From Kribbella sp. VKM Ac-2569 (GTDB taxonomy: Bacteria; Actinomycetota; Actinomycetes; Propionibacteriales; Kribbellaceae): 64,000 nucleotides of DNA. Below the pieces are notes generated by a model. That model had not been told where the DNA came from and searched no databases. It saw only the letters and a program-made list of their open reading frames with translations. The position numbers and the translations under genes are program-made. The stretch is taken from contig NZ_SGXJ01000007.1 of assembly GCF_004216905.1 (NCBI RefSeq), forward strand, positions 248,001-312,000. Direction: 5' to 3'. Positions 1 through 64,000 of the stretch are shown here, piece by piece (position 1 is the stretch's first letter; each line of letters begins with the position of its first letter).

Positions 1-277
1 CGGCAAGGACGGCGGCGTCTTCACCACGCCCGAGCAGCGCGAGAGCACGTCGCCGTACAACACCTACAAGTACAAGGGCCTGCCGCCGACGCCTATCAAC
101 TCCCCGACGCGCGACGAGCTGCGGGCGGCGATCAACCCGGCGCAGGGCTCCTGGCTGTACTTCACGCTGGTCAACCTGGACACCGGCGAGACCGCGTTCG
201 CGAGCTCGGCCGAGGAGCACCAGGCCAACGTCAAGAAGCTGCAGACCTGGTGCCAGGCCCACAAGGGACGTTGCTGA
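1..277 (+). CDS. mltG: Endolytic murein transglycosylase MltG, C-terminal fragment
   Basis: Only the last 91 codons are present; the reading frame enters at base 2 and stops with TGA at 275-277. The fragment carries the YceG/MltG C-terminal signature YNTYKYKGLPPTPINSP followed by a LYFTLVNLDTGETAF-like strand, which ends most MltG proteins. MltG is an inner-membrane lytic transglycosylase that cuts nascent glycan strands. The stop is 2 bases from aroE, the usual mltG-aroE order of actinobacteria, so the two are probably co-transcribed. The catalytic glutamate lies upstream of the window and cannot be checked. Confidence 0.88.
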   Translation, partial: GKDGGVFTTPEQRESTSPYNTYKYKGLPPTPINSPTRDELRAAINPAQGSWLYFTLVNLDTGETAFASSAEEHQANVKKLQTWCQAHKGRC

Positions 278-279
278 CC

Positions 280-1104
280 ATGACCCGGTGTGCCGTTCTC
301 GGTTCGCCGATTGCGCACTCGTTGTCGCCGGCCATGCACCGGGCCGCGTACGCCGCGCTCGGGCTGGACTGGGGGTACGACGCTTTCGAGGTCGAGGAGG
401 ACGAGCTCCGCGGATTCGTGGCGTCGCTGGGTGACGACGTCCGCGGGCTGTCGCTGACCATGCCGCTGAAGCGAGTCGCGCTCGACCTGGTCGACACGGT
501 CGATCCGGTCGCGGAGCTGATCGGCGCGGCGAACACGATGCTGTTCGAGCCGGACGGATTCCGGTCGGCGCACAACACCGACGTACCCGGGCTGGTGAAC
601 GCGTTCGCCGAGCGAGGCATCACCGCCGCCGACTCCGCTGTCGTCCTCGGCGGTGGCGCGACCGCCGCGTCGACACTCGCCGCGCTGCGCGGGCTGCGGG
701 TCAGCGAGGTCACCGTCGTCGTGCGGGACATGTCGAAGGCCGAGCGGTTGCTGGATCTGGCCGCGAAGCTGGGACTCCGGACGTCGGTCGCGGACTTCTC
801 GCAGGTCGAGCAGATCGGCGGCTTCGACCTGTGCATTTCGACGCTGCCCGGTGGCGCGGTCGACCCGTGGGCCGAGCACTTCGCGGCCGTCGCGCCCGTG
901 GTGTTCGACGTGGCGTACCACCCGTGGCCGACCCGGCTCGCGATCGCGGCGCACCGGATCGGTACAGAGCTGTTGAACGGACTTGACCTGCTCGTGCATC
1001 AGGCGACCCTCCAGGTGGAGATGATGACGGGTAGGTCGCCGGCTCCTCTGGCGGCCATGAGGGCTGCTGCGCGTGAGGAGCTCGGGGATCGTGAGCCTGC
1101 TTGA
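280..1104 (+). CDS. aroE: Shikimate dehydrogenase
   Basis: 274-residue NADP-dependent reductase converting 3-dehydroshikimate to shikimate. The N-terminus has the substrate-binding GSPIAHSLSP motif at about residues 8-17. The catalytic lysine is in MPLKRVALD (K64) and the paired aspartate in HNTDVPG (D101). The nucleotide-binding glycine loop GGGATAAS starts at about 124. I chose ATG 280, directly behind the mltG stop; an in-frame start at 250 would add ten residues read from inside mltG. Other shikimate genes follow from 8964, separated by accessory genes. Confidence 0.93.
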   Translation: MTRCAVLGSPIAHSLSPAMHRAAYAALGLDWGYDAFEVEEDELRGFVASLGDDVRGLSLTMPLKRVALDLVDTVDPVAELIGAANTMLFEPDGFRSAHNTDVPGLVNAFAERGITAADSAVVLGGGATAASTLAALRGLRVSEVTVVVRDMSKAERLLDLAAKLGLRTSVADFSQVEQIGGFDLCISTLPGGAVDPWAEHFAAVAPVVFDVAYHPWPTRLAIAAHRIGTELLNGLDLLVHQATLQVEMMTGRSPAPLAAMRAAAREELGDREPA

Positions 1105-2626
1105 CCGTCGTACCGTTCTGATAGCCGGCGTCGCTGTCACCCTGGCCGGCTGCAGTGACTCGAAGGACGCCGGCAGTACAGCGAGCCCGACTCCGAGTGC
1201 AACGGCACCAAGCTCGACGACGCCGCCTCCCAGCACGACCGTCCCCACGACGACGCCGAGCAGCACCCCGAGCACCTCAGCACCCACGCTGACCTCGACC
1301 GCGCCGAACTGGAACACCTTCGCGCGTTCCCTCACGGGCCGCGTCTACCTGCCCTCGACCTCCGGGTACGCCGCCGCGCACCAGCTCTTCAACCCACGCT
1401 GGGATAGCGTCCGCCCGACCGCCGTGGTGAAGGCCGCCAACCCCGCCGACGTGCAGAAGGCGATCAACTTCGCCCGCACCAACAAACTCGTGCTCGTCCC
1501 GAAGAGCGGAGGCCACTCGTACGTCGGCGCGTCGACGATCGCGAACGGCCTCCAACTCGACATCGGCGCGCTCAAGGGCATGAGCTACGCGAACGGCGTA
1601 CTCACCGTCGGCGCCGGGGCCCGCCTGTACGACGTACACGCCTTCCTCGACCGCTACGGCCGCTCGCTGCCGACCGGCACCTGCCCGACGGTCGGCGTTG
1701 CCGGCCTGACGCTCGGCGGCGGGATGGGGATCCACACGAGGACCTACGGCCTCACCTGCGACCGCGTCGTGTCGATGGGCGTGATCACCGCGGACGGCAA
1801 GGCCCACAACGTCAGCGCGACCTCCGAGTCGGACCTGTTCGCCGCGCTGCGGGGGAGTGGCGGCGGCAACCTCGGCGTGGTCACGTCGTTCCAGTTCGCG
1901 ACGATCCCGGCGACCAAGCTGGGCTTCTTCCGGCTGACCTGGCCGGAGTCGCAGGCGCCGGCTGTCGTGCGCGGCTGGCAGCAGTTCGCCCGGAGTGCGC
2001 CCACCACGGTCTGGGGCAACCTGCACATCGATGCCGCGAGCAACGGAACGTTGTCGATCCGGGTGCTCGGCGTCTCCACGACCGGCGACGCGACCGCGGC
2101 GGCGGCCCAGCTGGAGGGGTTCGTCGGCGCGAAGGCGTCGGCGCGGACTCTCTCGGTGAAGTCGCACCTGGAGGCCGTCAAGTATCTCGGGGGCGGTACG
2201 ACGAGCCCGCGCCAGGGTTTCCTCGCCGGTTCCGACGTACTCGAGGGGCCGATGGACTCGGCGACGATCCTCGTGCTGCTCGGTGCGGTGAAGGCCGCCG
2301 CGCGCGCCGGGACACCGGCGTCGGCGATTCTCGACCCGCTCGGCGGACAGGCCGCGAAGGAGCCGGCCGGAGGCTCGTCGTGGCCGTGGCGTGGCGCGCT
2401 GGGCGTGATCCAGTGGTACTCCTCGGCGCAGGGCAAGAGTGCGCAGACCTTCATCTCGAACGGTCACAGAGCGGTCGGGTCGGCGTCGGCCGGCGGTTAC
2501 GTGAACTACGTCGAGGCCGGACGGGCGGTCAGCTCGTACTACGGCGGGAGCGCCGCCAAGCTGCAGGCCGCGAAGAAGAAGTACGACCCGACGAACTTCT
2601 TCCACACGCCGTACACCCTTGGCTAG
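1091..2626 (+). CDS. Lipoprotein FAD-binding (BBE-type) oxidoreductase
   Basis: 511-residue exported flavoprotein. The N-terminus is a lipoprotein signal (basic DRR, hydrophobic core, lipobox LAGC), followed by a Ser/Thr/Pro-rich linker of about 60 residues. The FAD-binding PCMH domain has KSGGHSYVGAS at about 140 and a glycine-rich GLTLGGGMG segment. The C-terminus ends in the berberine-bridge-enzyme tail (YDPTNFFHTPYT), which closes over the flavin. Start is GTG 1091 with GAGGAG ten bases upstream; it overlaps the aroE end by 14 bases. Such enzymes oxidise sugars, phenolics or alkaloid-like substrates; the substrate here is unknown. A second BBE enzyme lies at 5184. Confidence 0.83.
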   Translation: MSLLDRRTVLIAGVAVTLAGCSDSKDAGSTASPTPSATAPSSTTPPPSTTVPTTTPSSTPSTSAPTLTSTAPNWNTFARSLTGRVYLPSTSGYAAAHQLFNPRWDSVRPTAVVKAANPADVQKAINFARTNKLVLVPKSGGHSYVGASTIANGLQLDIGALKGMSYANGVLTVGAGARLYDVHAFLDRYGRSLPTGTCPTVGVAGLTLGGGMGIHTRTYGLTCDRVVSMGVITADGKAHNVSATSESDLFAALRGSGGGNLGVVTSFQFATIPATKLGFFRLTWPESQAPAVVRGWQQFARSAPTTVWGNLHIDAASNGTLSIRVLGVSTTGDATAAAAQLEGFVGAKASARTLSVKSHLEAVKYLGGGTTSPRQGFLAGSDVLEGPMDSATILVLLGAVKAAARAGTPASAILDPLGGQAAKEPAGGSSWPWRGALGVIQWYSSAQGKSAQTFISNGHRAVGSASAGGYVNYVEAGRAVSSYYGGSAAKLQAAKKKYDPTNFFHTPYTLG

Positions 2627-2640
2627 CTAGTGTTCGGCCC

Positions 2641-3690
2641 GTGAAGCTTTGGCGTGTGATCGCGGGTGTGCTGGCTGCCGGACTCGTCGCGGCCGGGGTG
2701 ACGCCCGCGTGGGCGTGTGCGTGCGGCGGCTACCTGCCGGACGGACAGTCGAAGGCCCGCGTGTACGGCGAGAACGCGCTGGTCCAGTACGCCGGGGGCA
2801 CCGAGCAGATCACGCTCTCGATGTCGGTCCGCGGCGCGTCGAAGAAGGCGGCCTGGATCATGCCGGTCCCGTCGGCCGCGAAGGTCGACCTCGGCGACGA
2901 CAACGACTTGTTCTACCGGCTCGACCAGCTGTCGAAGCCGAAGCGCGTGGTGAAGAAGACGTACTGGCCGTTCCGCGATCTCGGCCTGGGCCGCGGCCGG
3001 GGTGACTCGGCCGGCGCCCCGGCGCCGGGAGCCGGGGTGAGCGTGAAGGAGCAGATGACGCTCGGCCCGTTCGCGGTCACGCGGCTCGGGGGCTCCAGCG
3101 GTACGGCGGTCACGGACTGGCTGCGCACGAACGGGTACGTCGTACCGTCGACGCTGGCCGCGAACCTCACGCCGTACCTGACCGAGAAGTGGGAGATCGT
3201 CGCGGTGAAGCTCGCGCCGAGGAAGGACGGCGAGAGTCTGTCCGGTGCGACACCGCCGCTGCGGCTGACGTTCGCGTCGGACCGGATCGTCTACCCGATG
3301 CGGCTCAGCAAGGGTGCGACCACGACCCAGACCGTCACGGTGTACGTCGCGGCGGAGCACCGGGTCGATGCCACGAAGGTGCCGGATGCCGACGTGACTC
3401 CGGAACTGCTCTTCGCCGGCCGGGTCGACACCGACATGCTGCCCAAGCCGACCGACTTCCTGACCGCGTACACGGCGACGTACCGCGAGCCGGGCAAGAT
3501 CACCGACGACTTCACGTTCGCCCAGGCGGCCAACGACGACGAGTACCAGCGGATCACGTACGTCACCAAGAACGAAGGGTTCTGGAGCACGGTCGCGGTG
3601 CTCGCCGGACTCGTGCTGCTGCTGGTCGGCGGGGCGATCGTGCTCGCGCGCGTGCTGGCCCGGCGGGCGGCCGCAGGCGTCCGCAAGTAG
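2641..3690 (+). CDS. DUF2330 secreted, C-terminally anchored protein
   Basis: 349 residues from GTG 2641. A signal peptide (VIAGVLAAGLVAAGVTPAWA) is followed at once by CACGGYLP, the cysteine-containing start typical of DUF2330 proteins. One hydrophobic helix near the end (STVAVLAGLVLLLVGGAIVL) and a basic tail would anchor it with most of the chain outside the cell. The family has no proven biochemical function. It sits 14 bases after the oxidoreductase gene and 19 before a prepilin peptidase gene, so it may share their transcript. Confidence 0.72.
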   Translation: MKLWRVIAGVLAAGLVAAGVTPAWACACGGYLPDGQSKARVYGENALVQYAGGTEQITLSMSVRGASKKAAWIMPVPSAAKVDLGDDNDLFYRLDQLSKPKRVVKKTYWPFRDLGLGRGRGDSAGAPAPGAGVSVKEQMTLGPFAVTRLGGSSGTAVTDWLRTNGYVVPSTLAANLTPYLTEKWEIVAVKLAPRKDGESLSGATPPLRLTFASDRIVYPMRLSKGATTTQTVTVYVAAEHRVDATKVPDADVTPELLFAGRVDTDMLPKPTDFLTAYTATYREPGKITDDFTFAQAANDDEYQRITYVTKNEGFWSTVAVLAGLVLLLVGGAIVLARVLARRAAAGVRK

Positions 3691-3709
3691 TCGTCTAGGG
3701 TCGTGGATC

Positions 3710-4417
3710 GTGCCGGCTGACAACGCGTTGCTCGCTGCGGGAATCGGCGTGGTCGCCTGCGGTGCTGTCGCGTCCGTGCTCGGTCCTTGGCTGATGCGCA
3801 GCATCCCCGAGCCGGAGCTCGAGGAAGGCGAGACCAAGGTCTCGTACGCGTCGCTGGCCGGCCGACGGGCGGCGTACTGGTGCGGCGGGCTCGCGGCTGT
3901 GGCCGGCGGCATCCTTGGCTGGGTGCTCGGTCTGGACGCCGTGCTGCCCGCGTGGCTGGTGCTCGTGGTGGCCGGCTCGGTGCTCGGGTACATCGACGCG
4001 CGCACCCGGTTCCTGCCGTCGGTGATCATCTGGCCGACATACTTCGTGGTCGCGGCCGGGCTGGTGGCCGCGGCGCTGGCGACGGGGGAGTGGGGCTCGT
4101 TGCGGCGGGCGGCGATCGCCGGGGCGATCGGGTTCGCGGTGTTCTACGTGCTGTGGTTCGCGTTCCCGCGCGGCGTCGGGTTCGGTGACGTGCGGTTGTC
4201 GGGCCTGCTCGGGATCGCACTCGGCTGGCTCGGCTGGGGCGAGTTCGTGTCCGGGCTGTACGGCGGGTTCTTCCTCGGCGCGATCGTCGGGATCGTACTG
4301 ATCGCGGCCCGGATCATGACCCGCAAACAGATGGTCCCGTTCGGGCCGTTCATGCTCGTCGGCGCACTGGCCGGCGTACTGCTCGGCGCCCCGCTGGAAC
4401 GGTTGTACGCCGGATAA
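3710..4417 (+). CDS. Prepilin peptidase (A24 family)
   Basis: 235-residue polytopic membrane aspartyl protease of the type IV prepilin/leader peptidase family. The two catalytic aspartates fit YIDARTRFLP and the GxGD-type motif GVGFGDVRLSG. About six hydrophobic segments are visible. The N-terminal Zn-cysteine/methylase domain of PilD-type enzymes is absent, as in many actinobacterial copies. The start is GTG 3710. No pilin or pilus-assembly gene is in the window, so its substrates are elsewhere. The last codons (RLYAG-stop) recur 670 bp downstream; see the direct repeats. Confidence 0.82.
   Translation: MPADNALLAAGIGVVACGAVASVLGPWLMRSIPEPELEEGETKVSYASLAGRRAAYWCGGLAAVAGGILGWVLGLDAVLPAWLVLVVAGSVLGYIDARTRFLPSVIIWPTYFVVAAGLVAAALATGEWGSLRRAAIAGAIGFAVFYVLWFAFPRGVGFGDVRLSGLLGIALGWLGWGEFVSGLYGGFFLGAIVGIVLIAARIMTRKQMVPFGPFMLVGALAGVLLGAPLERLYAG
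4401..4416. repeat. 16-bp direct repeat, left copy
   Basis: The 16-mer ggttgtacgccggata covers the last codons of the prepilin peptidase gene and recurs exactly at 5071-5086. Between the copies lie two terminator-like hairpins and the DUF3592 gene. An exact 16-base match 670 bp apart is unlikely by chance. Confidence 0.8.
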
Positions 4418-4458
4418 CGGGTGCGAGGCTGCTTGCGCCCGACGGATCGCGGTCCACA

Positions 4459-4486
4459 AGCCTCCCCAAACCGGTTCGGGGAGGCT
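4459..4486. terminator. Terminator-like hairpin 1 after the prepilin peptidase gene
   Basis: Perfect 9-bp arms AGCCTCCCC and GGGGAGGCT around a 10-base loop. It lies between convergent genes and has no T-tract, as is common in high-GC actinobacteria. It shares the CCCCAAACC core with the hairpin at 4535. Confidence 0.6.
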
Positions 4487-4534
4487 CCTGCCTCCGACCG
4501 GGGAGCGCTACTGCCCGATTCAGGCGGGTAGGAC

Positions 4535-4554
4535 GCCCCAAACCAGTTTGGGGC
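4535..4554. terminator. Terminator-like hairpin 2, just past the DUF3592 stop
   Basis: The 20-base sequence gccccaaaccagtttggggc forms perfect 9-bp arms around a 2-base centre. It lies 8 bases beyond the stop of the leftward DUF3592 gene and probably terminates it, with possible bidirectional action. Confidence 0.65.
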
Positions 4555-4561
4555 TCGTCGT

Positions 4562-5002
4562 CTACAGCGAGACAGCGCCGAGTGCGGCCAAGATGACAAA
4601 GACGCCCAGGCCGCCGACGAATATGACGACGAATCCCCAGGTGATGGTGCGCCAGATCACCGAGCCCCCATAGACGGGCTGGTTGGTTGCTGACGTTTCC
4701 GGGCTGTACATCACCTCAAGAGGGTCGCCGACCTTCGGGTCCTTCAGGTAGGCGCACTCCCCGACCTGCTGCCGGCCCGACGCATCAGCAAATTCATACC
4801 GGGCGTGGACGACCTTCTCGGTCGTTGACGTGCCTGTCGCCGAGGAACTGCGAGTTGTTGTCCAGACATGACGAACCGTGCCCTGGGCTCGCGGCCATGC
4901 GGACAGTCGCCGAAGCCGGCGCGCGGACAGCCCTAGCACCCAGACTGGGCCGATCAGCAAGGCAAGGCCGAACACCAGTCCAATCACGGAACCAGAACTC
5001 AC
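4562..5002 (-). CDS. DUF3592-like small membrane protein
   Basis: 146 residues from a GTG start preceded by GGGAG. Two hydrophobic helices (VIGLVFGLALLIGPVWVLGL at the N-terminus, FVVIFVGGLGVFVILAALG at the C-terminus) flank an extracytoplasmic beta-rich domain with VHARYEFADASGRQQ and a VGDPLEVMYSPE segment. This is the layout of DUF3592 proteins, whose function is unknown. The longer open frame to 5290 runs through unrelated sequence and was not used. The gene is opposite in strand to its neighbours and lies inside a 16-bp direct-repeat pair, suggesting it was added to the locus. Confidence 0.62.
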   Translation of the reverse strand: MSSGSVIGLVFGLALLIGPVWVLGLSARRLRRLSAWPRAQGTVRHVWTTTRSSSATGTSTTEKVVHARYEFADASGRQQVGECAYLKDPKVGDPLEVMYSPETSATNQPVYGGSVIWRTITWGFVVIFVGGLGVFVILAALGAVSL

Positions 5003-5070
5003 GCGATCTCCCAACAACTCTTGGTTATGGGTCCAGCACCCTAGCCGATCGGCGCGTGCCGGCTCCGAGT

Positions 5071-5086
5071 GGTTGTACGCCGGATA
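5071..5086. repeat. 16-bp direct repeat, right copy
   Basis: Exact second copy of the 16-mer at 4401-4416, again followed by an in-frame stop (TAG instead of TAA). Weaker similarity extends upstream: tcggcgc occurs 22 bases before this copy and 19 before the left one. This could be a duplicated 3' end of the prepilin peptidase gene. Confidence 0.75.
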
Positions 5087-5119
5087 GGGGAGTCCTGGAC
5101 TCCACCAGATGGCTGATGT

Positions 5120-5134
5120 GCGGGCACTGCCCGC
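5120..5134. promoter_or_regulatory. 15-bp palindrome upstream of the Tat oxidoreductase gene
   Basis: GCGGGCACTGCCCGC has perfect 7-bp arms around one base. It lies 50 bases before the start at 5184 and just before a possible -10 (TAGGGT, 5141-5146). It could be an operator; no regulator gene is adjacent. Confidence 0.35.
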
Positions 5135-5183
5135 CTTCCTAGGGTCGTTGAGGACGCATTCGAACTCTCGGGAGGGGAAGTCA

Positions 5184-6764
5184 ATGCCAGTCAGTCGTCG
5201 TGGTCTCCTGGCCGGAACAGCCGTCGCGGGTGCTGCACTCGCCATACCTGGTACGTCGTCCGCGGCCGGCGCCATCACCACCAGCGCCAAGATCGGCCCG
5301 GGTGACGCGCGCTACCAGGATCTCGTGCAGCGCGGCCAGAACCGCCGCTTCGTCGGCAAACCCGACTACGCGCGGGTGATCCAGTCGACCGAGGACGCCG
5401 TCGCGGCCGTGCAGGACGCGGTCCGCAGCGGGAAGCGGATCGCGGTGCGCGGCGGCGGGCACTGCTTCGAGGACTTCGTGGACAGCAGCGACATCGAGGT
5501 GCTGCTGGACATGTCGACGTACGACGCGGTGACGTGGGACCCGCAGTACCGGGCCTTCTCGATCGGCGCCGGGGCGATCCTCGAAACCGTTTACAAGGAA
5601 CTGTTCTTCGGGTGGGGCCTCACGGTGCCCGGCGGCGGATGCCTCGGCGTCGGGGTCGGCGGTCACTTCAGCGGGGGCGGATACGGGCCGCTGTCCCGCA
5701 AGTACGGCTCGGTCGTCGATCACCTGTACGGCGTGGAGATCGTGGTCGTCGACGCCCGCGGACGGGCACGGTCGGTGGTTGCGACGCGCGACAACGAGCA
5801 CCGCGACCTGTGGTGGGCGCACACGGGCGGTGGCGGCGGGAACTTCGGCGTCGTCACCCGGTACCTGATGCGGTCTGCTGGGTCGTCCGGCCGGACACCG
5901 GGCGAATCGTTGCCCAAGGCACCGGCCGCGTTGCGGTCCAGCCTGCTGATCTACGACTGGAAGACGACGACGCAGGCCGGCTTCCTGCGGACGGTGCGGA
6001 ACTGGTTCGACTTCTTCGAGCAGCACAACACCGCGGACTCGTCGTACGCGACGCTCTACGCGCCGTTCATCCTCACGCACTCGTCGGCTGGGCAGTTCCT
6101 GCTCTCCACCCAGATCGACGCGGCCGCACCGAACGCGGCGGAGCTGATGAAGGCGTTCCACGCCGCAATGGTCGCCGGCGTGGACCCGAAACCGCAGGTG
6201 ATCGACGTCGGCGAAGGGCCGTTCCTGCACACCACGATGGAGCGGTCGATCGGCGAGACGGCGTCGCCGGGGCGCGGGAAGTACAAGGCCGGGTACTTGA
6301 AGACGGGGTACACCGACGAGCAGATCGTAGCGATGTACCGCGGGCTCACGGACACGACGTACACCGGCCCGACGTCCTCGGTGCTGCTGATCCCGTACGG
6401 CGGCAAGGTGAACACCGTGCCGTCCGACGCGACCGCCGCCGCACAACGCGACGTGGTCGCCAAGATGGTGCTCAGCGCGTCGTGGGAGAACGCGACCGAC
6501 GACGCCAAGAACCTCGCGTGGGCACGGAAGGTGTACGCCGATATCTACCGCGACACGGGCGGTGTCCCGGTGCCGAACGCGATCAACGCCGGGTCGTACA
6601 TCAACTACCCGGACGTGGACCTGGCGGACCCGGCGTACAACAAGTCGGGTGTGCCGTGGCACGACCTGTACTACCTCGGCAACTACCCGCGGCTGCAGCA
6701 GATCAAGTCGAAGTGGGATCCGCGCAACGTGTTCCACCACAAGCTCTCTATCGAGCCGAGCTGA
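5184..6764 (+). CDS. Tat-exported FAD-binding (BBE-type) oxidoreductase
   Basis: 526-residue secreted flavoenzyme. The N-terminus (VSRRGLLAGTAVAGAALAIP) is a twin-arginine signal, implying export after folding with FAD. The PCMH FAD domain begins with ARVIQSTEDAVAAVQ and holds GGGHCFEDFVDS at about 90-101; the cysteine next to the usual FAD-linking histidine is notable. The C-terminus has the BBE tail (WDPRNVFHHKLSI). ATG 5184 is preceded by gggaggggaag. The gene stops one base before a convergent gene. Substrate unknown; distantly related to the lipoprotein flavoenzyme at 1091. Confidence 0.85.
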   Translation: MPVSRRGLLAGTAVAGAALAIPGTSSAAGAITTSAKIGPGDARYQDLVQRGQNRRFVGKPDYARVIQSTEDAVAAVQDAVRSGKRIAVRGGGHCFEDFVDSSDIEVLLDMSTYDAVTWDPQYRAFSIGAGAILETVYKELFFGWGLTVPGGGCLGVGVGGHFSGGGYGPLSRKYGSVVDHLYGVEIVVVDARGRARSVVATRDNEHRDLWWAHTGGGGGNFGVVTRYLMRSAGSSGRTPGESLPKAPAALRSSLLIYDWKTTTQAGFLRTVRNWFDFFEQHNTADSSYATLYAPFILTHSSAGQFLLSTQIDAAAPNAAELMKAFHAAMVAGVDPKPQVIDVGEGPFLHTTMERSIGETASPGRGKYKAGYLKTGYTDEQIVAMYRGLTDTTYTGPTSSVLLIPYGGKVNTVPSDATAAAQRDVVAKMVLSASWENATDDAKNLAWARKVYADIYRDTGGVPVPNAINAGSYINYPDVDLADPAYNKSGVPWHDLYYLGNYPRLQQIKSKWDPRNVFHHKLSIEPS

Positions 6765-6765
6765 G

Positions 6766-7875
6766 TCACCAGCCGGGGTAGCGGGTGGTCCAGGCGGTGT
6801 GCGGACCGTAGTCGCCGTGCAGCCGCTTGCCCTGGCTGAACTCCAGCGCGAAGTCGTCGGCGAGCTGGAGGATGATCGGACGTCCCTCGACGGTGAAGAC
6901 GAGCTCTGCGGGCAGAGCCGTCTCACCGTGGAGGGCGCCGAGAATGTTCCCGCAGATCGCGCCGGTCGAGTCGCTGTCCCCGGAGTGCGTGGCAGCCAGT
7001 GCGAGAGCGTCGAGGAACTGGTCGGGTTCGGGGTACACGAGGGCCGCGTAGACAGCGATCGCGAGCGCCTCCTCCGCGACCCAGCCGCCACCGAGGCGCT
7101 CGACCGTGACCGGTCCGGGCTGTGTCGTCGCGGCTAGGTGCCTGGCGAAGGCGAGCGCCGTACTGGTCTCCTCGTGGCCGTCATGCTTGGTCAGGAGGTT
7201 TGTGGCGCTGGTGATCGCGTCGTCCAGGCTGGCGCCGCCGCACACCTCGCGGATGATCGCGGCCAAGGCGCCGGAGGCGAGCTTGCCGGTCGGGTGACCG
7301 TGCGTGTACCCGGCCGCGGTCGCGGCCGAGTCGAAGATCCACTCGGCCGGGAAGTACTCCGGCAGCAGCCCGAACGGCGCGACCCTCATCACGCCGCCGC
7401 AGCCCTTCGAGTCGTTGACCGCCTGGCCGCCGTACTGCGCGATCCGGGCCTCACCCTTGCGGGCCTGGGTCAACGCGGTCAGGCAGGTGTTGCCCGGCGC
7501 GCGGCGCGCGTACAGCCACTGCTCGCCCAGCAGCCAGCCGTCCTGCTCGCCGCTCGGGCCCGGCAGGTTCTGCGTGTCGAGCCAGCGGTCGTACGCATGC
7601 TGAACGACGGCCACCGTGAAGCCGAGCCCACGGTCGGTCCGGACACTCGCCCGGATCAGGCCCTCGACCGTGAACAGAGTCATCTGGGTGTCGTCGGTGA
7701 TCGTCCCCGCGGGCCACCCACCAGCCACGAACGTCCGCAGACCGTCCGGGTGCTTCGCGAGGATCGACCCCGCGTCCTCGAACTCCACCGGCCCACCAAG
7801 CGCGTCCCCGATCGCACCTCCCAACAGACACCCACGCACCCGCGCCCGCCACGTCTCCTCAGCCACCCGAGTCAT
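6766..7875 (-). CDS. ADP-ribosylglycohydrolase (DraG-like)
   Basis: 369 residues, the usual length. The family hallmarks are all present: GCLLGGAIGDALGGPVE near the N-terminus, the metal-binding TDDTQM at about residues 58-63, and the C-terminal DSDSTGAICGNILGALHG. These acidic residues bind the Mg pair that hydrolyses ADP-ribose from arginine or from small ADP-ribosylated targets. The target is not deducible: no ADP-ribosyltransferase or nitrogenase gene is nearby. The gene converges on the oxidoreductase gene with one base between the stops. Confidence 0.88.
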   Translation of the reverse strand: MTRVAEETWRARVRGCLLGGAIGDALGGPVEFEDAGSILAKHPDGLRTFVAGGWPAGTITDDTQMTLFTVEGLIRASVRTDRGLGFTVAVVQHAYDRWLDTQNLPGPSGEQDGWLLGEQWLYARRAPGNTCLTALTQARKGEARIAQYGGQAVNDSKGCGGVMRVAPFGLLPEYFPAEWIFDSAATAAGYTHGHPTGKLASGALAAIIREVCGGASLDDAITSATNLLTKHDGHEETSTALAFARHLAATTQPGPVTVERLGGGWVAEEALAIAVYAALVYPEPDQFLDALALAATHSGDSDSTGAICGNILGALHGETALPAELVFTVEGRPIILQLADDFALEFSQGKRLHGDYGPHTAWTTRYPGW

Positions 7876-7999
7876 GCCAGGACCCTATCGGGGGTGGTGC
7901 CAGCGCTACCTCCAAGACGGGATCTGGAGCCAGTTCGCGCAGTGCGCGTTGCTTCTACGGTCGTTGGTAGAGAGAAACCGATCGTCGAAGGAGCGCAAG

Positions 8000-8200
8000 A
8001 TGACCACCGCATTCCGTCGTACCGCCGGGCGTCTGGCCGTGGCGGCCCTCGCCACGACCGCCCTCACGGGCGCCGCGATCGCCGGCGGTCAGGCAGCCAC
8101 GGCCAGCACCAGCTGCGAGGACTCCCCGATCGCCAAGACCTTCAATGCGGTCCTCGCCGTCCGCACCGGCCCCACCGAGGACAACGCGGCCTGCGACTGA
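8000..8200 (+). CDS. Small secreted peptide (66 aa)
   Basis: ATG 8000 is preceded by AAGGAG at 7988-7993. The product has a clear Sec signal (FRRTAGRLAVAALATTALTGAAIAGG) ending near AATAS. The mature part is only about 30 residues, STSCEDSPIAKTFNAVLAV and onward, and ends in NAACD. Its two cysteines could form one disulfide. I do not recognise the family. It sits immediately before the toxin-antitoxin promoter but shows no link to that system. Confidence 0.6.
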   Translation: MTTAFRRTAGRLAVAALATTALTGAAIAGGQAATASTSCEDSPIAKTFNAVLAVRTGPTEDNAACD

Positions 8201-8202
8201 GG

Positions 8203-8231
8203 TTGACGATTCTGTCCAGTCTGTCTAGACT
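8203..8231 (+). promoter_or_regulatory. Sigma-70-type promoter of the toxin-antitoxin operon
   Basis: -35 TTGACG (8203-8208) and -10 TAGACT (8226-8231) with an ideal 17-base spacer. The -10 overlaps the palindrome GTCTAGAC (8223-8230), and tctgtc occurs twice in the spacer, an arrangement suited to autorepression by the antitoxin complex. Transcription would begin near 8238, at or just before the possible start codons (GTG 8241, ATG 8244, ATG 8250), so the leader is very short or absent. Confidence 0.72.
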
Positions 8232-8249
8232 TTTCCAGAGGTGATGGTC

Positions 8250-8513
8250 ATGACGGCTACGGCTGGGCAATGGCAGTTGCAAGAGGCGAAACAGCATTTC
8301 AGTGAGCTGATCCGGGCAGTCCGGACCGACGGTCCGCAGTTCGTGACAAGGCATGGCCAGCAGGTCGCTGTTGTGCTGGACATCGTGGACTACCGGCGGA
8401 TGATCGGGGTGGAACTGGTGGATTTCAAGAGCTTCCTGGCCTCGGCGCCAGATCTGAGCGGTCTCGAGATCGAGCGCTCGACCGAGCCGGTGCGGCAGGT
8501 CGACTTCGAATGA
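8250..8513 (+). CDS. Phd/YefM-type antitoxin
   Basis: 87 residues in the short antitoxin range. The Phd/YefM fold is recognisable from LQEAKQHFSELIRAVRTDGPQ and the strand QFVTRHGQQVAVVLDIVDYRR. The acidic C-terminal tail (about 60-87) would block the toxin. I chose ATG 8250 because AGAGGTGAT lies just upstream; GTG 8241 or ATG 8244 are alternatives for a leaderless start. Its stop overlaps the toxin start (ATGA). It probably represses the promoter at 8203 together with the toxin. Confidence 0.85.
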   Translation: MTATAGQWQLQEAKQHFSELIRAVRTDGPQFVTRHGQQVAVVLDIVDYRRMIGVELVDFKSFLASAPDLSGLEIERSTEPVRQVDFE

Positions 8514-8920
8514 GCTTTCTGCTCGACACGAACGTGGTGTCGGAGTTCCGCAAGAAGTCGCCAGATGCCGGCGCGGCGGACTGGATCGGCTCGGTCCGGT
8601 CGAGTCAGTTGTATTTGAGTGTTCTCGTGGTCGGAGAGATCAAGCAGGGTGTCGAGCGGCTCGCGGCCAGGGACCCGAAGCAGGCCGCCTCGATCGAGGA
8701 CTGGAGGCAGCGGCTGGTCCGGGGGTATGCGGACCGGATCGTCCCGGTGTCCCTGGAGGTCGCCGAGGCCTGGGGTCGTCTGAACGCGGCCGGCCCGCTC
8801 CCGCTGGTCGACGGGCTGATGGCCGCGACTGCACTCGTCCACGACTGGACATTCGTTACCCGCAACGCCGCCGACGTCGAGCGCACCGGCGTCCGGTTGC
8901 TGAACCCCTTCTACAACTGA
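8510..8920 (+). CDS. VapC/FitB-type PIN-domain toxin
   Basis: 136-residue PIN ribonuclease. Conserved acidic residues are D6 (LLDTNVVSE), E43 (VVGEIKQG) and D101 (LVDGLMAATA), with an N/D-containing segment VTRNAADVE closing the active site. Together they bind Mg for RNA cleavage, typically of tRNA or rRNA. The 4-base overlap with the antitoxin gene couples translation and fits a type II cassette. All catalytic positions are intact, so it is probably functional; the RNA target is unknown. Confidence 0.87.
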   Translation: MSFLLDTNVVSEFRKKSPDAGAADWIGSVRSSQLYLSVLVVGEIKQGVERLAARDPKQAASIEDWRQRLVRGYADRIVPVSLEVAEAWGRLNAAGPLPLVDGLMAATALVHDWTFVTRNAADVERTGVRLLNPFYN

Positions 8921-8963
8921 GACCGCTGTCCGGAGGGCGAACTCGGCGTGAAAGAATCGGGGC

Positions 8964-10159
8964 ATGCTGCGCTGGCTCACCGCCGGCGAGTCGCACGGAC
9001 AAGCGCTCGTCGCCGTACTCGAAGGTCTTCCCGCAGGCGTTGAGGTCACCACGGATGACGTGGCCGACGCCCTGGCTCGTCGTCGGCTGGGGTACGGCCG
9101 CGGCGCCCGGATGAAGTTCGAGCGGGACGAGGTGACGTTCGTCGGCGGCTTCCGGCACGGGCTGACTCTCGGTAGCCCGTGCGCGATCCAGGTCGGGAAC
9201 ACCGAGTGGCCCAAGTGGGAGCAGGTGATGAGCGCCGACCCGGTCGATCAGGACACGCTCGACGGCCTGGCCCGGAACGCGCCGCTGACCCGCCCGCGGC
9301 CCGGCCACGCCGACCTGGCCGGCATGCAGAAGTACGGGTTCGACGAGGCCCGCCCGGTGCTCGAGCGCGCCAGCGCCCGCGAGACCGCGGCCCGCGTCGC
9401 GCTCGGTGAGGTCGCGGCCCGCTTCCTCCGCCAGGCGTACGGCGTGACGATCGTCAGCCACGTCGTCGAACTCGGCACCGTCAAGGCGCCGTACGGCGTG
9501 ATTCCGGCGTACGGCGATGTCGCGGCGCTGGACGCGGACCCGGTCCGCTGCCTCGACCAGGATGCGAGCAAGCAGATGGTCGCCGAGATCGACGCCGCGC
9601 AGAAGGCCGGCGACACGCTCGGCGGCGTCGTCGAGGTCGTCGTCGACGGACTCCCGCCGGGCCTCGGCAGCTACGTGCACTGGGACCGCCGCCTCGACTC
9701 CAAGCTGGCCGGCGCGCTGATGGGCATCCAGGCGATCAAGGGCGTCGAGCTCGGCGACGGCTTCGAGCTGGCCCGGACGCCGGGCTCCAAGGCGCACGAC
9801 GAGATCGTCGCCGAGGACGGCTCGGTCCGCCGGACCAGCGGCCGTTCGGGTGGCACCGAGGGCGGTATGAGCACCGGCGAGACGCTCCGGGTCCGCGCCG
9901 CGATGAAGCCGATCGCGACCGTCCCGCGCGCCCTGCGCACGATCGACACCGCCACCGGCGAGGCCGCTGCCGCGCACCACCAGCGCTCGGACGTCTGCGC
10001 CGTACCAGCCGCCGGCATCGTCGCCGAGGCGATGGTCGCGCTGGTCCTGGCCGACGTCTCGCTGGAGAAGTTCGGCGGCGACTCGGTCGGGGAGACCGCG
10101 CGCAACCACCAGTCGTACCTGGCGAACCTGCCGAAGACGATCACCCCGCGGGAGTGGGA

Positions 10160-10163
<4 letters not shown>
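8964..10163 (+). CDS. aroC: Chorismate synthase
   Basis: 399 residues; converts 5-enolpyruvylshikimate-3-phosphate to chorismate using reduced FMN. N-terminal [17 protein letters not shown], the RPGHADL segment near residue 113 and GRSSGGTEGG-like ([15 protein letters not shown]) near 292 are family signatures. The gene starts at ATG 8964 and its stop overlaps aroK by 4 bases (GTGA). The aroC-aroK-aroB order is the standard actinobacterial shikimate operon. Confidence 0.97.
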
Positions 10164-11748
<1,585 letters not shown>

Positions 11749-11962
11749 CCCCCACCCCGGCGGTCCCCCGCGTCCTGTCCCGCGGCCCCGCACGGGGTGC
11801 TACGGCTTCGCGTCCTGGGCTGTGGCTCGGCTACCCGAGATGTGGGTAGGCGAGGTGTGTGGTGGCGTGGGTTGTGGGGGTGGGGGTGTCCGGATGCGGT
11901 CAGATGGCGGGCGGTGGGTTGTGGAATGTGGGGTGGGGCGCGGAGGATGCTGGGGATGCCTC

Positions 11963-11976
11963 GGAAAGGGCTTTCC
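11963..11976. promoter_or_regulatory. LacI-operator-like palindrome over the ribosome-binding site
   Basis: GGAAAGGGCTTTCC has perfect 6-bp arms around two bases. It overlaps the purine-rich ribosome-binding site (GGAAAGGG) of the dehydrogenase gene starting at 11979. LacI-family operators in actinobacteria often have this GAAAG/CTTTC form with a CG centre; the GG centre here departs from that. No LacI gene is adjacent. Confidence 0.4.
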
Positions 11977-11978
11977 AT

Positions 11979-13070
11979 ATGAGTGAGCGCAAGTATCGGA
12001 TCGCGATCGTCGGGACCGGAGGGATTGCCGCCTCGCATGCGCGGGCTGTTGCGGCGTTGCCTGAGCGGGCCGAGTTGGTTGCGGCCGTCGATGTCGATCT
12101 GGATCGGGCGAAGGAGTTCGCCGCCCAGTGGAACATCCCGGCGACGTACCCGAGCCTGACAGACCTCCTCGCCGCCGGCCAGGTCGACCTGGTCCATCTG
12201 TGTACGCCGCCGAACTCGCACGTCCCGTTGGCCGCCGAGTGCCTCGCCGCGGATGTCGACGTGTACATGGAGAAGCCGCCGACCCTGTCGCTCGACGAGT
12301 TCGATGCCCTGGTGGCCGCGGAGGAGAAGTCCGCGGCGCAGGTGGCGTGCGTGTTCCAGCACCGCTTCGGCTCCGGCGCGGTCCGGCTGCGCGAACTGCT
12401 GGCCGACGGCGTCCTCGGACGCCCGTTGGTTGCCCTGTGCAACACCGTCTGGTATCGCGACGACGCGTACTTCGCCGTGCCCTGGCGCGGCACGTTCGAC
12501 GTCGAGGGTGGCGGCCCGACGATGGGCCACGGGATCCACCAGTACGACCTGCTGCTCTCGATCCTCGGCCCGTGGGAGAAGGTGACCGCGCTCGCCGCCC
12601 GGCAGGCGCGACCGACGCAGACCGAGGATGTATCGATGGCGCTCGTGACGTTCGAGAACGGCGCGGTGGCGTCGGTCGTGAACTCGCTGGTCTCCGCGCG
12701 CCAGACCTCCCAGCTCCGCTTCGACTGCGAGAACGCGACCGTGGAGTTGGAGCACCTGTACGGGTACAAGAACCCCGACTGGACCATCACGCCCGCTCCC
12801 GGCCACGAAGAGATCGCCACCGCGTGGTCGACCGACCTGCCGGATGTGGCGAGCGGTCACACCGCACAGCTCGCGGCGATCCTCGACGCCAAGGCTGCGG
12901 GCGAACCCACCCCGGTCACGCTGGCCGAGGCACGCAACACGCTCGAACTCGCCGCGGCCATCTATGCCTCCGCGTTCACCGACAAGCCGATCCGCCGCGG
13001 TGAGCTCGCGCACGGTACGCCGTACGCGCAACGCATGGGCGGCCCCGGCGCCCCCTGGAGCAACAACTAG
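11979..13070 (+). CDS. Gfo/Idh/MocA family dehydrogenase
   Basis: 363-residue NAD(P)-dependent sugar or inositol-type oxidoreductase. The Rossmann motif IAIVGTGGIAASHARA is at the N-terminus. The EKPPTLS motif (about residue 98), containing the catalytic-type lysine, and the GGGPTMGHGIHQYDLL segment, with the usual active-site histidine, follow. ATG 11979 was chosen over a longer upstream frame because homology begins there and a ribosome-binding site precedes it. The substrate cannot be told from sequence. The gene stands alone between aroB and a convergent helicase gene. Confidence 0.86.
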   Translation: MSERKYRIAIVGTGGIAASHARAVAALPERAELVAAVDVDLDRAKEFAAQWNIPATYPSLTDLLAAGQVDLVHLCTPPNSHVPLAAECLAADVDVYMEKPPTLSLDEFDALVAAEEKSAAQVACVFQHRFGSGAVRLRELLADGVLGRPLVALCNTVWYRDDAYFAVPWRGTFDVEGGGPTMGHGIHQYDLLLSILGPWEKVTALAARQARPTQTEDVSMALVTFENGAVASVVNSLVSARQTSQLRFDCENATVELEHLYGYKNPDWTITPAPGHEEIATAWSTDLPDVASGHTAQLAAILDAKAAGEPTPVTLAEARNTLELAAAIYASAFTDKPIRRGELAHGTPYAQRMGGPGAPWSNN

Positions 13071-13073
13071 GCC

Positions 13074-15047
13074 CTACCTCCCGAGTTCGGGCGGGAGCTC
13101 CCGGCTGTGCAGGATGTCCAGCCGGGATACGGCCCGGGTGAGGACGACGTACAGGCGATTGAGGCCGCGGGTCTCGGAGGCGACGATCTCGGCCGGCTCG
13201 AGTGCGATCACATGGTCGTACTCGAGCCCCTTCGCCAGGCTCGCCGGTACGACGGCCACCCGGCCGTCACCGTCCGCCGCCGACGTCTCGATCCCGTCCG
13301 CCTTCAACGCATCGCTCACCGCCGGCAACTGGTGATCGGCGGCGATGACACCGATCGAGCCCTCGACAGAGAGCGCTCTCCGGATGTTCTCGACGCACGC
13401 GGCCGCGAGGTCGTCGACGTGGGTGATGGTGAGTTCGCCGTCGGAGCGGAACGACGTGGTCGGTGGGACCGCGACGTCGAGTGCTTCCAGCAGACGGTTC
13501 GCCAGCTCGACGACCGTCGCCGGGACGCGGAACCCGGTGCTCAGAGCAACGATCTCCGCCGCCGGCTTCCCGAGGTGCGCGAGTTGCGTTACCCAGTCGT
13601 GAGCGGCCCACGCCGTCGTACCTTGTGCAAGATCGCCGAGCACTGTGATCGAGGTGTGCTCGCTCCGCCGCGCGATCGCCCGGCACTGCATTGGGGAGAG
13701 GTCCTGCGCCTCGTCCACGATCACGTGGCCGTACGTCGGAGAGCGCTCCAGCAACGCGCTCACCTCGTCGAGCAGTACGGCGTCCGCGGCCGTCCAGCGC
13801 GCGCTCTTCGCCTTGCGCGGGCGCGACCACGCGATGGCTCGCTGCTCCTCCGCCGTCAGGATGCCCACCTGACTGGGATCGCTCAGATACTCGGCCAGCA
13901 CCTCGTCCGCCTTCAACCCCGGCCACACTTCCTCGACGTACGGCGTCACCGCCCGCGCCATCCGCCGAAGCCAGACGCCGTTGCAGTTCTGCCCGCGCGC
14001 CTCGGCCTGACGTTGTACCGCGGCGACCAGCCGCGCGATCACCCGCTCGCGTCCGGTCAGGTACGTCGTGGCCTCGGCCTCAGCCACCATCTCCGCGAAC
14101 TCGTGCTGATTGACCCGCCACTTGTACGACTCGTCCCGTACTACGACCGCCTGTACCGGCCGCCCGATCCGGCCGTAGACCGCTCTCCGAAGGATCTCGG
14201 CCATCCGTACGTCGTGCTTGATCGCGGCCGCCACCGGATCATCGACCGCCCGTACTTCGCGATCCAGCAGTTGCTCGATCGTGGTCTGCTCCACGTCCAC
14301 CTCGCCGAGCGTCGGGAGTACGGCGGAGATGTAGTGCAGGAACGCCCGGTTCGGGCCGAGCACGAGGACACCGTTGCGTTCGAGCCGCGACCGGTGCGCA
14401 TACAGGAGGTAGGCGGCGCGGTGCAGGCCGACTGCGGTCTTGCCGGTCCCCGGTGCGCCCTGGATGCAGACCGAGACGTCGAGGCCGGTCCGGACGAGCG
14501 TGTCCTGCTCGGGCTGGATCGTGGCGACGATGTCCCGCATCGGACCCACACGGGCCCGCTCGATCTCCCGCCGTACGAGCTCACTGGCCGATGACGGTGT
14601 ACCCGTCTGCAGGTGTTCGTCCTCGAAGCTCGTCAGCCGGTTGCCCGACCAGCCGAAGCGGCGGCGGGTGTCGATCCCACGCGGCTCGACGGCGGACGCC
14701 TGGTAGAACGTGGCCGACACCGGCGCGCGCCAGTCGATCACCATCGGCGGGCGGCCGATCGCGTCCGAGATGTGCCGGCGGCCGAGGTAATACGTCTGGC
14801 GGCGGTGCTCGCCGGCCGCGGGGTCCGTGTCGGCGTACGCGATCACGCCGAAGAACGGCGGGTTGTCGCCCTCCTCGCCCATGTCCCGCGCCAGCGTCTT
14901 GAGGTAGAAGCCCAGCCGCTCGGCGGTGTACCGGTCACCCCAGGTGTCCTCGCCGACGACCACGTTCTCCCGCGCGCCGGCGACCATCCGCCGCAGTGCC
15001 TCCCGGCAACGTTCGGCGTACGCGCGTTCCTGGTCGAGATCCCTCAT
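13074..15047 (-). CDS. HelD-like UvrD/Rep-family helicase
   Basis: 657 residues. An N-terminal helical arm (DQERAYAERCREALRRM) precedes a superfamily 1 ATPase with Walker A GAPGTGKT (197-204), Walker B VIVDEAQDLS, and a C-terminal GLEYDHVIALEP motif. This is the pattern of actinobacterial HelD/HelR proteins, which recycle stalled RNA polymerase and in some species give rifampicin tolerance. It is divergent from a TetR regulator with a 23-bp palindrome between them, so it is probably TetR-controlled. The start is ATG with GGAGGGG just upstream. Assignment to HelD rather than another UvrD-like helicase is an inference from the N-terminal arm and overall pattern. Confidence 0.78.
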   Translation of the reverse strand: MRDLDQERAYAERCREALRRMVAGARENVVVGEDTWGDRYTAERLGFYLKTLARDMGEEGDNPPFFGVIAYADTDPAAGEHRRQTYYLGRRHISDAIGRPPMVIDWRAPVSATFYQASAVEPRGIDTRRRFGWSGNRLTSFEDEHLQTGTPSSASELVRREIERARVGPMRDIVATIQPEQDTLVRTGLDVSVCIQGAPGTGKTAVGLHRAAYLLYAHRSRLERNGVLVLGPNRAFLHYISAVLPTLGEVDVEQTTIEQLLDREVRAVDDPVAAAIKHDVRMAEILRRAVYGRIGRPVQAVVVRDESYKWRVNQHEFAEMVAEAEATTYLTGRERVIARLVAAVQRQAEARGQNCNGVWLRRMARAVTPYVEEVWPGLKADEVLAEYLSDPSQVGILTAEEQRAIAWSRPRKAKSARWTAADAVLLDEVSALLERSPTYGHVIVDEAQDLSPMQCRAIARRSEHTSITVLGDLAQGTTAWAAHDWVTQLAHLGKPAAEIVALSTGFRVPATVVELANRLLEALDVAVPPTTSFRSDGELTITHVDDLAAACVENIRRALSVEGSIGVIAADHQLPAVSDALKADGIETSAADGDGRVAVVPASLAKGLEYDHVIALEPAEIVASETRGLNRLYVVLTRAVSRLDILHSRELPPELGR

Positions 15048-15060
15048 CCACCCCTCCGCG

Positions 15061-15083
15061 AAAGATTAACCCGGTCAATCTTT
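15061..15083. promoter_or_regulatory. TetR-type operator between the helicase and tetR genes
   Basis: A 23-bp palindrome with 10 of 11 base pairs matching: left half AAAGATTAACC, right half GGTCAATCTTT around a central C. It lies 14 bases upstream of both the leftward helicase start (15047) and the rightward TetR start (15097), so one bound dimer or dimer pair could silence both. Confidence 0.75.
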
Positions 15084-15096
15084 TGCCTAGGTTAAC

Positions 15097-15687
15097 ATGA
15101 TCGTTGTGACCGGACTCCGCGAACGCAAGAAGCAGCAGACGCACGACGCCTTGTCGCAGGCGGCGATCGCGCTGTTCCTCGAGCTCGGCTTCGACGAGGT
15201 GCCGGTCGCCGACATCGCGGCCGCCGCCGACGTGTCCAAGCCGACCCTGTTCAAGTACTTCCCGACGAAGGAAGACCTGGTCATGCACCGGATCGCGGAC
15301 CACTGGCGGGAGGCGGCCCGGATCGTCCGCACGTCGCCGGCGCCGCCGGTCGAGGTGCTGCGCGACCACTTCCGCACCGGCCTCACCGAGCGGGAGCCGA
15401 CGACCGGGCTGAACGACCACCCGCAGGTCGTTGCCTACTACAACCTCGTCTTCGGTACGCCGGCCCTCGCGACCCGGCTGCGCGCGTTCATGGACGACGA
15501 CGAGAGAGCGCTCACCGAGGTTCTCGGTGGTGATCTCACCGCGGAGTTGCTGTCCGCGCAATTGCTGTCGACGCAGCGGATCCTCGCCTACCGCAACTGG
15601 CTGGCCATCTCCGGCGGGCAGTCCGCCGCGGAGCGCTACCCGACCGCGGTCGCGGAGGCTGACGTGGCATTCGAGCGACTAGGGTGA
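15097..15687 (+). CDS. TetR family transcriptional regulator
   Basis: 196 residues. The N-terminal DNA-binding domain fits Tet[19 protein letters not shown], then [19 protein letters not shown], the recognition-helix segment ending in the conserved KxYF-type motif ([10 protein letters not shown]). The C-terminal ligand domain is variable. Start is ATG 15097, with GTG 15106 possible. It faces the HelD-like gene across a 23-bp palindrome, its likely operator. The stop overlaps aroQ (TGATG), so the operon continues into a core gene. Confidence 0.88.
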
Positions 15688-16139
15688 TGGCTGTGACGGA
15701 TGTGAGCAGGCGGGTGCTGGTACTGAACGGGCCGAACCTCGGGCGGCTGGGTTCGCGGGAGCCGGAGAAGTACGGTACGACGACGTTCGCGGACCTGGTC
15801 GGGGTGTGCGAGAAGACCGGTGCCGAGCTCGGGTTCGAGGTCGACGTACGGCAGACCGACGACGAGGCCGAGCTGGTCGGCTGGCTGCACGAGGCCGCGG
15901 ACGGCCGGACTCCCGTCGTCCTCAACCCGGCCGCGTTCACGCACTACTCGTATGCGCTGCGGGATGCGATCGCGCAGCGGACCGCTCCGTTGATCGAGAT
16001 CCACCTGACCAATCCGGCCACTCGCGAGGAGTTCCGGCACACCAGTGTGGTCGCCGGGGTGGCGACCGGGACCATCGCCGGCTTCGGGCTCGACTCGTAC
16101 CGGCTCGCGCTCCGCGCGCTCACCACCCTCGATTCATAA
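15687..16139 (+). CDS. aroQ: 3-dehydroquinate dehydratase, type II
   Basis: 150 residues, the usual size of the dodecameric type II enzyme that forms 3-dehydroshikimate. The N-terminal [21 protein letters not shown] contains the flexible-lid arginine and catalytic tyrosine. [16 protein letters not shown] and the [18 protein letters not shown] segment supply substrate-binding residues and the catalytic histidine. ATG 15687 overlaps the TetR stop by one base. It is separated from aroCKB by 4 kb of accessory genes. Confidence 0.95.
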
Positions 16140-16163
16140 CCAACCTGCCCTTTCGGGCATCAG

Positions 16164-16868
16164 ATGGTTGTGACGACACAACAGGTGGGGGAACCTCTCG
16201 GTCAGCAGCACCGTATTCCGGTCTGGGTCAAGGCACTCGACCCGCTGTCGCAGTTCGGGCTGGTGCACACGCTGGGGCAGCGCCCGGAGATCAGCCTGAT
16301 CGGTGACGCCGACCTGGCAGCGCAGCTGCCCGCGCAGTCGGCCGACAAGCGCACCGCCCCGCCAGTGGTTGCGTTGGTCGCAGTCGACTCGCTGGACGCC
16401 GGTGCCGTTCAGGTACTGCGGGGCGCGACGCAGCGGGGCTGCCGTCGGGCTGTGCTGATCGGTAGCACGATCGACGACGAAGCGCTGATGACGGCGGTCG
16501 AGCTGGGGGTCTCCGGCGTACTACGGCGTACCGAAGCGACCGGTGACCGGATTGTGCACCTGGTGCAGGCCGCCGCTGTGGGTGACGGCAGCCTGCCTCC
16601 GGACCTGCTGGGACGGCTGCTCGGTCAGGTGTCGCGGATGCAGCGGCACGTACTGGCACCGCGAGGACTGTCCCACACCGTTCTGTCCGACCGGGAGACC
16701 CAGGTACTGCGACTGGTCGCAGACGGCATGGACACGCAGGAGATCGCCCGGGAGCTGTCCTACTCGGAGCGCACGGTCAAGAACGTCCTCCACGACGTCA
16801 CCAGCCGCCTGCAGCTCAGGAACCGCTCCCACGCCGTCGCCTATGCGCTGCGCGAAGGCCTGATCTGA
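16164..16868 (+). CDS. LuxR-family regulator with degenerate receiver
   Basis: 234 residues. The C-terminal 60 residues are a standard LuxR/NarL HTH (LSDRETQVLRLVADGM, then QEIARELSYSERTVKNVL). The first 150 residues look like a receiver fold, but the usual acidic pocket is poorly conserved; VALVAVDSLDAG stands where the phospho-aspartate strand would be. No histidine kinase is adjacent. It may respond to a ligand or act constitutively. The last 348 bases are also open on the opposite strand as the continuation of an exporter frame. Confidence 0.78.
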   Translation: MVVTTQQVGEPLGQQHRIPVWVKALDPLSQFGLVHTLGQRPEISLIGDADLAAQLPAQSADKRTAPPVVALVAVDSLDAGAVQVLRGATQRGCRRAVLIGSTIDDEALMTAVELGVSGVLRRTEATGDRIVHLVQAAAVGDGSLPPDLLGRLLGQVSRMQRHVLAPRGLSHTVLSDRETQVLRLVADGMDTQEIARELSYSERTVKNVLHDVTSRLQLRNRSHAVAYALREGLI

Positions 16869-17720
16869 CGCAGGTCGTAGCTGTGCAAACACAAGGGCTA
16901 CCAGCACGATGAGGCCGCCGACTGCCTGCAGTGCGGTGAGGTGCTGCGCGAGGGCCAGCCAGCCCACTGTGGTGGCTACTACTGGGCTCAGTAGGCCCAG
17001 GAACGTGACCTCGGTCGGAACGAGTTCCCGGAGTCCACGAAACCACAGTGCGTAGGCGACTGCCGACCCGAACAGCGCCAGGTATGCATAGCCAGCGACG
17101 TTCCGCAGTGTGAAGGCGGGGAATGCACCTTCGACCAGGAAGGCCACTGGTAGGAGCACCAGCCCGCCAGCGACGAGCTGCCAACCAGTAGTGGCCAGCA
17201 GGGGAGCAGGTGACGTCCAGCGCTTGCTGAGTACGACGCCGAACGCCATGACAACTGCAGCGCCGGCGGCCGCGAGTACGCCCCACGTGTCGAGCCGTGC
17301 AGTTGCCCGCAGTACCAGCAGACCGACGCCGAACACGCCTGCCAGCGCAGTGAAAACGGTGCGCAGCGACAGCCGTTGCCGCAGCAGACCAGCAGACAGC
17401 AAAGCGACCAGTAGCGGCTGGATCGCACCGACGGTCGCAGCCACGCCACCTGGCAGCCGGTACGCACCAACGAACAGCAGTGCGTTGAAGGCGCCGATGT
17501 TGAGCGTGCCGAGCACCAGCGAGCGCCACCACCAGCTGCCGCGCGGCAGGACACGGGTGATCGCGACGAGCAGGAGGCCCGCCGGCAACGCGCGCAGGAG
17601 CGCGGCCAGCAGAGGGCGGTGGGGCGGGAGGAACTCGGTGGTCACCACGTAGGTGGTGCCCCAGAGCATCGGCGCGATCGCCGTGGTCAGGAGAATGGTC
17701 GAGCGTCGATTGCTTAGCAC
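16521..17720 (-). CDS. EamA/DMT family exporter with antisense-encoded tail
   Basis: About ten hydrophobic helices in two EamA repeats (TAIAPMLWGTTYVVTTEFLP at the start, later GSAVAYALWFRGL) identify a drug/metabolite transporter. The EamA homology ends near FAQLRPASDQAFAQ, at the luxR stop, but the first in-frame stop is at 16521. This gives 399 residues with a roughly 115-residue non-membrane tail read antisense to luxR. Family members usually have about 300 residues. The start is taken as GTG 17720, inside the MarR-type palindrome; TTG 17774 is an alternative. Likely regulated by the divergent MarR gene. Confidence 0.75.
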   Translation of the reverse strand: MLSNRRSTILLTTAIAPMLWGTTYVVTTEFLPPHRPLLAALLRALPAGLLLVAITRVLPRGSWWWRSLVLGTLNIGAFNALLFVGAYRLPGGVAATVGAIQPLLVALLSAGLLRQRLSLRTVFTALAGVFGVGLLVLRATARLDTWGVLAAAGAAVVMAFGVVLSKRWTSPAPLLATTGWQLVAGGLVLLPVAFLVEGAFPAFTLRNVAGYAYLALFGSAVAYALWFRGLRELVPTEVTFLGLLSPVVATTVGWLALAQHLTALQAVGGLIVLVALVFAQLRPASDQAFAQRIGDGVGAVPELQAAGDVVEDVLDRALRVGQLPGDLLRVHAVCDQSQYLGLPVGQNGVGQSSRCQYVPLHPRHLTEQPSQQVRRQAAVTHSGGLHQVHNPVTGRFGTP

Positions 17721-17745
17721 TAAGATAAAGTATCTCAGCGCTAAG
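17713..17745. promoter_or_regulatory. MarR-type 33-bp palindromic operator
   Basis: 13 of 16 base pairs match. The outer half-sites are CTTAGCAC (17713-17720) and GCGCTAAG (17738-17745); the inner are AGATA and TATCT. A further half-site CGCTAAG is at 17765-17771, and attgcttagc (17709-17718) has an exact inverted copy at 17766-17775. It covers the exporter start and precedes marR. Confidence 0.75.
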
Positions 17746-17794
17746 AAACTTTCAAGTCCCTCACCGCTAAGCAATCTGCCGCTAGGGTGGGTGC

Positions 17795-18292
17795 ATGGCA
17801 GATCACGTCGACCTGGTGCTCGAGCAGTGGCGGGCGCGGCGGCCCGACCTGGATCCGTCGCCGATGGGGATCATCGGGCGGATGAGCCGCCTCGGCGCGC
17901 TGTTCGACGCCGAGCTGCGGCGGAACTTCGGCAAGCACGACCTCGACCGCGCATCCTTCGACGTACTGGCGACCCTGCGGCGCAGCAACGCCGAGCACAG
18001 CCTGACGCCGGCCGGGCTGATGCACTCGTCGATGGTTACGTCGGGAGCAATCAGCCAGCGCCTGGATCGGCTGGAGGCTCGAGGACTGGTGACGCGCGCA
18101 CCGAGTGAGACCGACCGCCGTGGCGTGCTGGTGACCCTGACGTCCGAGGGCCTAGAGCTGATCGACAAGGTGCTGCCGACACACATTGACACCGAGTCGC
18201 AGCTACTCGCCGGCCTGTCGGCGGCTGAACGCGAGCAACTGGCAGGTCTGCTGCGGACGTTGCTGGAGTCGCTCGGGGACAAGCGGGGCTAG
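17795..18292 (+). CDS. MarR family transcriptional regulator
   Basis: 165 residues with a MarR winged helix: a dimerisation helix around GIIGRMSRLGALFDAELRR, recognition region MVTSGAISQRLDRLEARGLV, and wing with APSETDRRGVLVTLT (the conserved DxRG-type motif). ATG 17795 follows TAGGGT (17784-17789), a possible -10, so the leader is short. It is divergent from an EamA exporter over a long palindrome, the classic arrangement for a ligand-relieved repressor of an efflux gene. The methyltransferase gene starts 2 bases after its stop and may be co-transcribed. Confidence 0.9.
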   Translation: MADHVDLVLEQWRARRPDLDPSPMGIIGRMSRLGALFDAELRRNFGKHDLDRASFDVLATLRRSNAEHSLTPAGLMHSSMVTSGAISQRLDRLEARGLVTRAPSETDRRGVLVTLTSEGLELIDKVLPTHIDTESQLLAGLSAAEREQLAGLLRTLLESLGDKRG

Positions 18293-18294
18293 GC

Positions 18295-19446
18295 ATGACG
18301 GGTGTCGGCAGTGACTCAGCACCAGCGGGGTCGTTGCGGACCGCTCTCGTCCAGCAGCTGGTAGCTGCTGGCACGATCCGCGACGAGCGGGTCGCGGCTG
18401 CGTTCGCGGCGGTGCCACGACATGTATTCGTCCCGCACGCTCCGCTCGAGATCGCGTACGCGGACGACGTCGTACTGATGAAGCACGACCAGGCTGGAGT
18501 GGTGATCAGTTCGGTGTCGCAGCCGAGCATTGTCGCGCTGATGCTGCAGCAGGCCGCGATCCGGCCGGGGGACCGGGTCCTCGAGATCGGTTCCGGCGGG
18601 TACAACGCCGCTCTGATGCGGGAGCTGGCCGGACCGCGTGGTGCGGTGACCTCGGTCGACATTGATCCGGAAGTGACGGATCGAGCGCGCGAGTCACTCG
18701 ACGAGGCTGGGTACGGCGATGTGGTCGTGGTGCAGGCTGATGGCGCGTTCGGTGTTCCGGAGCGAGCGCCGTACGACCGGATTGTGGTGACGGTGACGGC
18801 GTGGGACATCGCCGGCGCGTGGCTGCGGCAGCTACGGCCGGGCGGGCGCATCGTCGTACCGCTGCGGATGCGCGGGCAGACACGGGCGATCGCGTTCGAC
18901 CTGGTCGGTGACCATCTCGAGAGCCGGTCCGCGACGGTGTGCGGGTTCGTCAGCATGCAAGGGGCGGGCGCGGACTACGAGCGGCTGGTCCCGTTGCAGG
19001 ACGGCGGGCTGGCGTTCGATGAGGACCAGGAGGGCGAGCCGCATCCGCAGTACGACGTACTGACGTTGCCGGCTGAGCAGAAGTGGTCCGGAATACAGGT
19101 GCATCGCGAGGAGCCTCTACTCGACCTCTTCCTGTGGCTGGCGAGCAAGCTGCCGGGGTACTGCGTGCTGTCAGGTAGGGAATGGGCAGCCGTTGCAACG
19201 GCGGACAGCCTGGCGTACCTCACGTCACGCAACGGGAAAGACGGGGTGCACATAGAGCTGGGCTGCCGCGGTCATGGTCCGGACGCCGGTGAGCTGATCG
19301 ACCACATGCTCGACCAAGTGCAGAGCTGGGACGCCAAGCATCGCAGGGGTCCGGCGTTTCAGGTGCATGCCTCAGACGCTGTGCTGCCGCCCGGCTTCCA
19401 CATCGCCCGGCGGCACAGCTACATCACTGTGACGTGGGCGGAGTAG
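18295..19446 (+). CDS. PCMT-like protein methyltransferase
   Basis: 383 residues. The first 220 match protein-L-isoaspartate methyltransferases: VPRHVFVPHAPLEIAYAD, the SSVSQPSIVALML segment, then SAM motif I VLEIGSGGYNAAL. The extra C-terminal domain of about 160 residues occurs in a longer actinobacterial subgroup, members of which are called FxLD-system methyltransferases when they sit beside lanthipeptide genes. No precursor or lanthionine synthetase is visible here, so repair of isoaspartyl residues or modification of an unlinked peptide are both open. It follows marR by 2 bases. Confidence 0.75.
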   Translation: MTGVGSDSAPAGSLRTALVQQLVAAGTIRDERVAAAFAAVPRHVFVPHAPLEIAYADDVVLMKHDQAGVVISSVSQPSIVALMLQQAAIRPGDRVLEIGSGGYNAALMRELAGPRGAVTSVDIDPEVTDRARESLDEAGYGDVVVVQADGAFGVPERAPYDRIVVTVTAWDIAGAWLRQLRPGGRIVVPLRMRGQTRAIAFDLVGDHLESRSATVCGFVSMQGAGADYERLVPLQDGGLAFDEDQEGEPHPQYDVLTLPAEQKWSGIQVHREEPLLDLFLWLASKLPGYCVLSGREWAAVATADSLAYLTSRNGKDGVHIELGCRGHGPDAGELIDHMLDQVQSWDAKHRRGPAFQVHASDAVLPPGFHIARRHSYITVTWAE

Positions 19447-20287
19447 CCCGCGGCGGGTTGCTGACGGTCTGCCACAGCTCCTCGATGTCGGAGCGATCCT
19501 CCGGCTCGGGCTCGTCGACCCAGCCACTGGCCCACACGTTCTCGTCACGGTCGTTGACGTTGAAGATCGACTCCGCGAACGCCGCCGAACCGACGTACCG
19601 CTCCTCATCTGGCTCATCCAGTACGTCGGCATCCTGCTGAGCCGCTGGCGGCGCGACCAACGTGCGGGCGTACTTCTGCGCCTCCAGGATGCCCATTTCG
19701 CGCTCGTCGCTCAGCAACCGGATCGCGCCGACCTCGTTCTTCGCGTTCATCAAGGCCCGCACCCTGGCGTCCAGGTCCTGGTTCGGCGCCGGCAGATTGT
19801 TCTGCTGCGGCCGGTGAGCCGGCGGTTGGTACGGCCCCGGGTTGTACTGCACCGGGTACTGCGAAGGCTGGAACTGCGCCGGCGGCTGGTACATCCCGGT
19901 CTGCGGGTACGGCGTACCGTGGCCGGGCTGCTGTGCCGCCTGGCCGGGGGAGTTTCGCTCGCCCGCGTGTCGTGGCTGGCGACCGTTCTGCAGAAGCTGC
20001 TGGAGAACGGCTGCGGCCTGCTGACTGCCCTGCGCGGTCCCGGTCTGCACCGGGAAGGTCGGCTGGCTCGGCGTGGGTGACGGAGGTGGTCCACCCGGCC
20101 CGGCGGCCTGGGTGAACTGGCCCTGGAACTGGACCGGCTGGTTGCCGCCCTGCTGGGCCTGGATCCGCTCGATCATCGCCTGCATCCGGGCGTTCGGCTG
20201 GCCGGTGCCGCTCTTGGACCCCTGCCGGGCCTTGTTGATCAGGCTCACCACGATCATCACGACGACGAAGATCACGAACCCCGTCAT
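19424..20287 (-). CDS. Membrane-anchored Pro/Gln-rich protein of unknown function
   Basis: 287 residues. One N-terminal helix ([15 protein letters not shown]) is followed by a long disordered region rich in Q, P and Y (residues about 35-165). A conserved-looking helical segment follows ([18 protein letters not shown], then [18 protein letters not shown]). The acidic C-terminus is poorly ordered. The product is predicted to be a single-pass cytoplasmic-facing protein. I do not recognise a family with known function. The 3' end overlaps the convergent methyltransferase gene by 23 bases. Confidence 0.65.
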
Positions 20288-20386
20288 GCCGGCCTCCTCG
20301 CGCCTCCGTGGACGTTCTGGACCACCAGCCTAAGGCCGATCGGGTCTAGTCAATCCGCGGAATCGGAGGAATGCGGTGGTCACCGC

Positions 20387-20392
20387 TACAAT
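20387..20392 (+). promoter_or_regulatory. Possible -10 element of the efp-nusB operon
   Basis: TACAAT lies 40 bases upstream of the efp GTG start. No convincing -35 hexamer sits 17 bases before it, so this is a weak call. Confidence 0.35.
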
Positions 20393-20431
20393 CTGCTGTT
20401 ACCGCTGATCGATTTCGAAGGGCATACCCGC

Positions 20432-20995
20432 GTGGCATCGACGAACGACCTCAAGAACGGCATGGTGCTCGACCTGGACGGACAGCTGTGGTCCGTCGTG
20501 TGGTTCCAGCATCACAAGCCGGGCAAGGGCGGCGCCATCGTCCGGACCAAGCTGAAGAACGTGCTGTCCGGCAAGGTGGTGGACAAGACCTTCAACGCCG
20601 ATGTCAAGGTCGACGTGGCCACGGTCGACAAGCGTGACATGACGTACCTGTACAACGACGGCACGGCGTACGTCTTCATGGACAAGAGCACCTACGACCA
20701 GCTGCAACTGGCGCCCGAGGTGGTCGGTGACGCGGTGCACTTCCTGCTCGAGAACCAGGACGCCATCGTCGCGGTGCACGACGAGCTTCCGCTGTACGTC
20801 GAGCTCCCGGCCTCGGTCGAGCTCACGGTCGAGTACACCGAGCCGGGTCTGCAGGGCGACCGCTCCAGCGGCGGCACCAAGCCGGCCAAGCTGGAGACCG
20901 GCTACGACATCCAGGTCCCGCTCTTCCTGACCACCGGCGAGAAGGTCAAGGTCGACACCCGCACCGGGGACTACCTCGGCCGCGTCACCTCCTGA
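20432..20995 (+). CDS. efp: Translation elongation factor P
   Basis: 187 residues in three beta-barrel domains. It rescues ribosomes stalled at polyproline. The domain I loop reads HHKPGKGGA, placing K32 at the tip between P30-G31 and G33-G34. Actinobacterial EF-Ps are generally reported to work with an unmodified lysine in a proline-bracketed PGKGP loop; here the second proline is glycine. The C-terminal signature [12 protein letters not shown] is present. The start is GTG 20432; nusB follows 35 bases on. Confidence 0.96.
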
Positions 20996-21030
20996 GCAGC
21001 GCAACCTCTAGGGAAAGTCGACAACAGAAG

Positions 21031-21441
21031 ATGTCTGCCCGGAGCAAGGCCCGCAAGCGCGCGCTCGACGTGCTGTTCGAGTCGGAGGTCAGGGGGTTGC
21101 CGGTCGGCGGCACCCTGGCTGACCGGGTGGCCGACAACGACCCGCCGGTGAACGAGTTCACCGTGGCGCTGGTCGAAGGGGTCGCGAAACACAGCGAGCA
21201 GATCGACGACCTGCTCGAGACCCACTCGGTGGGCTGGTCGCTGGACCGGATGCCGGCCGTCGACCGGAACATCCTGCGGATCGGTGCCTACGAGCTCCTG
21301 TTCGACGACCGGGTGCCGGACGTGGTCGCGGTGAGCGAGGCGGTCGCGCTGGCGCGGGACCTGTCGACCGACGAGTCCCCGACGTTCGTCAACGGACTGC
21401 TGGCGAGACTGCTGCAGCTGAAGCCCACACTGGGCGTCTGA
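21031..21441 (+). CDS. nusB: Transcription antitermination factor NusB
   Basis: 136 residues, the standard all-helical NusB. It binds boxA RNA with NusE (S10) and supports rRNA operon antitermination. RSKARKRALDVLFESEVRG carries the arginine-rich RNA-binding start; MPAVDRNILRIGAYELLF and the SEAVALARDLSTDESPTFVNGLL segment are family signatures. It is in operon with efp; a strong hairpin 39 bases past the stop ends the unit. Confidence 0.95.
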   Translation: MSARSKARKRALDVLFESEVRGLPVGGTLADRVADNDPPVNEFTVALVEGVAKHSEQIDDLLETHSVGWSLDRMPAVDRNILRIGAYELLFDDRVPDVVAVSEAVALARDLSTDESPTFVNGLLARLLQLKPTLGV

Positions 21442-21479
21442 ATCGCTGCCGGGAAGTGAGGGGGGCGAGCCCTCTGTCA

Positions 21480-21512
21480 GGCCCGGTGACCGTCTCGGTA
21501 CGGTCCCGGGCC
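21480..21512 (+). terminator. Terminator hairpin after nusB
   Basis: Arms GGCCCGGTGACCGT and ACGGTCCCGGGCC pair over about 12 bp with one small bulge around a 6-base loop. There is no T-tract. It lies between convergent nusB and bldD and may serve both. Confidence 0.65.
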
Positions 21513-21690
21513 GCCGTTGCGTCCCCGTGGGCGGCCGGTGAGGTGTTACCTGCCGCATGTACTGCGTTGTAGTGCTCTGTTCCGTCTACTGAGACTGTTC
21601 AGTCTCGCTGAGGAAGGCGGGCGGCCGCGGGCCAGCTGCTACAAGCCCCGACCGTCTAGTGCCTTCGCCAGATTTCTGCCTTCTCAGGCG

Positions 21691-22206
21691 TCAGGCGCCG
21701 GCGGCCTCGGACGATTCCTCGACGTCACCCTTCGCCTCTGGGTTCAGCACACCCCAGGAGATGAAGCGCTCGGTCAGCGTCGTCGGCGATTCGTCGTAGA
21801 TCACCGCGAGCGTCCGCATGTCGTCCTGACGGATCGACAGCACCTTGCCGTTGTAGTCCCCACGCTGAGCCTGGATCGTGGCCGCGTACCGCGTCAGCGG
21901 ACCGGCCTCGCTCGCGTCGAGGTGTTGCAGGGCCTCCAGGTCGAGGATCAACCGGGGAGGAGCGGCAGCCGCGGCAGCCGCGCTGGCGGACCCAGGGAGC
22001 AGCTCACGGATCGGCACGCCGTAGAAATCGGCGAGCTCTGCGAGCTTCTGGACCGTGACGGCTCGATCGCCGCGCTCGTACGAGCCGACGACAACCGCCT
22101 TCCAGCGACCCTTGGACTTCTCTTCCACGCCATGCAGCGACAAACCTTGCTGCTGGCGGATGGCACGTAGCTTGCCACCCAGTGTCTTCGCGTATTCGCT
22201 CGGCAC
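21691..22206 (-). CDS. bldD: Developmental master regulator BldD
   Basis: 171 residues. An N-terminal XRE-type HTH (TLGGKLRAIRQQQGLSLHGVE to about 70) is joined by an alanine-rich linker to the C-terminal c-di-GMP domain. That domain holds the exact signature RGD-X8-RQDD (RGD 115-117, RQDD 126-129), which in Streptomyces binds a c-di-GMP tetramer to dimerise BldD and repress sporulation genes. The start is GTG 22206, preceded by GGAGGG. A perfect BldD-box match lies upstream, so autorepression is likely. A nusB-bldD-pyrR neighbourhood is conserved in mycelial actinobacteria. Confidence 0.96.
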   Translation of the reverse strand: MPSEYAKTLGGKLRAIRQQQGLSLHGVEEKSKGRWKAVVVGSYERGDRAVTVQKLAELADFYGVPIRELLPGSASAAAAAAAPPRLILDLEALQHLDASEAGPLTRYAATIQAQRGDYNGKVLSIRQDDMRTLAVIYDESPTTLTERFISWGVLNPEAKGDVEESSEAAGA

Positions 22207-22280
22207 GCTGGTTCTTCCCTCCGATTAGTTTCGTCATGTCCGGCCCGCAGGGAACGGGCCGAAAGGTGAAACCCCCCTCG

Positions 22281-22295
22281 ATTACACAGAGTAAC
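22281..22295 (-). promoter_or_regulatory. BldD box upstream of bldD
   Basis: attacacagagtaac fits every fixed position of the published 15-bp consensus nTnACnC(A/T)GnGTnAn. On the bldD strand it overlaps TGTAAT, a candidate -10. BldD bound with c-di-GMP would block its own transcription here. Confidence 0.82.
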
Positions 22296-22365
22296 AATAT
22301 TCTGGGTCGGAGGCCAGCGTCAAGACGGCGTGTCACATCCGATACCATGTCAAGCGGTCCGAACG

Positions 22366-22403
22366 TCCTTTAAAGACCCGTCCAGAGAGGCGGGAAAGGA
22401 GGA
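22366..22403 (+). promoter_or_regulatory. PyrR-binding RNA hairpin sequestering the pyrR ribosome-binding site
   Basis: tcctttaaag, then the conserved gtccagagaggc loop region, then gggaaagga reproduces the classical PyrR anti-antiterminator element. The 3' arm AAAGGA (22395-22400) is part of the Shine-Dalgarno AAAGGAGG and pairs with TCCTTT (22366-22371). The ATG follows at 22413. UMP-loaded PyrR stabilising the hairpin would block translation of the coupled operon. No separate terminator is seen. Confidence 0.85.
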
Positions 22404-22412
22404 ACGGTAGCG

Positions 22413-23009
22413 ATGAGCCCTGCCCAGAGCGCAGAGCACCCTGAGACCGCGCAGCCGCCGAAACGCAGCAGCCGCGAGGTCCTCGACGCTTCCGACATTT
22501 CCCGGGCACTGACCCGGATCGCCCACGAGATCCTCGAGCGGAACCGCGGCGCAGACCCGGTCGTCCTGCTCGGCATCCCCAGCCGCGGAGTCCCGCTGGC
22601 ACAACGCGTCTCGGCCCGGATCCAGGCCGTCGAGGGGCAGAGCGTGCCGACAGGGTCACTCGATGTGACCATGTACCGCGATGACATCGGTCTCAAACCA
22701 CCACGTGGCCTGGAACACACCGATATCCCGGCGGACGGTATCGACGGCAAGGTCGTGGTGCTCGTCGACGACGTGCTGTTCTCCGGCCGGACGATCCGCG
22801 CCGCCCTCGACGCGCTCAGCGACATCGGCCGCCCGCGCGCCGTCCAGCTCGCCGTCCTGGTCGACCGCGGCCACCGCGAACTGCCGATCCGCGCCGACTA
22901 CGTGGGCAAGAACCTGCCGACGTCCCTGGTGGAGCGCGTCACCGTCCACCTGACCGAGTACGACGGTCAAGACGCCGTACTGATCGCTGACAAGGGGGCG
23001 AAGGGCTGA
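22413..23009 (+). CDS. pyrR: Pyrimidine operon regulator PyrR
   Basis: 198 residues; RNA-binding regulator with the phosphoribosyltransferase fold and usually some uracil phosphoribosyltransferase activity. The PRPP loop [20 protein letters not shown] is at about 110-130, and [14 protein letters not shown] near 50. An N-terminal extension of about 20 residues ([14 protein letters not shown]) is disordered. It is first gene of the pyr operon behind its own binding element; its stop overlaps pyrB (TGATG), so repression of pyrR translation should spread downstream. Confidence 0.95.
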
Positions 23010-23944
23010 TGAAGCACCTGTTGAGTGCGGCGGACCTGAGCCGCGACGAGGCCAACCTGATCCTCGACACCGCCGAGGAGATGCGGTCGCTGGCGGACCG
23101 CCCGATCAAGAAGCTGCCCGCGCTGCGCGGGCGGACCGTGGTGAACCTGTTCTTCGAGGACTCCACCCGGACGCGGATCTCGTTCGAGGCGGCGGCCAAG
23201 CGGCTGTCCGCGGACGTCATCAACTTCTCGGCGAAGGGCTCGAGCCTGAGCAAGGGCGAGAGCCTGAAGGACACCGCGCTGACCCTGCAGGCGATGGGTG
23301 CCGACGGCGTCGTCTGCCGGCACGGTTCGTCGGGTGCGCCGCACCTGCTGGCGAAGTCGGGCTGGATGACCGGGTCGGTGGTGAACGCCGGCGACGGGAC
23401 CCACGAGCACCCGACGCAGGCGCTGCTCGACGCGTTCACGATGCGCCGGCACCTCGGCTCCTTGGACGGCCGCCGGATCACGATCGTCGGCGACGTCCTG
23501 CACTCACGGGTCGCGCGGTCGAACGTGCTGCTGCTCTCGACGCTCGGCGCCGAGGTCACTGTGGTCGCCCCGCCGACGCTGGTCCCCGTCGACATGAGCA
23601 GGTGGCCGTGCGTCACGTCGTACGACTTGGACGCGGTGCTGCCGAAGAGCGACGCGGTGATGATGCTGCGGGTGCAGCGGGAGCGGATGAACGACGCGTA
23701 CTTCCCGAGCGCCCGCGAGTACACACGCCGCTACGGCCTGGACAAGAACCGGATGGCGCAGCTGCCGGACGAGGCGATCGTGCTGCACCCCGGGCCGATG
23801 AACCGCGGTATGGAGATCAGCGCCGAGGTCGCCGACTCCACCCGCTCGGTGATCGTCGAGCAGGTCACGAACGGCGTGGCGATCCGGATGGCCGTCCTTT
23901 ATCTGTTGTTGTCGGGTAGTAACGAAGAGGAGCAGACCGCATGA
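23009..23944 (+). CDS. pyrB: Aspartate carbamoyltransferase catalytic chain
   Basis: 311 residues. It makes N-carbamoyl-L-aspartate. Carbamoyl-phosphate binding is shown by [19 protein letters not shown] (about 48-66) and the [12 protein letters not shown] loop; the C-terminal [12 protein letters not shown] segment closes the aspartate site. No regulatory pyrI gene follows, as usual outside enterobacteria. It is coupled by overlaps to pyrR upstream and pyrC downstream (ATGA). Confidence 0.97.
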
Positions 23945-25233
23945 CCGCGTACCTGATCACCGGCGCAAGCATTGTTGGCGGTGAGGTCGCGGACCTGCTG
24001 ATCGACAACGGCGAGATCGTTGCCATCGGCACCGGCCTCGACGCGCCCGCCGACGTGCAGACGATCGATGCCCAAGGGCTGGTCGCGCTACCGGGTCTGG
24101 TGGACCTGCACACGCACCTGCGTGAGCCCGGCCGGGAGGACGCCGAGACGGTGTTCACCGGCACCCGCGCGGCCGCCAAGGGCGGCTTCACCGCGGTCTT
24201 CGCGATGGCCAACACCGACCCGGTCGCCGACACCGCCGGTGTGGTCGAGCAGGTCTGGCGCCTCGGCCGCGACGCCGGGTACGCCGACGTGTACCCGATC
24301 GGCGCGGTCACGGTCGGACGGAAGGGCACGCAGCTCGCGGAGCTCGGTGCGATGGCGGACTCCGCCGCCCGGGTCCGGGTGTTCTCCGACGACGGCGACT
24401 GCGTCTGGGACGCCGCGCTGATGCGCCGCGCGCTCGAGTACGTGAAGGCGTTCAACGGTGTGATCGCCCAGCACGCGCAGGAGCCGCGGCTCACCCAGGG
24501 CGCGCAGATGAACGAGGGAGCGCTCTCCGGCGTTCTCGGCCTGACCGGCTGGCCGAGTGTCGCCGAGGAGGCGATCATCGCCCGCGACATCCTGCTGAAC
24601 GCGCACGTCGGGTCGAAGCTGCACGTCTGTCACCTGTCCACCAAGGGCTCGGTGGAGATCGTCCGCGCGGCGAAGCGCCGCGGGCTCGAGGTGACCGCCG
24701 AGGTCACCCCGCACCACCTGCTGCTGACCGAGGAGCTTGCCGCCTCCTACGACCCGGTCTACAAGGTGAACCCGCCGCTGCGCACCAAGGAGGACGTCGA
24801 GGCCGTCCGCGAGGGCCTGGCCGACGGCACGATCGACATCGTCGCCACCGACCACGCGCCGCACCCGGTCGAGGACAAGGACTGCGAGTGGAGCGCGGCC
24901 GCGTTCGGTATGACCGGCCTGGAGACCGCTCTCTCGGTGGTCCAGCAGGCGATGATCGACACGAAGCTGCTGACCTGGGCCGACGTCGCCGACCGGATGA
25001 GCTACCGGCCGGCAGCGATCGGTCAGGCTGCCGAGCACGGTCGTCCGCTGGAGGCCGGCGCGCCCGCGAACGTCGTCCTGTACGACCCGCGGGTCGAGCG
25101 GACCGTCGTACCCGAGGATTCGGTGTCGCTGTCGCGGAACACGCCGTTCGACGGGATGACGCTGCCTGGCAAGGTCGTGGCGACGTTCCTGCGCGGTACG
25201 CCGACCGTCCTGGACGGTGAGCACACCCGGTGA
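23941..25233 (+). CDS. pyrC: Dihydroorotase
   Basis: 430 residues, class I amidohydrolase that cyclises carbamoyl aspartate. Metal ligands are in [18 protein letters not shown] (HxH near residue 58), with further histidines in [11 protein letters not shown] and VTPHHLLLT and the aspartate in ATDHAPHP. The aspartate and class I layout match active enzymes rather than the inactive pseudo-dihydroorotases. Start ATG 23941 overlaps the pyrB stop; the stop overlaps the next gene by GTGA. Confidence 0.97.
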
Positions 25234-25715
25234 GGGCGTTCCTCGGCATTCTCGGCACGCTGCTGGTGCTGGCAGCGGGCTACTTCGGCATGTACCGGGG
25301 CTGGCGGAACCGCCAGACCCGGCAGGCCGACCTGGCGCCGCTGCCCACGGCTCCAGTGGAAACGCCCCGCGGCGTCGAGGGTGTGTACGTCGCGACGACG
25401 AGCGCCGGCGACTGGATGGACCGGATCGCCGTGCACGAACTGGGCGTCCGCGCCACCGCGGACCTGGCCGTCAGTGAGGCCGGCCTGATCTTCCACCGGC
25501 AGGGGGCGGCGGATGTCTTCATCCCCGCGGACCACCTGACCGGGGTCCGGACCGACCGTGGCATCGCCGGCAAGGTGACCGCGGAGAAGTCCGGCCTCGT
25601 CGTGGTCACCTGGACCCACGACGGCCGTGAGCTCGACACCGGGTTCCGTCCGCGTCGTAAGGCCGACGCCGCCGCCCTGACCGCATCCATCTCGACCCTG
25701 ATCGGAGCACTATGA
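25230..25715 (+). CDS. PH-like membrane protein of the pyr operon
   Basis: 161 residues from GTG 25230. One N-terminal transmembrane helix ([21 protein letters not shown]) is followed by a soluble beta-rich domain ([49 protein letters not shown]) resembling PH-like domains. It lies between pyrC and carA with 4-base overlaps on both sides, as in mycobacteria where an uncharacterised membrane protein gene holds the same position. Its role is unknown; conserved placement suggests a link to carbamoyl phosphate use or to membrane siting of the pathway. Confidence 0.78.
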
Positions 25716-26853
25716 GCCAGCCGGCTTTGCTTGTCCTCGAAGACGGCCGGTCCTTCGCCGGTACGTCGTACGGGGCGACCGGATCCACGTTCGGCGAGGC
25801 GGTGTTCACCACCGGGATGACCGGTTACCAGGAGACACTGACCGACCCGTCGTACCACCGGCAGATCGTCACCCAGACCGCGCCGCACATCGGCAACACC
25901 GGGATCAACGACGAGGACGACGAGTCGCAGAAGATCTGGGTCGCCGGGTACGTCGTCCGAGACCCGGCCCGGGTGCCGTCGAACTGGCGCGCGAAGCGAT
26001 CGCTCGACGACCAACTGAAGGGCCAGGAGATCGTCGGGATCTCCGGGATCGACACCCGCGCGCTGACCCGGCACCTGCGGGAGCGCGGCGCGATGCGCGC
26101 CGGGATCTCCACCGAGATCCTGGACCCCGCCGACCTGCTGCAGAAGGTCCTCGAGCAGCCGCCGATGGTCGGCGCGGACCTTGCGTCGGAGGTGACGACG
26201 TTCGAGCCGTACGTCGTACCGGCCGAGGGGGAGAAGCGCTTCACGGTGGTCGCGCTCGACCTCGGGATCAAGACGATGACGCCGAAGCGGATGTCCGAGC
26301 GCGGCATCGAGGTCCACGTCATGCCTGCGGACACCTCGTTGGACGAGATCCTCGCCGTGAATCCGGACGGCATCTTCATGAGCAACGGCCCCGGCGACCC
26401 GGAGACCACCGAGCACCCGACCACGCTGCTGAAGGAACTGCTGCAGCGCGGGAAGCCGTACTTCGGGATCTGCTTCGGCAACCAGGTGTTCGGGCGGGCG
26501 CTCGGACTGGGCACGTTCAAGCTCAAGTACGGGCACCGAGGGATCAACCAGCCGGTGCTCGACCGGGCCACCGGCAAGGTCGAGATCACCGCGCAGAACC
26601 ACGGGTTCGCGGTGGACGCGCCGATCGACTCGGTGGTGGAGACGCCGTACGGAACCGCTGAGGTCTCGCACATCTCGCTCAACGACAACGTCGTCGAAGG
26701 ACTCAAGCTGACCGGCCGTGACGGCCGGGTGCTCGCGTTCTCTGTGCAGTACCACCCTGAAGCGGCGGCGGGTCCCCATGACTCGGCGTACCTGTTCGAC
26801 CGCTTCGTTGAACTGATGACTGCTCATTCGGAGAATGAGGGAGGGCGGAACTG

Positions 26854-26854
<1 letters not shown>
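25712..26854 (+). CDS. carA: Carbamoyl-phosphate synthase small subunit
   Basis: 380 residues. Glutaminase subunit that feeds ammonia to CarB. The C-terminal class I amidotransferase has the nucleophile cysteine in [24 protein letters not shown] before it, and the catalytic histidine-glutamate in YHPEAAAGP. The oxyanion region reads FGICFGNQ rather than the commoner GICLGHQ. The carbamoyl synthase-binding N-terminal domain starts [15 protein letters not shown]. Overlaps upstream (ATGA) and carB downstream (TGATG). Confidence 0.97.
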
Positions 26855-30151
<3,297 letters not shown>

Positions 30152-30159
<8 letters not shown>

Positions 30160-31183
30160 GCGAGTGGTCCGGCCGGTCCTGTACCGGCTGGGTCGCGGTG
30201 ACGCGGAGGTCGCCCACGAGCAGACGCTCGCCGGCCTCCGTCTCCTCGGCCGCGTCCCCGGCGCAGCGCGCGCCGGGGCCCGGCTGTACGGCGCTACGTC
30301 GCCGCGGACCGTCTTCGGAGTCCGCTTCCCGTCACCTGTCGGCCTGGCCGCCGGGATGGACAAGAACGGGGTGGCGCTGCGGGCCTGGCCGGCGATCGGG
30401 TTCGGCTTCGTCGAGGTCGGCACCGTGACGGCGCATCCGCAACCGGGCAACGAGAAGCCCCGCCTGTTCCGCCTCGTCGAGCACGAGGCGGTCATCAACC
30501 GGATGGGCTTCAACAACCTCGGCAGCGAAGCGTTGGCCGCGCGACTGGCGGCGTACGGCGACCTCGGCTACCCGCTCGGCATCTCGATCGGGAAGTCGAA
30601 GGTGACACCGCTGGAGGAGGCGGTCGAGGACTACGTGACCTCGCTGCGCCGCCTCTACCGGTACGGCGACTACTTCGCGGTCAACGTCTCGTCGCCGAAC
30701 ACGCCGGGATTGCGCTCTCTGCAGGACGCCGGACACCTCCGCGAACTGCTGACCGCACTGCACACCGAGGCTGCCTCGCTGACCGTCGCGGGGCTGGCTC
30801 CGAAGCCGATCCTGGTGAAGATCGCGCCGGACCTGACCACGTCGGCGATCGACGAGCTTCTTCAGGTCTGCACCGGCACCGGCGTCGCCGGAATCATCGC
30901 CACCAACACGACGATCGACCGGGCGGGCGTCTCGGGGCATCCGCTGGCGGGTGAGGCCGGCGGCCTGTCCGGCCGGCCGCTTGCCGAGACGTCGGCGAAG
31001 GTCGTCGCGCACATCCACGGGGAAACCGGGGGAGCGCTCCCCGTGATCGGGGTCGGCGGGATCGTCGACCCGTCGGACGCGGCCCGCCTCTTCGACGCCG
31101 GCGCGAGCCTCGTCCAGGTCTACACAGGATTGATTTATCGCGGGCCGGGGCTGATCCGGCAGATCAACAGGAGATTGCCTTGA
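30152..31183 (+). CDS. pyrD: Dihydroorotate dehydrogenase (quinone), class 2
   Basis: 343 residues. Membrane-associated flavoprotein passing electrons from dihydroorotate to quinone. The N-terminal helical extension (about 1-45) typical of class 2 precedes [17 protein letters not shown] and substrate motifs are IGKSK, the catalytic serine in [15 protein letters not shown], and [12 protein letters not shown] near the end. GTG 30152 overlaps the carB 3' end by 8 bases; the stop overlaps pyrF. Confidence 0.96.
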
Positions 31184-32043
31184 GCAACGAGACCTTCGGG
31201 AGCGACATGCGTAGCAAACCGTTCGGCACCCGGTTGCGGGCGGCGATGGACACCCGCGGCCCGCTGTGCGTCGGCATCGACCCGCACGCGCACCTGCTCG
31301 ACGCCTGGGGTCTGCCCGACACCGCGGAGGGCCTGGCCTCGTTCACGTACGGCGTCGTCGACGCGCTCGCCGACCGGGTCGCGGTGTTCAAGCCGCAGTC
31401 CGCGTTCTTCGAGCGCTTCGGGTCGGCCGGGATCGCCGTTCTGGAGCAGGCGACGATCCGGCTGCGGGAGGCCGGGGCGCTGGTGATCATCGACGCGAAG
31501 CGCGGTGACATCGGTACGACGATGGCGGGCTACGCGTCGGCGTACCTGGCCGAGAAGGGGCCGCTGGCGTGCGATGCGCTGACAGTCAGCCCGTACCTCG
31601 GGTTCGGGTCGCTGCAGCCCGCGATCGACGAGGCCCGGGAGGCGGGGGCGGGGTTGTTCGTCCTTGCGCTTACGTCGAATCCGGAGGGCCCGCAGTTCCA
31701 GACGGCTCGCACCGCCGAGGGTCCGACCGTCGCCGGCGCGGTCCTCGACGGTCTGCGTGCGCTGAACGTCGACGCCGACGGGCTCGGTTCCTTCGGCGCG
31801 GTCGTTGGGGCCACCATCAGTTCCACCGATGAGAACCTGGACATCAACGGCCCGCTGCTCGCTCCCGGCCTCGGCGCCCAGGGCGGCACGGCCGCGGGGC
31901 TTGTCGAGGTCTTCGGGTCCGCGGTGCGCAACGTCGTACCGTCGAGCTCCCGGGAAATCCTCGGAGCCGGCCCCGACGCCACCGCCCTCCAGGACGCCGC
32001 CGCCCGCACAAACGACGCCTACCGAACGGTCCTCGGTTACTGA
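31180..32043 (+). CDS. pyrF: Orotidine 5'-phosphate decarboxylase, type 2
   Basis: 287 residues, the larger actinobacterial/proteobacterial PyrF subtype. The catalytic lysine-aspartate motif is [18 protein letters not shown] (about 105-122); the N-terminal [13 protein letters not shown] binds the ribose phosphate. It is the last de novo UMP step and the last gene of the operon. Start TTG 31180 overlaps the pyrD stop; ATG 31207 is an alternative nine codons in. The 3' end turns C-rich. Palindromes follow in the next 300 bases. Confidence 0.95.
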
Positions 32044-32140
32044 CGCCCAGCCGCGCCACCATCTCGGTTACCAACGCACGCCCGAGCCCAACCGCGCCAC
32101 GGAACCTGCCCCGCCCCGCAGCCCTCGTCGAGCAGACGAC

Positions 32141-32212
32141 GGGTTATCCCCTCGGGTTGTGGGTTCTCTGCTGATAGACGAAGGGAGAACCCTGCACGCG
32201 AGGGGATAACCC
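32141..32212. repeat. Nested perfect inverted repeat (REP-like hairpin)
   Basis: Outer arms gggttatcccctcg (32141-32154) and cgaggggataaccc (32199-32212) are perfect 14-bp complements. Inner arms gggttctc (32161-32168) and gagaaccc (32185-32192) pair over 8 bp. The 72-base unit would fold as one long interrupted hairpin, 97 bases past pyrF. It may double as a terminator. Confidence 0.8.
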
Positions 32213-32254
32213 CGGCTGTGCTGACGGCGCTCCGCGGACTTGTCCGGGATCGAA

Positions 32255-32335
32255 CCGAGTCGTGGCGTTTGGTTGGCCACCAGAACGCCGAGTCGTGGAT
32301 CGAGGCTGCGTTTGACCGCCGAGTTCCACGACTCG
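32255..32335. repeat. Cluster of cgagtcgtgg direct and inverted repeats
   Basis: cgagtcgtgg occurs directly at 32256-32265 and 32289-32298 and inverted at 32326-32335. Between the first two copies, ggcgtttggttgg and ccaccagaacgcc form an imperfect palindrome. The block resembles a REP/BIME-type element rather than an operator. Confidence 0.65.
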
Positions 32336-32494
32336 AGGAAACGCGGGTGACTATGGGGGCCAACCCACCACCGGAGGCGCTGACCCCCGGAATGATGGTG
32401 CCCGCCACGCTCAGCAGCGTGCCCGATCGGGCCGAGCAACCTGACATGTCCTGTCGAGCTGCAGAACAAGGCCGGGTGTGCGATCTTCGTCGGC

Positions 32495-33457
32495 ATGGGT
32501 TCGGGGTTGGAGTTGTGCCGCAGGTTCTACAGCGAGGTTGTCCGGCCGGTTGTCGGCGTGCCGCACAGTGCGGGGTTGCTGGGGCGCGGATCTGAGGTGC
32601 TCAGGTACGACGACGCGATGTCGACCGATCACAACTGTGAAGCGCGCGTGGTGCTGTTCGTGGACGACGGGGTCGAGTTCGCGCCGGACGTTCCGGCGCA
32701 GTTCGAGGGGCGGGCGGCGTTTGTCGAGGTGCACACGATCCGCGGGTATTTCCAGCAGCAGCTCGGCTGGGACGCCGTACGGAGGCCGACTGTTTCGGAA
32801 TGGTTCACGTTTCCGGAGCACGTGCTGTTGATGATGACCGCGGGTGCGGTGTTCCACGACGACCTCGGGCTACAGGACGTGCGGGATCGGCTTGCGTATT
32901 ACCCGGACGACGTCTGGCGTTACCTGATGATCGCTGCCTGGTGGCGCGTGCATCCCGAGATGAACCTGGTCGGCCGGTCCGGGTACGTCGGGGACGAGCT
33001 CGGGTCGGCGCTGCTCGGGTCGCAGCTCGCGCAGGACCTGATGCGGTTGTGCTTCCTGATGGAGCGTCGCTATGCGCCGTACTCGAAGTGGTTCGGTACG
33101 GCGTTCGGCGGCCTGTCCTGCGGTCCGTCGATCGGCCCTCTGTGCCGCGAGGTGTTGCGGTCGGAAACCTGGCAAGAACGCGAGAAAGCGCTCTCTGCGG
33201 TCTATCGGGCCGTGGGGGAGTTGCACAACCGGCTGGCGATCACCGCGCCGGTCGAGCTCGGCGTCGAGCGGATGTGGGGCCGGCCGTTCGAGGTCGTCTG
33301 GGGTGACTTCCCGGGAGCGCTCTCCGCCGCGATCCAGGACCCTGAGGTACGCCGGATCGCGGACCGCTGGCCCGTCGGCGGGATCGAGCAGGTTCGCGAT
33401 GTCCTGCACCGCACCGGCGATCGCCGTCAGCTGCTCGGGCTGCTCGACTCCCGGTAG
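32495..33457 (+). CDS. DUF4037-type nucleotidyltransferase-fold protein
   Basis: 320 residues. The N-terminal GLELCRRFYSEVVRPVV followed by GRGSEVLRYDDAMSTDHN and a short strand (ARVVLFVDD) matches the nucleotidyltransferase core of DUF4037 proteins, with GS and paired acidic residues in the usual places. The C-terminal two thirds are helical and tryptophan-rich. The biochemical role of the family is unproven; an acceptor-modifying nucleotidyltransferase is plausible. ATG 32495 has no good ribosome-binding site and the frame stays open upstream, so the start is uncertain. The 3' end overlaps the convergent LysR gene by 31 bases. Confidence 0.62.
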   Translation: MGSGLELCRRFYSEVVRPVVGVPHSAGLLGRGSEVLRYDDAMSTDHNCEARVVLFVDDGVEFAPDVPAQFEGRAAFVEVHTIRGYFQQQLGWDAVRRPTVSEWFTFPEHVLLMMTAGAVFHDDLGLQDVRDRLAYYPDDVWRYLMIAAWWRVHPEMNLVGRSGYVGDELGSALLGSQLAQDLMRLCFLMERRYAPYSKWFGTAFGGLSCGPSIGPLCREVLRSETWQEREKALSAVYRAVGELHNRLAITAPVELGVERMWGRPFEVVWGDFPGALSAAIQDPEVRRIADRWPVGGIEQVRDVLHRTGDRRQLLGLLDSR

Positions 33458-34290
33458 AGCGCGATCAGCAGGTCGACGGCCGCCTGCGTGGCGGGATGCG
33501 GATCCTCGCGATGCCAGATCAGGTGTACGTCGACCGGCGGCGCGTCCCGCAGCGGGCGGTACACCACTCCGTCCCGCCGGTACTGCGTCGAGGTCGCCTG
33601 CGGCGTCACGCCGACGCACCGCCCGGACGCGATCGCGGCCAGCCAGTCGTCGACGTCCTGGGTGTGCTCGAGAGCCGGGCGAGCGCTCTCCGGCCAGAGA
33701 TCGGCCGTGGTGCTCCCGGTACGCCGGTCGATCACCAGCGTCCGGTCCCGGAGCTGATCGAGCGTCAGCGCCCGTTTGCGAGCCAGCGGGTCGTCGGCCG
33801 GTAGAGCGCAGTACCGCCGTTCCTGTGTCAGCAACACGTGCCCGAATCGTCGCAGCTCCAACTGGCTGCGGACGACCGCGAGATCGCACAATCCCTCGGC
33901 GAGCCCGCCGGTCGCGGTGTTGGTACGGATCAGCTGCAACTCGATGCCGGGATGCTCCCCCGCCCACCGGCGCTGGAACTCGCGGGTACGGCTCCCGAAC
34001 GCCGACCACGCGTGACCGACTCGCAGACGGGTGTGACCGCTCGTCGCCTCGGTCACGAGCTCGTCGATCTCCGCGAGGACGTGCCGAGCCCGCGTGAGGA
34101 CCCGGACGCCGGCCGTGGTCGGGGTGAGTGAACGGCTGGTCCGGTGCAGCAGGCGCACGCCGAGTTCGCGTTCCAGGGCCAGCAGGTTGCGGGACACCGC
34201 GGCCTGCGAGATCCCCAGCTCGATCGCGGCGTCGGTGAACGTGCCCGAGTCGACGATCTCCACCAGGCACCGCAGCTGCCGGATATCCAT
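33427..34290 (-). CDS. LysR family transcriptional regulator
   Basis: 287 residues. The N-terminal HTH is typical: MDIRQLRCLVEIVDSGTFTD, then ELGISQAAVSRNLLALERELG. The rest is a periplasmic-binding-like effector domain (TRLRVGHAWSAFG, WLAAIASGRCVGVTPQ). ATG 34290 was preferred to the open frame extending to 34554, which would run through the divergent exporter gene. It presumably controls the EamA gene starting at 34354; the space between has the small dyad ATCGG-CCGC-CCGAT. Confidence 0.9.
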   Translation of the reverse strand: MDIRQLRCLVEIVDSGTFTDAAIELGISQAAVSRNLLALERELGVRLLHRTSRSLTPTTAGVRVLTRARHVLAEIDELVTEATSGHTRLRVGHAWSAFGSRTREFQRRWAGEHPGIELQLIRTNTATGGLAEGLCDLAVVRSQLELRRFGHVLLTQERRYCALPADDPLARKRALTLDQLRDRTLVIDRRTGSTTADLWPESARPALEHTQDVDDWLAAIASGRCVGVTPQATSTQYRRDGVVYRPLRDAPPVDVHLIWHREDPHPATQAAVDLLIALYRESSSPSS

Positions 34291-34305
34291 GACTCCAGCG
34301 TATAG

Positions 34306-34319
34306 ATCGGCCGCCCGAT
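34306..34319. promoter_or_regulatory. Dyad in the LysR/EamA divergent promoter
   Basis: ATCGG (34306-34310) and CCGAT (34315-34319) form perfect 5-bp arms over 4 bases in the 63-bp space between the divergent starts. It could be part of the LysR binding site. Confidence 0.35.
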
Positions 34320-34353
34320 GCATTTTGCGCAGGTCCGCGCCGGGCGGACTCTC

Positions 34354-35361
34354 GTGATCGTGAGGCGTGAACGGTTGGTCGGTGTGGTGATGATGCTCGG
34401 GAGCGGGCTGTCGACGCAGGTCGGTGCGTCGGTGGCGGCGCTCGCGTTCCCGGTGATCGGCCCGGCGGGCGTGGTGGCGATCCGGCAGTGGGTCGCCGCG
34501 ATCGTGCTGCTCGCGATCGGGAGACCGCGGCTGCGGTCGATCACGGCCCAGCAATGGCGCCCGGTCGTCGGGCTGGCGGCGGTCTTCGCCGTGATGAACC
34601 TGTCCCTGTACACCGCCATCGACCGAGTAGGCCTGGGCCTCGGCGTCACGCTGGAGTTCCTGGGCCCGCTGGCCGTTGCGCTCCTGGGGTCGCGGCGCGT
34701 GCTCGACCTGGCCTGTGCGCTCGTCGCCGCGCCCGCTGTCGTCCTGCTGGCCCGCCCGCAGGCTACGACGGACTACGTCGGGATCGGGCTCGGTCTGCTC
34801 GCCGCGCTGTGCTGGGCGTTCTACATCCTGCTCAATCGGAAGGTCGGGCGAGAGTTGCCGGGCGCAACAGGTTCGGCCGCGGCGGCAGCGTTGTCGGGCC
34901 TCGCGTACGTGCCGATCGGCGTGGTCGTACTACTGCATCACCCGCCGACGCTTGCCGCCGCGTCGTACGCGCTGGTGGCCGGCGTGCTGTCGTCGGCCGT
35001 GCCGTTCCTCGTCGACCTGCTCACGCTCCGCCGTGTTCCGGCGCAGTTCTTCGGCGTTTTCATGAGCGTGAACCCCGTACTGGCGGCGCTTGTCGGGCTG
35101 GTCGTTCTCGATCAGCAGCTCGCGATCGTCGACTGGGCGGCGATCCTGGTGATCGTGTCGGCGAACGCCGTCGCCATCACGTTCGGTGGCAGGAAATCCG
35201 GCGTACCTGAAGTGGACTCGAACGACGACGCGGTAGATCACAACCGGGTTCCAGTCGGCGGGTGCGATGTTCTTCACGGCGTGCCGGAGCTCGCGGTGAC
35301 CCCGGCGTTCGGAAAGGTGTCGGCGGACGGGGAGCCACTGACTTCCCGCGCGACACAGTGA
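34354..35361 (+). CDS. EamA/RhtA-type exporter
   Basis: 335 residues with about ten hydrophobic helices in two EamA halves. The start of helix 1 (VGVVMMLGSGLSTQVGASVA) and AALCWAFYILLNRKVGRELPG resemble RhtA-type threonine/homoserine or nucleoside exporters. A 50-residue polar tail (VPEVDSNDDAVDHNRVPVGG onward) after the last helix is not usual for the family. GTG 34354 was chosen; an in-frame ATG at 34318 lies inside the putative operator region. Likely activated or repressed by the divergent LysR protein. Confidence 0.8.
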   Translation: MIVRRERLVGVVMMLGSGLSTQVGASVAALAFPVIGPAGVVAIRQWVAAIVLLAIGRPRLRSITAQQWRPVVGLAAVFAVMNLSLYTAIDRVGLGLGVTLEFLGPLAVALLGSRRVLDLACALVAAPAVVLLARPQATTDYVGIGLGLLAALCWAFYILLNRKVGRELPGATGSAAAAALSGLAYVPIGVVVLLHHPPTLAAASYALVAGVLSSAVPFLVDLLTLRRVPAQFFGVFMSVNPVLAALVGLVVLDQQLAIVDWAAILVIVSANAVAITFGGRKSGVPEVDSNDDAVDHNRVPVGGCDVLHGVPELAVTPAFGKVSADGEPLTSRATQ

Positions 35362-35370
35362 AGGAACACG

Positions 35371-35748
35371 ATGCGGAAGCTGGCAGCCCTCGCGGCCGTT
35401 GTGACGATGAGTGTTGGCGCCCTGACGGCGTGCTCGGGCGGCGACTACTGCGGAGACCTGAAGGGCTACGTCGACTCGGCGAAGAACCTGGACATCAAGG
35501 ACTCCGACGCGGTCGGCAAGATGCTGGACCAGGCGAAGAAGGTCTCGAAGTCGGCGCCGAAGGACCTGCAGGACGACTGGAAGACTGTCATCGACTACGC
35601 CGAGAAGGCGCAGGACGCCAAGGGTGACACGAACAAGCTGATGGAGCTGGCCAAGTCCGACGGTTCCAAGATCCAGCCGGCGATGGACGCGATCACCAAG
35701 CAGGCGAAGGACACCTGCAAGATCGACCTGCCGGGCTCCGGTAGCTGA
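35371..35748 (+). CDS. Small lipoprotein, paralogue A
   Basis: 125 residues. Lipobox LTAC follows a standard signal (LAALAAVVTMSVGALTAC). The mature part is helical and lysine-rich, with one cysteine shortly after the lipid cysteine (GGDYCGDLKGYVDSAKN) and one near the end (AKDTCKIDLPG), probably a disulfide. It is a close paralogue of the protein from 35848: both share SAPKDLQDDW/SAPKDVKDDW and the KDTCKIDLP/KDSCKVDLP ending. Function unknown. A strong terminator follows. Confidence 0.75.
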   Translation: MRKLAALAAVVTMSVGALTACSGGDYCGDLKGYVDSAKNLDIKDSDAVGKMLDQAKKVSKSAPKDLQDDWKTVIDYAEKAQDAKGDTNKLMELAKSDGSKIQPAMDAITKQAKDTCKIDLPGSGS

Positions 35749-35765
35749 TCTGCCGTTGGCGCAGC

Positions 35766-35800
35766 CTGGTGGGACGGCTCTGCCCGTTCCGTCCCACCAG
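35766..35800 (+). terminator. Terminator hairpin between the paralogous lipoprotein genes
   Basis: CTGGTGGGACGG (35766-35777) and CCGTCCCACCAG (35789-35800) pair perfectly over 12 bp around an 11-base loop, 18 bases after the stop. No T-tract, but it is among the strongest hairpins in the window. Confidence 0.82.
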
Positions 35801-35847
35801 CGCGTGCCCGACAGCGGTTTCGCCCGGTAGTCCCGCCTACCTGTAGC

Positions 35848-36231
35848 GTGATCGTCGTGAAGCGCTCTCTCGCCGTTCTCGCGACCATGGCCGCAACCGC
35901 CGGTGTGCTGACTGCCTGCACCGACGAGCAGGCGTACTGCGTCGACCTCGCCAAGTACGCCGCCAAGGCAGTCGACGTCGATCCGCAGAAGCCGGTCGAC
36001 TACGTGAAGATCCTGGACGACGCGAAGAAGCTCCAGGAGTCCGCGCCGAAGGACGTCAAGGACGACTGGGGTGTCGTCGTCGCGTTCGCGGAGAAGGCCA
36101 AGAAGGCCGGCACGGACGCCGCCGAGCTGGCCAAACTGAGCAAGGAGACCGGCGGCGTGATGACGGCGTACAAGAACATCACCAGCCAGGCCAAGGACAG
36201 CTGCAAGGTCGACCTTCCGGCACTGAACTGA
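35848..36231 (+). CDS. Small lipoprotein, paralogue B
   Basis: 127 residues with lipobox LTAC and the same architecture as the preceding lipoprotein: cysteine soon after the lipid cysteine (EQAYCVDLAKYAAKAVD) and a terminal KDSCKVDLPALN. GTG 35848 is the longest start. GTG 35857 is also likely, since TAGCGT (35842-35847) could be a -10 that makes a nearly leaderless mRNA from about 35855. The terminator between the two genes and this promoter imply separate transcription of the two paralogues. Confidence 0.74.
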   Translation: MIVVKRSLAVLATMAATAGVLTACTDEQAYCVDLAKYAAKAVDVDPQKPVDYVKILDDAKKLQESAPKDVKDDWGVVVAFAEKAKKAGTDAAELAKLSKETGGVMTAYKNITSQAKDSCKVDLPALN

Positions 36232-36348
36232 TCAACTGATCGTTCCAATCGGCCGCTTGTCCCGCGACTCAGTTCCACCACCACCAGAACTCGGGCTGAA
36301 CCCGTGTTAGGTTCCCTTGCGAAGCCATACAACGGGACAGGTGAAACG

Positions 36349-36663
36349 GTGCCACTTCCTTCTTTGACGCCGGAGCAGCGTGCGGCCGCTCTGGACAAGG
36401 CCGCGGCGGCGCGGCGTGAACGAGCCGAGATCAAGAACCGGATCCGGCACTCGGGAGCGTCTCCGACGGAGGTGCTCCACGAGGGGCAGAAGAACGACGT
36501 CATCGGCAAGATGCGGGTCAGCCAGCTGCTGCAGTGCATCCCGGGCGTCGGCAAGGTCCGCGCCCAGCAGATCATGGCGCGCGCGGGGATCTCGGAGACG
36601 CGGCGGGTGCGCGGCCTCGGCTCGAACCAGATCGCCGCGCTCGAGCGCGAATTCGCCGAGTGA
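36349..36663 (+). CDS. mihF: Actinobacterial integration host factor mIHF
   Basis: 104 residues; nucleoid-associated DNA-binding protein specific to actinobacteria. The family start [20 protein letters not shown] and the helix-two-turn-helix part ([20 protein letters not shown]) are intact. GTG 36349 matches known N-termini; the upstream ATG/TTG frame (MLGSLAKPYNGTG) does not. It precedes gmk with a 4-base overlap, the conserved mihF-gmk-rpoZ-coaBC-metK order, but is separated from pyrF by a 4-kb accessory block. Confidence 0.94.
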
Positions 36664-37295
36664 GCCAGACGCTGACCGGTTCGTTGGACACTGGTGTGAC
36701 GATGACCACGGACCCTGGTGACACCCCGGCCCGCCTGACGGTGCTGGCCGGCCCGACGGCGGTCGGCAAGGGAACCGTCGCGGCCGATATCCGCGAGCGG
36801 TTCCCGGACATCTGGATCTCGGTGTCCGCGACCACCCGCAAGCCGCGGCCGAACGAGGTGCACGGCGTGCACTACCTGTTCGTCTCGGACGCCGAGTTCG
36901 ACCGGATGATCGCCGACGGCGAGTTGCTGGAGTGGGCGGTGGTGCACAAAGCGGCTCGCTACGGGACGCCGCGGCAGCCGGTGCTCGACAAGCTCGCCGC
37001 CGGCCGCCCGGCCCTGCTGGAGATCGATCTGCAGGGTGCGCGCCAGGTCCGCGCGTCGATGCCGGAGGCACAGTTCGTCTTCCTGGCTCCGCCGAGCTGG
37101 GACGAGCTGGTACGCCGTCTGCTCTTCCGCGGCACCGAGACGCCGGAGGAGCGGGAGCGGCGGCTGGAGACCGCGACCGTCGAACTGGCGGCCGAGAAGG
37201 AGTTCGACGTGACGATCGTCAACGCCTCGGTTCGGGAAGCCGCCGATCAGTTGGTAAAGTTGATTCGATCACCCCACATCTCTGGAAAGGCCTGA
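36660..37295 (+). CDS. gmk: Guanylate kinase
   Basis: 211 residues from GTG 36660 (GTGA overlap with mihF); ATG 36702 would give a 197-residue product nearer the core family length. It phosphorylates GMP to GDP. P-loop [19 protein letters not shown]-binding [17 protein letters not shown]; lid-region [17 protein letters not shown]. Followed by rpoZ two bases after its stop. Confidence 0.95.
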
Positions 37296-37297
37296 CC

Positions 37298-37600
37298 TTG
37301 TCTGGCAACCAGCCCGTCGCCATCGGCATCACGTCCCCGCCGATCGACGACCTGCTCACCCGCACCGACTCCAAGTACAAGCTGGTGCTGTACTCGGCCA
37401 AGCGCGCGCGGCAGATCAACGCCTACTACTCGCAGCTCGGCGAGGGCCTGCTGGAGTACGTCGGACCGCTGGTCGAGACGCACGTCCAGGAGAAGCCGCT
37501 GTCGATCGCGATGCGCGAGATCAACGAGGGCGTGCTGACCTGCACCGACATCGACCCCGAGGCCGAGGCGGAAGCCGCTGCCGCGGAGAAGTCCGAGTAG
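37298..37600 (+). CDS. rpoZ: RNA polymerase omega subunit
   Basis: 100 residues from TTG 37298, preceded by GGAAAGG at 37284-37290. Omega assists beta-prime folding and, in some bacteria, ppGpp response. The core [20 protein letters not shown] and [11 protein letters not shown] fit the family. The acidic C-terminal tail ([15 protein letters not shown]) is an actinobacterial feature. It lies 2 bases after gmk and 38 before coaBC. Confidence 0.95.
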
Positions 37601-37638
37601 TCATCTAGGACAGACGACCGGGAACGGAGTCCACGCAG

Positions 37639-38934
37639 ATGTCCGCAACCGGTGACCAGACCCCCGAAGCCACGAGTGCTCCGGGGGCTGACGTCGTTCC
37701 CAAGCACAAGCCGAATGTGGTGCTGGGCGTCGGCGGCGGCATCGCGGCGTACAAGGTCTGTGATCTGCTCCGCCGGCTGACCGAGTCCGGGCACAGCGTG
37801 CGCGTGGTGCCGACGGCGGCCGCGCTGGAGTTCGTCGGCGCGGCGACCTGGGCGGCGCTGTCCGGGCAGCCGGTCACCGCCGATCCGTTCGACAACGTGC
37901 AAGAGGTGCCGCACGTCCGGATCGGCAAGGCAGCTGAGCTGGTCGTGGTGGCTCCCGCGACCGCCAACCTGATCGCCAAGGCCGCGCACGGGCTGGCCGA
38001 CGATCTGCTCACGAACACCCTGCTCACCGCGCGCTGCCCGATCCTGTTCGCGGCCGCGATGCACACCGAGATGTGGGAGCACCCCGCGACCCAGGCGAAC
38101 GTCGCGACGCTGCGCTCCCGCGGGATCACGGTCCTCGAGCCTGCGGTCGGGCGCCTGACCGGGACCGACACCGGCCGTGGCCGGCTGCCGGAGCCGTCGG
38201 AGATCTTCGCGATCAGCCAGTTGATGCTCGCCGACGAGGCCGCCCGCGCGGCCGGCCAGTCGGTCGCCGACCTGACCGGCAAGCACGTACTGATCAGCGC
38301 CGGCGGGACGCGTGAGCACCTCGACCCCGTGCGGTACCTGGGCAACTCGTCGTCCGGCAAGCAGGGCTACGCACTCGCCCGGATCGCGGCCGCCCGCGGC
38401 GCCAAGGTCACCCTGGTCGCGGCGAACTCCGAACTGCCCGACCCCGCCGGCGTCCAGGTCGTCCCGGTCACCAGCACCCGCGACCTGTACGACGAGATCA
38501 CCGGGCGCGCCTCCGACGCGGACGCGATCGTAATGGCCGCGGCCCCGGCCGACTTCCGCCCGGCCGAAGTCGCCGAGCACAAGATCAAGAAGACCGCCGA
38601 CGGCTCGGTGCCCGCGGTCAGCCTGGTGCAGAACCCGGACATCCTGCAGACGATCTCGCACGACCGGTCCCGCACCGATCAGGTGATCGTCGGGTTCGCC
38701 GCCGAGACCGGCGACGCCGACCACACCGTCCTCGAGCTCGGCCGCGCCAAGCTGGAACGCAAGGGCTGCGACCTCCTCGTCGTCAACGACGTCTCCGGCG
38801 GCAAGGTCTTCGGCAGCGACGTCAACGAGGCCGTCATCCTCGACCGCACCGGCAACGCCCTCCCCGTCCCTTCCGGCAGCAAAGACGCCCTAGCCGGCGT
38901 CATCTGGAACCTAGTCGCGACCCACTGGGGCTAA
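37639..38934 (+). CDS. coaBC: Bifunctional CoaBC (phosphopantothenoylcysteine decarboxylase/synthetase)
   Basis: 431 residues. The N-terminal flavoprotein half (about 30-210) decarboxylates PPC: VVLGVGGGIAAYKVCDLLR, and the PxMNxxMW-type motif appears as AAMHTEMWEHP. The C-terminal half ligates cysteine to phosphopantothenate with CTP: ISAGGTREHLDPVRYLGNSS and AAAPADFRPAEVAEHKIKK. The last 60 bases of each coding line become C-rich. The 3' end overlaps the convergent GNAT gene by 24 bases. Confidence 0.95.
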   Translation: MSATGDQTPEATSAPGADVVPKHKPNVVLGVGGGIAAYKVCDLLRRLTESGHSVRVVPTAAALEFVGAATWAALSGQPVTADPFDNVQEVPHVRIGKAAELVVVAPATANLIAKAAHGLADDLLTNTLLTARCPILFAAAMHTEMWEHPATQANVATLRSRGITVLEPAVGRLTGTDTGRGRLPEPSEIFAISQLMLADEAARAAGQSVADLTGKHVLISAGGTREHLDPVRYLGNSSSGKQGYALARIAAARGAKVTLVAANSELPDPAGVQVVPVTSTRDLYDEITGRASDADAIVMAAAPADFRPAEVAEHKIKKTADGSVPAVSLVQNPDILQTISHDRSRTDQVIVGFAAETGDADHTVLELGRAKLERKGCDLLVVNDVSGGKVFGSDVNEAVILDRTGNALPVPSGSKDALAGVIWNLVATHWG

Positions 38935-39825
38935 CCCGGTCAGCGGTAGCGGGGCTCGCATGCTGATGCTGGTGATGCCGTAGGTGAAGCCGAGGTGTTC
39001 GTTGAGGCGGCGCATCGCGTCGTTGCCGCGTTGCGTCCAGGTGTAGATCTCGGTGATTCCGTGGTCGGCGGCCCACGCCATGCTGGTGCGTTTGAGGGTG
39101 GCGGCGACCGATTTGCCGCGCCACTCCCGCCGTACGGCGGTGTAGGCGACCTCCGCGCGTTCCGGGCGATCGGAGTCGAGCATCAGACCCGCGACGCCGA
39201 TCACCTCGTCACCGGCGACAGCCACGAACATCGCGGCCGGATCGTTGATCCACTCCTTCTCCCAGTCGTCCTCGGAAACCTTCAGCGCGACCGGATGGTC
39301 CATGTCGGGCAAGGTCGGCAGCGCGACCTGGTGATAGGCCGCCGCCCACAGCTCCGGGCGTTCGGCGACCGAGACGATCGTGTACTCCGTCGGCGGCGCC
39401 GGCCCCGGCTCGTCGCCGATCTTCCGCAGCTGTTCGACCTCCCGATTCCTCTCCACGAAGCCGAACCGCTCAGCGAAGAGCCGGGACCCGTCGTCGTCGA
39501 CGCTGGCCCCTGCAGTGTCGTAGCCCTGGGCAACGGCATGGTCGGCGAGCGCCCAGAGCAAGTCGGTCCCCACGCCGCGTCGGCGAAAGTCCGGGTGGAC
39601 CCGCGGCATCAGCGCCGCCCGCTCGCCGTCGCCCGAGCGATCCGCGAGTCCGCTGCCGACCACCTCGCCGTCGATCTCCGCCAGCAGCATCAGCCGGCCG
39701 GGGCGGTCGAGGTCGCGGAGCTCGGCGACGCTCGGGCAGCGCTCGTACGGCAGCACCGCGATCCGCACCGCGCGCCAGGCTTCGTAGTCGGCGTCGGTAG
39801 TCGCCGTCCGGATCGTCGTGGTCAT
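38911..39825 (-). CDS. Tandem GNAT-family N-acetyltransferase
   Basis: 304 residues in two GNAT-like halves. The first has the acetyl-CoA loop region VHPDFRRRGVGTDLLWALAD; the second has VRREWRGKSVAATLKRTSMA, both resembling motif A (R/Q-x-x-G-x-G/A). Double-GNAT proteins of this kind include self-resistance and mycothiol-type acetyltransferases, but the substrate here is unknown. ATG 39825 was chosen over an upstream frame. It is divergent from the winged-helix gene at 39918, with a palindrome between. Confidence 0.8.
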   Translation of the reverse strand: MTTTIRTATTDADYEAWRAVRIAVLPYERCPSVAELRDLDRPGRLMLLAEIDGEVVGSGLADRSGDGERAALMPRVHPDFRRRGVGTDLLWALADHAVAQGYDTAGASVDDDGSRLFAERFGFVERNREVEQLRKIGDEPGPAPPTEYTIVSVAERPELWAAAYHQVALPTLPDMDHPVALKVSEDDWEKEWINDPAAMFVAVAGDEVIGVAGLMLDSDRPERAEVAYTAVRREWRGKSVAATLKRTSMAWAADHGITEIYTWTQRGNDAMRRLNEHLGFTYGITSISMRAPLPLTGLAPVGRD

Positions 39826-39878
39826 GACGCAAGCTTGCCTCAGCTTGCTGCAAAGGGCTCCAGGTTTTGCGGCCTTAG

Positions 39879-39906
39879 AGGTCAAAAGCTGTCCGCTTTG
39901 ACTCCT
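39879..39906. promoter_or_regulatory. Imperfect palindrome between the GNAT and AlkZ-like genes
   Basis: gtcaaaagc (39881-39889) and gctttgac (39895-39902) pair over 8 bp with one bulged A; flanking agg and cct extend it. It lies 12 bases before the start at 39918 and could be an operator for a divergent pair. Confidence 0.4.
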
Positions 39907-39917
39907 AGGCTGACAGC

Positions 39918-41042
39918 ATGGAGATCACCTGGGAGGCCGTGGTTGCGCGGCGGATGCGGCGGCACTTTCTGAGCGGTCCCGCCGGTACCGCGGTCGACGC
40001 CGTACGGGCGATGTGCGGGGCACATGCGCAGATCGCGGCGGCGGGGGAGATGTCCGTGGCGCTGCGCGTCGACGGGGCGAACCGGGAGTCGGTGCAGCGC
40101 GACGAAGGGTTGGTCAAGACGTTCGGGCCGCGCGGGACTGTGCACCTGTTGCCGCTCGACGACCTGCCGATGTGGACCGGTGCGCTGTCCGCGCTGCCGC
40201 CCGGCGGCCAGCAGCCGGAACCGATCCGGATGACGCCGGACGAGCTCGACCAGGTCGTCGCCGCGATCGGCGAGGCTCTTGCCAACGCCGACCTGACCGT
40301 CGACGAGCTCACGGAGGAAGTGGTACGGCGAACCGGTGAATGGGCCCGCACGCCGACGATCCCGGCGTTCCAGGGCGCCTGGGCCCGCTGGCGGCAGGCG
40401 GTCTACCTCGCCGCGCACGCCGGCGTCCTCTGTCACGGACCGATGCGCGGGCGGCTTACGACGTACTCGAATCCGCACCGGCTCCGCCCGTTCGACCCGA
40501 TGCCCGCAGAGAAGGCGCTCACCGAACTCCTGCACCGCTACCTCTACTCCTACGGTCCCGCGACCCCGCAGCAGTTCGCCCGCTGGCTCAAGGCCACGCC
40601 GACCATGGCGAAGCCGTACTTCGACGAGCTTCCGCAGGTCGAGCTCAACGGGCAGACCGCGTGGGTCGCTCCCGGCGACGACGAGTTCCCCGACGATCGC
40701 GCGGAGGGCGTCCGGCTGCTGCCGTACTTCGATGCGTACGGCGTGGGCAGCTTCCCGCGCGAACTGCTCTTTCCGGGCAAGACGTTCGACCGGGCGACCG
40801 CCCGCGGCCAGGCCGGCAACTTCCCGCTGCTTCTCGTCGACGGCATCGTGGCCGGTGTTTGGCACCAGAAGAAGACTGGTAGGAAGCTTCAGGTGACCGT
40901 CGAGGCGCTGACCCCGCTGAACCAGCGCCGCCGCAAGCTGCTCGACGCCGAGGTGGACCGGTTGGCTGCGATTCTTGGTGGCGCGTCGGGGTGTGCACCA
41001 TCGCTCACACTCGGCGACGTGACGGTCGGCCCGCACGCCTGA
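39918..41042 (+). CDS. AlkZ-like winged-helix (HTH_42) protein
   Basis: 374 residues of the winged-helix family that includes the DNA glycosylases AlkZ and YcaQ/AlkX. AlkZ-like enzymes use a QxQ or QxD pair in the catalytic loop; here the equivalent segment CGAHAQIAAAGEMS gives H36-x-Q38, a variant seen in many uncharacterised members. Repeated winged helices are suggested by LTVDELTEEVVRRTG and ATPQQFARWLKATPTM. It may unhook bulky or crosslinked adducts, or may have lost glycosylase activity. The only neighbouring candidate producer genes are the GNAT gene and the exporters. Confidence 0.75.
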   Translation: MEITWEAVVARRMRRHFLSGPAGTAVDAVRAMCGAHAQIAAAGEMSVALRVDGANRESVQRDEGLVKTFGPRGTVHLLPLDDLPMWTGALSALPPGGQQPEPIRMTPDELDQVVAAIGEALANADLTVDELTEEVVRRTGEWARTPTIPAFQGAWARWRQAVYLAAHAGVLCHGPMRGRLTTYSNPHRLRPFDPMPAEKALTELLHRYLYSYGPATPQQFARWLKATPTMAKPYFDELPQVELNGQTAWVAPGDDEFPDDRAEGVRLLPYFDAYGVGSFPRELLFPGKTFDRATARGQAGNFPLLLVDGIVAGVWHQKKTGRKLQVTVEALTPLNQRRRKLLDAEVDRLAAILGGASGCAPSLTLGDVTVGPHA

Positions 41043-41143
41043 ACCGGGGCCGACGGTCCAGAATGTGATCATCAATCTCGTATCCTGGATGAATTCGGAG
41101 CGTCACCGGGACGCGGGCGGAAACTGCTGGCATACTTCCCAAG

Positions 41144-41167
41144 ATGCATCGCCAACCGCCGGTGCAT
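41144..41167 (+). promoter_or_regulatory. Stem-loop in the metK leader
   Basis: atgcatcg and cggtgcat pair over 8 bp (one G-U) around an 8-base loop, about 65 bases before the metK start. I looked for SAM-I, SAM-II and SAM-IV riboswitch cores in 41043-41231 and did not find one, so this is only an unassigned leader structure. Confidence 0.35.
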
Positions 41168-41231
41168 GGGGGGATCGTGCGGATGTGCCAACGCGCAACC
41201 GGGCGGCACAAGAGGAATCCGAGGGAGAACT

Positions 41232-42425
41232 GTGGCGAGGCGCCTTTTCACGTCCGAGTCCGTGACCGAAGGTCACCCGGACAAGATCGCTGACCAGATC
41301 AGCGACTCCATCCTCGACGCGTTGCTGGCCGAGGACCCGAAGAGCCGGGTCGCGGTCGAGACCCTGATCACCACGGGTCTGGTCGTCGTCGCGGGTGAGG
41401 TCACGACGACGGCGTACGTCGACATTCCGGGGATCGTGCGTGCGCGCATCCTGGAGATCGGCTACGACTCGTCCCTGAAGGGTTTCGACGGCGCGTCCTG
41501 TGGGGTGCAGGTCGCCATCGGGAGCCAGTCCCCGGACATCGCGCAGGGTGTCGACACGGCGTACGAGACGCGCTCGGACGCGTCCAAGGACGAACTGGAC
41601 CTGCAGGGGGCAGGCGACCAGGGACTGATGTTCGGCTACGCGTCCAACGAGACGCCGGAGCTGATGCCGCTGCCGATCACCATCGCGCACCGGCTGTCCG
41701 AGCGGCTCGCCGAGGTGCGCAAGAACGGCACCCTGGCGTATCTGCGGCCGGACGGCAAGACCCAGGTCACGGTCGAGTACGACGATGACAAGGCGGTCCG
41801 GATCGACACCGTGGTGGTGTCCAGCCAGCACGCGGCGGACATCAACCTGGAGACGATGTTGCAGCCGGACATCAAGAAGCACGTCGTCGACCCGGTGCTC
41901 GAGCAGTTCGACATCGACGCGACCGACTACAAGCTGCTGGTGAACCCGACCGGCCGGTTCGAGATCGGCGGCCCGATGGGCGACGCCGGGCTGACCGGGC
42001 GGAAGATCATCATCGACACCTACGGCGGTATGGCGCGGCACGGCGGCGGCGCGTTCTCCGGTAAGGACCCGTCCAAGGTGGACCGGTCGGCGGCGTACGC
42101 GATGCGCTGGGTGGCGAAGAACATCGTCGCGGCCGGGCTCGCGGACCGGGTCGAGTGCCAGGTCGCGTACGCGATCGGCAAGGCCGCGCCGGTCGGCTTC
42201 TACGTCGACACGTTCGGCACCGAGAAGGTCGCCGTGGACAAGATCGCCGCCGCGGTCCGCGAGGTCTTCGACCTGCGGCCGGCCGCGATCATCCGCGACC
42301 TCGAGCTGCTCCGGCCGATCTACGCCCAGACCGCGCGGAACGGCCACTTCGGCCGAACCGGCGAGGACTTCACCTGGGAGCGCACGGACCGCGTCGAGGC
42401 CCTCAAGGCCGCGGTCACCAAGTAA
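41232..42425 (+). CDS. metK: S-adenosylmethionine synthetase
   Basis: 397 residues. It makes SAM from methionine and ATP. Signature motifs: [20 protein letters not shown] at the N-terminus, [12 protein letters not shown] (about 120), and [19 protein letters not shown] (P-loop-like, about 270). GTG 41232 was chosen because GGGAGA precedes it and the family start aligns; an ATG 66 bases upstream lacks homology. A clear terminator follows, so metK is probably a separate unit from priA. Confidence 0.97.
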
Positions 42426-42434
42426 TACTGCTGT

Positions 42435-42468
42435 ACGGCCCGGCTGGCTTTCACAGCAGTCGGGCCGT
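42435..42468 (+). terminator. Terminator hairpin after metK
   Basis: ACGGCCCGGCTG and CAGTCGGGCCGT form a 12-bp stem with one G-U pair around a 10-base loop, 9 bases past the stop. No T-run. Confidence 0.8.
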
Positions 42469-42533
42469 GGCTTGTCCACAGGCTGGCAGTCGGCCTCCGA
42501 CGGAGTGTCGTCGTGGCCGACTAGAGTTTCCCG

Positions 42534-44567
42534 GTGACATCGAACGGAGACTCGCCGGAGCAGCTGACGCTGCTGCGCGACACCGTTCGCAAGTCGCGTA
42601 CCAAGGAACCGGCCGAGATCACCACGACGTTGCCGGTGGCCCGGATCGCGGTCGATGTCTCGCTCCCGCACCTGGACCGGCCGTTCGACTACCTGGTGCC
42701 GGACGACCTGGCCGCGGCCGCCCAGCCCGGGGCGCGGGTGAAGGTGCGATTCGCCGGCAAGGACCTCGACGGGTTCGTGCTGGAGCGGCTCGACGAGTCG
42801 GACCATGACGGCAAGCTGGTTCGGCTCCGCAAGGTTGTTTCGCCCGAGCAGGTGCTGACGCCGGAGATCGCGGATCTCTGCCGCGCAGTCGCCGATCGGT
42901 ACGCCGGGGTGCTCGCGGACGTCACGCGGCTCGCGGTGCCGCCCCGGCACGCGAAGGTGGAGGGCGAGACACTCCGCTGCGATCAGCCCCCGCGTCCGCC
43001 GGTGTCGACGTCCCGCTCGGAGTGGTCGCCGTACCCTCCTGGTTTCCTGGACGCGGTTGCGCGGGGCGAGGCGCCGAGGGCGGTCTGGACCGCCGTGCCG
43101 GGGGCTGATTGGCCGCTCGCGTTCGCGCAGGCCGCGGCGGTTTGTGCCGCCTCGGGTCGCGGCGCGCTGTTGCTGGCGCCGGACGCGCGAGACCTGGAGC
43201 GGCTCGCCGCCGCCTGTGCTGAGGTGCTGGGGGAGTCCGGGTTCGTTGCGTTGTCCGCGGATCTGGGTCCGACGGCTCGCTATCGCGCCTTTCTGTCCGC
43301 GTTGCACGGGCGTGCGCGGGTCGTGATCGGGACGCGCGCGGCGGCGTTCGCTCCGGTGGCGGATCTCGGGCTGGTGGCGATGTGGGACGACGGCGACGAG
43401 TCGTACGCCGAGCCGCGGGCGCCGTACCCGAATGCCCGAGAAGTCCTGCTGCTACGGGCGTTCCGGCAGAAGTGCGCGGCGTTGCTCGGTGGGTACGCGC
43501 GGTCCGCGGAGGCGGCGGCATTGGTGGAGTCCGGGTTCGCCCACGAGCTGATCGCGGACCGGAAGGTGACGCGGGCGGCGGCGCCATCGGTGCACATTGC
43601 GGGGGAGTCGGACATCGATCTGGCGCGCGACCCGTCGGCGCGCGCGGCGCGGCTGCCCTCCCGGGCGTTCGAGATCGCTCGCGAGGGTCTGCGGACTGGG
43701 CCGGTGCTGGTGCAGGTGCCGCGGGCCGGGTACTTGCCGAGTTTGGTGTGCCAGACGTGCCGGGCGCCTTCGCGGTGCTCCACGTGTGGCGGGACATTGC
43801 GTCGTACCGGGGGATCCGGGCCGGCGAGCTGCAGCGTGTGCGGCCGGCCCGCGGCGGATCACCGGTGCCCGGAGTGCGGGGACACCCGGATGCGCGCGGC
43901 GATCATCGGCGCACGTCGTACGGCGGAAGAACTCGGGCGCGCGTTCCCCGGTGTCGTTGTCCGTACGTCGGGCGGGGACAACATGCTCGACGTCGTACCG
44001 GACGCGCCGGCGTTGATCGTCAGCACGCCGGGGGCCGAGCCGGTCGCCGCGGGTGGGTACAGCGCGGCGCTGCTCCTCGACACCTGGCTGATGCTCGCCC
44101 GCCCCGACCTCCGGGCCTCCGAAGAAGCGGTACGCCGTTGGTTCAACGCGGCCGCCCTGGTTCGTCCGGCAAGCTCCGGCGGGATGGTGATCCTGGTCGG
44201 CGACCCGTCGGCGCTGCCGCTGCAAGCGATCGTGCGGTGGAGCCCCGAGGGGTACGCCGCCCGCGAGATCGAGGAACGCCGTACCGCCCGCCTCGCCCCG
44301 GCCGCCAAACTCGCCGAACTCACCGGCCCGGCCGAATCCGTCAACGACCTCGTCACCCGCCTCCGCGACCTGATGCCACCGACCGCCGGCCTCGAGGTCC
44401 TCGGCCCGGTCGACCTCGACGACGAAACCGTCCGAGCCGTAGTTCGCACTCCCCGTGCGCACGGCACCACCCTCGTCCGCTCTCTCAAAGAAGCCCAATC
44501 GGCCCGCACCACAAAGAAGAACCCCGGCACAGTGCGAATCCAGGTAGACCCCCCGAGCTTCGGCTGA
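42534..44567 (+). CDS. priA: PriA-like primosomal protein lacking helicase motifs
   Basis: 677 residues. The N-terminal 3'-end-binding domain (LPVARIAVDVSLPHLDRPFDYL) and the eight-cysteine zinc region (CQTCRAPSRCSTC, then CSVCGR and CPECG) are kept. The ATPase motifs are not: the Walker A position reads AASGRGALLLAP, and the DEEH box is replaced by WDDGDESY. Actinobacterial PriA proteins are generally of this type, so it is probably a structural restart factor without helicase activity. The 3' end is C-rich. In many genomes it directly precedes def-fmt; here 11 kb lies between. Confidence 0.9.
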   Translation: MTSNGDSPEQLTLLRDTVRKSRTKEPAEITTTLPVARIAVDVSLPHLDRPFDYLVPDDLAAAAQPGARVKVRFAGKDLDGFVLERLDESDHDGKLVRLRKVVSPEQVLTPEIADLCRAVADRYAGVLADVTRLAVPPRHAKVEGETLRCDQPPRPPVSTSRSEWSPYPPGFLDAVARGEAPRAVWTAVPGADWPLAFAQAAAVCAASGRGALLLAPDARDLERLAAACAEVLGESGFVALSADLGPTARYRAFLSALHGRARVVIGTRAAAFAPVADLGLVAMWDDGDESYAEPRAPYPNAREVLLLRAFRQKCAALLGGYARSAEAAALVESGFAHELIADRKVTRAAAPSVHIAGESDIDLARDPSARAARLPSRAFEIAREGLRTGPVLVQVPRAGYLPSLVCQTCRAPSRCSTCGGTLRRTGGSGPASCSVCGRPAADHRCPECGDTRMRAAIIGARRTAEELGRAFPGVVVRTSGGDNMLDVVPDAPALIVSTPGAEPVAAGGYSAALLLDTWLMLARPDLRASEEAVRRWFNAAALVRPASSGGMVILVGDPSALPLQAIVRWSPEGYAAREIEERRTARLAPAAKLAELTGPAESVNDLVTRLRDLMPPTAGLEVLGPVDLDDETVRAVVRTPRAHGTTLVRSLKEAQSARTTKKNPGTVRIQVDPPSFG

Positions 44568-44795
44568 CCCGCCGCGCGTCGGTCGCGGCCAGGAATTGGT
44601 GCCGCAAACAGGAACTGGTGGCGCGACACAGGTCATTCGGCTTTTTGGAGGCGTGGGTCGGCTGGGCTGCGGACCGTGTGACAGGTCTGGTGGGCTCGCA
44701 CCTGATATTCGCTGTCCGCAGCACCCGGAAGGTGTCTCTTCCCCGGCAACCGGCTGACCGCGCTTACGGGTAGCCGCAGTCCGCCGGAACTGCAT

Positions 44796-44884
44796 CTCGA
44801 CAGTACGTATACGTCTGCTACCCGCCACCCCGCACCGGGCAGTAGTCCGGATCGCCGGTCAGTGGACGTATACGTACTGTCGAC
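44796..44884. repeat. 19-bp perfect inverted repeat spanning 87 bp
   Basis: Left arm TCGACAGTACGTATACGTC begins at 44797; its exact reverse complement ends at 44883. The core ACGTATACGT is itself a perfect palindrome, so each arm could also be a binding site. The 49-base centre has ccgg-atcg-ccgg. No flanking target duplication was seen. Either a MITE-like remnant, a paired regulator site or a structured RNA. Confidence 0.85.
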
Positions 44885-45063
44885 CTCTCGCAGAAATCCG
44901 CAGCACAGCCGCCCGAGCCCTGACCCGGCGCACGCACGCCCAAGGCCCGGGCCGGTGACGTCGGCGGGGCGACCGGGGACGCTGGCTGTGACTTCAGGTG
45001 GGTAGCAGTCCCCAGTTCCCAGACCTGGCGGCCCTCGGGGTGGGATGGGGATGGTGGTTGGTA

Positions 45064-45098
45064 GGAGGGTTTTCCTGTGATGACGCCAGAAACCCTCC
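45064..45098. terminator. Hairpin past the ArsR-family gene
   Basis: ggagggttt (45064-45072) and aaaccctcc (45090-45098) pair perfectly over 9 bp. On the minus strand it lies about 60 bases beyond the regulator stop. A second palindrome, gccagcc-g-ggctggc, is at 45126-45140. Confidence 0.6.
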
Positions 45099-45158
45099 AG
45101 TGAGGTGCTGGAAACTCTCCACCATGCCAGCCGGGCTGGCGAGCCGGAGTCGAAGCGA

Positions 45159-46148
45159 TCAGGCGGAGGTGGCCAGGGGCGTTGCGGCGGCGAGCAACTG
45201 GTGGCCCAGCGAGGTGCGGTAGTAGAGGACGGTGCGGCCGTCGCGGCGGGACGTCACTACGCCGGCGTTGCGGAGGATGCTGAGGTGGACGCTGAGGGTG
45301 GGGGCCGTGACGCCTAGCTGGTGGGCGAGATGCGTTGTGGACATGGGCAGATCGAGGTGGCTGACGATCGCGGCTCTCGTGCGGCCGACCAGGTCCGCGA
45401 GTGGGGAGTCCGTGGTGTCCTGACGGTCCTCCCACAAGCGGCCGAGGCCGCGCGGCGGGTACGTGATGGTCGGCACGTGCGGCGCGCCGGTGACGGCCAG
45501 CCCGGCCGGCCAGGTGAATACGCAGGGCACCAGCAGCAGGCCCTGTCCGGCCATTGGTTCGCCGTCGCAGCAGAACGGCCGGTCGATCTCGATGCGGTCG
45601 CCGGCGTACTTGATCGAGGGATGCAGGTTGCGGAACAGCCGCTCGATGCCGCCGCTCGCCAGCTCGTCCAGCCGGAACGCGAGATCCTCCTGCAGCAGCG
45701 ACCGCATCCGCCGCCAGTCGGGTTCGATCGCCCGTCGCCAGTACGTCTCGAGCGCCGAGGTGATCAGGTCGAGCGCCTTCGCCGGATGCGCGATCAGCTC
45801 GGGGAGCATCGGGTCCGGGGTGTCCCTGTGCAGCTTCGCGAGCTCGTCGGCCACGAGTTCGTGCGGCGTGGCGGCGATCGCGGCGAGGCCCGACTCCAGG
45901 CTGGTCGACCGGCGCGGCGGCGCCGGCGTCAGGAAGTCCGGGATATAGCCGTACGACGGAATGAGGGCCCTGAGCAACGTCAGGTCGTCGCCCTCGATCG
46001 TCGGCCGGACCTTCTGCAGCCACGGCCCGTGCACGCTGCGCGCGGTGTTGTTGCTCAGCGCCCGCACACTCGTCACGGCTTCCCATACCGGCGACAGCGC
46101 GAACCGGATCCGCCCGATGTCCCCGGCGTTCAGCCTGATCGTGATCAC
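45159..46148 (-). CDS. ArsR-type HTH regulator with DUF5937-like N-terminal domain
   Basis: 329 residues. The C-terminal 80 residues are an ArsR winged helix (STTHLAHQLGVTAPTLSVHLSILRNAG, then SRRDGRTVLYYRTS wing). No metal-binding CxC motif is visible. The N-terminal 220 residues (starting ITIRLNAGDIGRIRFALSP) are shared by a large actinobacterial group and probably bind a ligand. It is divergent from the MFS gene at 46212 with a 20-bp dyad between, so it likely represses that transporter and itself. The start is GTG. Confidence 0.83.
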   Translation of the reverse strand: MITIRLNAGDIGRIRFALSPVWEAVTSVRALSNNTARSVHGPWLQKVRPTIEGDDLTLLRALIPSYGYIPDFLTPAPPRRSTSLESGLAAIAATPHELVADELAKLHRDTPDPMLPELIAHPAKALDLITSALETYWRRAIEPDWRRMRSLLQEDLAFRLDELASGGIERLFRNLHPSIKYAGDRIEIDRPFCCDGEPMAGQGLLLVPCVFTWPAGLAVTGAPHVPTITYPPRGLGRLWEDRQDTTDSPLADLVGRTRAAIVSHLDLPMSTTHLAHQLGVTAPTLSVHLSILRNAGVVTSRRDGRTVLYYRTSLGHQLLAAATPLATSA

Positions 46149-46155
46149 CGGACCA

Positions 46156-46175
46156 GATTAGCCCTGAGCCTAATC
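46156..46175. promoter_or_regulatory. Dyad operator between arsR-type and MFS genes
   Basis: GATTAG (46156-46161) and CTAATC (46170-46175) are perfect 6-bp arms over an 8-base spacer, 7 bases upstream of the regulator start and 36 upstream of the MFS start. Confidence 0.6.
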
Positions 46176-46211
46176 GTCGACAATGCCGCCGCGAGCCCGG
46201 ACAGTTGACCC

Positions 46212-47423
46212 ATGAGCGCAATCGCCGTCGGCAACCCCACGCCCACCGCACTGCCGCGGGCCTTCTGGGCGTTGTGGGTGTGCCAGTTGGTCAACCGGCT
46301 CGGCAGCTTCGTGCAACCGTTCCTCGTTCTCTACCTGACCCACGACCGGCACCTCTCCGCGGGTACGGCGGGAGCCGTCGCGGCGGCTGTCGGTGCCGGA
46401 TCCGTCTGCGCGCAACTCGTCGGCGGCTGGTTGTCCGACCGTGCCGGACGCCGGGTGACGATGCTGATCTGCTTCTTCGGCACCGGCGCAGCGCTGATCC
46501 TGCTCGGATCCGCCCGGTCGATGGCGCTGATCTGGGTGACCGCCTTCCTTGTCGGCCTGCTGGGCGACTTGTTCCGCCCGGCGGTCCAGGCAACGGTCGC
46601 GGATCTACTGCAGCCGACCGAGCGGGTCCGCGCGTACGGCCTCCTGTTCTGGGCGATCAACCTCGGCTTCTCCGTCTCGACAGTCAGCGCCGGCGTGCTC
46701 GCGTCGTTCGGTTACGGCCTGCTGTTCTGGGTGAACGCCGCCACGTCGGTGATTGCCGGTCTGGTCATCTGGATGATGGTGCCGGAGAGCCGCCCCGCAC
46801 CTGAAGACAACTCGGTCGGCCGATCGCTGCTGCCGGTGGTCGCGCGCGACAGAGTGTTCCTGATGATGGTCCTGATCCAGATCGGCTACGCGACCATCTA
46901 CATGCAGGGCTACTCGACGCTGCCGCTCGCGATGGCGGGGGACGGTCTGTCCTCGCGGACGTACGGGCTCGTGATCGGGCTGAACGGCGTGGTGATCGTG
47001 CTTGCCCAGCCGTTCCTCGGCCGGTGGATGGCGAAGCTCGACCGGCCGAAATTGCTTGCCGCGTCGATGCTGGTGGTCGGGCTCGGGTTCGGTCTGGGAG
47101 CGGTCGTTGACACCTGGTGGGGATACGGCGTGTCGGTCGTGGTGTGGACGCTCGGGGAGATCGGGTTCGCCGCGGTGATCGGCGCGGTGTTCGCCGATCT
47201 CGCGCCGATCGACCTGCGCGGTCGGTACATGGGCCTGTCCGGTATGGCGTTCGGCGTCGGCACGGTGATCGGACCGCTGGCCGGTACCAACGCCCTCGAG
47301 CACCTCGGGCCGACCGCGACCTGGCTTGGCTGCGCCGTACTCGGTGTTGCGATCTTCATCGGCCAGTACGCACTGGCTCCCGCTCTGCACGCCCGCGCCG
47401 AGTCGAACGCGGCGACCGCATGA
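46212..47423 (+). CDS. MFS transporter (12-TM, DHA1-like)
   Basis: 403 residues with about 12 hydrophobic helices. The MFS motif A after helix 2 reads GGWLSDRAGRRVTML, and the second half repeats the pattern less strictly (GRWMAKLDRPKLL). The product is probably a drug or small-molecule exporter. The divergent ArsR-type regulator probably controls it. The 3' end overlaps the convergent DHA2 exporter gene by 68 bases. Substrate unknown. Confidence 0.85.
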   Translation: MSAIAVGNPTPTALPRAFWALWVCQLVNRLGSFVQPFLVLYLTHDRHLSAGTAGAVAAAVGAGSVCAQLVGGWLSDRAGRRVTMLICFFGTGAALILLGSARSMALIWVTAFLVGLLGDLFRPAVQATVADLLQPTERVRAYGLLFWAINLGFSVSTVSAGVLASFGYGLLFWVNAATSVIAGLVIWMMVPESRPAPEDNSVGRSLLPVVARDRVFLMMVLIQIGYATIYMQGYSTLPLAMAGDGLSSRTYGLVIGLNGVVIVLAQPFLGRWMAKLDRPKLLAASMLVVGLGFGLGAVVDTWWGYGVSVVVWTLGEIGFAAVIGAVFADLAPIDLRGRYMGLSGMAFGVGTVIGPLAGTNALEHLGPTATWLGCAVLGVAIFIGQYALAPALHARAESNAATA

Positions 47424-48675
47424 GGTGGGCGGTCGCGATCGTCACCACGACCACCGGGACCGCCACCCACACCGCGCGATCGACCGTCGCCGGGTGCCGC
47501 AGGAAGATCGAGCCGAACACCGCAACCCCGAGCGTTCCGCCGAACTGCTGCACCGCGTTCAGCAGCCCGGCCGCGGACCCGGTCTCGTGTGGGCCCACCC
47601 GATGCAACGCCTCGGTGAAGAACGCGGTCGTGAACAATCCGACGCCGACGCCGCCCACAGCCAGTGCGGGCAGAAGCGCGTAGGGCGCGGTCGCGAGACC
47701 GAGGAGCAGTACGCCGAGTCCGACGTACATCAAGCGGGATCCAAGTCGCGTGACCAACCACTGGCCGGCGACGAGTGAGGCGATACCGGTTGCTGCGGAC
47801 CACGGCAGCAACGCGAGACTCGAGCGCATCACGCTGTGGTGCAAGGTCAACTGCTGATGCAGTACGACGACCAGCGTCAGGCCGCTCATCACCGCGAAGA
47901 ACAACGTCGACGTGACAAGCGCCGGCGCGAACCCGCGGTGTGCGAACAGGCTCACCTCGATCAGCCGCCCGTCCTTGCGGAGTAGGCACAGCCCGAGCAG
48001 CACGGCTCCGGCCGCCAGCAGGTACCAGTCGCGGGACTGCAGGATGGGGTAGACGACGAGCGCCGTACCGCCGGTGAGCAACAGCGTTCCGAGGATGTCG
48101 ATCCGTGGCGGTTGCGGAGATGCGGACTCGGGGAGCAGATGCGACAGGGCGAGTACGCCGACGCCGAGTGGGACGTTCACAAGGAAGACGACTCGCCAGG
48201 AGCTGGCCTCGGTGATGAACCCGCCGAGCAGCGGACCCGAGATGCCGGCCAAGCCCATCACCGGACCGATCGTGCCGAGCGCCTTCGACAGAGCACTCCC
48301 CTTGAAGCTCGACCTGATCAGGCCGATGGTTTGCGGGATCACGAGGGCGGCCGCTGCACCTTGGACCGCGCGGAACCCGATCAGTTCGCCGGGAGCTGTG
48401 GCGAGTGCGCAGGCGGCTGAGGTCAGGACGAAGGCCGTCACGCCGACGCGGAACATGCGTCGCCGGCCGAAGCGGTCGCCGAGCCGGCCGCCGGTGATCA
48501 GCAAGGCCGCGAACGGCAGCGTGTACGCCGCGCTGAACCACTGGATGTCCGCGGTCCGGCCGCCGAGGTCCAAGTGGATCACTGGCGCCGCGACTTGGAC
48601 GATCGTCGCGTCGAGCAGGTTCATGGCCTCGGCGACCAGTAGGGCGATCAGGCCGATCCATCGTTTGTTCGTCAT
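47356..48675 (-). CDS. MFS transporter (DHA2/EmrB-QacA-like)
   Basis: 439 residues. The N-terminus RWIGLIALLVAEAMNLLDAT, with the helix-1 aspartate, and motif A GGRLGDRFGRRRMFRVG are DHA2-type. A G-P-x-x-G-G motif C appears as SGPLLGGFI. About 13-14 helices are expected. ATG 48675 was chosen over an upstream GTG/TTG extension. It is divergent from the Lrp-type regulator at 48761, with two small palindromes between. The stop lies within the 3' end of the neighbouring MFS gene. Confidence 0.85.
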   Translation of the reverse strand: MTNKRWIGLIALLVAEAMNLLDATIVQVAAPVIHLDLGGRTADIQWFSAAYTLPFAALLITGGRLGDRFGRRRMFRVGVTAFVLTSAACALATAPGELIGFRAVQGAAAALVIPQTIGLIRSSFKGSALSKALGTIGPVMGLAGISGPLLGGFITEASSWRVVFLVNVPLGVGVLALSHLLPESASPQPPRIDILGTLLLTGGTALVVYPILQSRDWYLLAAGAVLLGLCLLRKDGRLIEVSLFAHRGFAPALVTSTLFFAVMSGLTLVVVLHQQLTLHHSVMRSSLALLPWSAATGIASLVAGQWLVTRLGSRLMYVGLGVLLLGLATAPYALLPALAVGGVGVGLFTTAFFTEALHRVGPHETGSAAGLLNAVQQFGGTLGVAVFGSIFLRHPATVDRAVWVAVPVVVVTIATAHLMRSPRSTRRGRAEREPVRTGR

Positions 48676-48683
48676 GGCGCCAC

Positions 48684-48719
48684 CATCCGCGCGGGGCGGA
48701 TGATCTTCCACTCAGTGGA
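48684..48719. promoter_or_regulatory. Two dyads in the MFS/Lrp divergent promoter
   Basis: CATCCGC-gcggg-GCGGATG (48684-48702) and TCCAC-tca-GTGGA (48707-48719). The octamer atcttcca occurs at 48703-48710 and again about 32 bases downstream, an approximate three-turn spacing that suits cooperative Lrp-type binding. Confidence 0.45.
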
Positions 48720-48760
48720 CGAAATCTGCGGGAATCTTCCATCCGAGTGCTGCTGGGGCG

Positions 48761-49753
48761 ATGATCGTCACCATGGTGGATGCGATCGACCGGGCTCTGG
48801 TGCACGCGTTGCAGCTCGACGGGAGGGCGCCGTACAGCCGGATCGGGGAGGTGCTCGGCGTTTCCACGCAGACCGTCGCGCGGCGGTTCAACCGGCTGCG
48901 GGCCGAGGCCGGGCTGCGGGTGATCGGCCTACCGGATCCGCAGGTTGCGGGTCGATCGCAGTGGCTGCTCCGCCTCACCGCGGTCCCGCACGCGGCGCAG
49001 GATCTTGCGGGAGCGCTCTCTCGCCGTTCCGACACGAGCTGGATCAAGCTGGCTTCCGGCGGCACCGAGATCGTGTCGATCGTGCACACCACCCAGTCCG
49101 ACCGAAACGCGCTGCTCCTGCACGACATCCCGCGGACCGCGGGCATCACCTCGGTGTCGGCGCACTACCTGCTGCACCTGTACGTCGGCGGTCCGACAGC
49201 CTGGCGCGGCCGCGCCAAAAGCCTCACCGCAGCCCAAGAGAGCGCGCTCCGAAGTTTCCCAGGGATACCGGATCGTGGGACGGTGCGGGGGTTGAATGCG
49301 GGTGACGGGAAGTTGCTGGCTGGGCTTGGTGCGGATGGGCGGGCGACACATGCGGATCTCGCCGTACGGACGGGGTGGTCGGCGGCGACCGTTGCGCGGC
49401 GGATGGACGAGCTGCAGCAGAGCGGTGCGATCTACTTCGATGTGGACATCGATCCAGCGGCGCTCGGCTTCACCACGAGCGCGATGCTGTGGCTGTCTGT
49501 GCCGCCCGCACATCTCGACGCCGTCGGTCGGGCGCTGGCCGAGCACGACGAGCTGGGGTTCGTCGCCGCGACGACCGGCCGGACCAACCTCGTCGCGCAA
49601 GCGATCTGCGCGAGCCCGAACGCCCTGCACACCTACCTGACCGAACGCGTAGGCGCGATCGAGCACATCACCGCGATCGAGACCGTCCCGGTCCTGCGGA
49701 CCGTGAAAGCCGCGGCACCGTTCTCGCCGGGTCTCGTAGGGTTGCCGGTATGA
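48761..49753 (+). CDS. Lrp/AsnC family regulator, double-domain
   Basis: 330 residues built as two Lrp units. HTH 1 is IDRALVHALQLDGRAPYSRI to STQTVARRFNRLR; HTH 2 is NAGDGKLLAGLGADGRATHADL to SAATVARRMDELQ. Each is followed by an effector-type beta domain. Starts at ATG 48761 or ATG 48773 are both possible. Tandem-domain AsnC proteins of this length are common in actinobacteria. It probably regulates the divergent DHA2 exporter. The stop overlaps the HAD gene (ATGA), which may be in the same operon. Confidence 0.85.
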   Translation: MIVTMVDAIDRALVHALQLDGRAPYSRIGEVLGVSTQTVARRFNRLRAEAGLRVIGLPDPQVAGRSQWLLRLTAVPHAAQDLAGALSRRSDTSWIKLASGGTEIVSIVHTTQSDRNALLLHDIPRTAGITSVSAHYLLHLYVGGPTAWRGRAKSLTAAQESALRSFPGIPDRGTVRGLNAGDGKLLAGLGADGRATHADLAVRTGWSAATVARRMDELQQSGAIYFDVDIDPAALGFTTSAMLWLSVPPAHLDAVGRALAEHDELGFVAATTGRTNLVAQAICASPNALHTYLTERVGAIEHITAIETVPVLRTVKAAAPFSPGLVGLPV

Positions 49754-50370
49754 ACGAGCGGACGATCGACGTAGTGGTCTTCGACATCGGTGGGGTGCTG
49801 CTGGACTGGAGCCCGACGTACCTGTATGCCGAGCTGATCCCGGACGAGGATCAGCGGACGCACTTTCTGACCAATGTGGCCACGCCGGCCTGGAACCACA
49901 AGCAGGACGAGGGACGTCCGTGGTCGGAGGCGGTCGCCGAGCTGACCAGCCTGCACCCGGAGCACGCCGAGTGGATCGAGGCGTACGACACCGGTTGGCT
50001 GAAGATGGTCAAGGGCGTGTTCGAGGACACAGCCGCGCTGCTCGGCGAGCTCCAGGAGCTCGGCATTCCGACGTACGCGTTGACGAACTTCTCCGGCGAG
50101 AAGTGGGAGGTCGCCAAGGAGGCGTTCCCGATCCTCACCCGTTTCGACGGGGAGGTCGTGTCCGGCGTCGAGCAGACGGTGAAGCCGGACGAGAAGATCT
50201 ACCGGATCCTCATCGAGCGCTTCGGTCTGGACCCGGCGCGCACGTTCTACACCGACGACATGGCGTACAACGTCGACGGTGCGCGCGCGGTCGGGCTCGA
50301 CGCCGAGGTCTTCACCGGCGCCGCGGACCTGCGTACCCAGCTGCGTGAGCGCGGCCTGCCACTACAGTGA
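49750..50370 (+). CDS. HAD-superfamily hydrolase (YihX-like subfamily IA)
   Basis: 206 residues. Motif I FDIGGVLLDW has the nucleophile aspartate but a glycine where most HAD phosphatases have the second acid, as in YihX-like and haloacid-type members. Motif II is TNFSGEKW; motif III/IV is KPDEKIYRIL and FYTDDMAYNVDGARA. The expected substrate is a sugar phosphate, but this is not provable here. ATG 49750 overlaps the regulator stop by 4 bases. Confidence 0.85.
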   Translation: MNERTIDVVVFDIGGVLLDWSPTYLYAELIPDEDQRTHFLTNVATPAWNHKQDEGRPWSEAVAELTSLHPEHAEWIEAYDTGWLKMVKGVFEDTAALLGELQELGIPTYALTNFSGEKWEVAKEAFPILTRFDGEVVSGVEQTVKPDEKIYRILIERFGLDPARTFYTDDMAYNVDGARAVGLDAEVFTGAADLRTQLRERGLPLQ

Positions 50371-50374
50371 TCCG

Positions 50375-50917
50375 GTGACTTCCGTGCCAGAGGATCGCTC
50401 GCCCGCGATCGGCGACGTGGACCGCAATGCCGCGGTGGAGCGCGTCCAGGCGGCGTACACCGGCGGGTACCTCTCCCATGACGAACTGGAGCAGCAACTG
50501 CACCAGGTCCTGGCCGCGAGAACACGTCAGGATCTCGAGGTCGCCGTCGCCGCGCTCCCGGCCGAGCAGCCGGGCCGCTCGGCGACGATCGGCGCTTCCG
50601 CCGGCCGGATCGTACGGCGGGGTGTCTGGCGGGTGCCGCGGCATCTCAAGGTCGCGTCCATGCACGGGCGGGTGCGGCTGGATCTGTCGCAGGCGCAATT
50701 CGAGCACGGGGACGTCGACATCGACCTGAACGTGATGCACGGCGGCGTGAAGATCACGCTGCCGCGCGATGCGGTCGTCGACTTCGACGCAGTTCACACC
50801 GAGTGGAAGGACACCCGCTACAAGCCGCCGCGCAACTCCACCGGCGACGGCCCGCGGGTCCGCATCACCGGCGTGATGGGCTTCGGCCGGCTCAAGATCC
50901 GGCACGCCCGCCGCTAG
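50375..50917 (+). CDS. DUF1707 domain protein
   Basis: 180 residues. The DUF1707 segment is near the N-terminus (IGDVDRNAAVERVQAAYTGGYLSHDELEQQ). It is followed by a LiaF-like beta-helical C-terminal part (MHGRVRLDLSQ, NVMHGGVKITLP, RITGVMGFGRLKI), which in related proteins senses or responds to cell-envelope stress. There is no transmembrane helix. Start GTG 50375 is 4 bases after the HAD stop. The 3' end overlaps the convergent CGNR gene by 26 bases. Confidence 0.8.
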   Translation: MTSVPEDRSPAIGDVDRNAAVERVQAAYTGGYLSHDELEQQLHQVLAARTRQDLEVAVAALPAEQPGRSATIGASAGRIVRRGVWRVPRHLKVASMHGRVRLDLSQAQFEHGDVDIDLNVMHGGVKITLPRDAVVDFDAVHTEWKDTRYKPPRNSTGDGPRVRITGVMGFGRLKIRHARR

Positions 50918-51467
50918 AGCGGCTGGCGATGAAGCGGGCTTTCTTCTGACGATTTCCGCACGTGTTCATGTCGCACCATTTGCGGGTGCGGCTTTGGCTG
51001 GTGTCGAAGAAGGCGGCTTGGCAGGTTGGCGATGCGCACAAGGCCAATCGTCCGTCTCGTTCGCCCGCGATGATGCTGACCGCGTCGGAGGCGATCACGC
51101 TGAGGGCATCTTCCACGGAGGAAGCCGAGCCAAGTTGCCAGCGTCGCTGGCCCTCGGGCGTCAGGACAGCCGCGGCCCGACCGTGAACGCTGCAGTCATT
51201 GATGACACGGACAGCAGACGCAGGTAGAGCGTCCTGGACCGCGGCTGCTGTCGCGGCGGCGTGAATCGACTCCCTCAGCTCCCGGGCGAGGTCGAGTTGG
51301 GCAGTGGTGCAGGAGTCCACGGCGAGGCCGCTCACTGTCAGCCAGTCGACGAGTCGCTGCGGCGTCGGAATGCGCTCCACTGCGTTGCCGTGACGCTCCG
51401 ACAGAGTCCCCGTGAAGCTGGTCGCCAGCACGGTACCGAGGCGAAAGTCGGGGAACCCATCACGCAT
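50892..51467 (-). CDS. CGNR zinc-finger transcriptional regulator (ABATE-type)
   Basis: 191 residues. The C-terminal zinc finger has C144, C149, C165 and C170 in CASPTCQAAFF and KWCDMNTCGNR; the terminal CGNR motif gives the family its name. The N-terminal ABATE-like domain is expected to bind a ligand. The regulator is divergent from an epoxide hydrolase gene, with two copies of an operator-like sequence in the 90-bp gap, one directly before its own start. Autoregulation and control of the hydrolase are therefore likely. Confidence 0.88.
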   Translation of the reverse strand: MRDGFPDFRLGTVLATSFTGTLSERHGNAVERIPTPQRLVDWLTVSGLAVDSCTTAQLDLARELRESIHAAATAAAVQDALPASAVRVINDCSVHGRAAAVLTPEGQRRWQLGSASSVEDALSVIASDAVSIIAGERDGRLALCASPTCQAAFFDTSQSRTRKWCDMNTCGNRQKKARFIASRSSGGRAGS

Positions 51468-51486
51468 GGAACCACCTTAGCCGGTT
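51468..51486. promoter_or_regulatory. CGNR operator copy 1
   Basis: ggaaccaccttagccggtt sits directly upstream of the CGNR start codon. It shares GGAACC, two or three bases, then CTTAGCCGGTT with the copy at 51514, 46 bases away. Confidence 0.65.
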
Positions 51487-51511
51487 GCGCGCCGACTTGA
51501 GGCATGACATG

Positions 51512-51536
51512 GTGGAACCGTCTTAGCCGGTTCCAC
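51512..51536. promoter_or_regulatory. CGNR operator copy 2
   Basis: Perfect 9-bp arms GTGGAACCG (51512-51520) and CGGTTCCAC (51528-51536) over tcttagc, 21 bases before the epoxide hydrolase start. The better palindrome of the two copies. Confidence 0.7.
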
Positions 51537-51557
51537 GACGATGGCCAGGGAGGTCTC

Positions 51558-52730
51558 ATGCCCCTTCTCACCAGCGACGTACAAGCATTCGAAGCCCACG
51601 CGAGTGACGCCGATCTCGACGATCTGCGCGCGCGATTGGCCGCGGCGCGACTACCGGAGGCTGAGACGGTCTATGGCGCCGCGCCCGGCCCTGGCCGATG
51701 GGAACAGGGCGTTCCGCTCGCCGACCTCGTCGAGGTCGTGAATTACTGGCGCACCGAGTACGACTGGCGCTCGTTCGAAGAGCGCCTTCACCAGGTCGGT
51801 CAGTTCCGCACGACCATTGACGGTCTGGGAATCCACTTCCTGCACCGCCGATCCGCGCGCGCAGACGCCACGCCGCTGATCTTGACGCACGGCTGGCCAG
51901 ACAGCATTGCTCGGTTCATCGATCTGGTGGACGAGCTGGCAGATCCGAAAGCTGCCGACGCGCCGGCGTTCCACGTCGTGGTTCCCTCGCTGCCGGGCTT
52001 TGGTTACAGCGACAAGCCGGCCACCACCGGGTGGGGAACCGAGAAGATCGCGGCCGCCTGGGTGGAGCTGATGGGAAGGCTCGGCTACAACAAGTTCCTG
52101 GCCCACGGCGGCGACTGGGGCGGCAATATCACCACGGTTCTCGGTGGCAGGTTCCCGGAGCACGTTCTCGGGATCCACACAACGTTCGCGGAGGCGCCGC
52201 CCGGGATGACAACGGACGGGCTGACTGCGATCGAGCGCGAATGGACCGAGGAAACCGACGATTTCTGGCGCCGGCGTGCGGGGTACGCGAAGCAGCAGGC
52301 GACCCGGCCGCAGACCATCGGCTACTCGCTCGTCGACTCCCCGGTCGGGCTGCTGGCCTGGATCCTCGACAAGTTCGCCGAGTGGTCGGACACCGAGGAC
52401 AGTCCGTTCGAGAGGATTTCCAGAGACCGTGTTCTTGACGACGTCACGCTGTATTGGCTGACGCGGACCGGCGCGTCTGCGGCCCGCATCTACTACGAAA
52501 GCCACAACTCGCTGGACCCCGAACTCCGGGTCGACGTCCCGTCGGCACTCACTATGTATCCCCGCGACGTCGAGAAGTGTCCGCGCCCCTGGGCACAGGA
52601 GCGGTACCGGCAGATCGTCCGCTGGAGGACTCCCGAAATCGGGGGACATTTCCCGGCGCTGGAGGTCCCCGAATACTTCGTCAAGGATCTGCAAGAAGGC
52701 CTCGCAGCAGTGCTGGCTGCTACTCGATGA
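51558..52730 (+). CDS. Epoxide hydrolase (EHN domain alpha/beta hydrolase)
   Basis: 390 residues. The N-terminal EHN domain (about 10-110) is typical of microsomal-type epoxide hydrolases. The oxyanion HGWP is at 111-114, the nucleophile aspartate in HGGDWGGN (D186) and the catalytic histidine in GGHFPALEVP near the C-terminus. It opens epoxides to diols. ATG 51558 has AGGGAGG upstream; a start at 51504 would lie in the operator region. Expression is likely set by the divergent CGNR regulator. Confidence 0.9.
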   Translation: MPLLTSDVQAFEAHASDADLDDLRARLAAARLPEAETVYGAAPGPGRWEQGVPLADLVEVVNYWRTEYDWRSFEERLHQVGQFRTTIDGLGIHFLHRRSARADATPLILTHGWPDSIARFIDLVDELADPKAADAPAFHVVVPSLPGFGYSDKPATTGWGTEKIAAAWVELMGRLGYNKFLAHGGDWGGNITTVLGGRFPEHVLGIHTTFAEAPPGMTTDGLTAIEREWTEETDDFWRRRAGYAKQQATRPQTIGYSLVDSPVGLLAWILDKFAEWSDTEDSPFERISRDRVLDDVTLYWLTRTGASAARIYYESHNSLDPELRVDVPSALTMYPRDVEKCPRPWAQERYRQIVRWRTPEIGGHFPALEVPEYFVKDLQEGLAAVLAATR

Positions 52731-52731
52731 C

Positions 52732-53874
52732 CTAGAGCGGGGCTGAGATGGTTTCCGTGTACGTCGGGGTGCTCGCGAGGTACGCCGCTTCGACGTAGAC
52801 CGTGTTGTCCTGGCACGTCATCGGAGTGAGCGCGACGCCGGGTTTGGCGGCGTACAGCCGTTGTGGGGTGGAGAGACCGGAGCGCCAGCGGTTGATCTGG
52901 TAGGTCTCCTCGCCGCTTGAAGCGACCGTCCTCGTCTCCCACAGGATCCAGTTGCCGCAGGCAAGAATCGTGTCGGTGACGACGGTGCCGAGTGGGCGGG
53001 CGGGGGAGTCGCCGGACTCTCGGACGTACGCCTTGCTCTGGTATTGGTCAGGGTCGGAGGCGCCGACCTCGGACCAGACCGTCGCACCACGCAGCGTCGC
53101 GCCGCTCCACTGGATGCAGTTGGTTGCTGCGGGCACCGGATGCGCGATGCCGCCGGACAGGGGAGCGGTGAGGATTCGCTTGCAGCGACGGGCGGTCTCC
53201 GGCGCGATGATCTCGCTGAACGTCACCGTGTCCGCGGACACCACGGGATCGGCCAGGTAGCCGGGAGCCGCGACACAGGTGACGGTGCGGGACTCGAGCG
53301 TCGCGAGGCCGGCGACGATCAGGCAGGAGCGGTTCTTCGCGTCGGTGGAGCTGTAGGCGAACGTGCCGTCGTACGCGCCGATCTCCGGCTCGGAGACTGG
53401 TGGGAGCGCGGTCGGAGGGGTGGCCTTGCCCGTCGTGAGGTCGTAGCGGAGCACCTTGATCTGCGGGTCGGGGCCGTCGGAGCGGATGTCCTCGATCAGC
53501 GCCCAGTGGTCGTCGATGACGACGGGGGATTGGGCGACGAAGCCGCTCGCGGGCACGTGCCGTACGACGACCTTCTTGCTGGTGCGGTCCGCGATGGTCG
53601 TCGTACCGGCTTCGTCGCTGCCCCGCGTCACGACGTACTTGCGTTGCTGGGTGACGAGATGCTGCCCGTCGACCGGTTGCCGCAGCACATTCGCCCACGC
53701 GGGCAACGCCGTACCGGTGTCCGACGGCCGCCCTGGCGTTGTCGGGGTTGGCGTCGGGGTGCTGCTCGGTGATGGTGTGCGGCTCGGTGACGGACTGCTC
53801 TCCGGCGTGTTGGAGGAGCAGCCCGCCACGGTCAGGACCAGAAGGGTGCCAACGGCAACCGTACGACGACGCAT
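52732..53874 (-). CDS. Lipoprotein with predicted beta-propeller-like domain
   Basis: 380 residues. Lipobox VAGC follows a standard signal; a Ser/Thr/Pro linker spans about 22-52. The mature domain has repeated strand-rich segments of about 45 residues (DHWALIEDIRSDGPDPQIKVL, DGTFAYSSTDAKNRSC, GATVWSEVGASDPDQY), suggesting a beta-propeller, and several cysteines. Function unknown. Its start codon abuts the stop of the upstream peptidase gene (TAA then ATG on the minus strand), so the two are translated from one mRNA and may act together at the cell surface. Confidence 0.7.
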   Translation of the reverse strand: MRRRTVAVGTLLVLTVAGCSSNTPESSPSPSRTPSPSSTPTPTPTTPGRPSDTGTALPAWANVLRQPVDGQHLVTQQRKYVVTRGSDEAGTTTIADRTSKKVVVRHVPASGFVAQSPVVIDDHWALIEDIRSDGPDPQIKVLRYDLTTGKATPPTALPPVSEPEIGAYDGTFAYSSTDAKNRSCLIVAGLATLESRTVTCVAAPGYLADPVVSADTVTFSEIIAPETARRCKRILTAPLSGGIAHPVPAATNCIQWSGATLRGATVWSEVGASDPDQYQSKAYVRESGDSPARPLGTVVTDTILACGNWILWETRTVASSGEETYQINRWRSGLSTPQRLYAAKPGVALTPMTCQDNTVYVEAAYLASTPTYTETISAPL

Positions 53875-55197
53875 TTACAGCCCGATGTTCTTGAAGGAGT
53901 TGGCCAGGGTGGCGTTGAACAGGGCGCTCGCGGGGATGTTCTTCGGGCCGTCGGTGACGTTGCCGCGGCTGTTGAAGCGGCGCTCGTTGAACACCTCGAA
54001 GATCGCGATCGTGCCCTTCGCCTTGTCGTAGCCGCGGCCGACCTGGTAGTGCCCGCTGTGGTTGAAGGCGAGGTACGGGAAGTACCGCTTCAGCAGCTGC
54101 ACGTGCTCGATCACCGGGGCCTTGTACACGCCGAGGTGCTTCTGGTGCACGGTGAAGAAGGTCTGCGCGTTCCAGTTCGAGACGTTCTGCACGATGTACG
54201 TGCCGGCGGTCTTGGGCCACGCGGTCTTCAGGTTCGTTTGCTTCACCATCGCGGAGATCGCCGTACCGGACGTCGTCGAACCGAGGTCCTTCGCCCAGGA
54301 CGCCTGGGTGTCCTTCTGGTTGTCGTCAGCCCAGTCGATCGACTGGAAGGTCGCCGGACCACACCAGTAGCCCTTCTCCTGCGAGGTCTGGAACCCCTTC
54401 ATGATGTACGCCGACGCAGGCGCGGCGACCGGCGCCACCGGAGTCGACGGCACGGGGGTCGGCGTATCCGAGGTAGGAGCAGTTCTGGTCGGCACCGGAG
54501 TTGAAGTCGGCGTCGGCACCGGAGTCGGCTCCGGGGTGGGGCTTGGAGTGGATTCCGCGTTCGGCACGGGGTTGGGTGGCGGGGTTTCGGTCTCGGCGAG
54601 TTCGCGGAGTTCGCGGGCCTTTGCGCGGCCGTTCCAGGCGGCTTCCATCTCGTCGAGTTCCGCGGTGACGCGTTGGCTCTTCGGCAGCGCGGCGCGCTCG
54701 GCGACGAACGCGGCCGGCGTCAGATCACCGGTCGCGATGTCCTGCTCGGCACCGACCTCGTCCGCGGCGCGGAGGTCCGGTTCGACCATCATCGCGTGCC
54801 GCTGGGCGCCGGTCGGCACCTGGCTGACGAAGCCGAGGCCGAGGCAGTAGTTCTCGGTGTCGAGCTTGAAGCACCGGAGCATCGAGGCAGCCTGCGCCGA
54901 GGTGTCAGCCGACCTGAGCTGCACATCACCCGGCGAGCTCTCGGTGACCTGCTGCACCACCTCACTCCACGACCGCGCGGGAGCCTCCCCGGGCACTCCA
55001 GCGGTAGGCGCAGAAGGGGCCGACGACGTGGGGGTGGGCGTCGCAGTAGATGGCGGCGCAGTGGTCGGCGGCGCGGTAGGTAGCGGCGCGGCGGGCCCTG
55101 CGGGGTCGCGCGGTTGGTAGGCCTGGGCGGTGAGGGGTGCCTGGGCGAGCAGTGCACCCAGGAGGATCAGAGTTGCCCCCCGTGCTGCTGTGAGCAT
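53875..55197 (-). CDS. Secreted C39-like cysteine peptidase
   Basis: 440 residues. A signal peptide ([19 protein letters not shown]) precedes a Pro/Thr/Ser linker, a domain of unknown type (about 75-210), and a second Pro/Thr/Ser linker. The C-terminal papain-like C39-type domain carries the cysteine in [14 protein letters not shown] and the histidine in [16 protein letters not shown], with an aspartate or asparagine expected near FEVFNERRF. It resembles secreted C39-like proteases of actinobacteria, not bacteriocin ABC exporters. Co-transcribed with the lipoprotein gene downstream; its target is unknown. ATG 55197 was selected for the signal peptide. Confidence 0.8.
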
Positions 55198-55273
55198 TGG
55201 GTCTCCCGAGCGGCGTGTGACGGCAGTGACTGAGGGTACGCCTGGGACCACAGTACGTGCTTGTGGCAACAAA

Positions 55274-55289
55274 CGGGAGGGCCCTCCCG
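55274..55289. promoter_or_regulatory. 16-bp perfect palindrome upstream of def
   Basis: CGGGAGGGCCCTCCCG lies between the divergent peptidase (55197) and def (55359) genes. A second short palindrome, ccgtcagacgg, is at 55298-55308. Confidence 0.45.
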
Positions 55290-55314
55290 CCGGGAATCCG
55301 TCAGACGGGCCAAC

Positions 55315-55320
55315 TAGACT
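55315..55320 (+). promoter_or_regulatory. Possible -10 of the def-fmt-rsmB operon
   Basis: TAGACT, identical to the -10 of the toxin-antitoxin promoter, 39 bases before the def start. No good -35 at 17 bases; the palindromes at 55274 and 55298 take that place, suggesting an activator or another sigma factor. Confidence 0.4.
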
Positions 55321-55358
55321 TGCTCGGTCCCGGTCCGTGGAACCTGTGTGGAGAGTCT

Positions 55359-55907
55359 GTGTCGGTCCAACCCATCCGCCTGTTCGGCGACCCCGTACTG
55401 ATCACCAAGGCCGACCCGGTCGTCGACTTCGACGCCGAGCTGCGCCGCCTGGTCGCGGACCTCACCGACACGATGCAGGACGCGCCCGGATCGGGCCTGG
55501 CGGCGCCGCAGATCGGCGTCGGCCTGCGCGTGTTCACCTACCACGTCGAGGGCGAGCTCGGGCACCTGATCAACCCGGAGCTGACGCTGTCGCTCGAGGA
55601 GCAGTTCGGCCCCGAGGGCTGCCTCTCCATCCCAGGCCTGACCTTCGACTGCCGCCGCGCCCAGTCGGTGATCGCCAAGGGCTTCAACATGTACGGCGAC
55701 CCGGTGGTGATCGAGGGCTCGGACCTGCTCGCCCGTGCCATCCAGCACGAGACCGACCACCTGGACGGTGTCCTGTTCGTGGACCGGCTCGACCGCGAGA
55801 CCCGCAAGCAGGCGATGAAGGCGATCCGCGAATCCGACTGGTCCGGCCTGAACGGCCCGCCGCAACTCAAGGTCTCGCCGCACCCCACGAACGGATTCGG
55901 TCTGTGA
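55359..55907 (+). CDS. def: Peptide deformylase
   Basis: 182 residues. Metalloprotease removing N-formyl from nascent proteins. The three signatures are intact: [10 protein letters not shown] (motif 1), EGCLSIPG (motif 2, metal cysteine) and QHETDHLDG (HExxH metal histidines). GTG 55359 follows GGAG (55350-55353); the upstream frame from 55257 is not coding. The stop overlaps fmt by GTGA, giving the classical def-fmt-rsmB operon. Confidence 0.96.
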
Positions 55908-56836
55908 GAGTCGTCTTCGCCGGTACGCCGGAACCTGCCGTCACCGCGCTCGAGGCGATCGTTGCCAGTCGCCACGAACTGGTCGGGGTCGTGACCCGTC
56001 CGGACGCGCCCGCCGGCCGCGGTCGCAAGCTCATGGCGTCGCCGGTCGCGCAGTACGCCGAGGAGCTCGGCGGGATCGAGATCCTGAAGCCGGTCAAGCC
56101 GAGCGACCCCGAGTTCCTGGCCCGGCTGCGGGAGATCGCGCCGGACTGCTGCCCGGTCGTCGCGTACGGCGGGCTGCTGCCGCAGGCGGCGCTCGACATC
56201 CCGCAGTACGGCTGGATCAACCTGCACTTCTCGGTGCTGCCCGCGTGGCGCGGGGCCGCGCCGGTGCAGCACTCGATCATCGCGGGCGACGACGTGGCCG
56301 GGGCGAGCACGTTCCGGATCGTGAAGGCGCTCGACGCCGGCCCGGTGTACGGCGTACTCACCGAACCGATCGGTCCTGAGGACACGTCCGGCGACCTGCT
56401 GCAGCGGCTCGCGGTGTCCGGGTCGAAGCTGCTCGTCGACACGCTCGACGGGATCGAGGCCGGCGTACTGGAGGCTCGCGAGCAGCCGGCCGACGGGGTG
56501 ACGCTGGCGCCGAAGCTCACGGTCGAGGACGCTGAGCTGGACCTGAACGCGCCGGCACGGCGCGTCGATCGGCTGGTGCGCGGGTGCAACCCGGCGCCCG
56601 GGGCGTGGACGACGTTCCGTGGCGAGCGGCTGAAGGTCCTCGCCGTACGGCTGACCGACGACGAACTGAAGCCCGGCGAACTGCAGGCGACGAAGTCGAG
56701 TGTGAAGGCCGGCACCGGCAGCAAGGCGATCGAACTCGTGACCGTCCAGCCGCAGGGCAAGAAGCCGATGGCGGCGGCCGACTGGGCCCGCGGCATCCGG
56801 CTCACCGACGATGGCCGCCTGGGGCCGAACGCGTGA
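55904..56836 (+). CDS. fmt: Methionyl-tRNA formyltransferase
   Basis: 310 residues from GTG 55904, overlapping the def stop. It formylates initiator Met-tRNA using 10-formyl-THF. The catalytic-domain start [18 protein letters not shown] and the folate-binding SLLPxWRGAAP-type motif appear as [17 protein letters not shown]. The C-terminal OB-like domain ([20 protein letters not shown]) binds tRNA. Coupled to rsmB by GTGA. Confidence 0.97.
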
Positions 56837-58203
56837 GCGATCGGAACGCACGCAATCGGGCGCCGCAGCGGCGTTCGGATCCGGTACGGCGGGTTGCGTA
56901 CCAGGTCATCCGGCAGGTCACCGCTGAGGGCGGCTATGCGAACCTCGCGCTCAACAAGGCCCTCCGCGACGCGCGACTCGGCGGGCGCGATGCCGCGTTC
57001 TGCACCGAGCTGGTGCACGGCACGCTGCGCTGGCAGGGCACGTACGACGCGTTCCTGGCGCGGTGCGTCTCGCGTCCACTCCCGGACCTCGACCCCGAAC
57101 TCCTGGACGTACTCCGCCTCGGCGCCCACCAGCTGCTCAACATGCGGGTGGACTCGTACGCCGCGGTGGACGAGATGGTCACACTGACCCGCTCGGAGCT
57201 GGGGCAGAAGCGCACCGGCCTGGTCAACGCGGTGCTCCGCAAGATCAGTCAGCGCTCGCTGGACCAGTGGATCTCGACGACCGCGCCGCGGCCCGACGAG
57301 GATCTCCTCGGCTACCTGGCGATCGCCGAAGCCCATCCGCGGTGGGTGATCGAGGCGTTCGACCGGGTGCTCGACGAAGGCCTGGAGGACCTGCTTGTCG
57401 CGGACAACGAGCCGCCTCGGGTGACCCTCGTGGCTCGGCCGGGGCTGTCCGACATGGACGAGTTGGTCGATGCCGGTGCGGTCCCGACGCGTTGGTCGCC
57501 GTACGGCGCGGTGCTCGAAGGCGGTGGCGATCCGGGTCGTATCGGAGCAGTCGCGACCGGGCGGGCCGGCGTACAGGACGAGGGTTCGCAGCTCGTGGCG
57601 ATCGCACTGGCGTCGGCGAAGGTCGACGGCGACGACGCGAGCTGGCTCGACCTGTGTGCGGGACCGGGCGGCAAGTCGGCGCTGCTCGCAGCCCTCGTAC
57701 CGGACGGTCAGCTGACCGCTGTGGAGCCGCTGAAGCACCGCGCGGAGCTCGTGCGCCAGAATCTGCGGGCGATCCCGGGCAACCACAAGGTGCTCATCGG
57801 CGACGGGACGAAGCCGACCTGGCCGGAGGGTTCGTTCGACCGCGTGCTGGCCGACGTACCGTGCAGTGGTCTGGGTGCGCTGCGCCGCCGTCCCGAAGCC
57901 CGCTGGCGCCGTACGCCGGAAGACGTCGAGGAGCTGCGCCCGCTCCAGGAGGCGTTGCTCGACTCGGCGATCACGTCGGTCCGATCGGGCGGCGTGGTCG
58001 CGTACGTCACGTGCTCGCCGCATCCCGACGAGACCCGGACGGTGGTCGACGCGGTCCTGGGGCGTCGCGACGACGCGACTCTCGAGGACGCGCGGGCGCT
58101 GTTCCCCGGCGTACCGGATCTGGGGGACGGACCCGATGTCCAGCTCTGGCCGCACCTGCACGGCACCGACGCGATGTACCTGGCGCTGATCAGGCGGTCA
58201 TAA
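56833..58203 (+). CDS. rsmB: 16S rRNA m5C967 methyltransferase RsmB-like
   Basis: 456 residues. The N-terminal NusB-like RNA-binding domain ([23 protein letters not shown]) is followed by the SAM-dependent methyltransferase with motif [16 protein letters not shown]. The two cysteines of m5C enzymes are present: [17 protein letters not shown] (releasing) and [11 protein letters not shown] (catalytic). GTG 56833 overlaps fmt. Last gene of the def operon. Confidence 0.94.
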
Positions 58204-58251
58204 TCCGGACCTGGTGTCAGGCGCTATCGGTCGAACGGTCATGATGGTGAG

Positions 58252-59247
58252 GTGACAACGACCGCCATCCGTCCCGCGTCCTCGACCCGGCGGCATCACG
58301 TCGTCGGTCTGTCCTCGGCCTTCGGGATCGGGATGCTGGTAGCGGTCCAGTCACGCTTGAACGGCGAACTCGGCGGCATTCTCGGCGACGGGATCCCGGC
58401 GGCGCTGATCTCGTTCGGTTCCGGCCTGCTGATCCTGCTGGTCGCGACAGCGGTGGTGCCTCCGGTACGGCGCGGGCTGGTCAAGGTGTGGCGCACGATC
58501 CGGCGGCCGATGCGCGGGTACGGCGGTCTGCGCTGGTGGCAATGTCTCGGCGGACTCGCGGGCGCGTTTCTCGTCGCGACGCAGTCGATCACCGTCTCCG
58601 TGATCGGTGTCGCGGTGTTCCTGGTGGCGGGTGTGGCCGGGCAGGCGATCAGCAGCCTGGTCGTCGACCGCCTCGGATTCGGCCCGGCCGGCCCGCAGCC
58701 GCTCACCGCCGTACGAATCGTCGGTGCACTGATCGCGCTGGTCGCGGTCGGCCTGGCCGTGTCGGAGCAGCTGAGTCACCCCGACGGCCTGATGCTGGCG
58801 ATCCTGCCCGCGCTCGGCGGCCTCGGCACCGCGGTGCAGCAGGCCATCAACGGGCGGGTGGCGCGGGCCGCCTCCTCCGATGCGTACGGCGCGGTCGCGG
58901 CCGGAGTGGTGAACTTCCTGGTCGGATTCGTCGCTTTGCTGATCGTGTTCGCCGTCGATCTCGCGCTCCGCGGTGCGCCACGGCACCTGCCGAGCGAGCC
59001 CTGGCTGTACCTCGGCGGCGCGTGCGGCGTCATCTTCATCAGCGCCGCGGCCGCCGTGGTCCGAGTGGTCGGCGTCTTCGTGCTCGGCCTCGGCACGATC
59101 GCAGGCCAACTGATCGCGAGCCTCTTCATCGACGTCTTCCTGCCGGTCGCCGACAAGCCGATCACGACGCCGGTCGTCGCCGGCACCCTGCTCGCACTGG
59201 TCGCCGTGGTGGTCGCCGCCGTACCCAACCTCCGTCACGCCACCTAG
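58252..59247 (+). CDS. DMT-superfamily (YdcZ/DUF606-type) transporter
   Basis: 331 residues with about ten helices arranged as two five-helix YdcZ-like repeats (FGIGMLVAVQSRLNGELGG in the first, LGGLGTAVQQAINGRVARA in the second; both carry the QxxxNG-type motif of this family). Fused double units of this type occur in actinobacteria. GTG 58252 is 48 bases after rsmB. The last 4 bases overlap the stop of the convergent EamA gene. Substrate unknown. Confidence 0.78.
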   Translation: MTTTAIRPASSTRRHHVVGLSSAFGIGMLVAVQSRLNGELGGILGDGIPAALISFGSGLLILLVATAVVPPVRRGLVKVWRTIRRPMRGYGGLRWWQCLGGLAGAFLVATQSITVSVIGVAVFLVAGVAGQAISSLVVDRLGFGPAGPQPLTAVRIVGALIALVAVGLAVSEQLSHPDGLMLAILPALGGLGTAVQQAINGRVARAASSDAYGAVAAGVVNFLVGFVALLIVFAVDLALRGAPRHLPSEPWLYLGGACGVIFISAAAAVVRVVGVFVLGLGTIAGQLIASLFIDVFLPVADKPITTPVVAGTLLALVAVVVAAVPNLRHAT

Positions 59248-60224
59248 GTGGCAGGTGCCTCCGCGACGACGGTCGGCTTGCGGCGGAAGCTCCCGAGGAC
59301 GCCCTGCGATACAGCTACGCCGAGGAGGACGACGAGTCCGCCGACGGGCTGGTACCAGGTGATGTGTTCGTGCAGGACCAGTACGCCGACGATGATCGAG
59401 AAGATCGGCATCAGGTAGGTGACCATCGACGAGCGGCTGGCGCCGATCAGCCGGATGTTGCGCATGTTGAGCACGAACGCGAGTCCGCTGCCGAGCGCAC
59501 CGAGGGCGAGAACGCTCAGCACCGTCTTGGCCGACAGCGACCACGGCGCCGGGGGAGCCTGTCCGGTGACCAGCGGAGCGACGACGGCGAGCTGGACCGT
59601 TGCGCACAGCAACAAGCTGGTCGACAGCGCGGTGCCGGACAGTGTCATCCCTGCCAGGAACCGTTTCTGGTAAGGGATCGCGAGCCCGTAGAAGACCGCT
59701 GCCAGCATGCACAGTCCTTGGCCGAGGAGGTCCGCTCCGGTATTCACCCGCCAGGCTCCGAGGACGACGAGCATGCCCACGAACCCGATCAGCAGCCCGA
59801 ACCCGCGTTGCGCCGAGAACCTTTCGGTGCGGAAGATCAGCACCGCGATCGGCAGCACGACCAGCGGGGTGATCCCGTTCCAGATGCCCGCGAGCAGCGA
59901 CGGGATCCGCTCCTCGCCGTACCCGAACAGCGTCCACGGGATCGCCGAACCGATCGCCCCGACCACGAACGAGTGCGCCCACAGCCGCGGGTCCCGCGGC
60001 AGCGCCTCGCGCTTCAGGGCGAGGATCGCGAGCAGTACGACGGACCCCGCGACCACCCGTCCGAGCGCGAGATAGAGCGGCGGCAACTCGCGGACGCCGA
60101 CCGAGATGAACAGAAAGCTGCAGCCCCAGATCGCGGCGAGGGCCAGCATGACGGGGAGCCAGGCCCGGACCGGGGCAGGGCTGGAAGTGCTGTCAGGAGT
60201 CGTTACCGTGCTCACTCCTGACAT
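59244..60224 (-). CDS. EamA family transporter
   Basis: 326 residues, ten hydrophobic helices in two EamA repeats (LALAAIWGCSFLFISVGVRE and LGALGSGLAFVLNMRNIRLI). Short polar termini. The protein is probably a metabolite exporter or, given the neighbouring PLP enzyme gene, possibly linked to amino acid or amine metabolism. It is divergent from the gene at 60307 with an 82-bp gap. GAGGAG lies just before its ATG. No dedicated regulator is adjacent. Confidence 0.84.
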   Translation of the reverse strand: MSGVSTVTTPDSTSSPAPVRAWLPVMLALAAIWGCSFLFISVGVRELPPLYLALGRVVAGSVVLLAILALKREALPRDPRLWAHSFVVGAIGSAIPWTLFGYGEERIPSLLAGIWNGITPLVVLPIAVLIFRTERFSAQRGFGLLIGFVGMLVVLGAWRVNTGADLLGQGLCMLAAVFYGLAIPYQKRFLAGMTLSGTALSTSLLLCATVQLAVVAPLVTGQAPPAPWSLSAKTVLSVLALGALGSGLAFVLNMRNIRLIGASRSSMVTYLMPIFSIIVGVLVLHEHITWYQPVGGLVVLLGVAVSQGVLGSFRRKPTVVAEAPAT

Positions 60225-60306
60225 CCTGCACTACTCCTCGGACAGTTCGCGCATTTATATCCGCATTCGGGCAGGCGGTGGCGGCGACTGTCAGGAGCGA
60301 GAGAGG

Positions 60307-61521
60307 ATGACGCGCATGTGTGCCTTTGACGTGGTTGCCGTCCGTAAGCAGTTCCCCGCGCTCGACGAGGGAGCCGCGCACTTCGACGGCCCCGGTGGTT
60401 CGCAGACCCCGCAGGCTGTCGCCGACGCGGTGGCGCGGACCATGACGTCGGCGCTCGCCAACCGCGGTCAGCTGACTGCCGCCGAGCGCCGGGCCGACGA
60501 GATCGTCGTCGGCGCCCGTCAGGCGATGGCTGACCTGCTCGGCACGACCGCGCAGGGGATCGTGTTCGGCCGCAGCATGACGCAGCTCACCTACGACTTC
60601 TCCCGCACCCTCGCCAAGACCTGGTCCGCAGGCGACGAGGTGATCGTCAGCCGCCTCGACCATGACGCGAACGTGCGTCCGTGGGTCCAGGCAGCCGAGG
60701 CCGCCGGCGCCACGGTCAAGTGGCTCGGCTTCGACCCGGAGACCTCCGAGCTGGACGACATCACCCCGCTGCTCACCGACCGCACCCGCCTCGTTGCCGT
60801 CACCGCCGCGTCCAACCTCCTGGGCACTCGCCCCGAGACGCAGAAGATCGCCGACAAGGTGCACGAGGCCGGAGCGCTGATCTACGTCGACGGCGTCCAC
60901 CTCACCGCGCACGCGCCGATCGATGCCCGGTACGCCGACTTCTACGTCTGCTCGCCGTACAAGTTCTTCGGCCCGCATCTCGGTGTGCTGACCGCGGCGC
61001 CCGAGCTGCTCGAGACGCTGAGGCCCGACAAGCTGCTGCCGTCGTCGGACGTCGTACCGGAGCGGTTCGAGTTCGGGACGCTGCCGTACGAGCTGCTCGC
61101 CGGCACGACCGCCGCTGTCGACTTCATTGCCGGTCTCGCGGGCACCGGTGGCACCCGGCGTGAGCGGCTGATCAGCTCCCTCAACAGCGTCGAAGCGCAC
61201 GAGGACGCCCTCCGCGACGACCTCGAGGCCCGCCTGAAGGCGATCCCCGGCGTCACCCTCTACGGCCACGCCGCGAACCGCACGCCGACCCTGCTCTTCA
61301 CCCTCGACGGTCACACTCCGGCGGCGGTCTCCGAGCACCTCGCGAAGGCGGGCGTGAACGCGCCGGCCGGTTCGTTCTACGCGTACGAGCCCGCCCGCCA
61401 CCTCGGTCTTGGCCCGGCCGGTGCGATCCGCGCCGGTCTCGCACCGTACACGGACCAGTCGGACGTGGACCGTCTCGTGGCCGCCGTCTCCGCCTTGACC
61501 GGCCCGAGAAGCATTAACTAA
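60307..61521 (+). CDS. PLP-dependent aminotransferase class V (cysteine desulfurase-like)
   Basis: 404 residues. Fold type I PLP enzyme close to SufS/CsdA-like proteins. PLP contacts: ASNLLGTRPE-like segment with serine/asparagine, DGVHLTAHAPID with the ring aspartate, and the Schiff-base lysine in CSPYKFFGPHLG. An active-site cysteine loop of true cysteine desulfurases was not seen, and no Fe-S genes are nearby. It may be a lyase, epimerase or aminotransferase on another substrate. ATG 60307 or 60316 are both compatible with AGGAG at 60293. Confidence 0.82.
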   Translation: MTRMCAFDVVAVRKQFPALDEGAAHFDGPGGSQTPQAVADAVARTMTSALANRGQLTAAERRADEIVVGARQAMADLLGTTAQGIVFGRSMTQLTYDFSRTLAKTWSAGDEVIVSRLDHDANVRPWVQAAEAAGATVKWLGFDPETSELDDITPLLTDRTRLVAVTAASNLLGTRPETQKIADKVHEAGALIYVDGVHLTAHAPIDARYADFYVCSPYKFFGPHLGVLTAAPELLETLRPDKLLPSSDVVPERFEFGTLPYELLAGTTAAVDFIAGLAGTGGTRRERLISSLNSVEAHEDALRDDLEARLKAIPGVTLYGHAANRTPTLLFTLDGHTPAAVSEHLAKAGVNAPAGSFYAYEPARHLGLGPAGAIRAGLAPYTDQSDVDRLVAAVSALTGPRSIN

Positions 61522-61554
61522 AGTCTCTGGGGAAATTAACTCCGAGGGAGCCAA

Positions 61555-63105
61555 GTGAGAGAACCGAGCGCTGTTTTCGTCCAGGTGGATCCCTCGGGAG
61601 AGTTGGTCGCCCCGGCGCGCGCCGGGGCCGAGATCAGCTGGAACGACGGGGCCGTCGAGGTTACGGCGGAGCGGATCTCCCGGGTCGCGCTCCGGTGGTC
61701 GGAGAAGCTGCCGAGCGACGCGCTGATCCTCGGCGACGCGTGGGAGCGTTCGTACGGCGACCTCCAGTGGCGTCACCAGCAACCCGAGCGCCTGCTGCCG
61801 TGGTACTTCCTCGCCCACTCGGGAGCGGGCACGTTCGGCATGGGCGTCGACGTGCAGCCGAACGCGTTCTGCGCGTGGACCGTCGACGGTGACGGGTTCA
61901 CCCTCTGGCTCGACCTGCGCAACGGCGGCGGTCCGACGCTTTTGGACGGTCGTACGCTGACGGCAGCAGTCGTGCGACGATTCGAAACAGGTGTCGTTGA
62001 AGATGGCGGCACACCCTGGCAGACGCTGCACGCAGCAGTCGCCTCCATGAGCACCCGACTACCGGCGCGACCTGAGCCCGCGCCGGTGGTCGGGGCTAAC
62101 AACTGGTACTACGCGTACGGCGAGAACTTCGACGAGAAGGCCGTCCTGAAGGACGCCTCGACGATCGTCGAGCTCGCCGACGGTCACCCGGTGAAACCCT
62201 TCAGCGTCGTCGACGACGGCTGGTACCCGGGCGGCATCGCCTCCGGCGGCCCCTGGGACCGCGGTACGCCGGGAGTCTTCGACGACATGGCCGGTACGGC
62301 GGCTGCGATCAAGGCGATCGGCGCGCGACCGGGCCTGTGGTTCCGCCCGCTCCTGGTCCGTGAGCCGTCGACGCTGGCCTCGAAGGGCCCGCACGACAAG
62401 CCGAGGCGGGCGCTGGATCCGTCGTACCCCGAGGTCCTGGACGGCGTACGCGCGGACCTGCAGCGGTTCAAGGACTGGGGTTTCGAGCTGGTCAAGCACG
62501 ACTTCAGCACGTACGACGTGTTCGGGGCGTTCGGCCCTGCGATGGGCTCCCGGCTGACGCGGGACGGCTGGCAGTTCCATGACCCGTCGCGGACCACAGC
62601 CGAGATCGTGCTGGCCTTCTACCGCGAGATTCGCGCCGCGGCCGAGGACGTCGTACTGATCGGCTGCAACACCGTCGGCCATCTCGCCGCCGGACTCGTC
62701 GACGTCCAGCGGACCGGCGACGACACGTCCGGCCGGGACTGGGAGCGGACCCGGAAGATGGGCGTCAACACGCTCGCGTTCCGACTCCCGCAGCACAACC
62801 GGTTCTTCACGGTCGACGCCGACTGCGTCCCCTGTACGCCGCAGACGCCGTGGGAGCTGAACGAACGGTTCCTCGACCTGGTCGCGCGCTCCGGTACGGC
62901 GTTGTTCCTGTCGATCGATCCGGCGGCCCGGACGGAGCGCACGGACCGCGCGCTGCGTGACGGTATACGGTTGGCGCTCAACGGCGGTGCGGCGATCGAG
63001 CCCGCCGACTGGCTCGTCAACACCACGCCGAACGTGTGGCGGGCGGGCGACGACACCATTCGTTACGACTGGTCGCAACCGTGGGGTGCGGATCCAATTG
63101 GTTAG
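61555..63105 (+). CDS. GH36/clan D-like alpha-galactosidase
   Basis: 516 residues, no signal peptide. The (beta/alpha)8 domain starts near residue 180 (NNWYYAYGENFDEK, then FSVVDDGWYPGG), with the probable nucleophile in FELVKHDFSTYDVFG and the acid/base likely in DVQRTGDDTSG. The N-terminal beta domain is short. These features match clan GH-D melibiases; the exact sugar is uncertain. The 3' end overlaps a ROK regulator gene by 20 bases, suggesting control by the sugar released. Start is GTG 61555 after GAGGGAG. Confidence 0.78.
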   Translation: MREPSAVFVQVDPSGELVAPARAGAEISWNDGAVEVTAERISRVALRWSEKLPSDALILGDAWERSYGDLQWRHQQPERLLPWYFLAHSGAGTFGMGVDVQPNAFCAWTVDGDGFTLWLDLRNGGGPTLLDGRTLTAAVVRRFETGVVEDGGTPWQTLHAAVASMSTRLPARPEPAPVVGANNWYYAYGENFDEKAVLKDASTIVELADGHPVKPFSVVDDGWYPGGIASGGPWDRGTPGVFDDMAGTAAAIKAIGARPGLWFRPLLVREPSTLASKGPHDKPRRALDPSYPEVLDGVRADLQRFKDWGFELVKHDFSTYDVFGAFGPAMGSRLTRDGWQFHDPSRTTAEIVLAFYREIRAAAEDVVLIGCNTVGHLAAGLVDVQRTGDDTSGRDWERTRKMGVNTLAFRLPQHNRFFTVDADCVPCTPQTPWELNERFLDLVARSGTALFLSIDPAARTERTDRALRDGIRLALNGGAAIEPADWLVNTTPNVWRAGDDTIRYDWSQPWGADPIG

Positions 63106-64000
63106 ACGGGGGACGAACCTCGATCGCGTCGGGGGATTCAACGATGCCGTGGTGCTGGACGCGATCCGCCGCAGCGAGCAGCTGAGCCGCGTCGAACTGG
63201 CCGAGGCGACCGGCCTGTCCGGTCAGGCGATCTCCAACATCGTGCGCCGCCTCCTCGACGCAGGTCTGGTCCGGGAAGCCGGTCGACTGCGCGGCGCCGG
63301 CCTCGGCAAACCACGGACGCTGCTCGAGCTCGAACCCACCGGTCAGTACGCGGTCGGCGTCCATCTCGATCCGTCCGTCGTCACCGTCGTACTGCTCGAT
63401 CTCACCGGTGAGGTGGTCGCGCGCCGGCCGGTCGACCAGTACGCCGATGACCCCGGCGTACTCATCGACGGCATCGCGAAGACGATCGAGGAAGTGATCG
63501 CCGCGTCCGGCGCACCGCGCGACCGGGTCACCGGCGTCGGGATCGCCGCGCCCGGGCCGATCGACGTCGAGCGCGGTGTGGTCGTCGACCCGCCGAACCT
63601 CTCGACCTGGCACCTCGTCCCGCTCCGCGACGCGTTGAGCGAGCGAACCGGTCTGCCGATCGTCCTCGACAAGGACGTGACCGCGGCCGCGTCCGCGGAG
63701 AAGTGGGCCGGTCACGGCGGCAGCTTCGTCTTCTTCTACCTCGGCACCGGTGTCGGCGCCGGGTTGGTGATCGGTGACGAAGTGGTGCGCGGTTCGTCGA
63801 GCAACGTCGGCGAGATCGGTCACGTGATCGTCGATCCCGACGGCCCGCTCTGCTACTGCGGGCGGCGCGGGTGCGTCGGTGAGACCAGCCAGCCCAGATA
63901 CCTGGTGGAGCAGGCGGTCCTGGCCGGCGTACTTGCCGATGGCATCGACCTGGACGATCGGCACGCGGTGGACGCGGCCTTCGCCCGATTGTGCGCGCTG
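63086..64000 (+). CDS. ROK family transcriptional regulator, C-terminus beyond the window
   Basis: 305 codons are present and the frame is still open at base 64000. The N-terminal winged helix reads LVRRGTNLDRVGGFNDAVVL and LAEATGLSGQAISNIVRRLL, as in NagC/XylR-type ROK repressors. The sugar-kinase-like part has GIAAPGPIDVE, LGTGVGAGLVIGD, EIGH and the zinc motif CYCGRRGCVGE (CxCGxxGCxxE). It probably controls the overlapping galactosidase gene or a sugar transporter beyond the edge. GTG 63086 was chosen by homology with ROK starts. Confidence 0.9.
   Translation, partial: MRIQLVRRGTNLDRVGGFNDAVVLDAIRRSEQLSRVELAEATGLSGQAISNIVRRLLDAGLVREAGRLRGAGLGKPRTLLELEPTGQYAVGVHLDPSVVTVVLLDLTGEVVARRPVDQYADDPGVLIDGIAKTIEEVIAASGAPRDRVTGVGIAAPGPIDVERGVVVDPPNLSTWHLVPLRDALSERTGLPIVLDKDVTAAASAEKWAGHGGSFVFFYLGTGVGAGLVIGDEVVRGSSSNVGEIGHVIVDPDGPLCYCGRRGCVGETSQPRYLVEQAVLAGVLADGIDLDDRHAVDAAFARLCAL

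Follow-up and report, generated by a model that had tools for sequence, protein, structure and literature searches.

A single BldD box at the bldD promoter of Kribbella, a genus in which SsgA-family and WhiG proteins were not detected

The window analysed here, a whole stretch of 64 kb, corresponds to G000:C7:248001-312000 of an 8.4-Mb Kribbella genome. It carries bldD, flanked by efp and nusB on one side and by the divergent pyrR on the other, with which it shares an intergenic region (Table 1). The coordinate 22295, given in the preliminary description as the end of the feature, marks the end of the box and not that of the gene. A candidate RNA hairpin of the PyrR-binding type, outside the BldD system, lies in the pyrR leader. 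Its match reached 31.6 bits against a gathering score of 54 (E 0.13), and the leader fold is weak (z -1.30), with 17 of 200 shuffles as good, so that the fold alone is not significant. The hairpin would extend into the Shine-Dalgarno region of pyrR, a position that points to control of the pyr operon by PyrR at the level of translation. Elsewhere in the window, ARAGORN predicted a tRNA-Arg with anticodon GCG (54569-54652, forward strand), which is probably false because Rfam gave no tRNA match at the gathering score.

Table 1. Features of the bldD-pyrR region, in window coordinates
Feature	Position	Strand	Basis
bldD coding sequence, GTG start, 171 aa	21691..22206	-	ORF list; profile and structure matches
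c-di-GMP signature RGD-X8-RQDD, RGDYNGKVLSIRQDD, residues 115-129	21820..21864	-	sequence; positions counted by hand
Shine-Dalgarno-like GGAGGGAAG of bldD	22214..22222	-	sequence; kept in Kribbella alignment
BldD box, 15-mer ATTACACAGAGTAAC (read on the forward strand)	22281..22295		consensus match; upstream conservation
13-bp core of the BldD box	22282-22294		within the 15-mer
Candidate -10 hexamer TATTGT	22294..22299	-	promoter-pair scan; invariant in Kribbella alignment
Candidate -35 hexamer TTGACG, 18-bp spacer	22318..22323	-	TTGAC invariant in Kribbella alignment
PyrR-binding-type RNA hairpin, pyrR leader (below gathering score)	22366..22400 or 22402	+	RF00515
pyrR, divergent	22413..23009	+	ORF list; profile match

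The identification of the gene as bldD, already made in the preliminary description, is well supported, and the gene is the Kribbella orthologue. The NCBIfam equivalog NF050110 (TransRegBldD) gave a full-length match over residues 1-162 with 294.6 bits against a cut-off of 250. Both domains were recovered in Pfam, an XRE-type DNA-binding domain (PF01381/PF13560) and BldD-like_C (PF21179, 3.8e-36), and in the PDB, where 2ewt (the BldD DNA-binding domain) matches residues 1-71 and 5khd (the C-terminal domain) residues 82-162. The protein shares 99% identity with BldD of Kribbella soli and K. pratensis, which places this soil actinomycete in Kribbella (family Kribbellaceae, order Propionibacteriales).

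The ligand motif RXD-X8-RXXD, as defined in the excerpted text of PMC4151990, is present in Kribbella BldD, and the RGD-X8-RQDD form claimed for it is exact. The other c-di-GMP contact residues named in those excerpts are conserved, as read off the PDB alignment. The phosphate contact Lys84 is replaced by Arg, which also occurs at this position in other homologues (PMC4151990). We compared 120 bldD rows: 39 from Kribbella (35 distinct upstream sequences, some genomes maybe being present under two names), 6 from a sister family in the order, f4 (by elimination probably Actinopolymorphaceae; 6 fetched out of 8 bldD-bearing genomes), and 75 others, mostly Streptomyces, which are the best of a larger list. 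The signature is kept in identical form in 38 of the 39 Kribbella rows, as RKED or RKDD in all 6 f4 rows, and in 75 of the 75 other rows (best of a larger list). One of the 38 Kribbella genomes, G002, a single contig, has a frameshift at about codon 100 that splits bldD and parts the DNA-binding domain from the c-di-GMP domain, with the upstream box intact (L125, G002:C1:150300-151900). This split is either a real truncation or a sequencing error.

We scanned the window with nTnACnC(A/T)GnGTnAn, which we take to be the full BldD box consensus. The 15-mer at 22281 fits all fixed positions, as had been claimed, and is the sole match in the 64-kb window, where 0.17 were expected. A match somewhere in the window is unremarkable alone, because 16 of 100 shuffled windows had at least one; extrapolated from the window rate, about 5e-4 matches would be expected in the 206-bp gap between bldD and pyrR. 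The box also overlaps the candidate -10, in agreement with the preliminary description, the last base of TATTGT being the first base of the core (22294). On the reverse strand the TTGACG-18-TATTGT pair ends at 22294 (shuffles averaged 0.0), and an alternative pair, TTGACG-16-AATATT, ends at 22296. As the first of these pairs ends on the first core base, the footprint of a dimer would run from about -7 to +6, a numbering that rests on an inferred start site. The window scan, the Kribbella alignment and the upstream rows all place the box in bldD's own promoter.

The core TNAC(N)5GTNA, as printed in PMC4151990, precedes bldD in all 120 rows (39/39 Kribbella, 6/6 f4 and 75/75 others, the last being the best of a larger list), and the reversed core in none of the 120, 75 of which are the best of that list. 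All 39 Kribbella rows carry TTACTCTGTGTAA upstream of bldD. The perfect consensus occurs there in 39/39 Kribbella, 0/6 f4 and 62/75 other rows (again the best of a larger list). In the Kribbella alignment all core bases are invariant, including the half that lies beyond the -10. The leader from the box to the Shine-Dalgarno sequence is largely variable, and the stretch upstream of the box, on the pyrR side, is also well conserved. Because the box partly overlaps the -10, some of its conservation is promoter conservation. Judged from the aligned sequences, the box at the bldD promoter is under strong selection. The autoregulatory site proposed beforehand is well supported by this recurrence of the core, and negative autoregulation of Kribbella bldD is very likely by analogy with S. 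coelicolor, for which autorepression of bldD has been published (PMC5650626, in part). The prediction had already been made for sporulating actinomycetes (PMC4151990 and PMC4255298, in the portions available).

Within Propionibacteriales, a BldD match was obtained in 66 of 196 genomes. Judged on identity and length, orthologues account for 46 of them, from 38 Kribbella (including the frameshift-split one) and 8 f4 genomes, and the remaining 20 are weak matches with 23-48% identity. The two large families without a BldD orthologue are presumably Nocardioidaceae and Propionibacteriaceae, by elimination. SsgA-family proteins (PF04686) were found in 0 of 11 Kribbella genomes. The built-in controls of this search gave no signal, and a separate positive control recovered the family in 10 of 10 comparison genomes, including five of f4. 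WhiG (TIGR02479) did not exceed the cut-off in any of 38 Kribbella genomes (best about 125 bits vs 189.6). It did so in two of three Streptomyces, in 0/5 f4 and in 0/2 Actinomadura; in the third Streptomyces (G198, Streptomyces sp. P3; L260) the whiG-like gene consists of two overlapping pieces in different frames. WhiG is thus absent, too, from relatives in which SsgA-type proteins persist. The excerpts of PMC4255298 describe Nocardioides as the sole holder of WhiG in that paper's node-6 branch and report SALP losses in several branches. Hyphae of K. flavida fragment into rod to coccoid elements, and the species is listed as nonsporulating (PMC3035274, in part). As the SsgA family and WhiG were not found, the Streptomyces sporulation regulon as it stands is excluded. 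The expectation of whi and ssg targets, to be sought by a box scan beside such genes, was not borne out in the form proposed, given the counts of 0/11 for SsgA and 0/38 for WhiG. Of the c-di-GMP-controlled development that had been predicted, the ligand motif and the autoregulatory site stand; the whi/ssg outputs do not, and K. flavida is listed as nonsporulating.

Perfect boxes number 14 in the genome that contains the window vs 3 for the reversed pattern, and 188 vs 71 in 11 pooled Kribbella genomes. This enrichment of about 2.6-fold implies that a good part of the perfect matches outside bldD are chance. Reading the perfect boxes as a regulon was rejected, as the 14 sites do not lie beside classical developmental genes, bldD excepted. 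We clustered 74 box loci, these 14 together with 60 sites of four further Kribbella genomes (15 of 16 in G099, 19 of 20 in G111, 18 of 19 in G075 and 8 of 22 in G051; the other six genomes were not included). Among the 74, one site only is common to all five genomes, at ftsI-murE. It was also set aside: the box seems to span the murE start codon, and coding constraint explains it equally well. Two further candidates were rejected, the box of L004, which lies inside a histidine-kinase reading frame, and that of L006 (about 1501-1513), which sits within a longer palindrome before a MerR/GyrI-like gene and is probably that regulator's operator. The L006 case calls for care in reading consensus scans.

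Each of 11 Kribbella genomes has 5-8 GGDEF matches (64 in total), from which we drew 30 cyclase loci for reading. In the 104 kb of these 30 loci the core occurs 25 times vs 5 for the reversed core. One cyclase gene, GAF-PAS-GGDEF (479 aa in the window's genome), has the domain order of Streptomyces CdgB (PMC6205966, PMC11012013, both in part), and its putative CdgB orthology rests on that order; cdgB is described as a direct BldD target in Streptomyces in the consulted part of PMC4151990. TCAC(N)5GTGA lies 33 bp upstream of the GAF-PAS-GGDEF start codon in 7 of 10 loci, including that of the window's genome (L229, 2952-2964), and the reversed core in none of the 10. The eight core positions are kept and the middle five are variable; these cores are without the C-W-G centre and have 2-3 mismatches to the full consensus, which occurs in 0/10 loci. 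Three of the 10 have no core. The gene is a possible surviving link to the Streptomyces BldD regulon.

Four further groups were graded as leads, not as claims. In 3 of 4 loci a second cyclase gene (GGEEF) is preceded by a core at a distance of about 70 bp, with one mismatch in the window's genome, and this core may be part of a -35. A third cyclase class has two overlapping cores, 10 bp apart, about 290 bp before a GGDEF frame in 4 of 4 loci (L245, L250-L252). Upstream cores were found neither in the 11 loci of another cyclase class nor in L253. In 15 of 22 loci a core lies about 70 bp before the start of a secreted Amidase_2 gene, with a perfect box in 11 and the reversed core in 0, the other 7 having none; the query matched 24 of 38 genomes, and G108 and G051, with 70 and 49 bases matched, were left out. 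At the Amidase_2 promoter (L266, G000:C1) a stretch of about 40 bases with a perfect box is nearly identical in several Kribbella genomes. Before the rpsF operon a core at about -200 was found in 15 of 30 loci, with a perfect box in 8 of the 30, and no core in the other 15 (7 further matched genomes were not included).

For ftsZ, an intact upstream core occurs in 0 of 5 Kribbella genomes; a one-mismatch core is common to all five, and in G051 a core lies within the coding sequence. Of 23 WhiB-family loci in three Kribbella genomes, all but the 5 in groups G and H were read. The WhiB-like group B, guessed to be WhiB, has an upstream core in 0 of 3 loci. Group A has a core far upstream in 3 of 3, and group C one directly before the Shine-Dalgarno sequence in 3 of 4 (L339, just before the ATG at 1450). 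Next to the group C gene in L339 no bldM-like gene can be seen.

In combination, these results make it highly probable, in our judgement, that Kribbella BldD represses its own gene through a single promoter box under high c-di-GMP, and that this arrangement has been kept without the Streptomyces sporulation set. Orthology, the intact ligand motif, the promoter-like pair and the selected box were observed directly; ligand-driven dimerisation, binding and the sign of regulation would follow those of Streptomyces. At high c-di-GMP, four molecules of the ligand would bridge two BldD C-terminal domains, and the resulting dimer would bind the single palindromic box covering about -7 to +6 of the bldD promoter, block initiation and so limit the level of BldD. 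The remaining regulon may comprise BldD itself and c-di-GMP synthesis, through the CdgB-like gene with its core box, and further outputs are possibly to be sought in growth, stationary phase or hyphal fragmentation. A bolder extension, which we regard as rather unlikely, is that the c-di-GMP-BldD switch, with its feedback onto the CdgB-like cyclase, outlived the SsgA family and WhiG and today sets the timing of hyphal fragmentation rather than of spore formation, partly by controlling the secreted cell-wall amidase directly.

A different protein might act at the same sequence. In S. coelicolor MtrA represses bldD and protects its promoter from -28 to -4 (PMC5650626, in part), and it could act at the Kribbella box region likewise. 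We consider this very unlikely: the MtrA direct-repeat motif given in the excerpts of that paper occurs with 1 mismatch in 63 of 69 Streptomyces-type promoters (among the matches listed), whereas the best Kribbella match has at least 3 mismatches in 38 of 39 rows (3 in 12, 4 in 25, 5 in 1) and 2 in one row. In addition, purified MtrA of S. venezuelae did not bind the bldD promoter according to the portion of PMC13189361 available. The box might also be retained by a BldD that represses independently of c-di-GMP, as the failure to find WhiG and the SsgA family in the Kribbella genomes tested and the out-of-frame ligand domain of G002 would allow. This is less likely still, given that 38 of 39 Kribbella rows have the identical ligand motif and that GGDEF proteins are present in 11 of 11 genomes.

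Because a single 206-bp gap is common to bldD and pyrR and is conserved well outside the box in Kribbella, the box could alternatively be chiefly an operator of the divergent pyrR operon, with bldD autoregulation secondary. The box overlies the bldD -10 at a distance of about 118 bp from the start of pyrR, and pyrR has a PyrR-type leader hairpin of its own (below the gathering score), which makes this the least likely of the readings weighed here.

Our searches of the open-access literature returned no study of binding, expression or ligand for Kribbella BldD; Kribbella and BldD appear together there in the review PMC4255298 alone, and Kribbella and c-di-GMP in no article, as far as the text available goes. 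What is new lies in the comparison: the promoter has one box where Streptomyces has two, and the switch is intact in a genus without detected SsgA family and WhiG. BldD, a master regulator that senses c-di-GMP in Streptomyces, has been described as a sporulation brake in sporulating actinomycetes. The Kribbella type species is listed as nonsporulating, yet its genus has the ligand motif and the self-repression site unchanged. Kribbella is therefore a natural test of what the c-di-GMP-BldD pair is for when the spore programme is reduced.

Kribbella BldD resembles that of Streptomyces coelicolor and S. venezuelae in both domains, in the ligand motif and in having a box core at its own promoter, and the Kribbella gene order is presumably that of Streptomyces, nusB-bldD-pyrR. 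A possible further likeness is the core box that 7 of 10 Kribbella loci have before the CdgB-like cyclase gene. By contrast, two outputs of BldD in Streptomyces, the SsgA family and WhiG, were not found in the Kribbella genomes tested. BldD of Saccharopolyspora erythraea, likened here via papers and not by sequence, is another BldD from a genus other than Streptomyces, and its mutant is bald (PMC3878487, PMC4255298, both in part); it differs in its study context, erythromycin clusters in a sporulating genus. Closer to Kribbella, in the same order, f4 has an orthologue at 73-75% identity; one box core, TCACGCTCCGTGA, is present in each of the 6 rows fetched out of 8 genomes. The f4 family differs in its signature, RGD-X8-RKED or RKDD, and in having kept an SsgA-family protein in 5 of 5 genomes tested.

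The bldD promoters themselves differ most clearly. Two cores are present in 69 of 69 Streptomyces-type records among the matches listed (named Streptomyces, Kitasatospora and Embleya and one Streptosporangium), spaced by 15 bp in 68 and by 16 bp in one, whereas Kribbella has a single core, with two in 0 of 39 rows. A one-mismatch core lies 41 bp upstream in all 39. Among the matches listed, two cores were found in 0/6 f4 and 0/4 Actinomadura records, and two metagenome bins have two, 15 and 79 bp apart. The MtrA motif overlaps the Streptomyces boxes and is degraded in Kribbella. The Streptomyces arrangement, a bldD promoter with two boxes that the MtrA motif overlaps, is thus not general.

Follow-up and report, generated by a model that had tools for sequence, protein, structure and literature searches.

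A dispersed inverted-repeat element of Kribbella associated with a gene for a predicted nuclease

An inverted repeat in a gene-free interval

What is a perfect 19-bp inverted repeat doing between two convergent genes of Kribbella sp. VKM Ac-2569? To address this question, we first examined the repeat within the analysed stretch of 64,000 nucleotides (hereafter the window). The initial annotation had reported the repeat in a gene-free interval with no expected gene or promoter, and had proposed a MITE remnant, a protein-bound nucleoid or partition site, or a structured RNA of about 90 nt. The observation itself was confirmed. The left arm (44797-44815, + strand, TCGACAGTACGTATACGTC) and the right arm (44865-44883, - strand) are perfect reverse complements, each with the palindromic core ACGTATACGT, and are separated by a centre of 49 bp (44816-44864). 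This is the only perfect 19-bp inverted repeat within 120 bp in the window, and 12 Markov simulations of the window gave none of 16 bp or longer. The interval (44568-45158) is bordered by a priA-like gene (42534-44567, + strand, Pfam PriA_3primeBD) and by a gene encoding an HTH_20/ArsR-type regulator with DUF5937 (45159-46148, - strand), pointing at each other. The repeat is part of a unit of about 97 bp (about 44791-44887) comprising a TGCA-type outer end, the arm, the variable centre and the inverted arm, while the right outer end is degenerate (CCTCTCGCA), as shown by alignment with the copy of a near relative (genome G029) and with other copies.

We then compared the site with its orthologues in other Kribbella genomes. 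A 595-bp block (44566-45160) containing the doublet is present in this genome (G000) and entirely in G029, but is absent from the close relative G024, whose flanks are 93-95% identical and where the two genes abut at the junction 44565|45161. Similarly short spacing was seen in genomes G017, G020, G005, G035 and G007. The site is variable, as the gap between priA and the regulator gene ranges from overlap of the genes to more than 1 kb and holds whole extra genes in some species (a hydrolase-like gene in G013, a phosphotransferase-like gene in G022). The block also contains a larger dispersed repeat around the doublet (44608-45038), found in part or whole in G000, G017, G022, G024 and G029. 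It surrounds the doublet here and in about a dozen copies in G022, G017, G024 and G029, and its ends may carry short inverted GGAACTGG motifs. A second dispersed repeat (45047-45147, GGAGGGTTTTCCTG...CTGGAAACTCTCCACCA), also with inverted ends, has copies in G000, G024, G029 and G032, often near the first one.

A dispersed doublet of constant length

To assess the distribution of the repeat, the arm was searched with up to 3 mismatches. The 8.4-Mb genome contains about 10 arm copies, with 13 matches against 0 for the reversed pattern. The records carrying the arm are almost all Kribbella. Single exact 18-mers in Palleronia and in two metagenome-derived Firmicutes genomes were set aside as chance or unexplained, and a single exact arm match in a viral contig (IMG/VR, position 6429) had no second arm in the scan. 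Among 38 Kribbella genomes, 19 carry the arm, with 1 to 66 hits. Copies form doublets of about 95 bp: in 144 oriented sequences (both orientations of a symmetric doublet counted), the distance between CGACAG and CTGTCG is 78 or 79 in 137, although the centre is hardly conserved. Two forms exist, a symmetric one with the same arm at both ends, as in the window, and an asymmetric one with GCAGCTCGACAGTACGTATACGTC at one end and GCAGCTCGACAGGAGGTGTC at the other.

These data bear on the three proposals of the initial annotation, whose interpretation was only partly supported. The MITE remnant is the nearest, since the repeat is a dispersed, non-coding, palindromic, mobile unit, but no copy pair enclosing a conventional transposase was seen. 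A nucleoid or partition site does not fit copy numbers of 0 to 66 among congeners, or arm variants specific to individual genes (see below). The structured RNA is not supported either. The perfectly symmetric sequence folds well as single-stranded DNA (z -4.8), but no Rfam match was obtained at E<=1, and an analysis of 28 asymmetric elements as RNA gave covariation signal only near the outer arm ends, with no consistent compensatory change in the middle. We therefore consider the last two readings very unlikely. Absence from close relatives had been named as part of a refuting condition, but this criterion is misleading, because patchy presence is what a mobile element predicts.

Association with AbiEi/DUF559 genes

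We next sought genes associated with the repeat. In four species, two asymmetric elements lie 1016 bp apart as direct repeats and enclose a gene encoding a 302-residue protein, in which an AbiEi-like winged helix is fused to a DUF559/MTES_1575 (Vsr-like) nuclease domain. The N-terminal half matches AbiEi models, and Pfam DUF559 was above cut-off for three genes, L066 (at this locus), L104 and L105. The neighbouring genes at the L066 locus encode a GntR-type regulator and a helicase. Residues E201, D232, H250 and D259, corresponding to the catalytic residues of Vsr-like/EDxHD nucleases, are invariant in 17 diverse members, and the gene is under purifying selection (dN/dS 0.11-0.20). An AlphaFold model built from three sequences was poor (pLDDT 50), too poor for fold searches, and the best PDB sequence match was a weak one to an endonuclease-like protein (3hrl, E 0.09). 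No relative of the protein was found in viral contigs and plasmids. At the same GntR-helicase locus, this genome has one element and no gene, while the gene is frameshifted in G029. Kribbella genomes with the orthologous gene carry more arm copies (p 9e-5), although orthologous loci are not independent, making our p-values optimistic. In addition, genome G016 has the orthologue but no arm hit, and eight genomes have arm copies without the orthologue. In K. soli, the element flanking the gene has the G variant (CGACAGGAC) but most dispersed copies have T, suggesting that the nuclease gene may have been replaced.

A search for the GCAGCTCGACAG arm alone gave no flanking elements for the DUF559 genes of G000. 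However, reading the flanks of the close homologues in Kribbella, those of G000 included, revealed doublets at every one of them, with an arm sequence that differs from gene to gene. With a fixed scoring rule, an inverted repeat was present on both flanks of 19 of 32 genes and on at least one flank of 31 of 32, against 0 and 23 of 139 control genes, respectively. Arm similarity follows protein similarity (Mantel 0.52, p 0.0005). Three remote DUF559 homologues of this genome (L106, L108, L109) have no such flanks. A third AbiEi/DUF559 gene of this genome, L105 (contig C3, 1121404-1122264), has a strong 64-bp doublet (CAGGCAGGCAGAACCCCC) behind its stop codon and an unlike palindromic stretch upstream. 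Across the class, 23 of 29 homologues have a doublet-like inverted repeat on at least one side, 10 of them on both.

If the gene serves the repeat, other homologues should have dispersed repeats of their own. The homologue of this genome at position 281032 of contig C6 is flanked by CCAGGCCATCACAATTG doublets, and its arm has 38 hits in the genome and none for the reversed control, mostly in pairs at 56-57 bp, with 69-71 bp from arm end to arm end. A third arm, CGACAGGAGGTAGT (gene L103), gave a weaker result, with 16 hits against 7 in the control. In G091, a genome from a genus of another family, the arm read from the flanks of the gene also has 38 hits, mostly in pairs at fixed spacing, with none in the reversed control and none in four genomes of related genera. 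Two complete doublets of the G091 family lie in tandem 35 bp apart (contig C24, 23003-23212).

At orthologous sites of sister species, two doublets of the G000 family associated with the contig C6 gene are cleanly missing in G024 and one in G029, so the doublet is a mobile unit. No clear target-site duplication was seen at these three empty sites, whose flanks have diverged. Copies lie mostly 3-10 bp behind stop codons and are enriched between convergent genes (34 of 58 against 59 of 337 background pairs), as described for REPs (PMC3733652). The doublets could be operators or terminators. AbiEi-type antitoxins bind inverted repeats in their own promoters, and the doublets sit next to the start codon of the gene, so the upstream doublet would be an autoregulatory operator, while copies behind stop codons would be kept because they terminate transcription in both directions. 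This does not explain the downstream copy, arms that are specific to each gene and dispersed only in that genome, or clean gain at orthologous sites. We consider it unlikely as the main explanation, but it may be true in addition to the one below.

Alternatively, the elements could be MITEs of a conventional transposon whose autonomous copy was lost, the nuclease gene being a passenger repeatedly caught between two copies. The terminal inverted repeats, the patchy distribution, gain as a unit and the larger repeat around some copies would agree with this. However, the same gene family is caught with a different element family each time, in Kribbella and in other genera, and arm and protein co-vary. 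Among the 55 loci of 8 kb scanned, which did not amount to any complete copy-rich genome, no autonomous transposon with the same ends was seen, nor copies at transposon-like spacing except those around the nuclease gene. This reading also appears unlikely.

A proposed REPIN-like population and its closest parallels

The best explanation, which we hold with fair confidence, is that the inverted repeat is one copy of a dispersed, mobile palindromic doublet that works like a REPIN, served by a Vsr-like nuclease, of a type not known to move repeats, instead of a RAYT. Our analysis establishes the dispersal of the arm in units of constant length with variable centres, the gain of doublets as units at orthologous sites next to stop codons, their presence on both sides of the AbiEi/DUF559 gene, the specific arm sequence of each such gene, and the dispersal of those arms in the same genome in the cases tested. 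The mechanism is inferred, in the absence of direct evidence that the protein binds or cuts the arms: the winged helix would recognise the cognate arms, a nuclease dimer would bridge two arms at their fixed spacing, and cleavage followed by copying or repair would spread the doublet, while the gene itself would be inherited mostly vertically. This explanation leaves the mobility of the larger repeat around the window copy unexplained. The window copy is most likely an orphan and probably a relic, since its cognate gene is missing from this genome.

A broader reading, which we consider somewhat more likely than not, is that a second, independently evolved class of REPIN-like replicators exists across the actinobacteria, in which a domesticated winged-helix and Vsr-like nuclease, unrelated to any known transposase, maintains and spreads a gene-specific population of doublets by a copying mechanism not yet described. 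REPINs are the best known case of a replicating sequence population maintained by a single domesticated transposase, and which enzyme serves other tagged REPs is an open question (PMC3733652). A parallel system with an unrelated nuclease would show that the arrangement arose more than once, would suggest a function for a common AbiEi/DUF559 family now listed as toxin-antitoxin or unknown, and would supply many natural enzyme/site pairs with different specificities. In the open-access literature, leaving aside subscription papers and preprints, we found no paper joining DUF559 with inverted repeats or with AbiEi, or REPIN and RAYT with actinobacteria, and the only paper on REPIN, RAYT and endonucleases concerns HuH enzymes.

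The protein shares its kind of catalytic residues with EDxHD (Vsr-like) homing endonucleases such as I-Bth0305I, and would share their gene-specific site recognition, which is inferred here. These enzymes dimerise on sites of nearly 60 bp (PMC3943268), which makes the inferred bridging plausible but does not show it. Unlike them, the predicted nuclease is free-standing, not in an intron or intein, is associated with dispersed doublets and carries an N-terminal AbiEi-like helix. Compared with AbiEi antitoxins of type IV toxin-antitoxin systems, which its N-terminal half resembles, it is fused to a nuclease domain, and its neighbours at the L066 locus, the only one at which they were read, are the genes for the GntR-type regulator and the helicase. 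CGTC-tagged REPs are likewise dispersed palindromic dimers between convergent or codirectional genes, with no known dedicated transposase or partner gene, but were described mostly from alpha-Proteobacteria (PMC3733652).

The closest parallel is with REPIN/RAYT systems, or REPtrons (PMC3116915, PMC2817692, PMC3733652). In both, short doublets of two inverted conserved arms with a spacer are dispersed outside genes, close behind their 3' ends, the whole doublet being the mobile unit. In both, a chromosomal gene is flanked by its own repeat type and several gene/repeat pairs occur in one genome. The Kribbella elements work like such a system but are not classified as one here, because the defining Y1 (HuH) tyrosine transposase (PF01797) was found in none of ten Kribbella genomes, while control genomes were positive. 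Their arms are not shown to be REPs, a REP being a hairpin with a GTAG or CGTC tag; they hold a short palindrome (ACGTATACGT, CAATTG) without an established looped hairpin, and TAGT/GTAG-like letters in some families only. Finally, the Kribbella gene is flanked by whole doublets in direct orientation, and its product is an AbiEi winged helix fused to a DUF559/Vsr-like nuclease domain rather than a RAYT.
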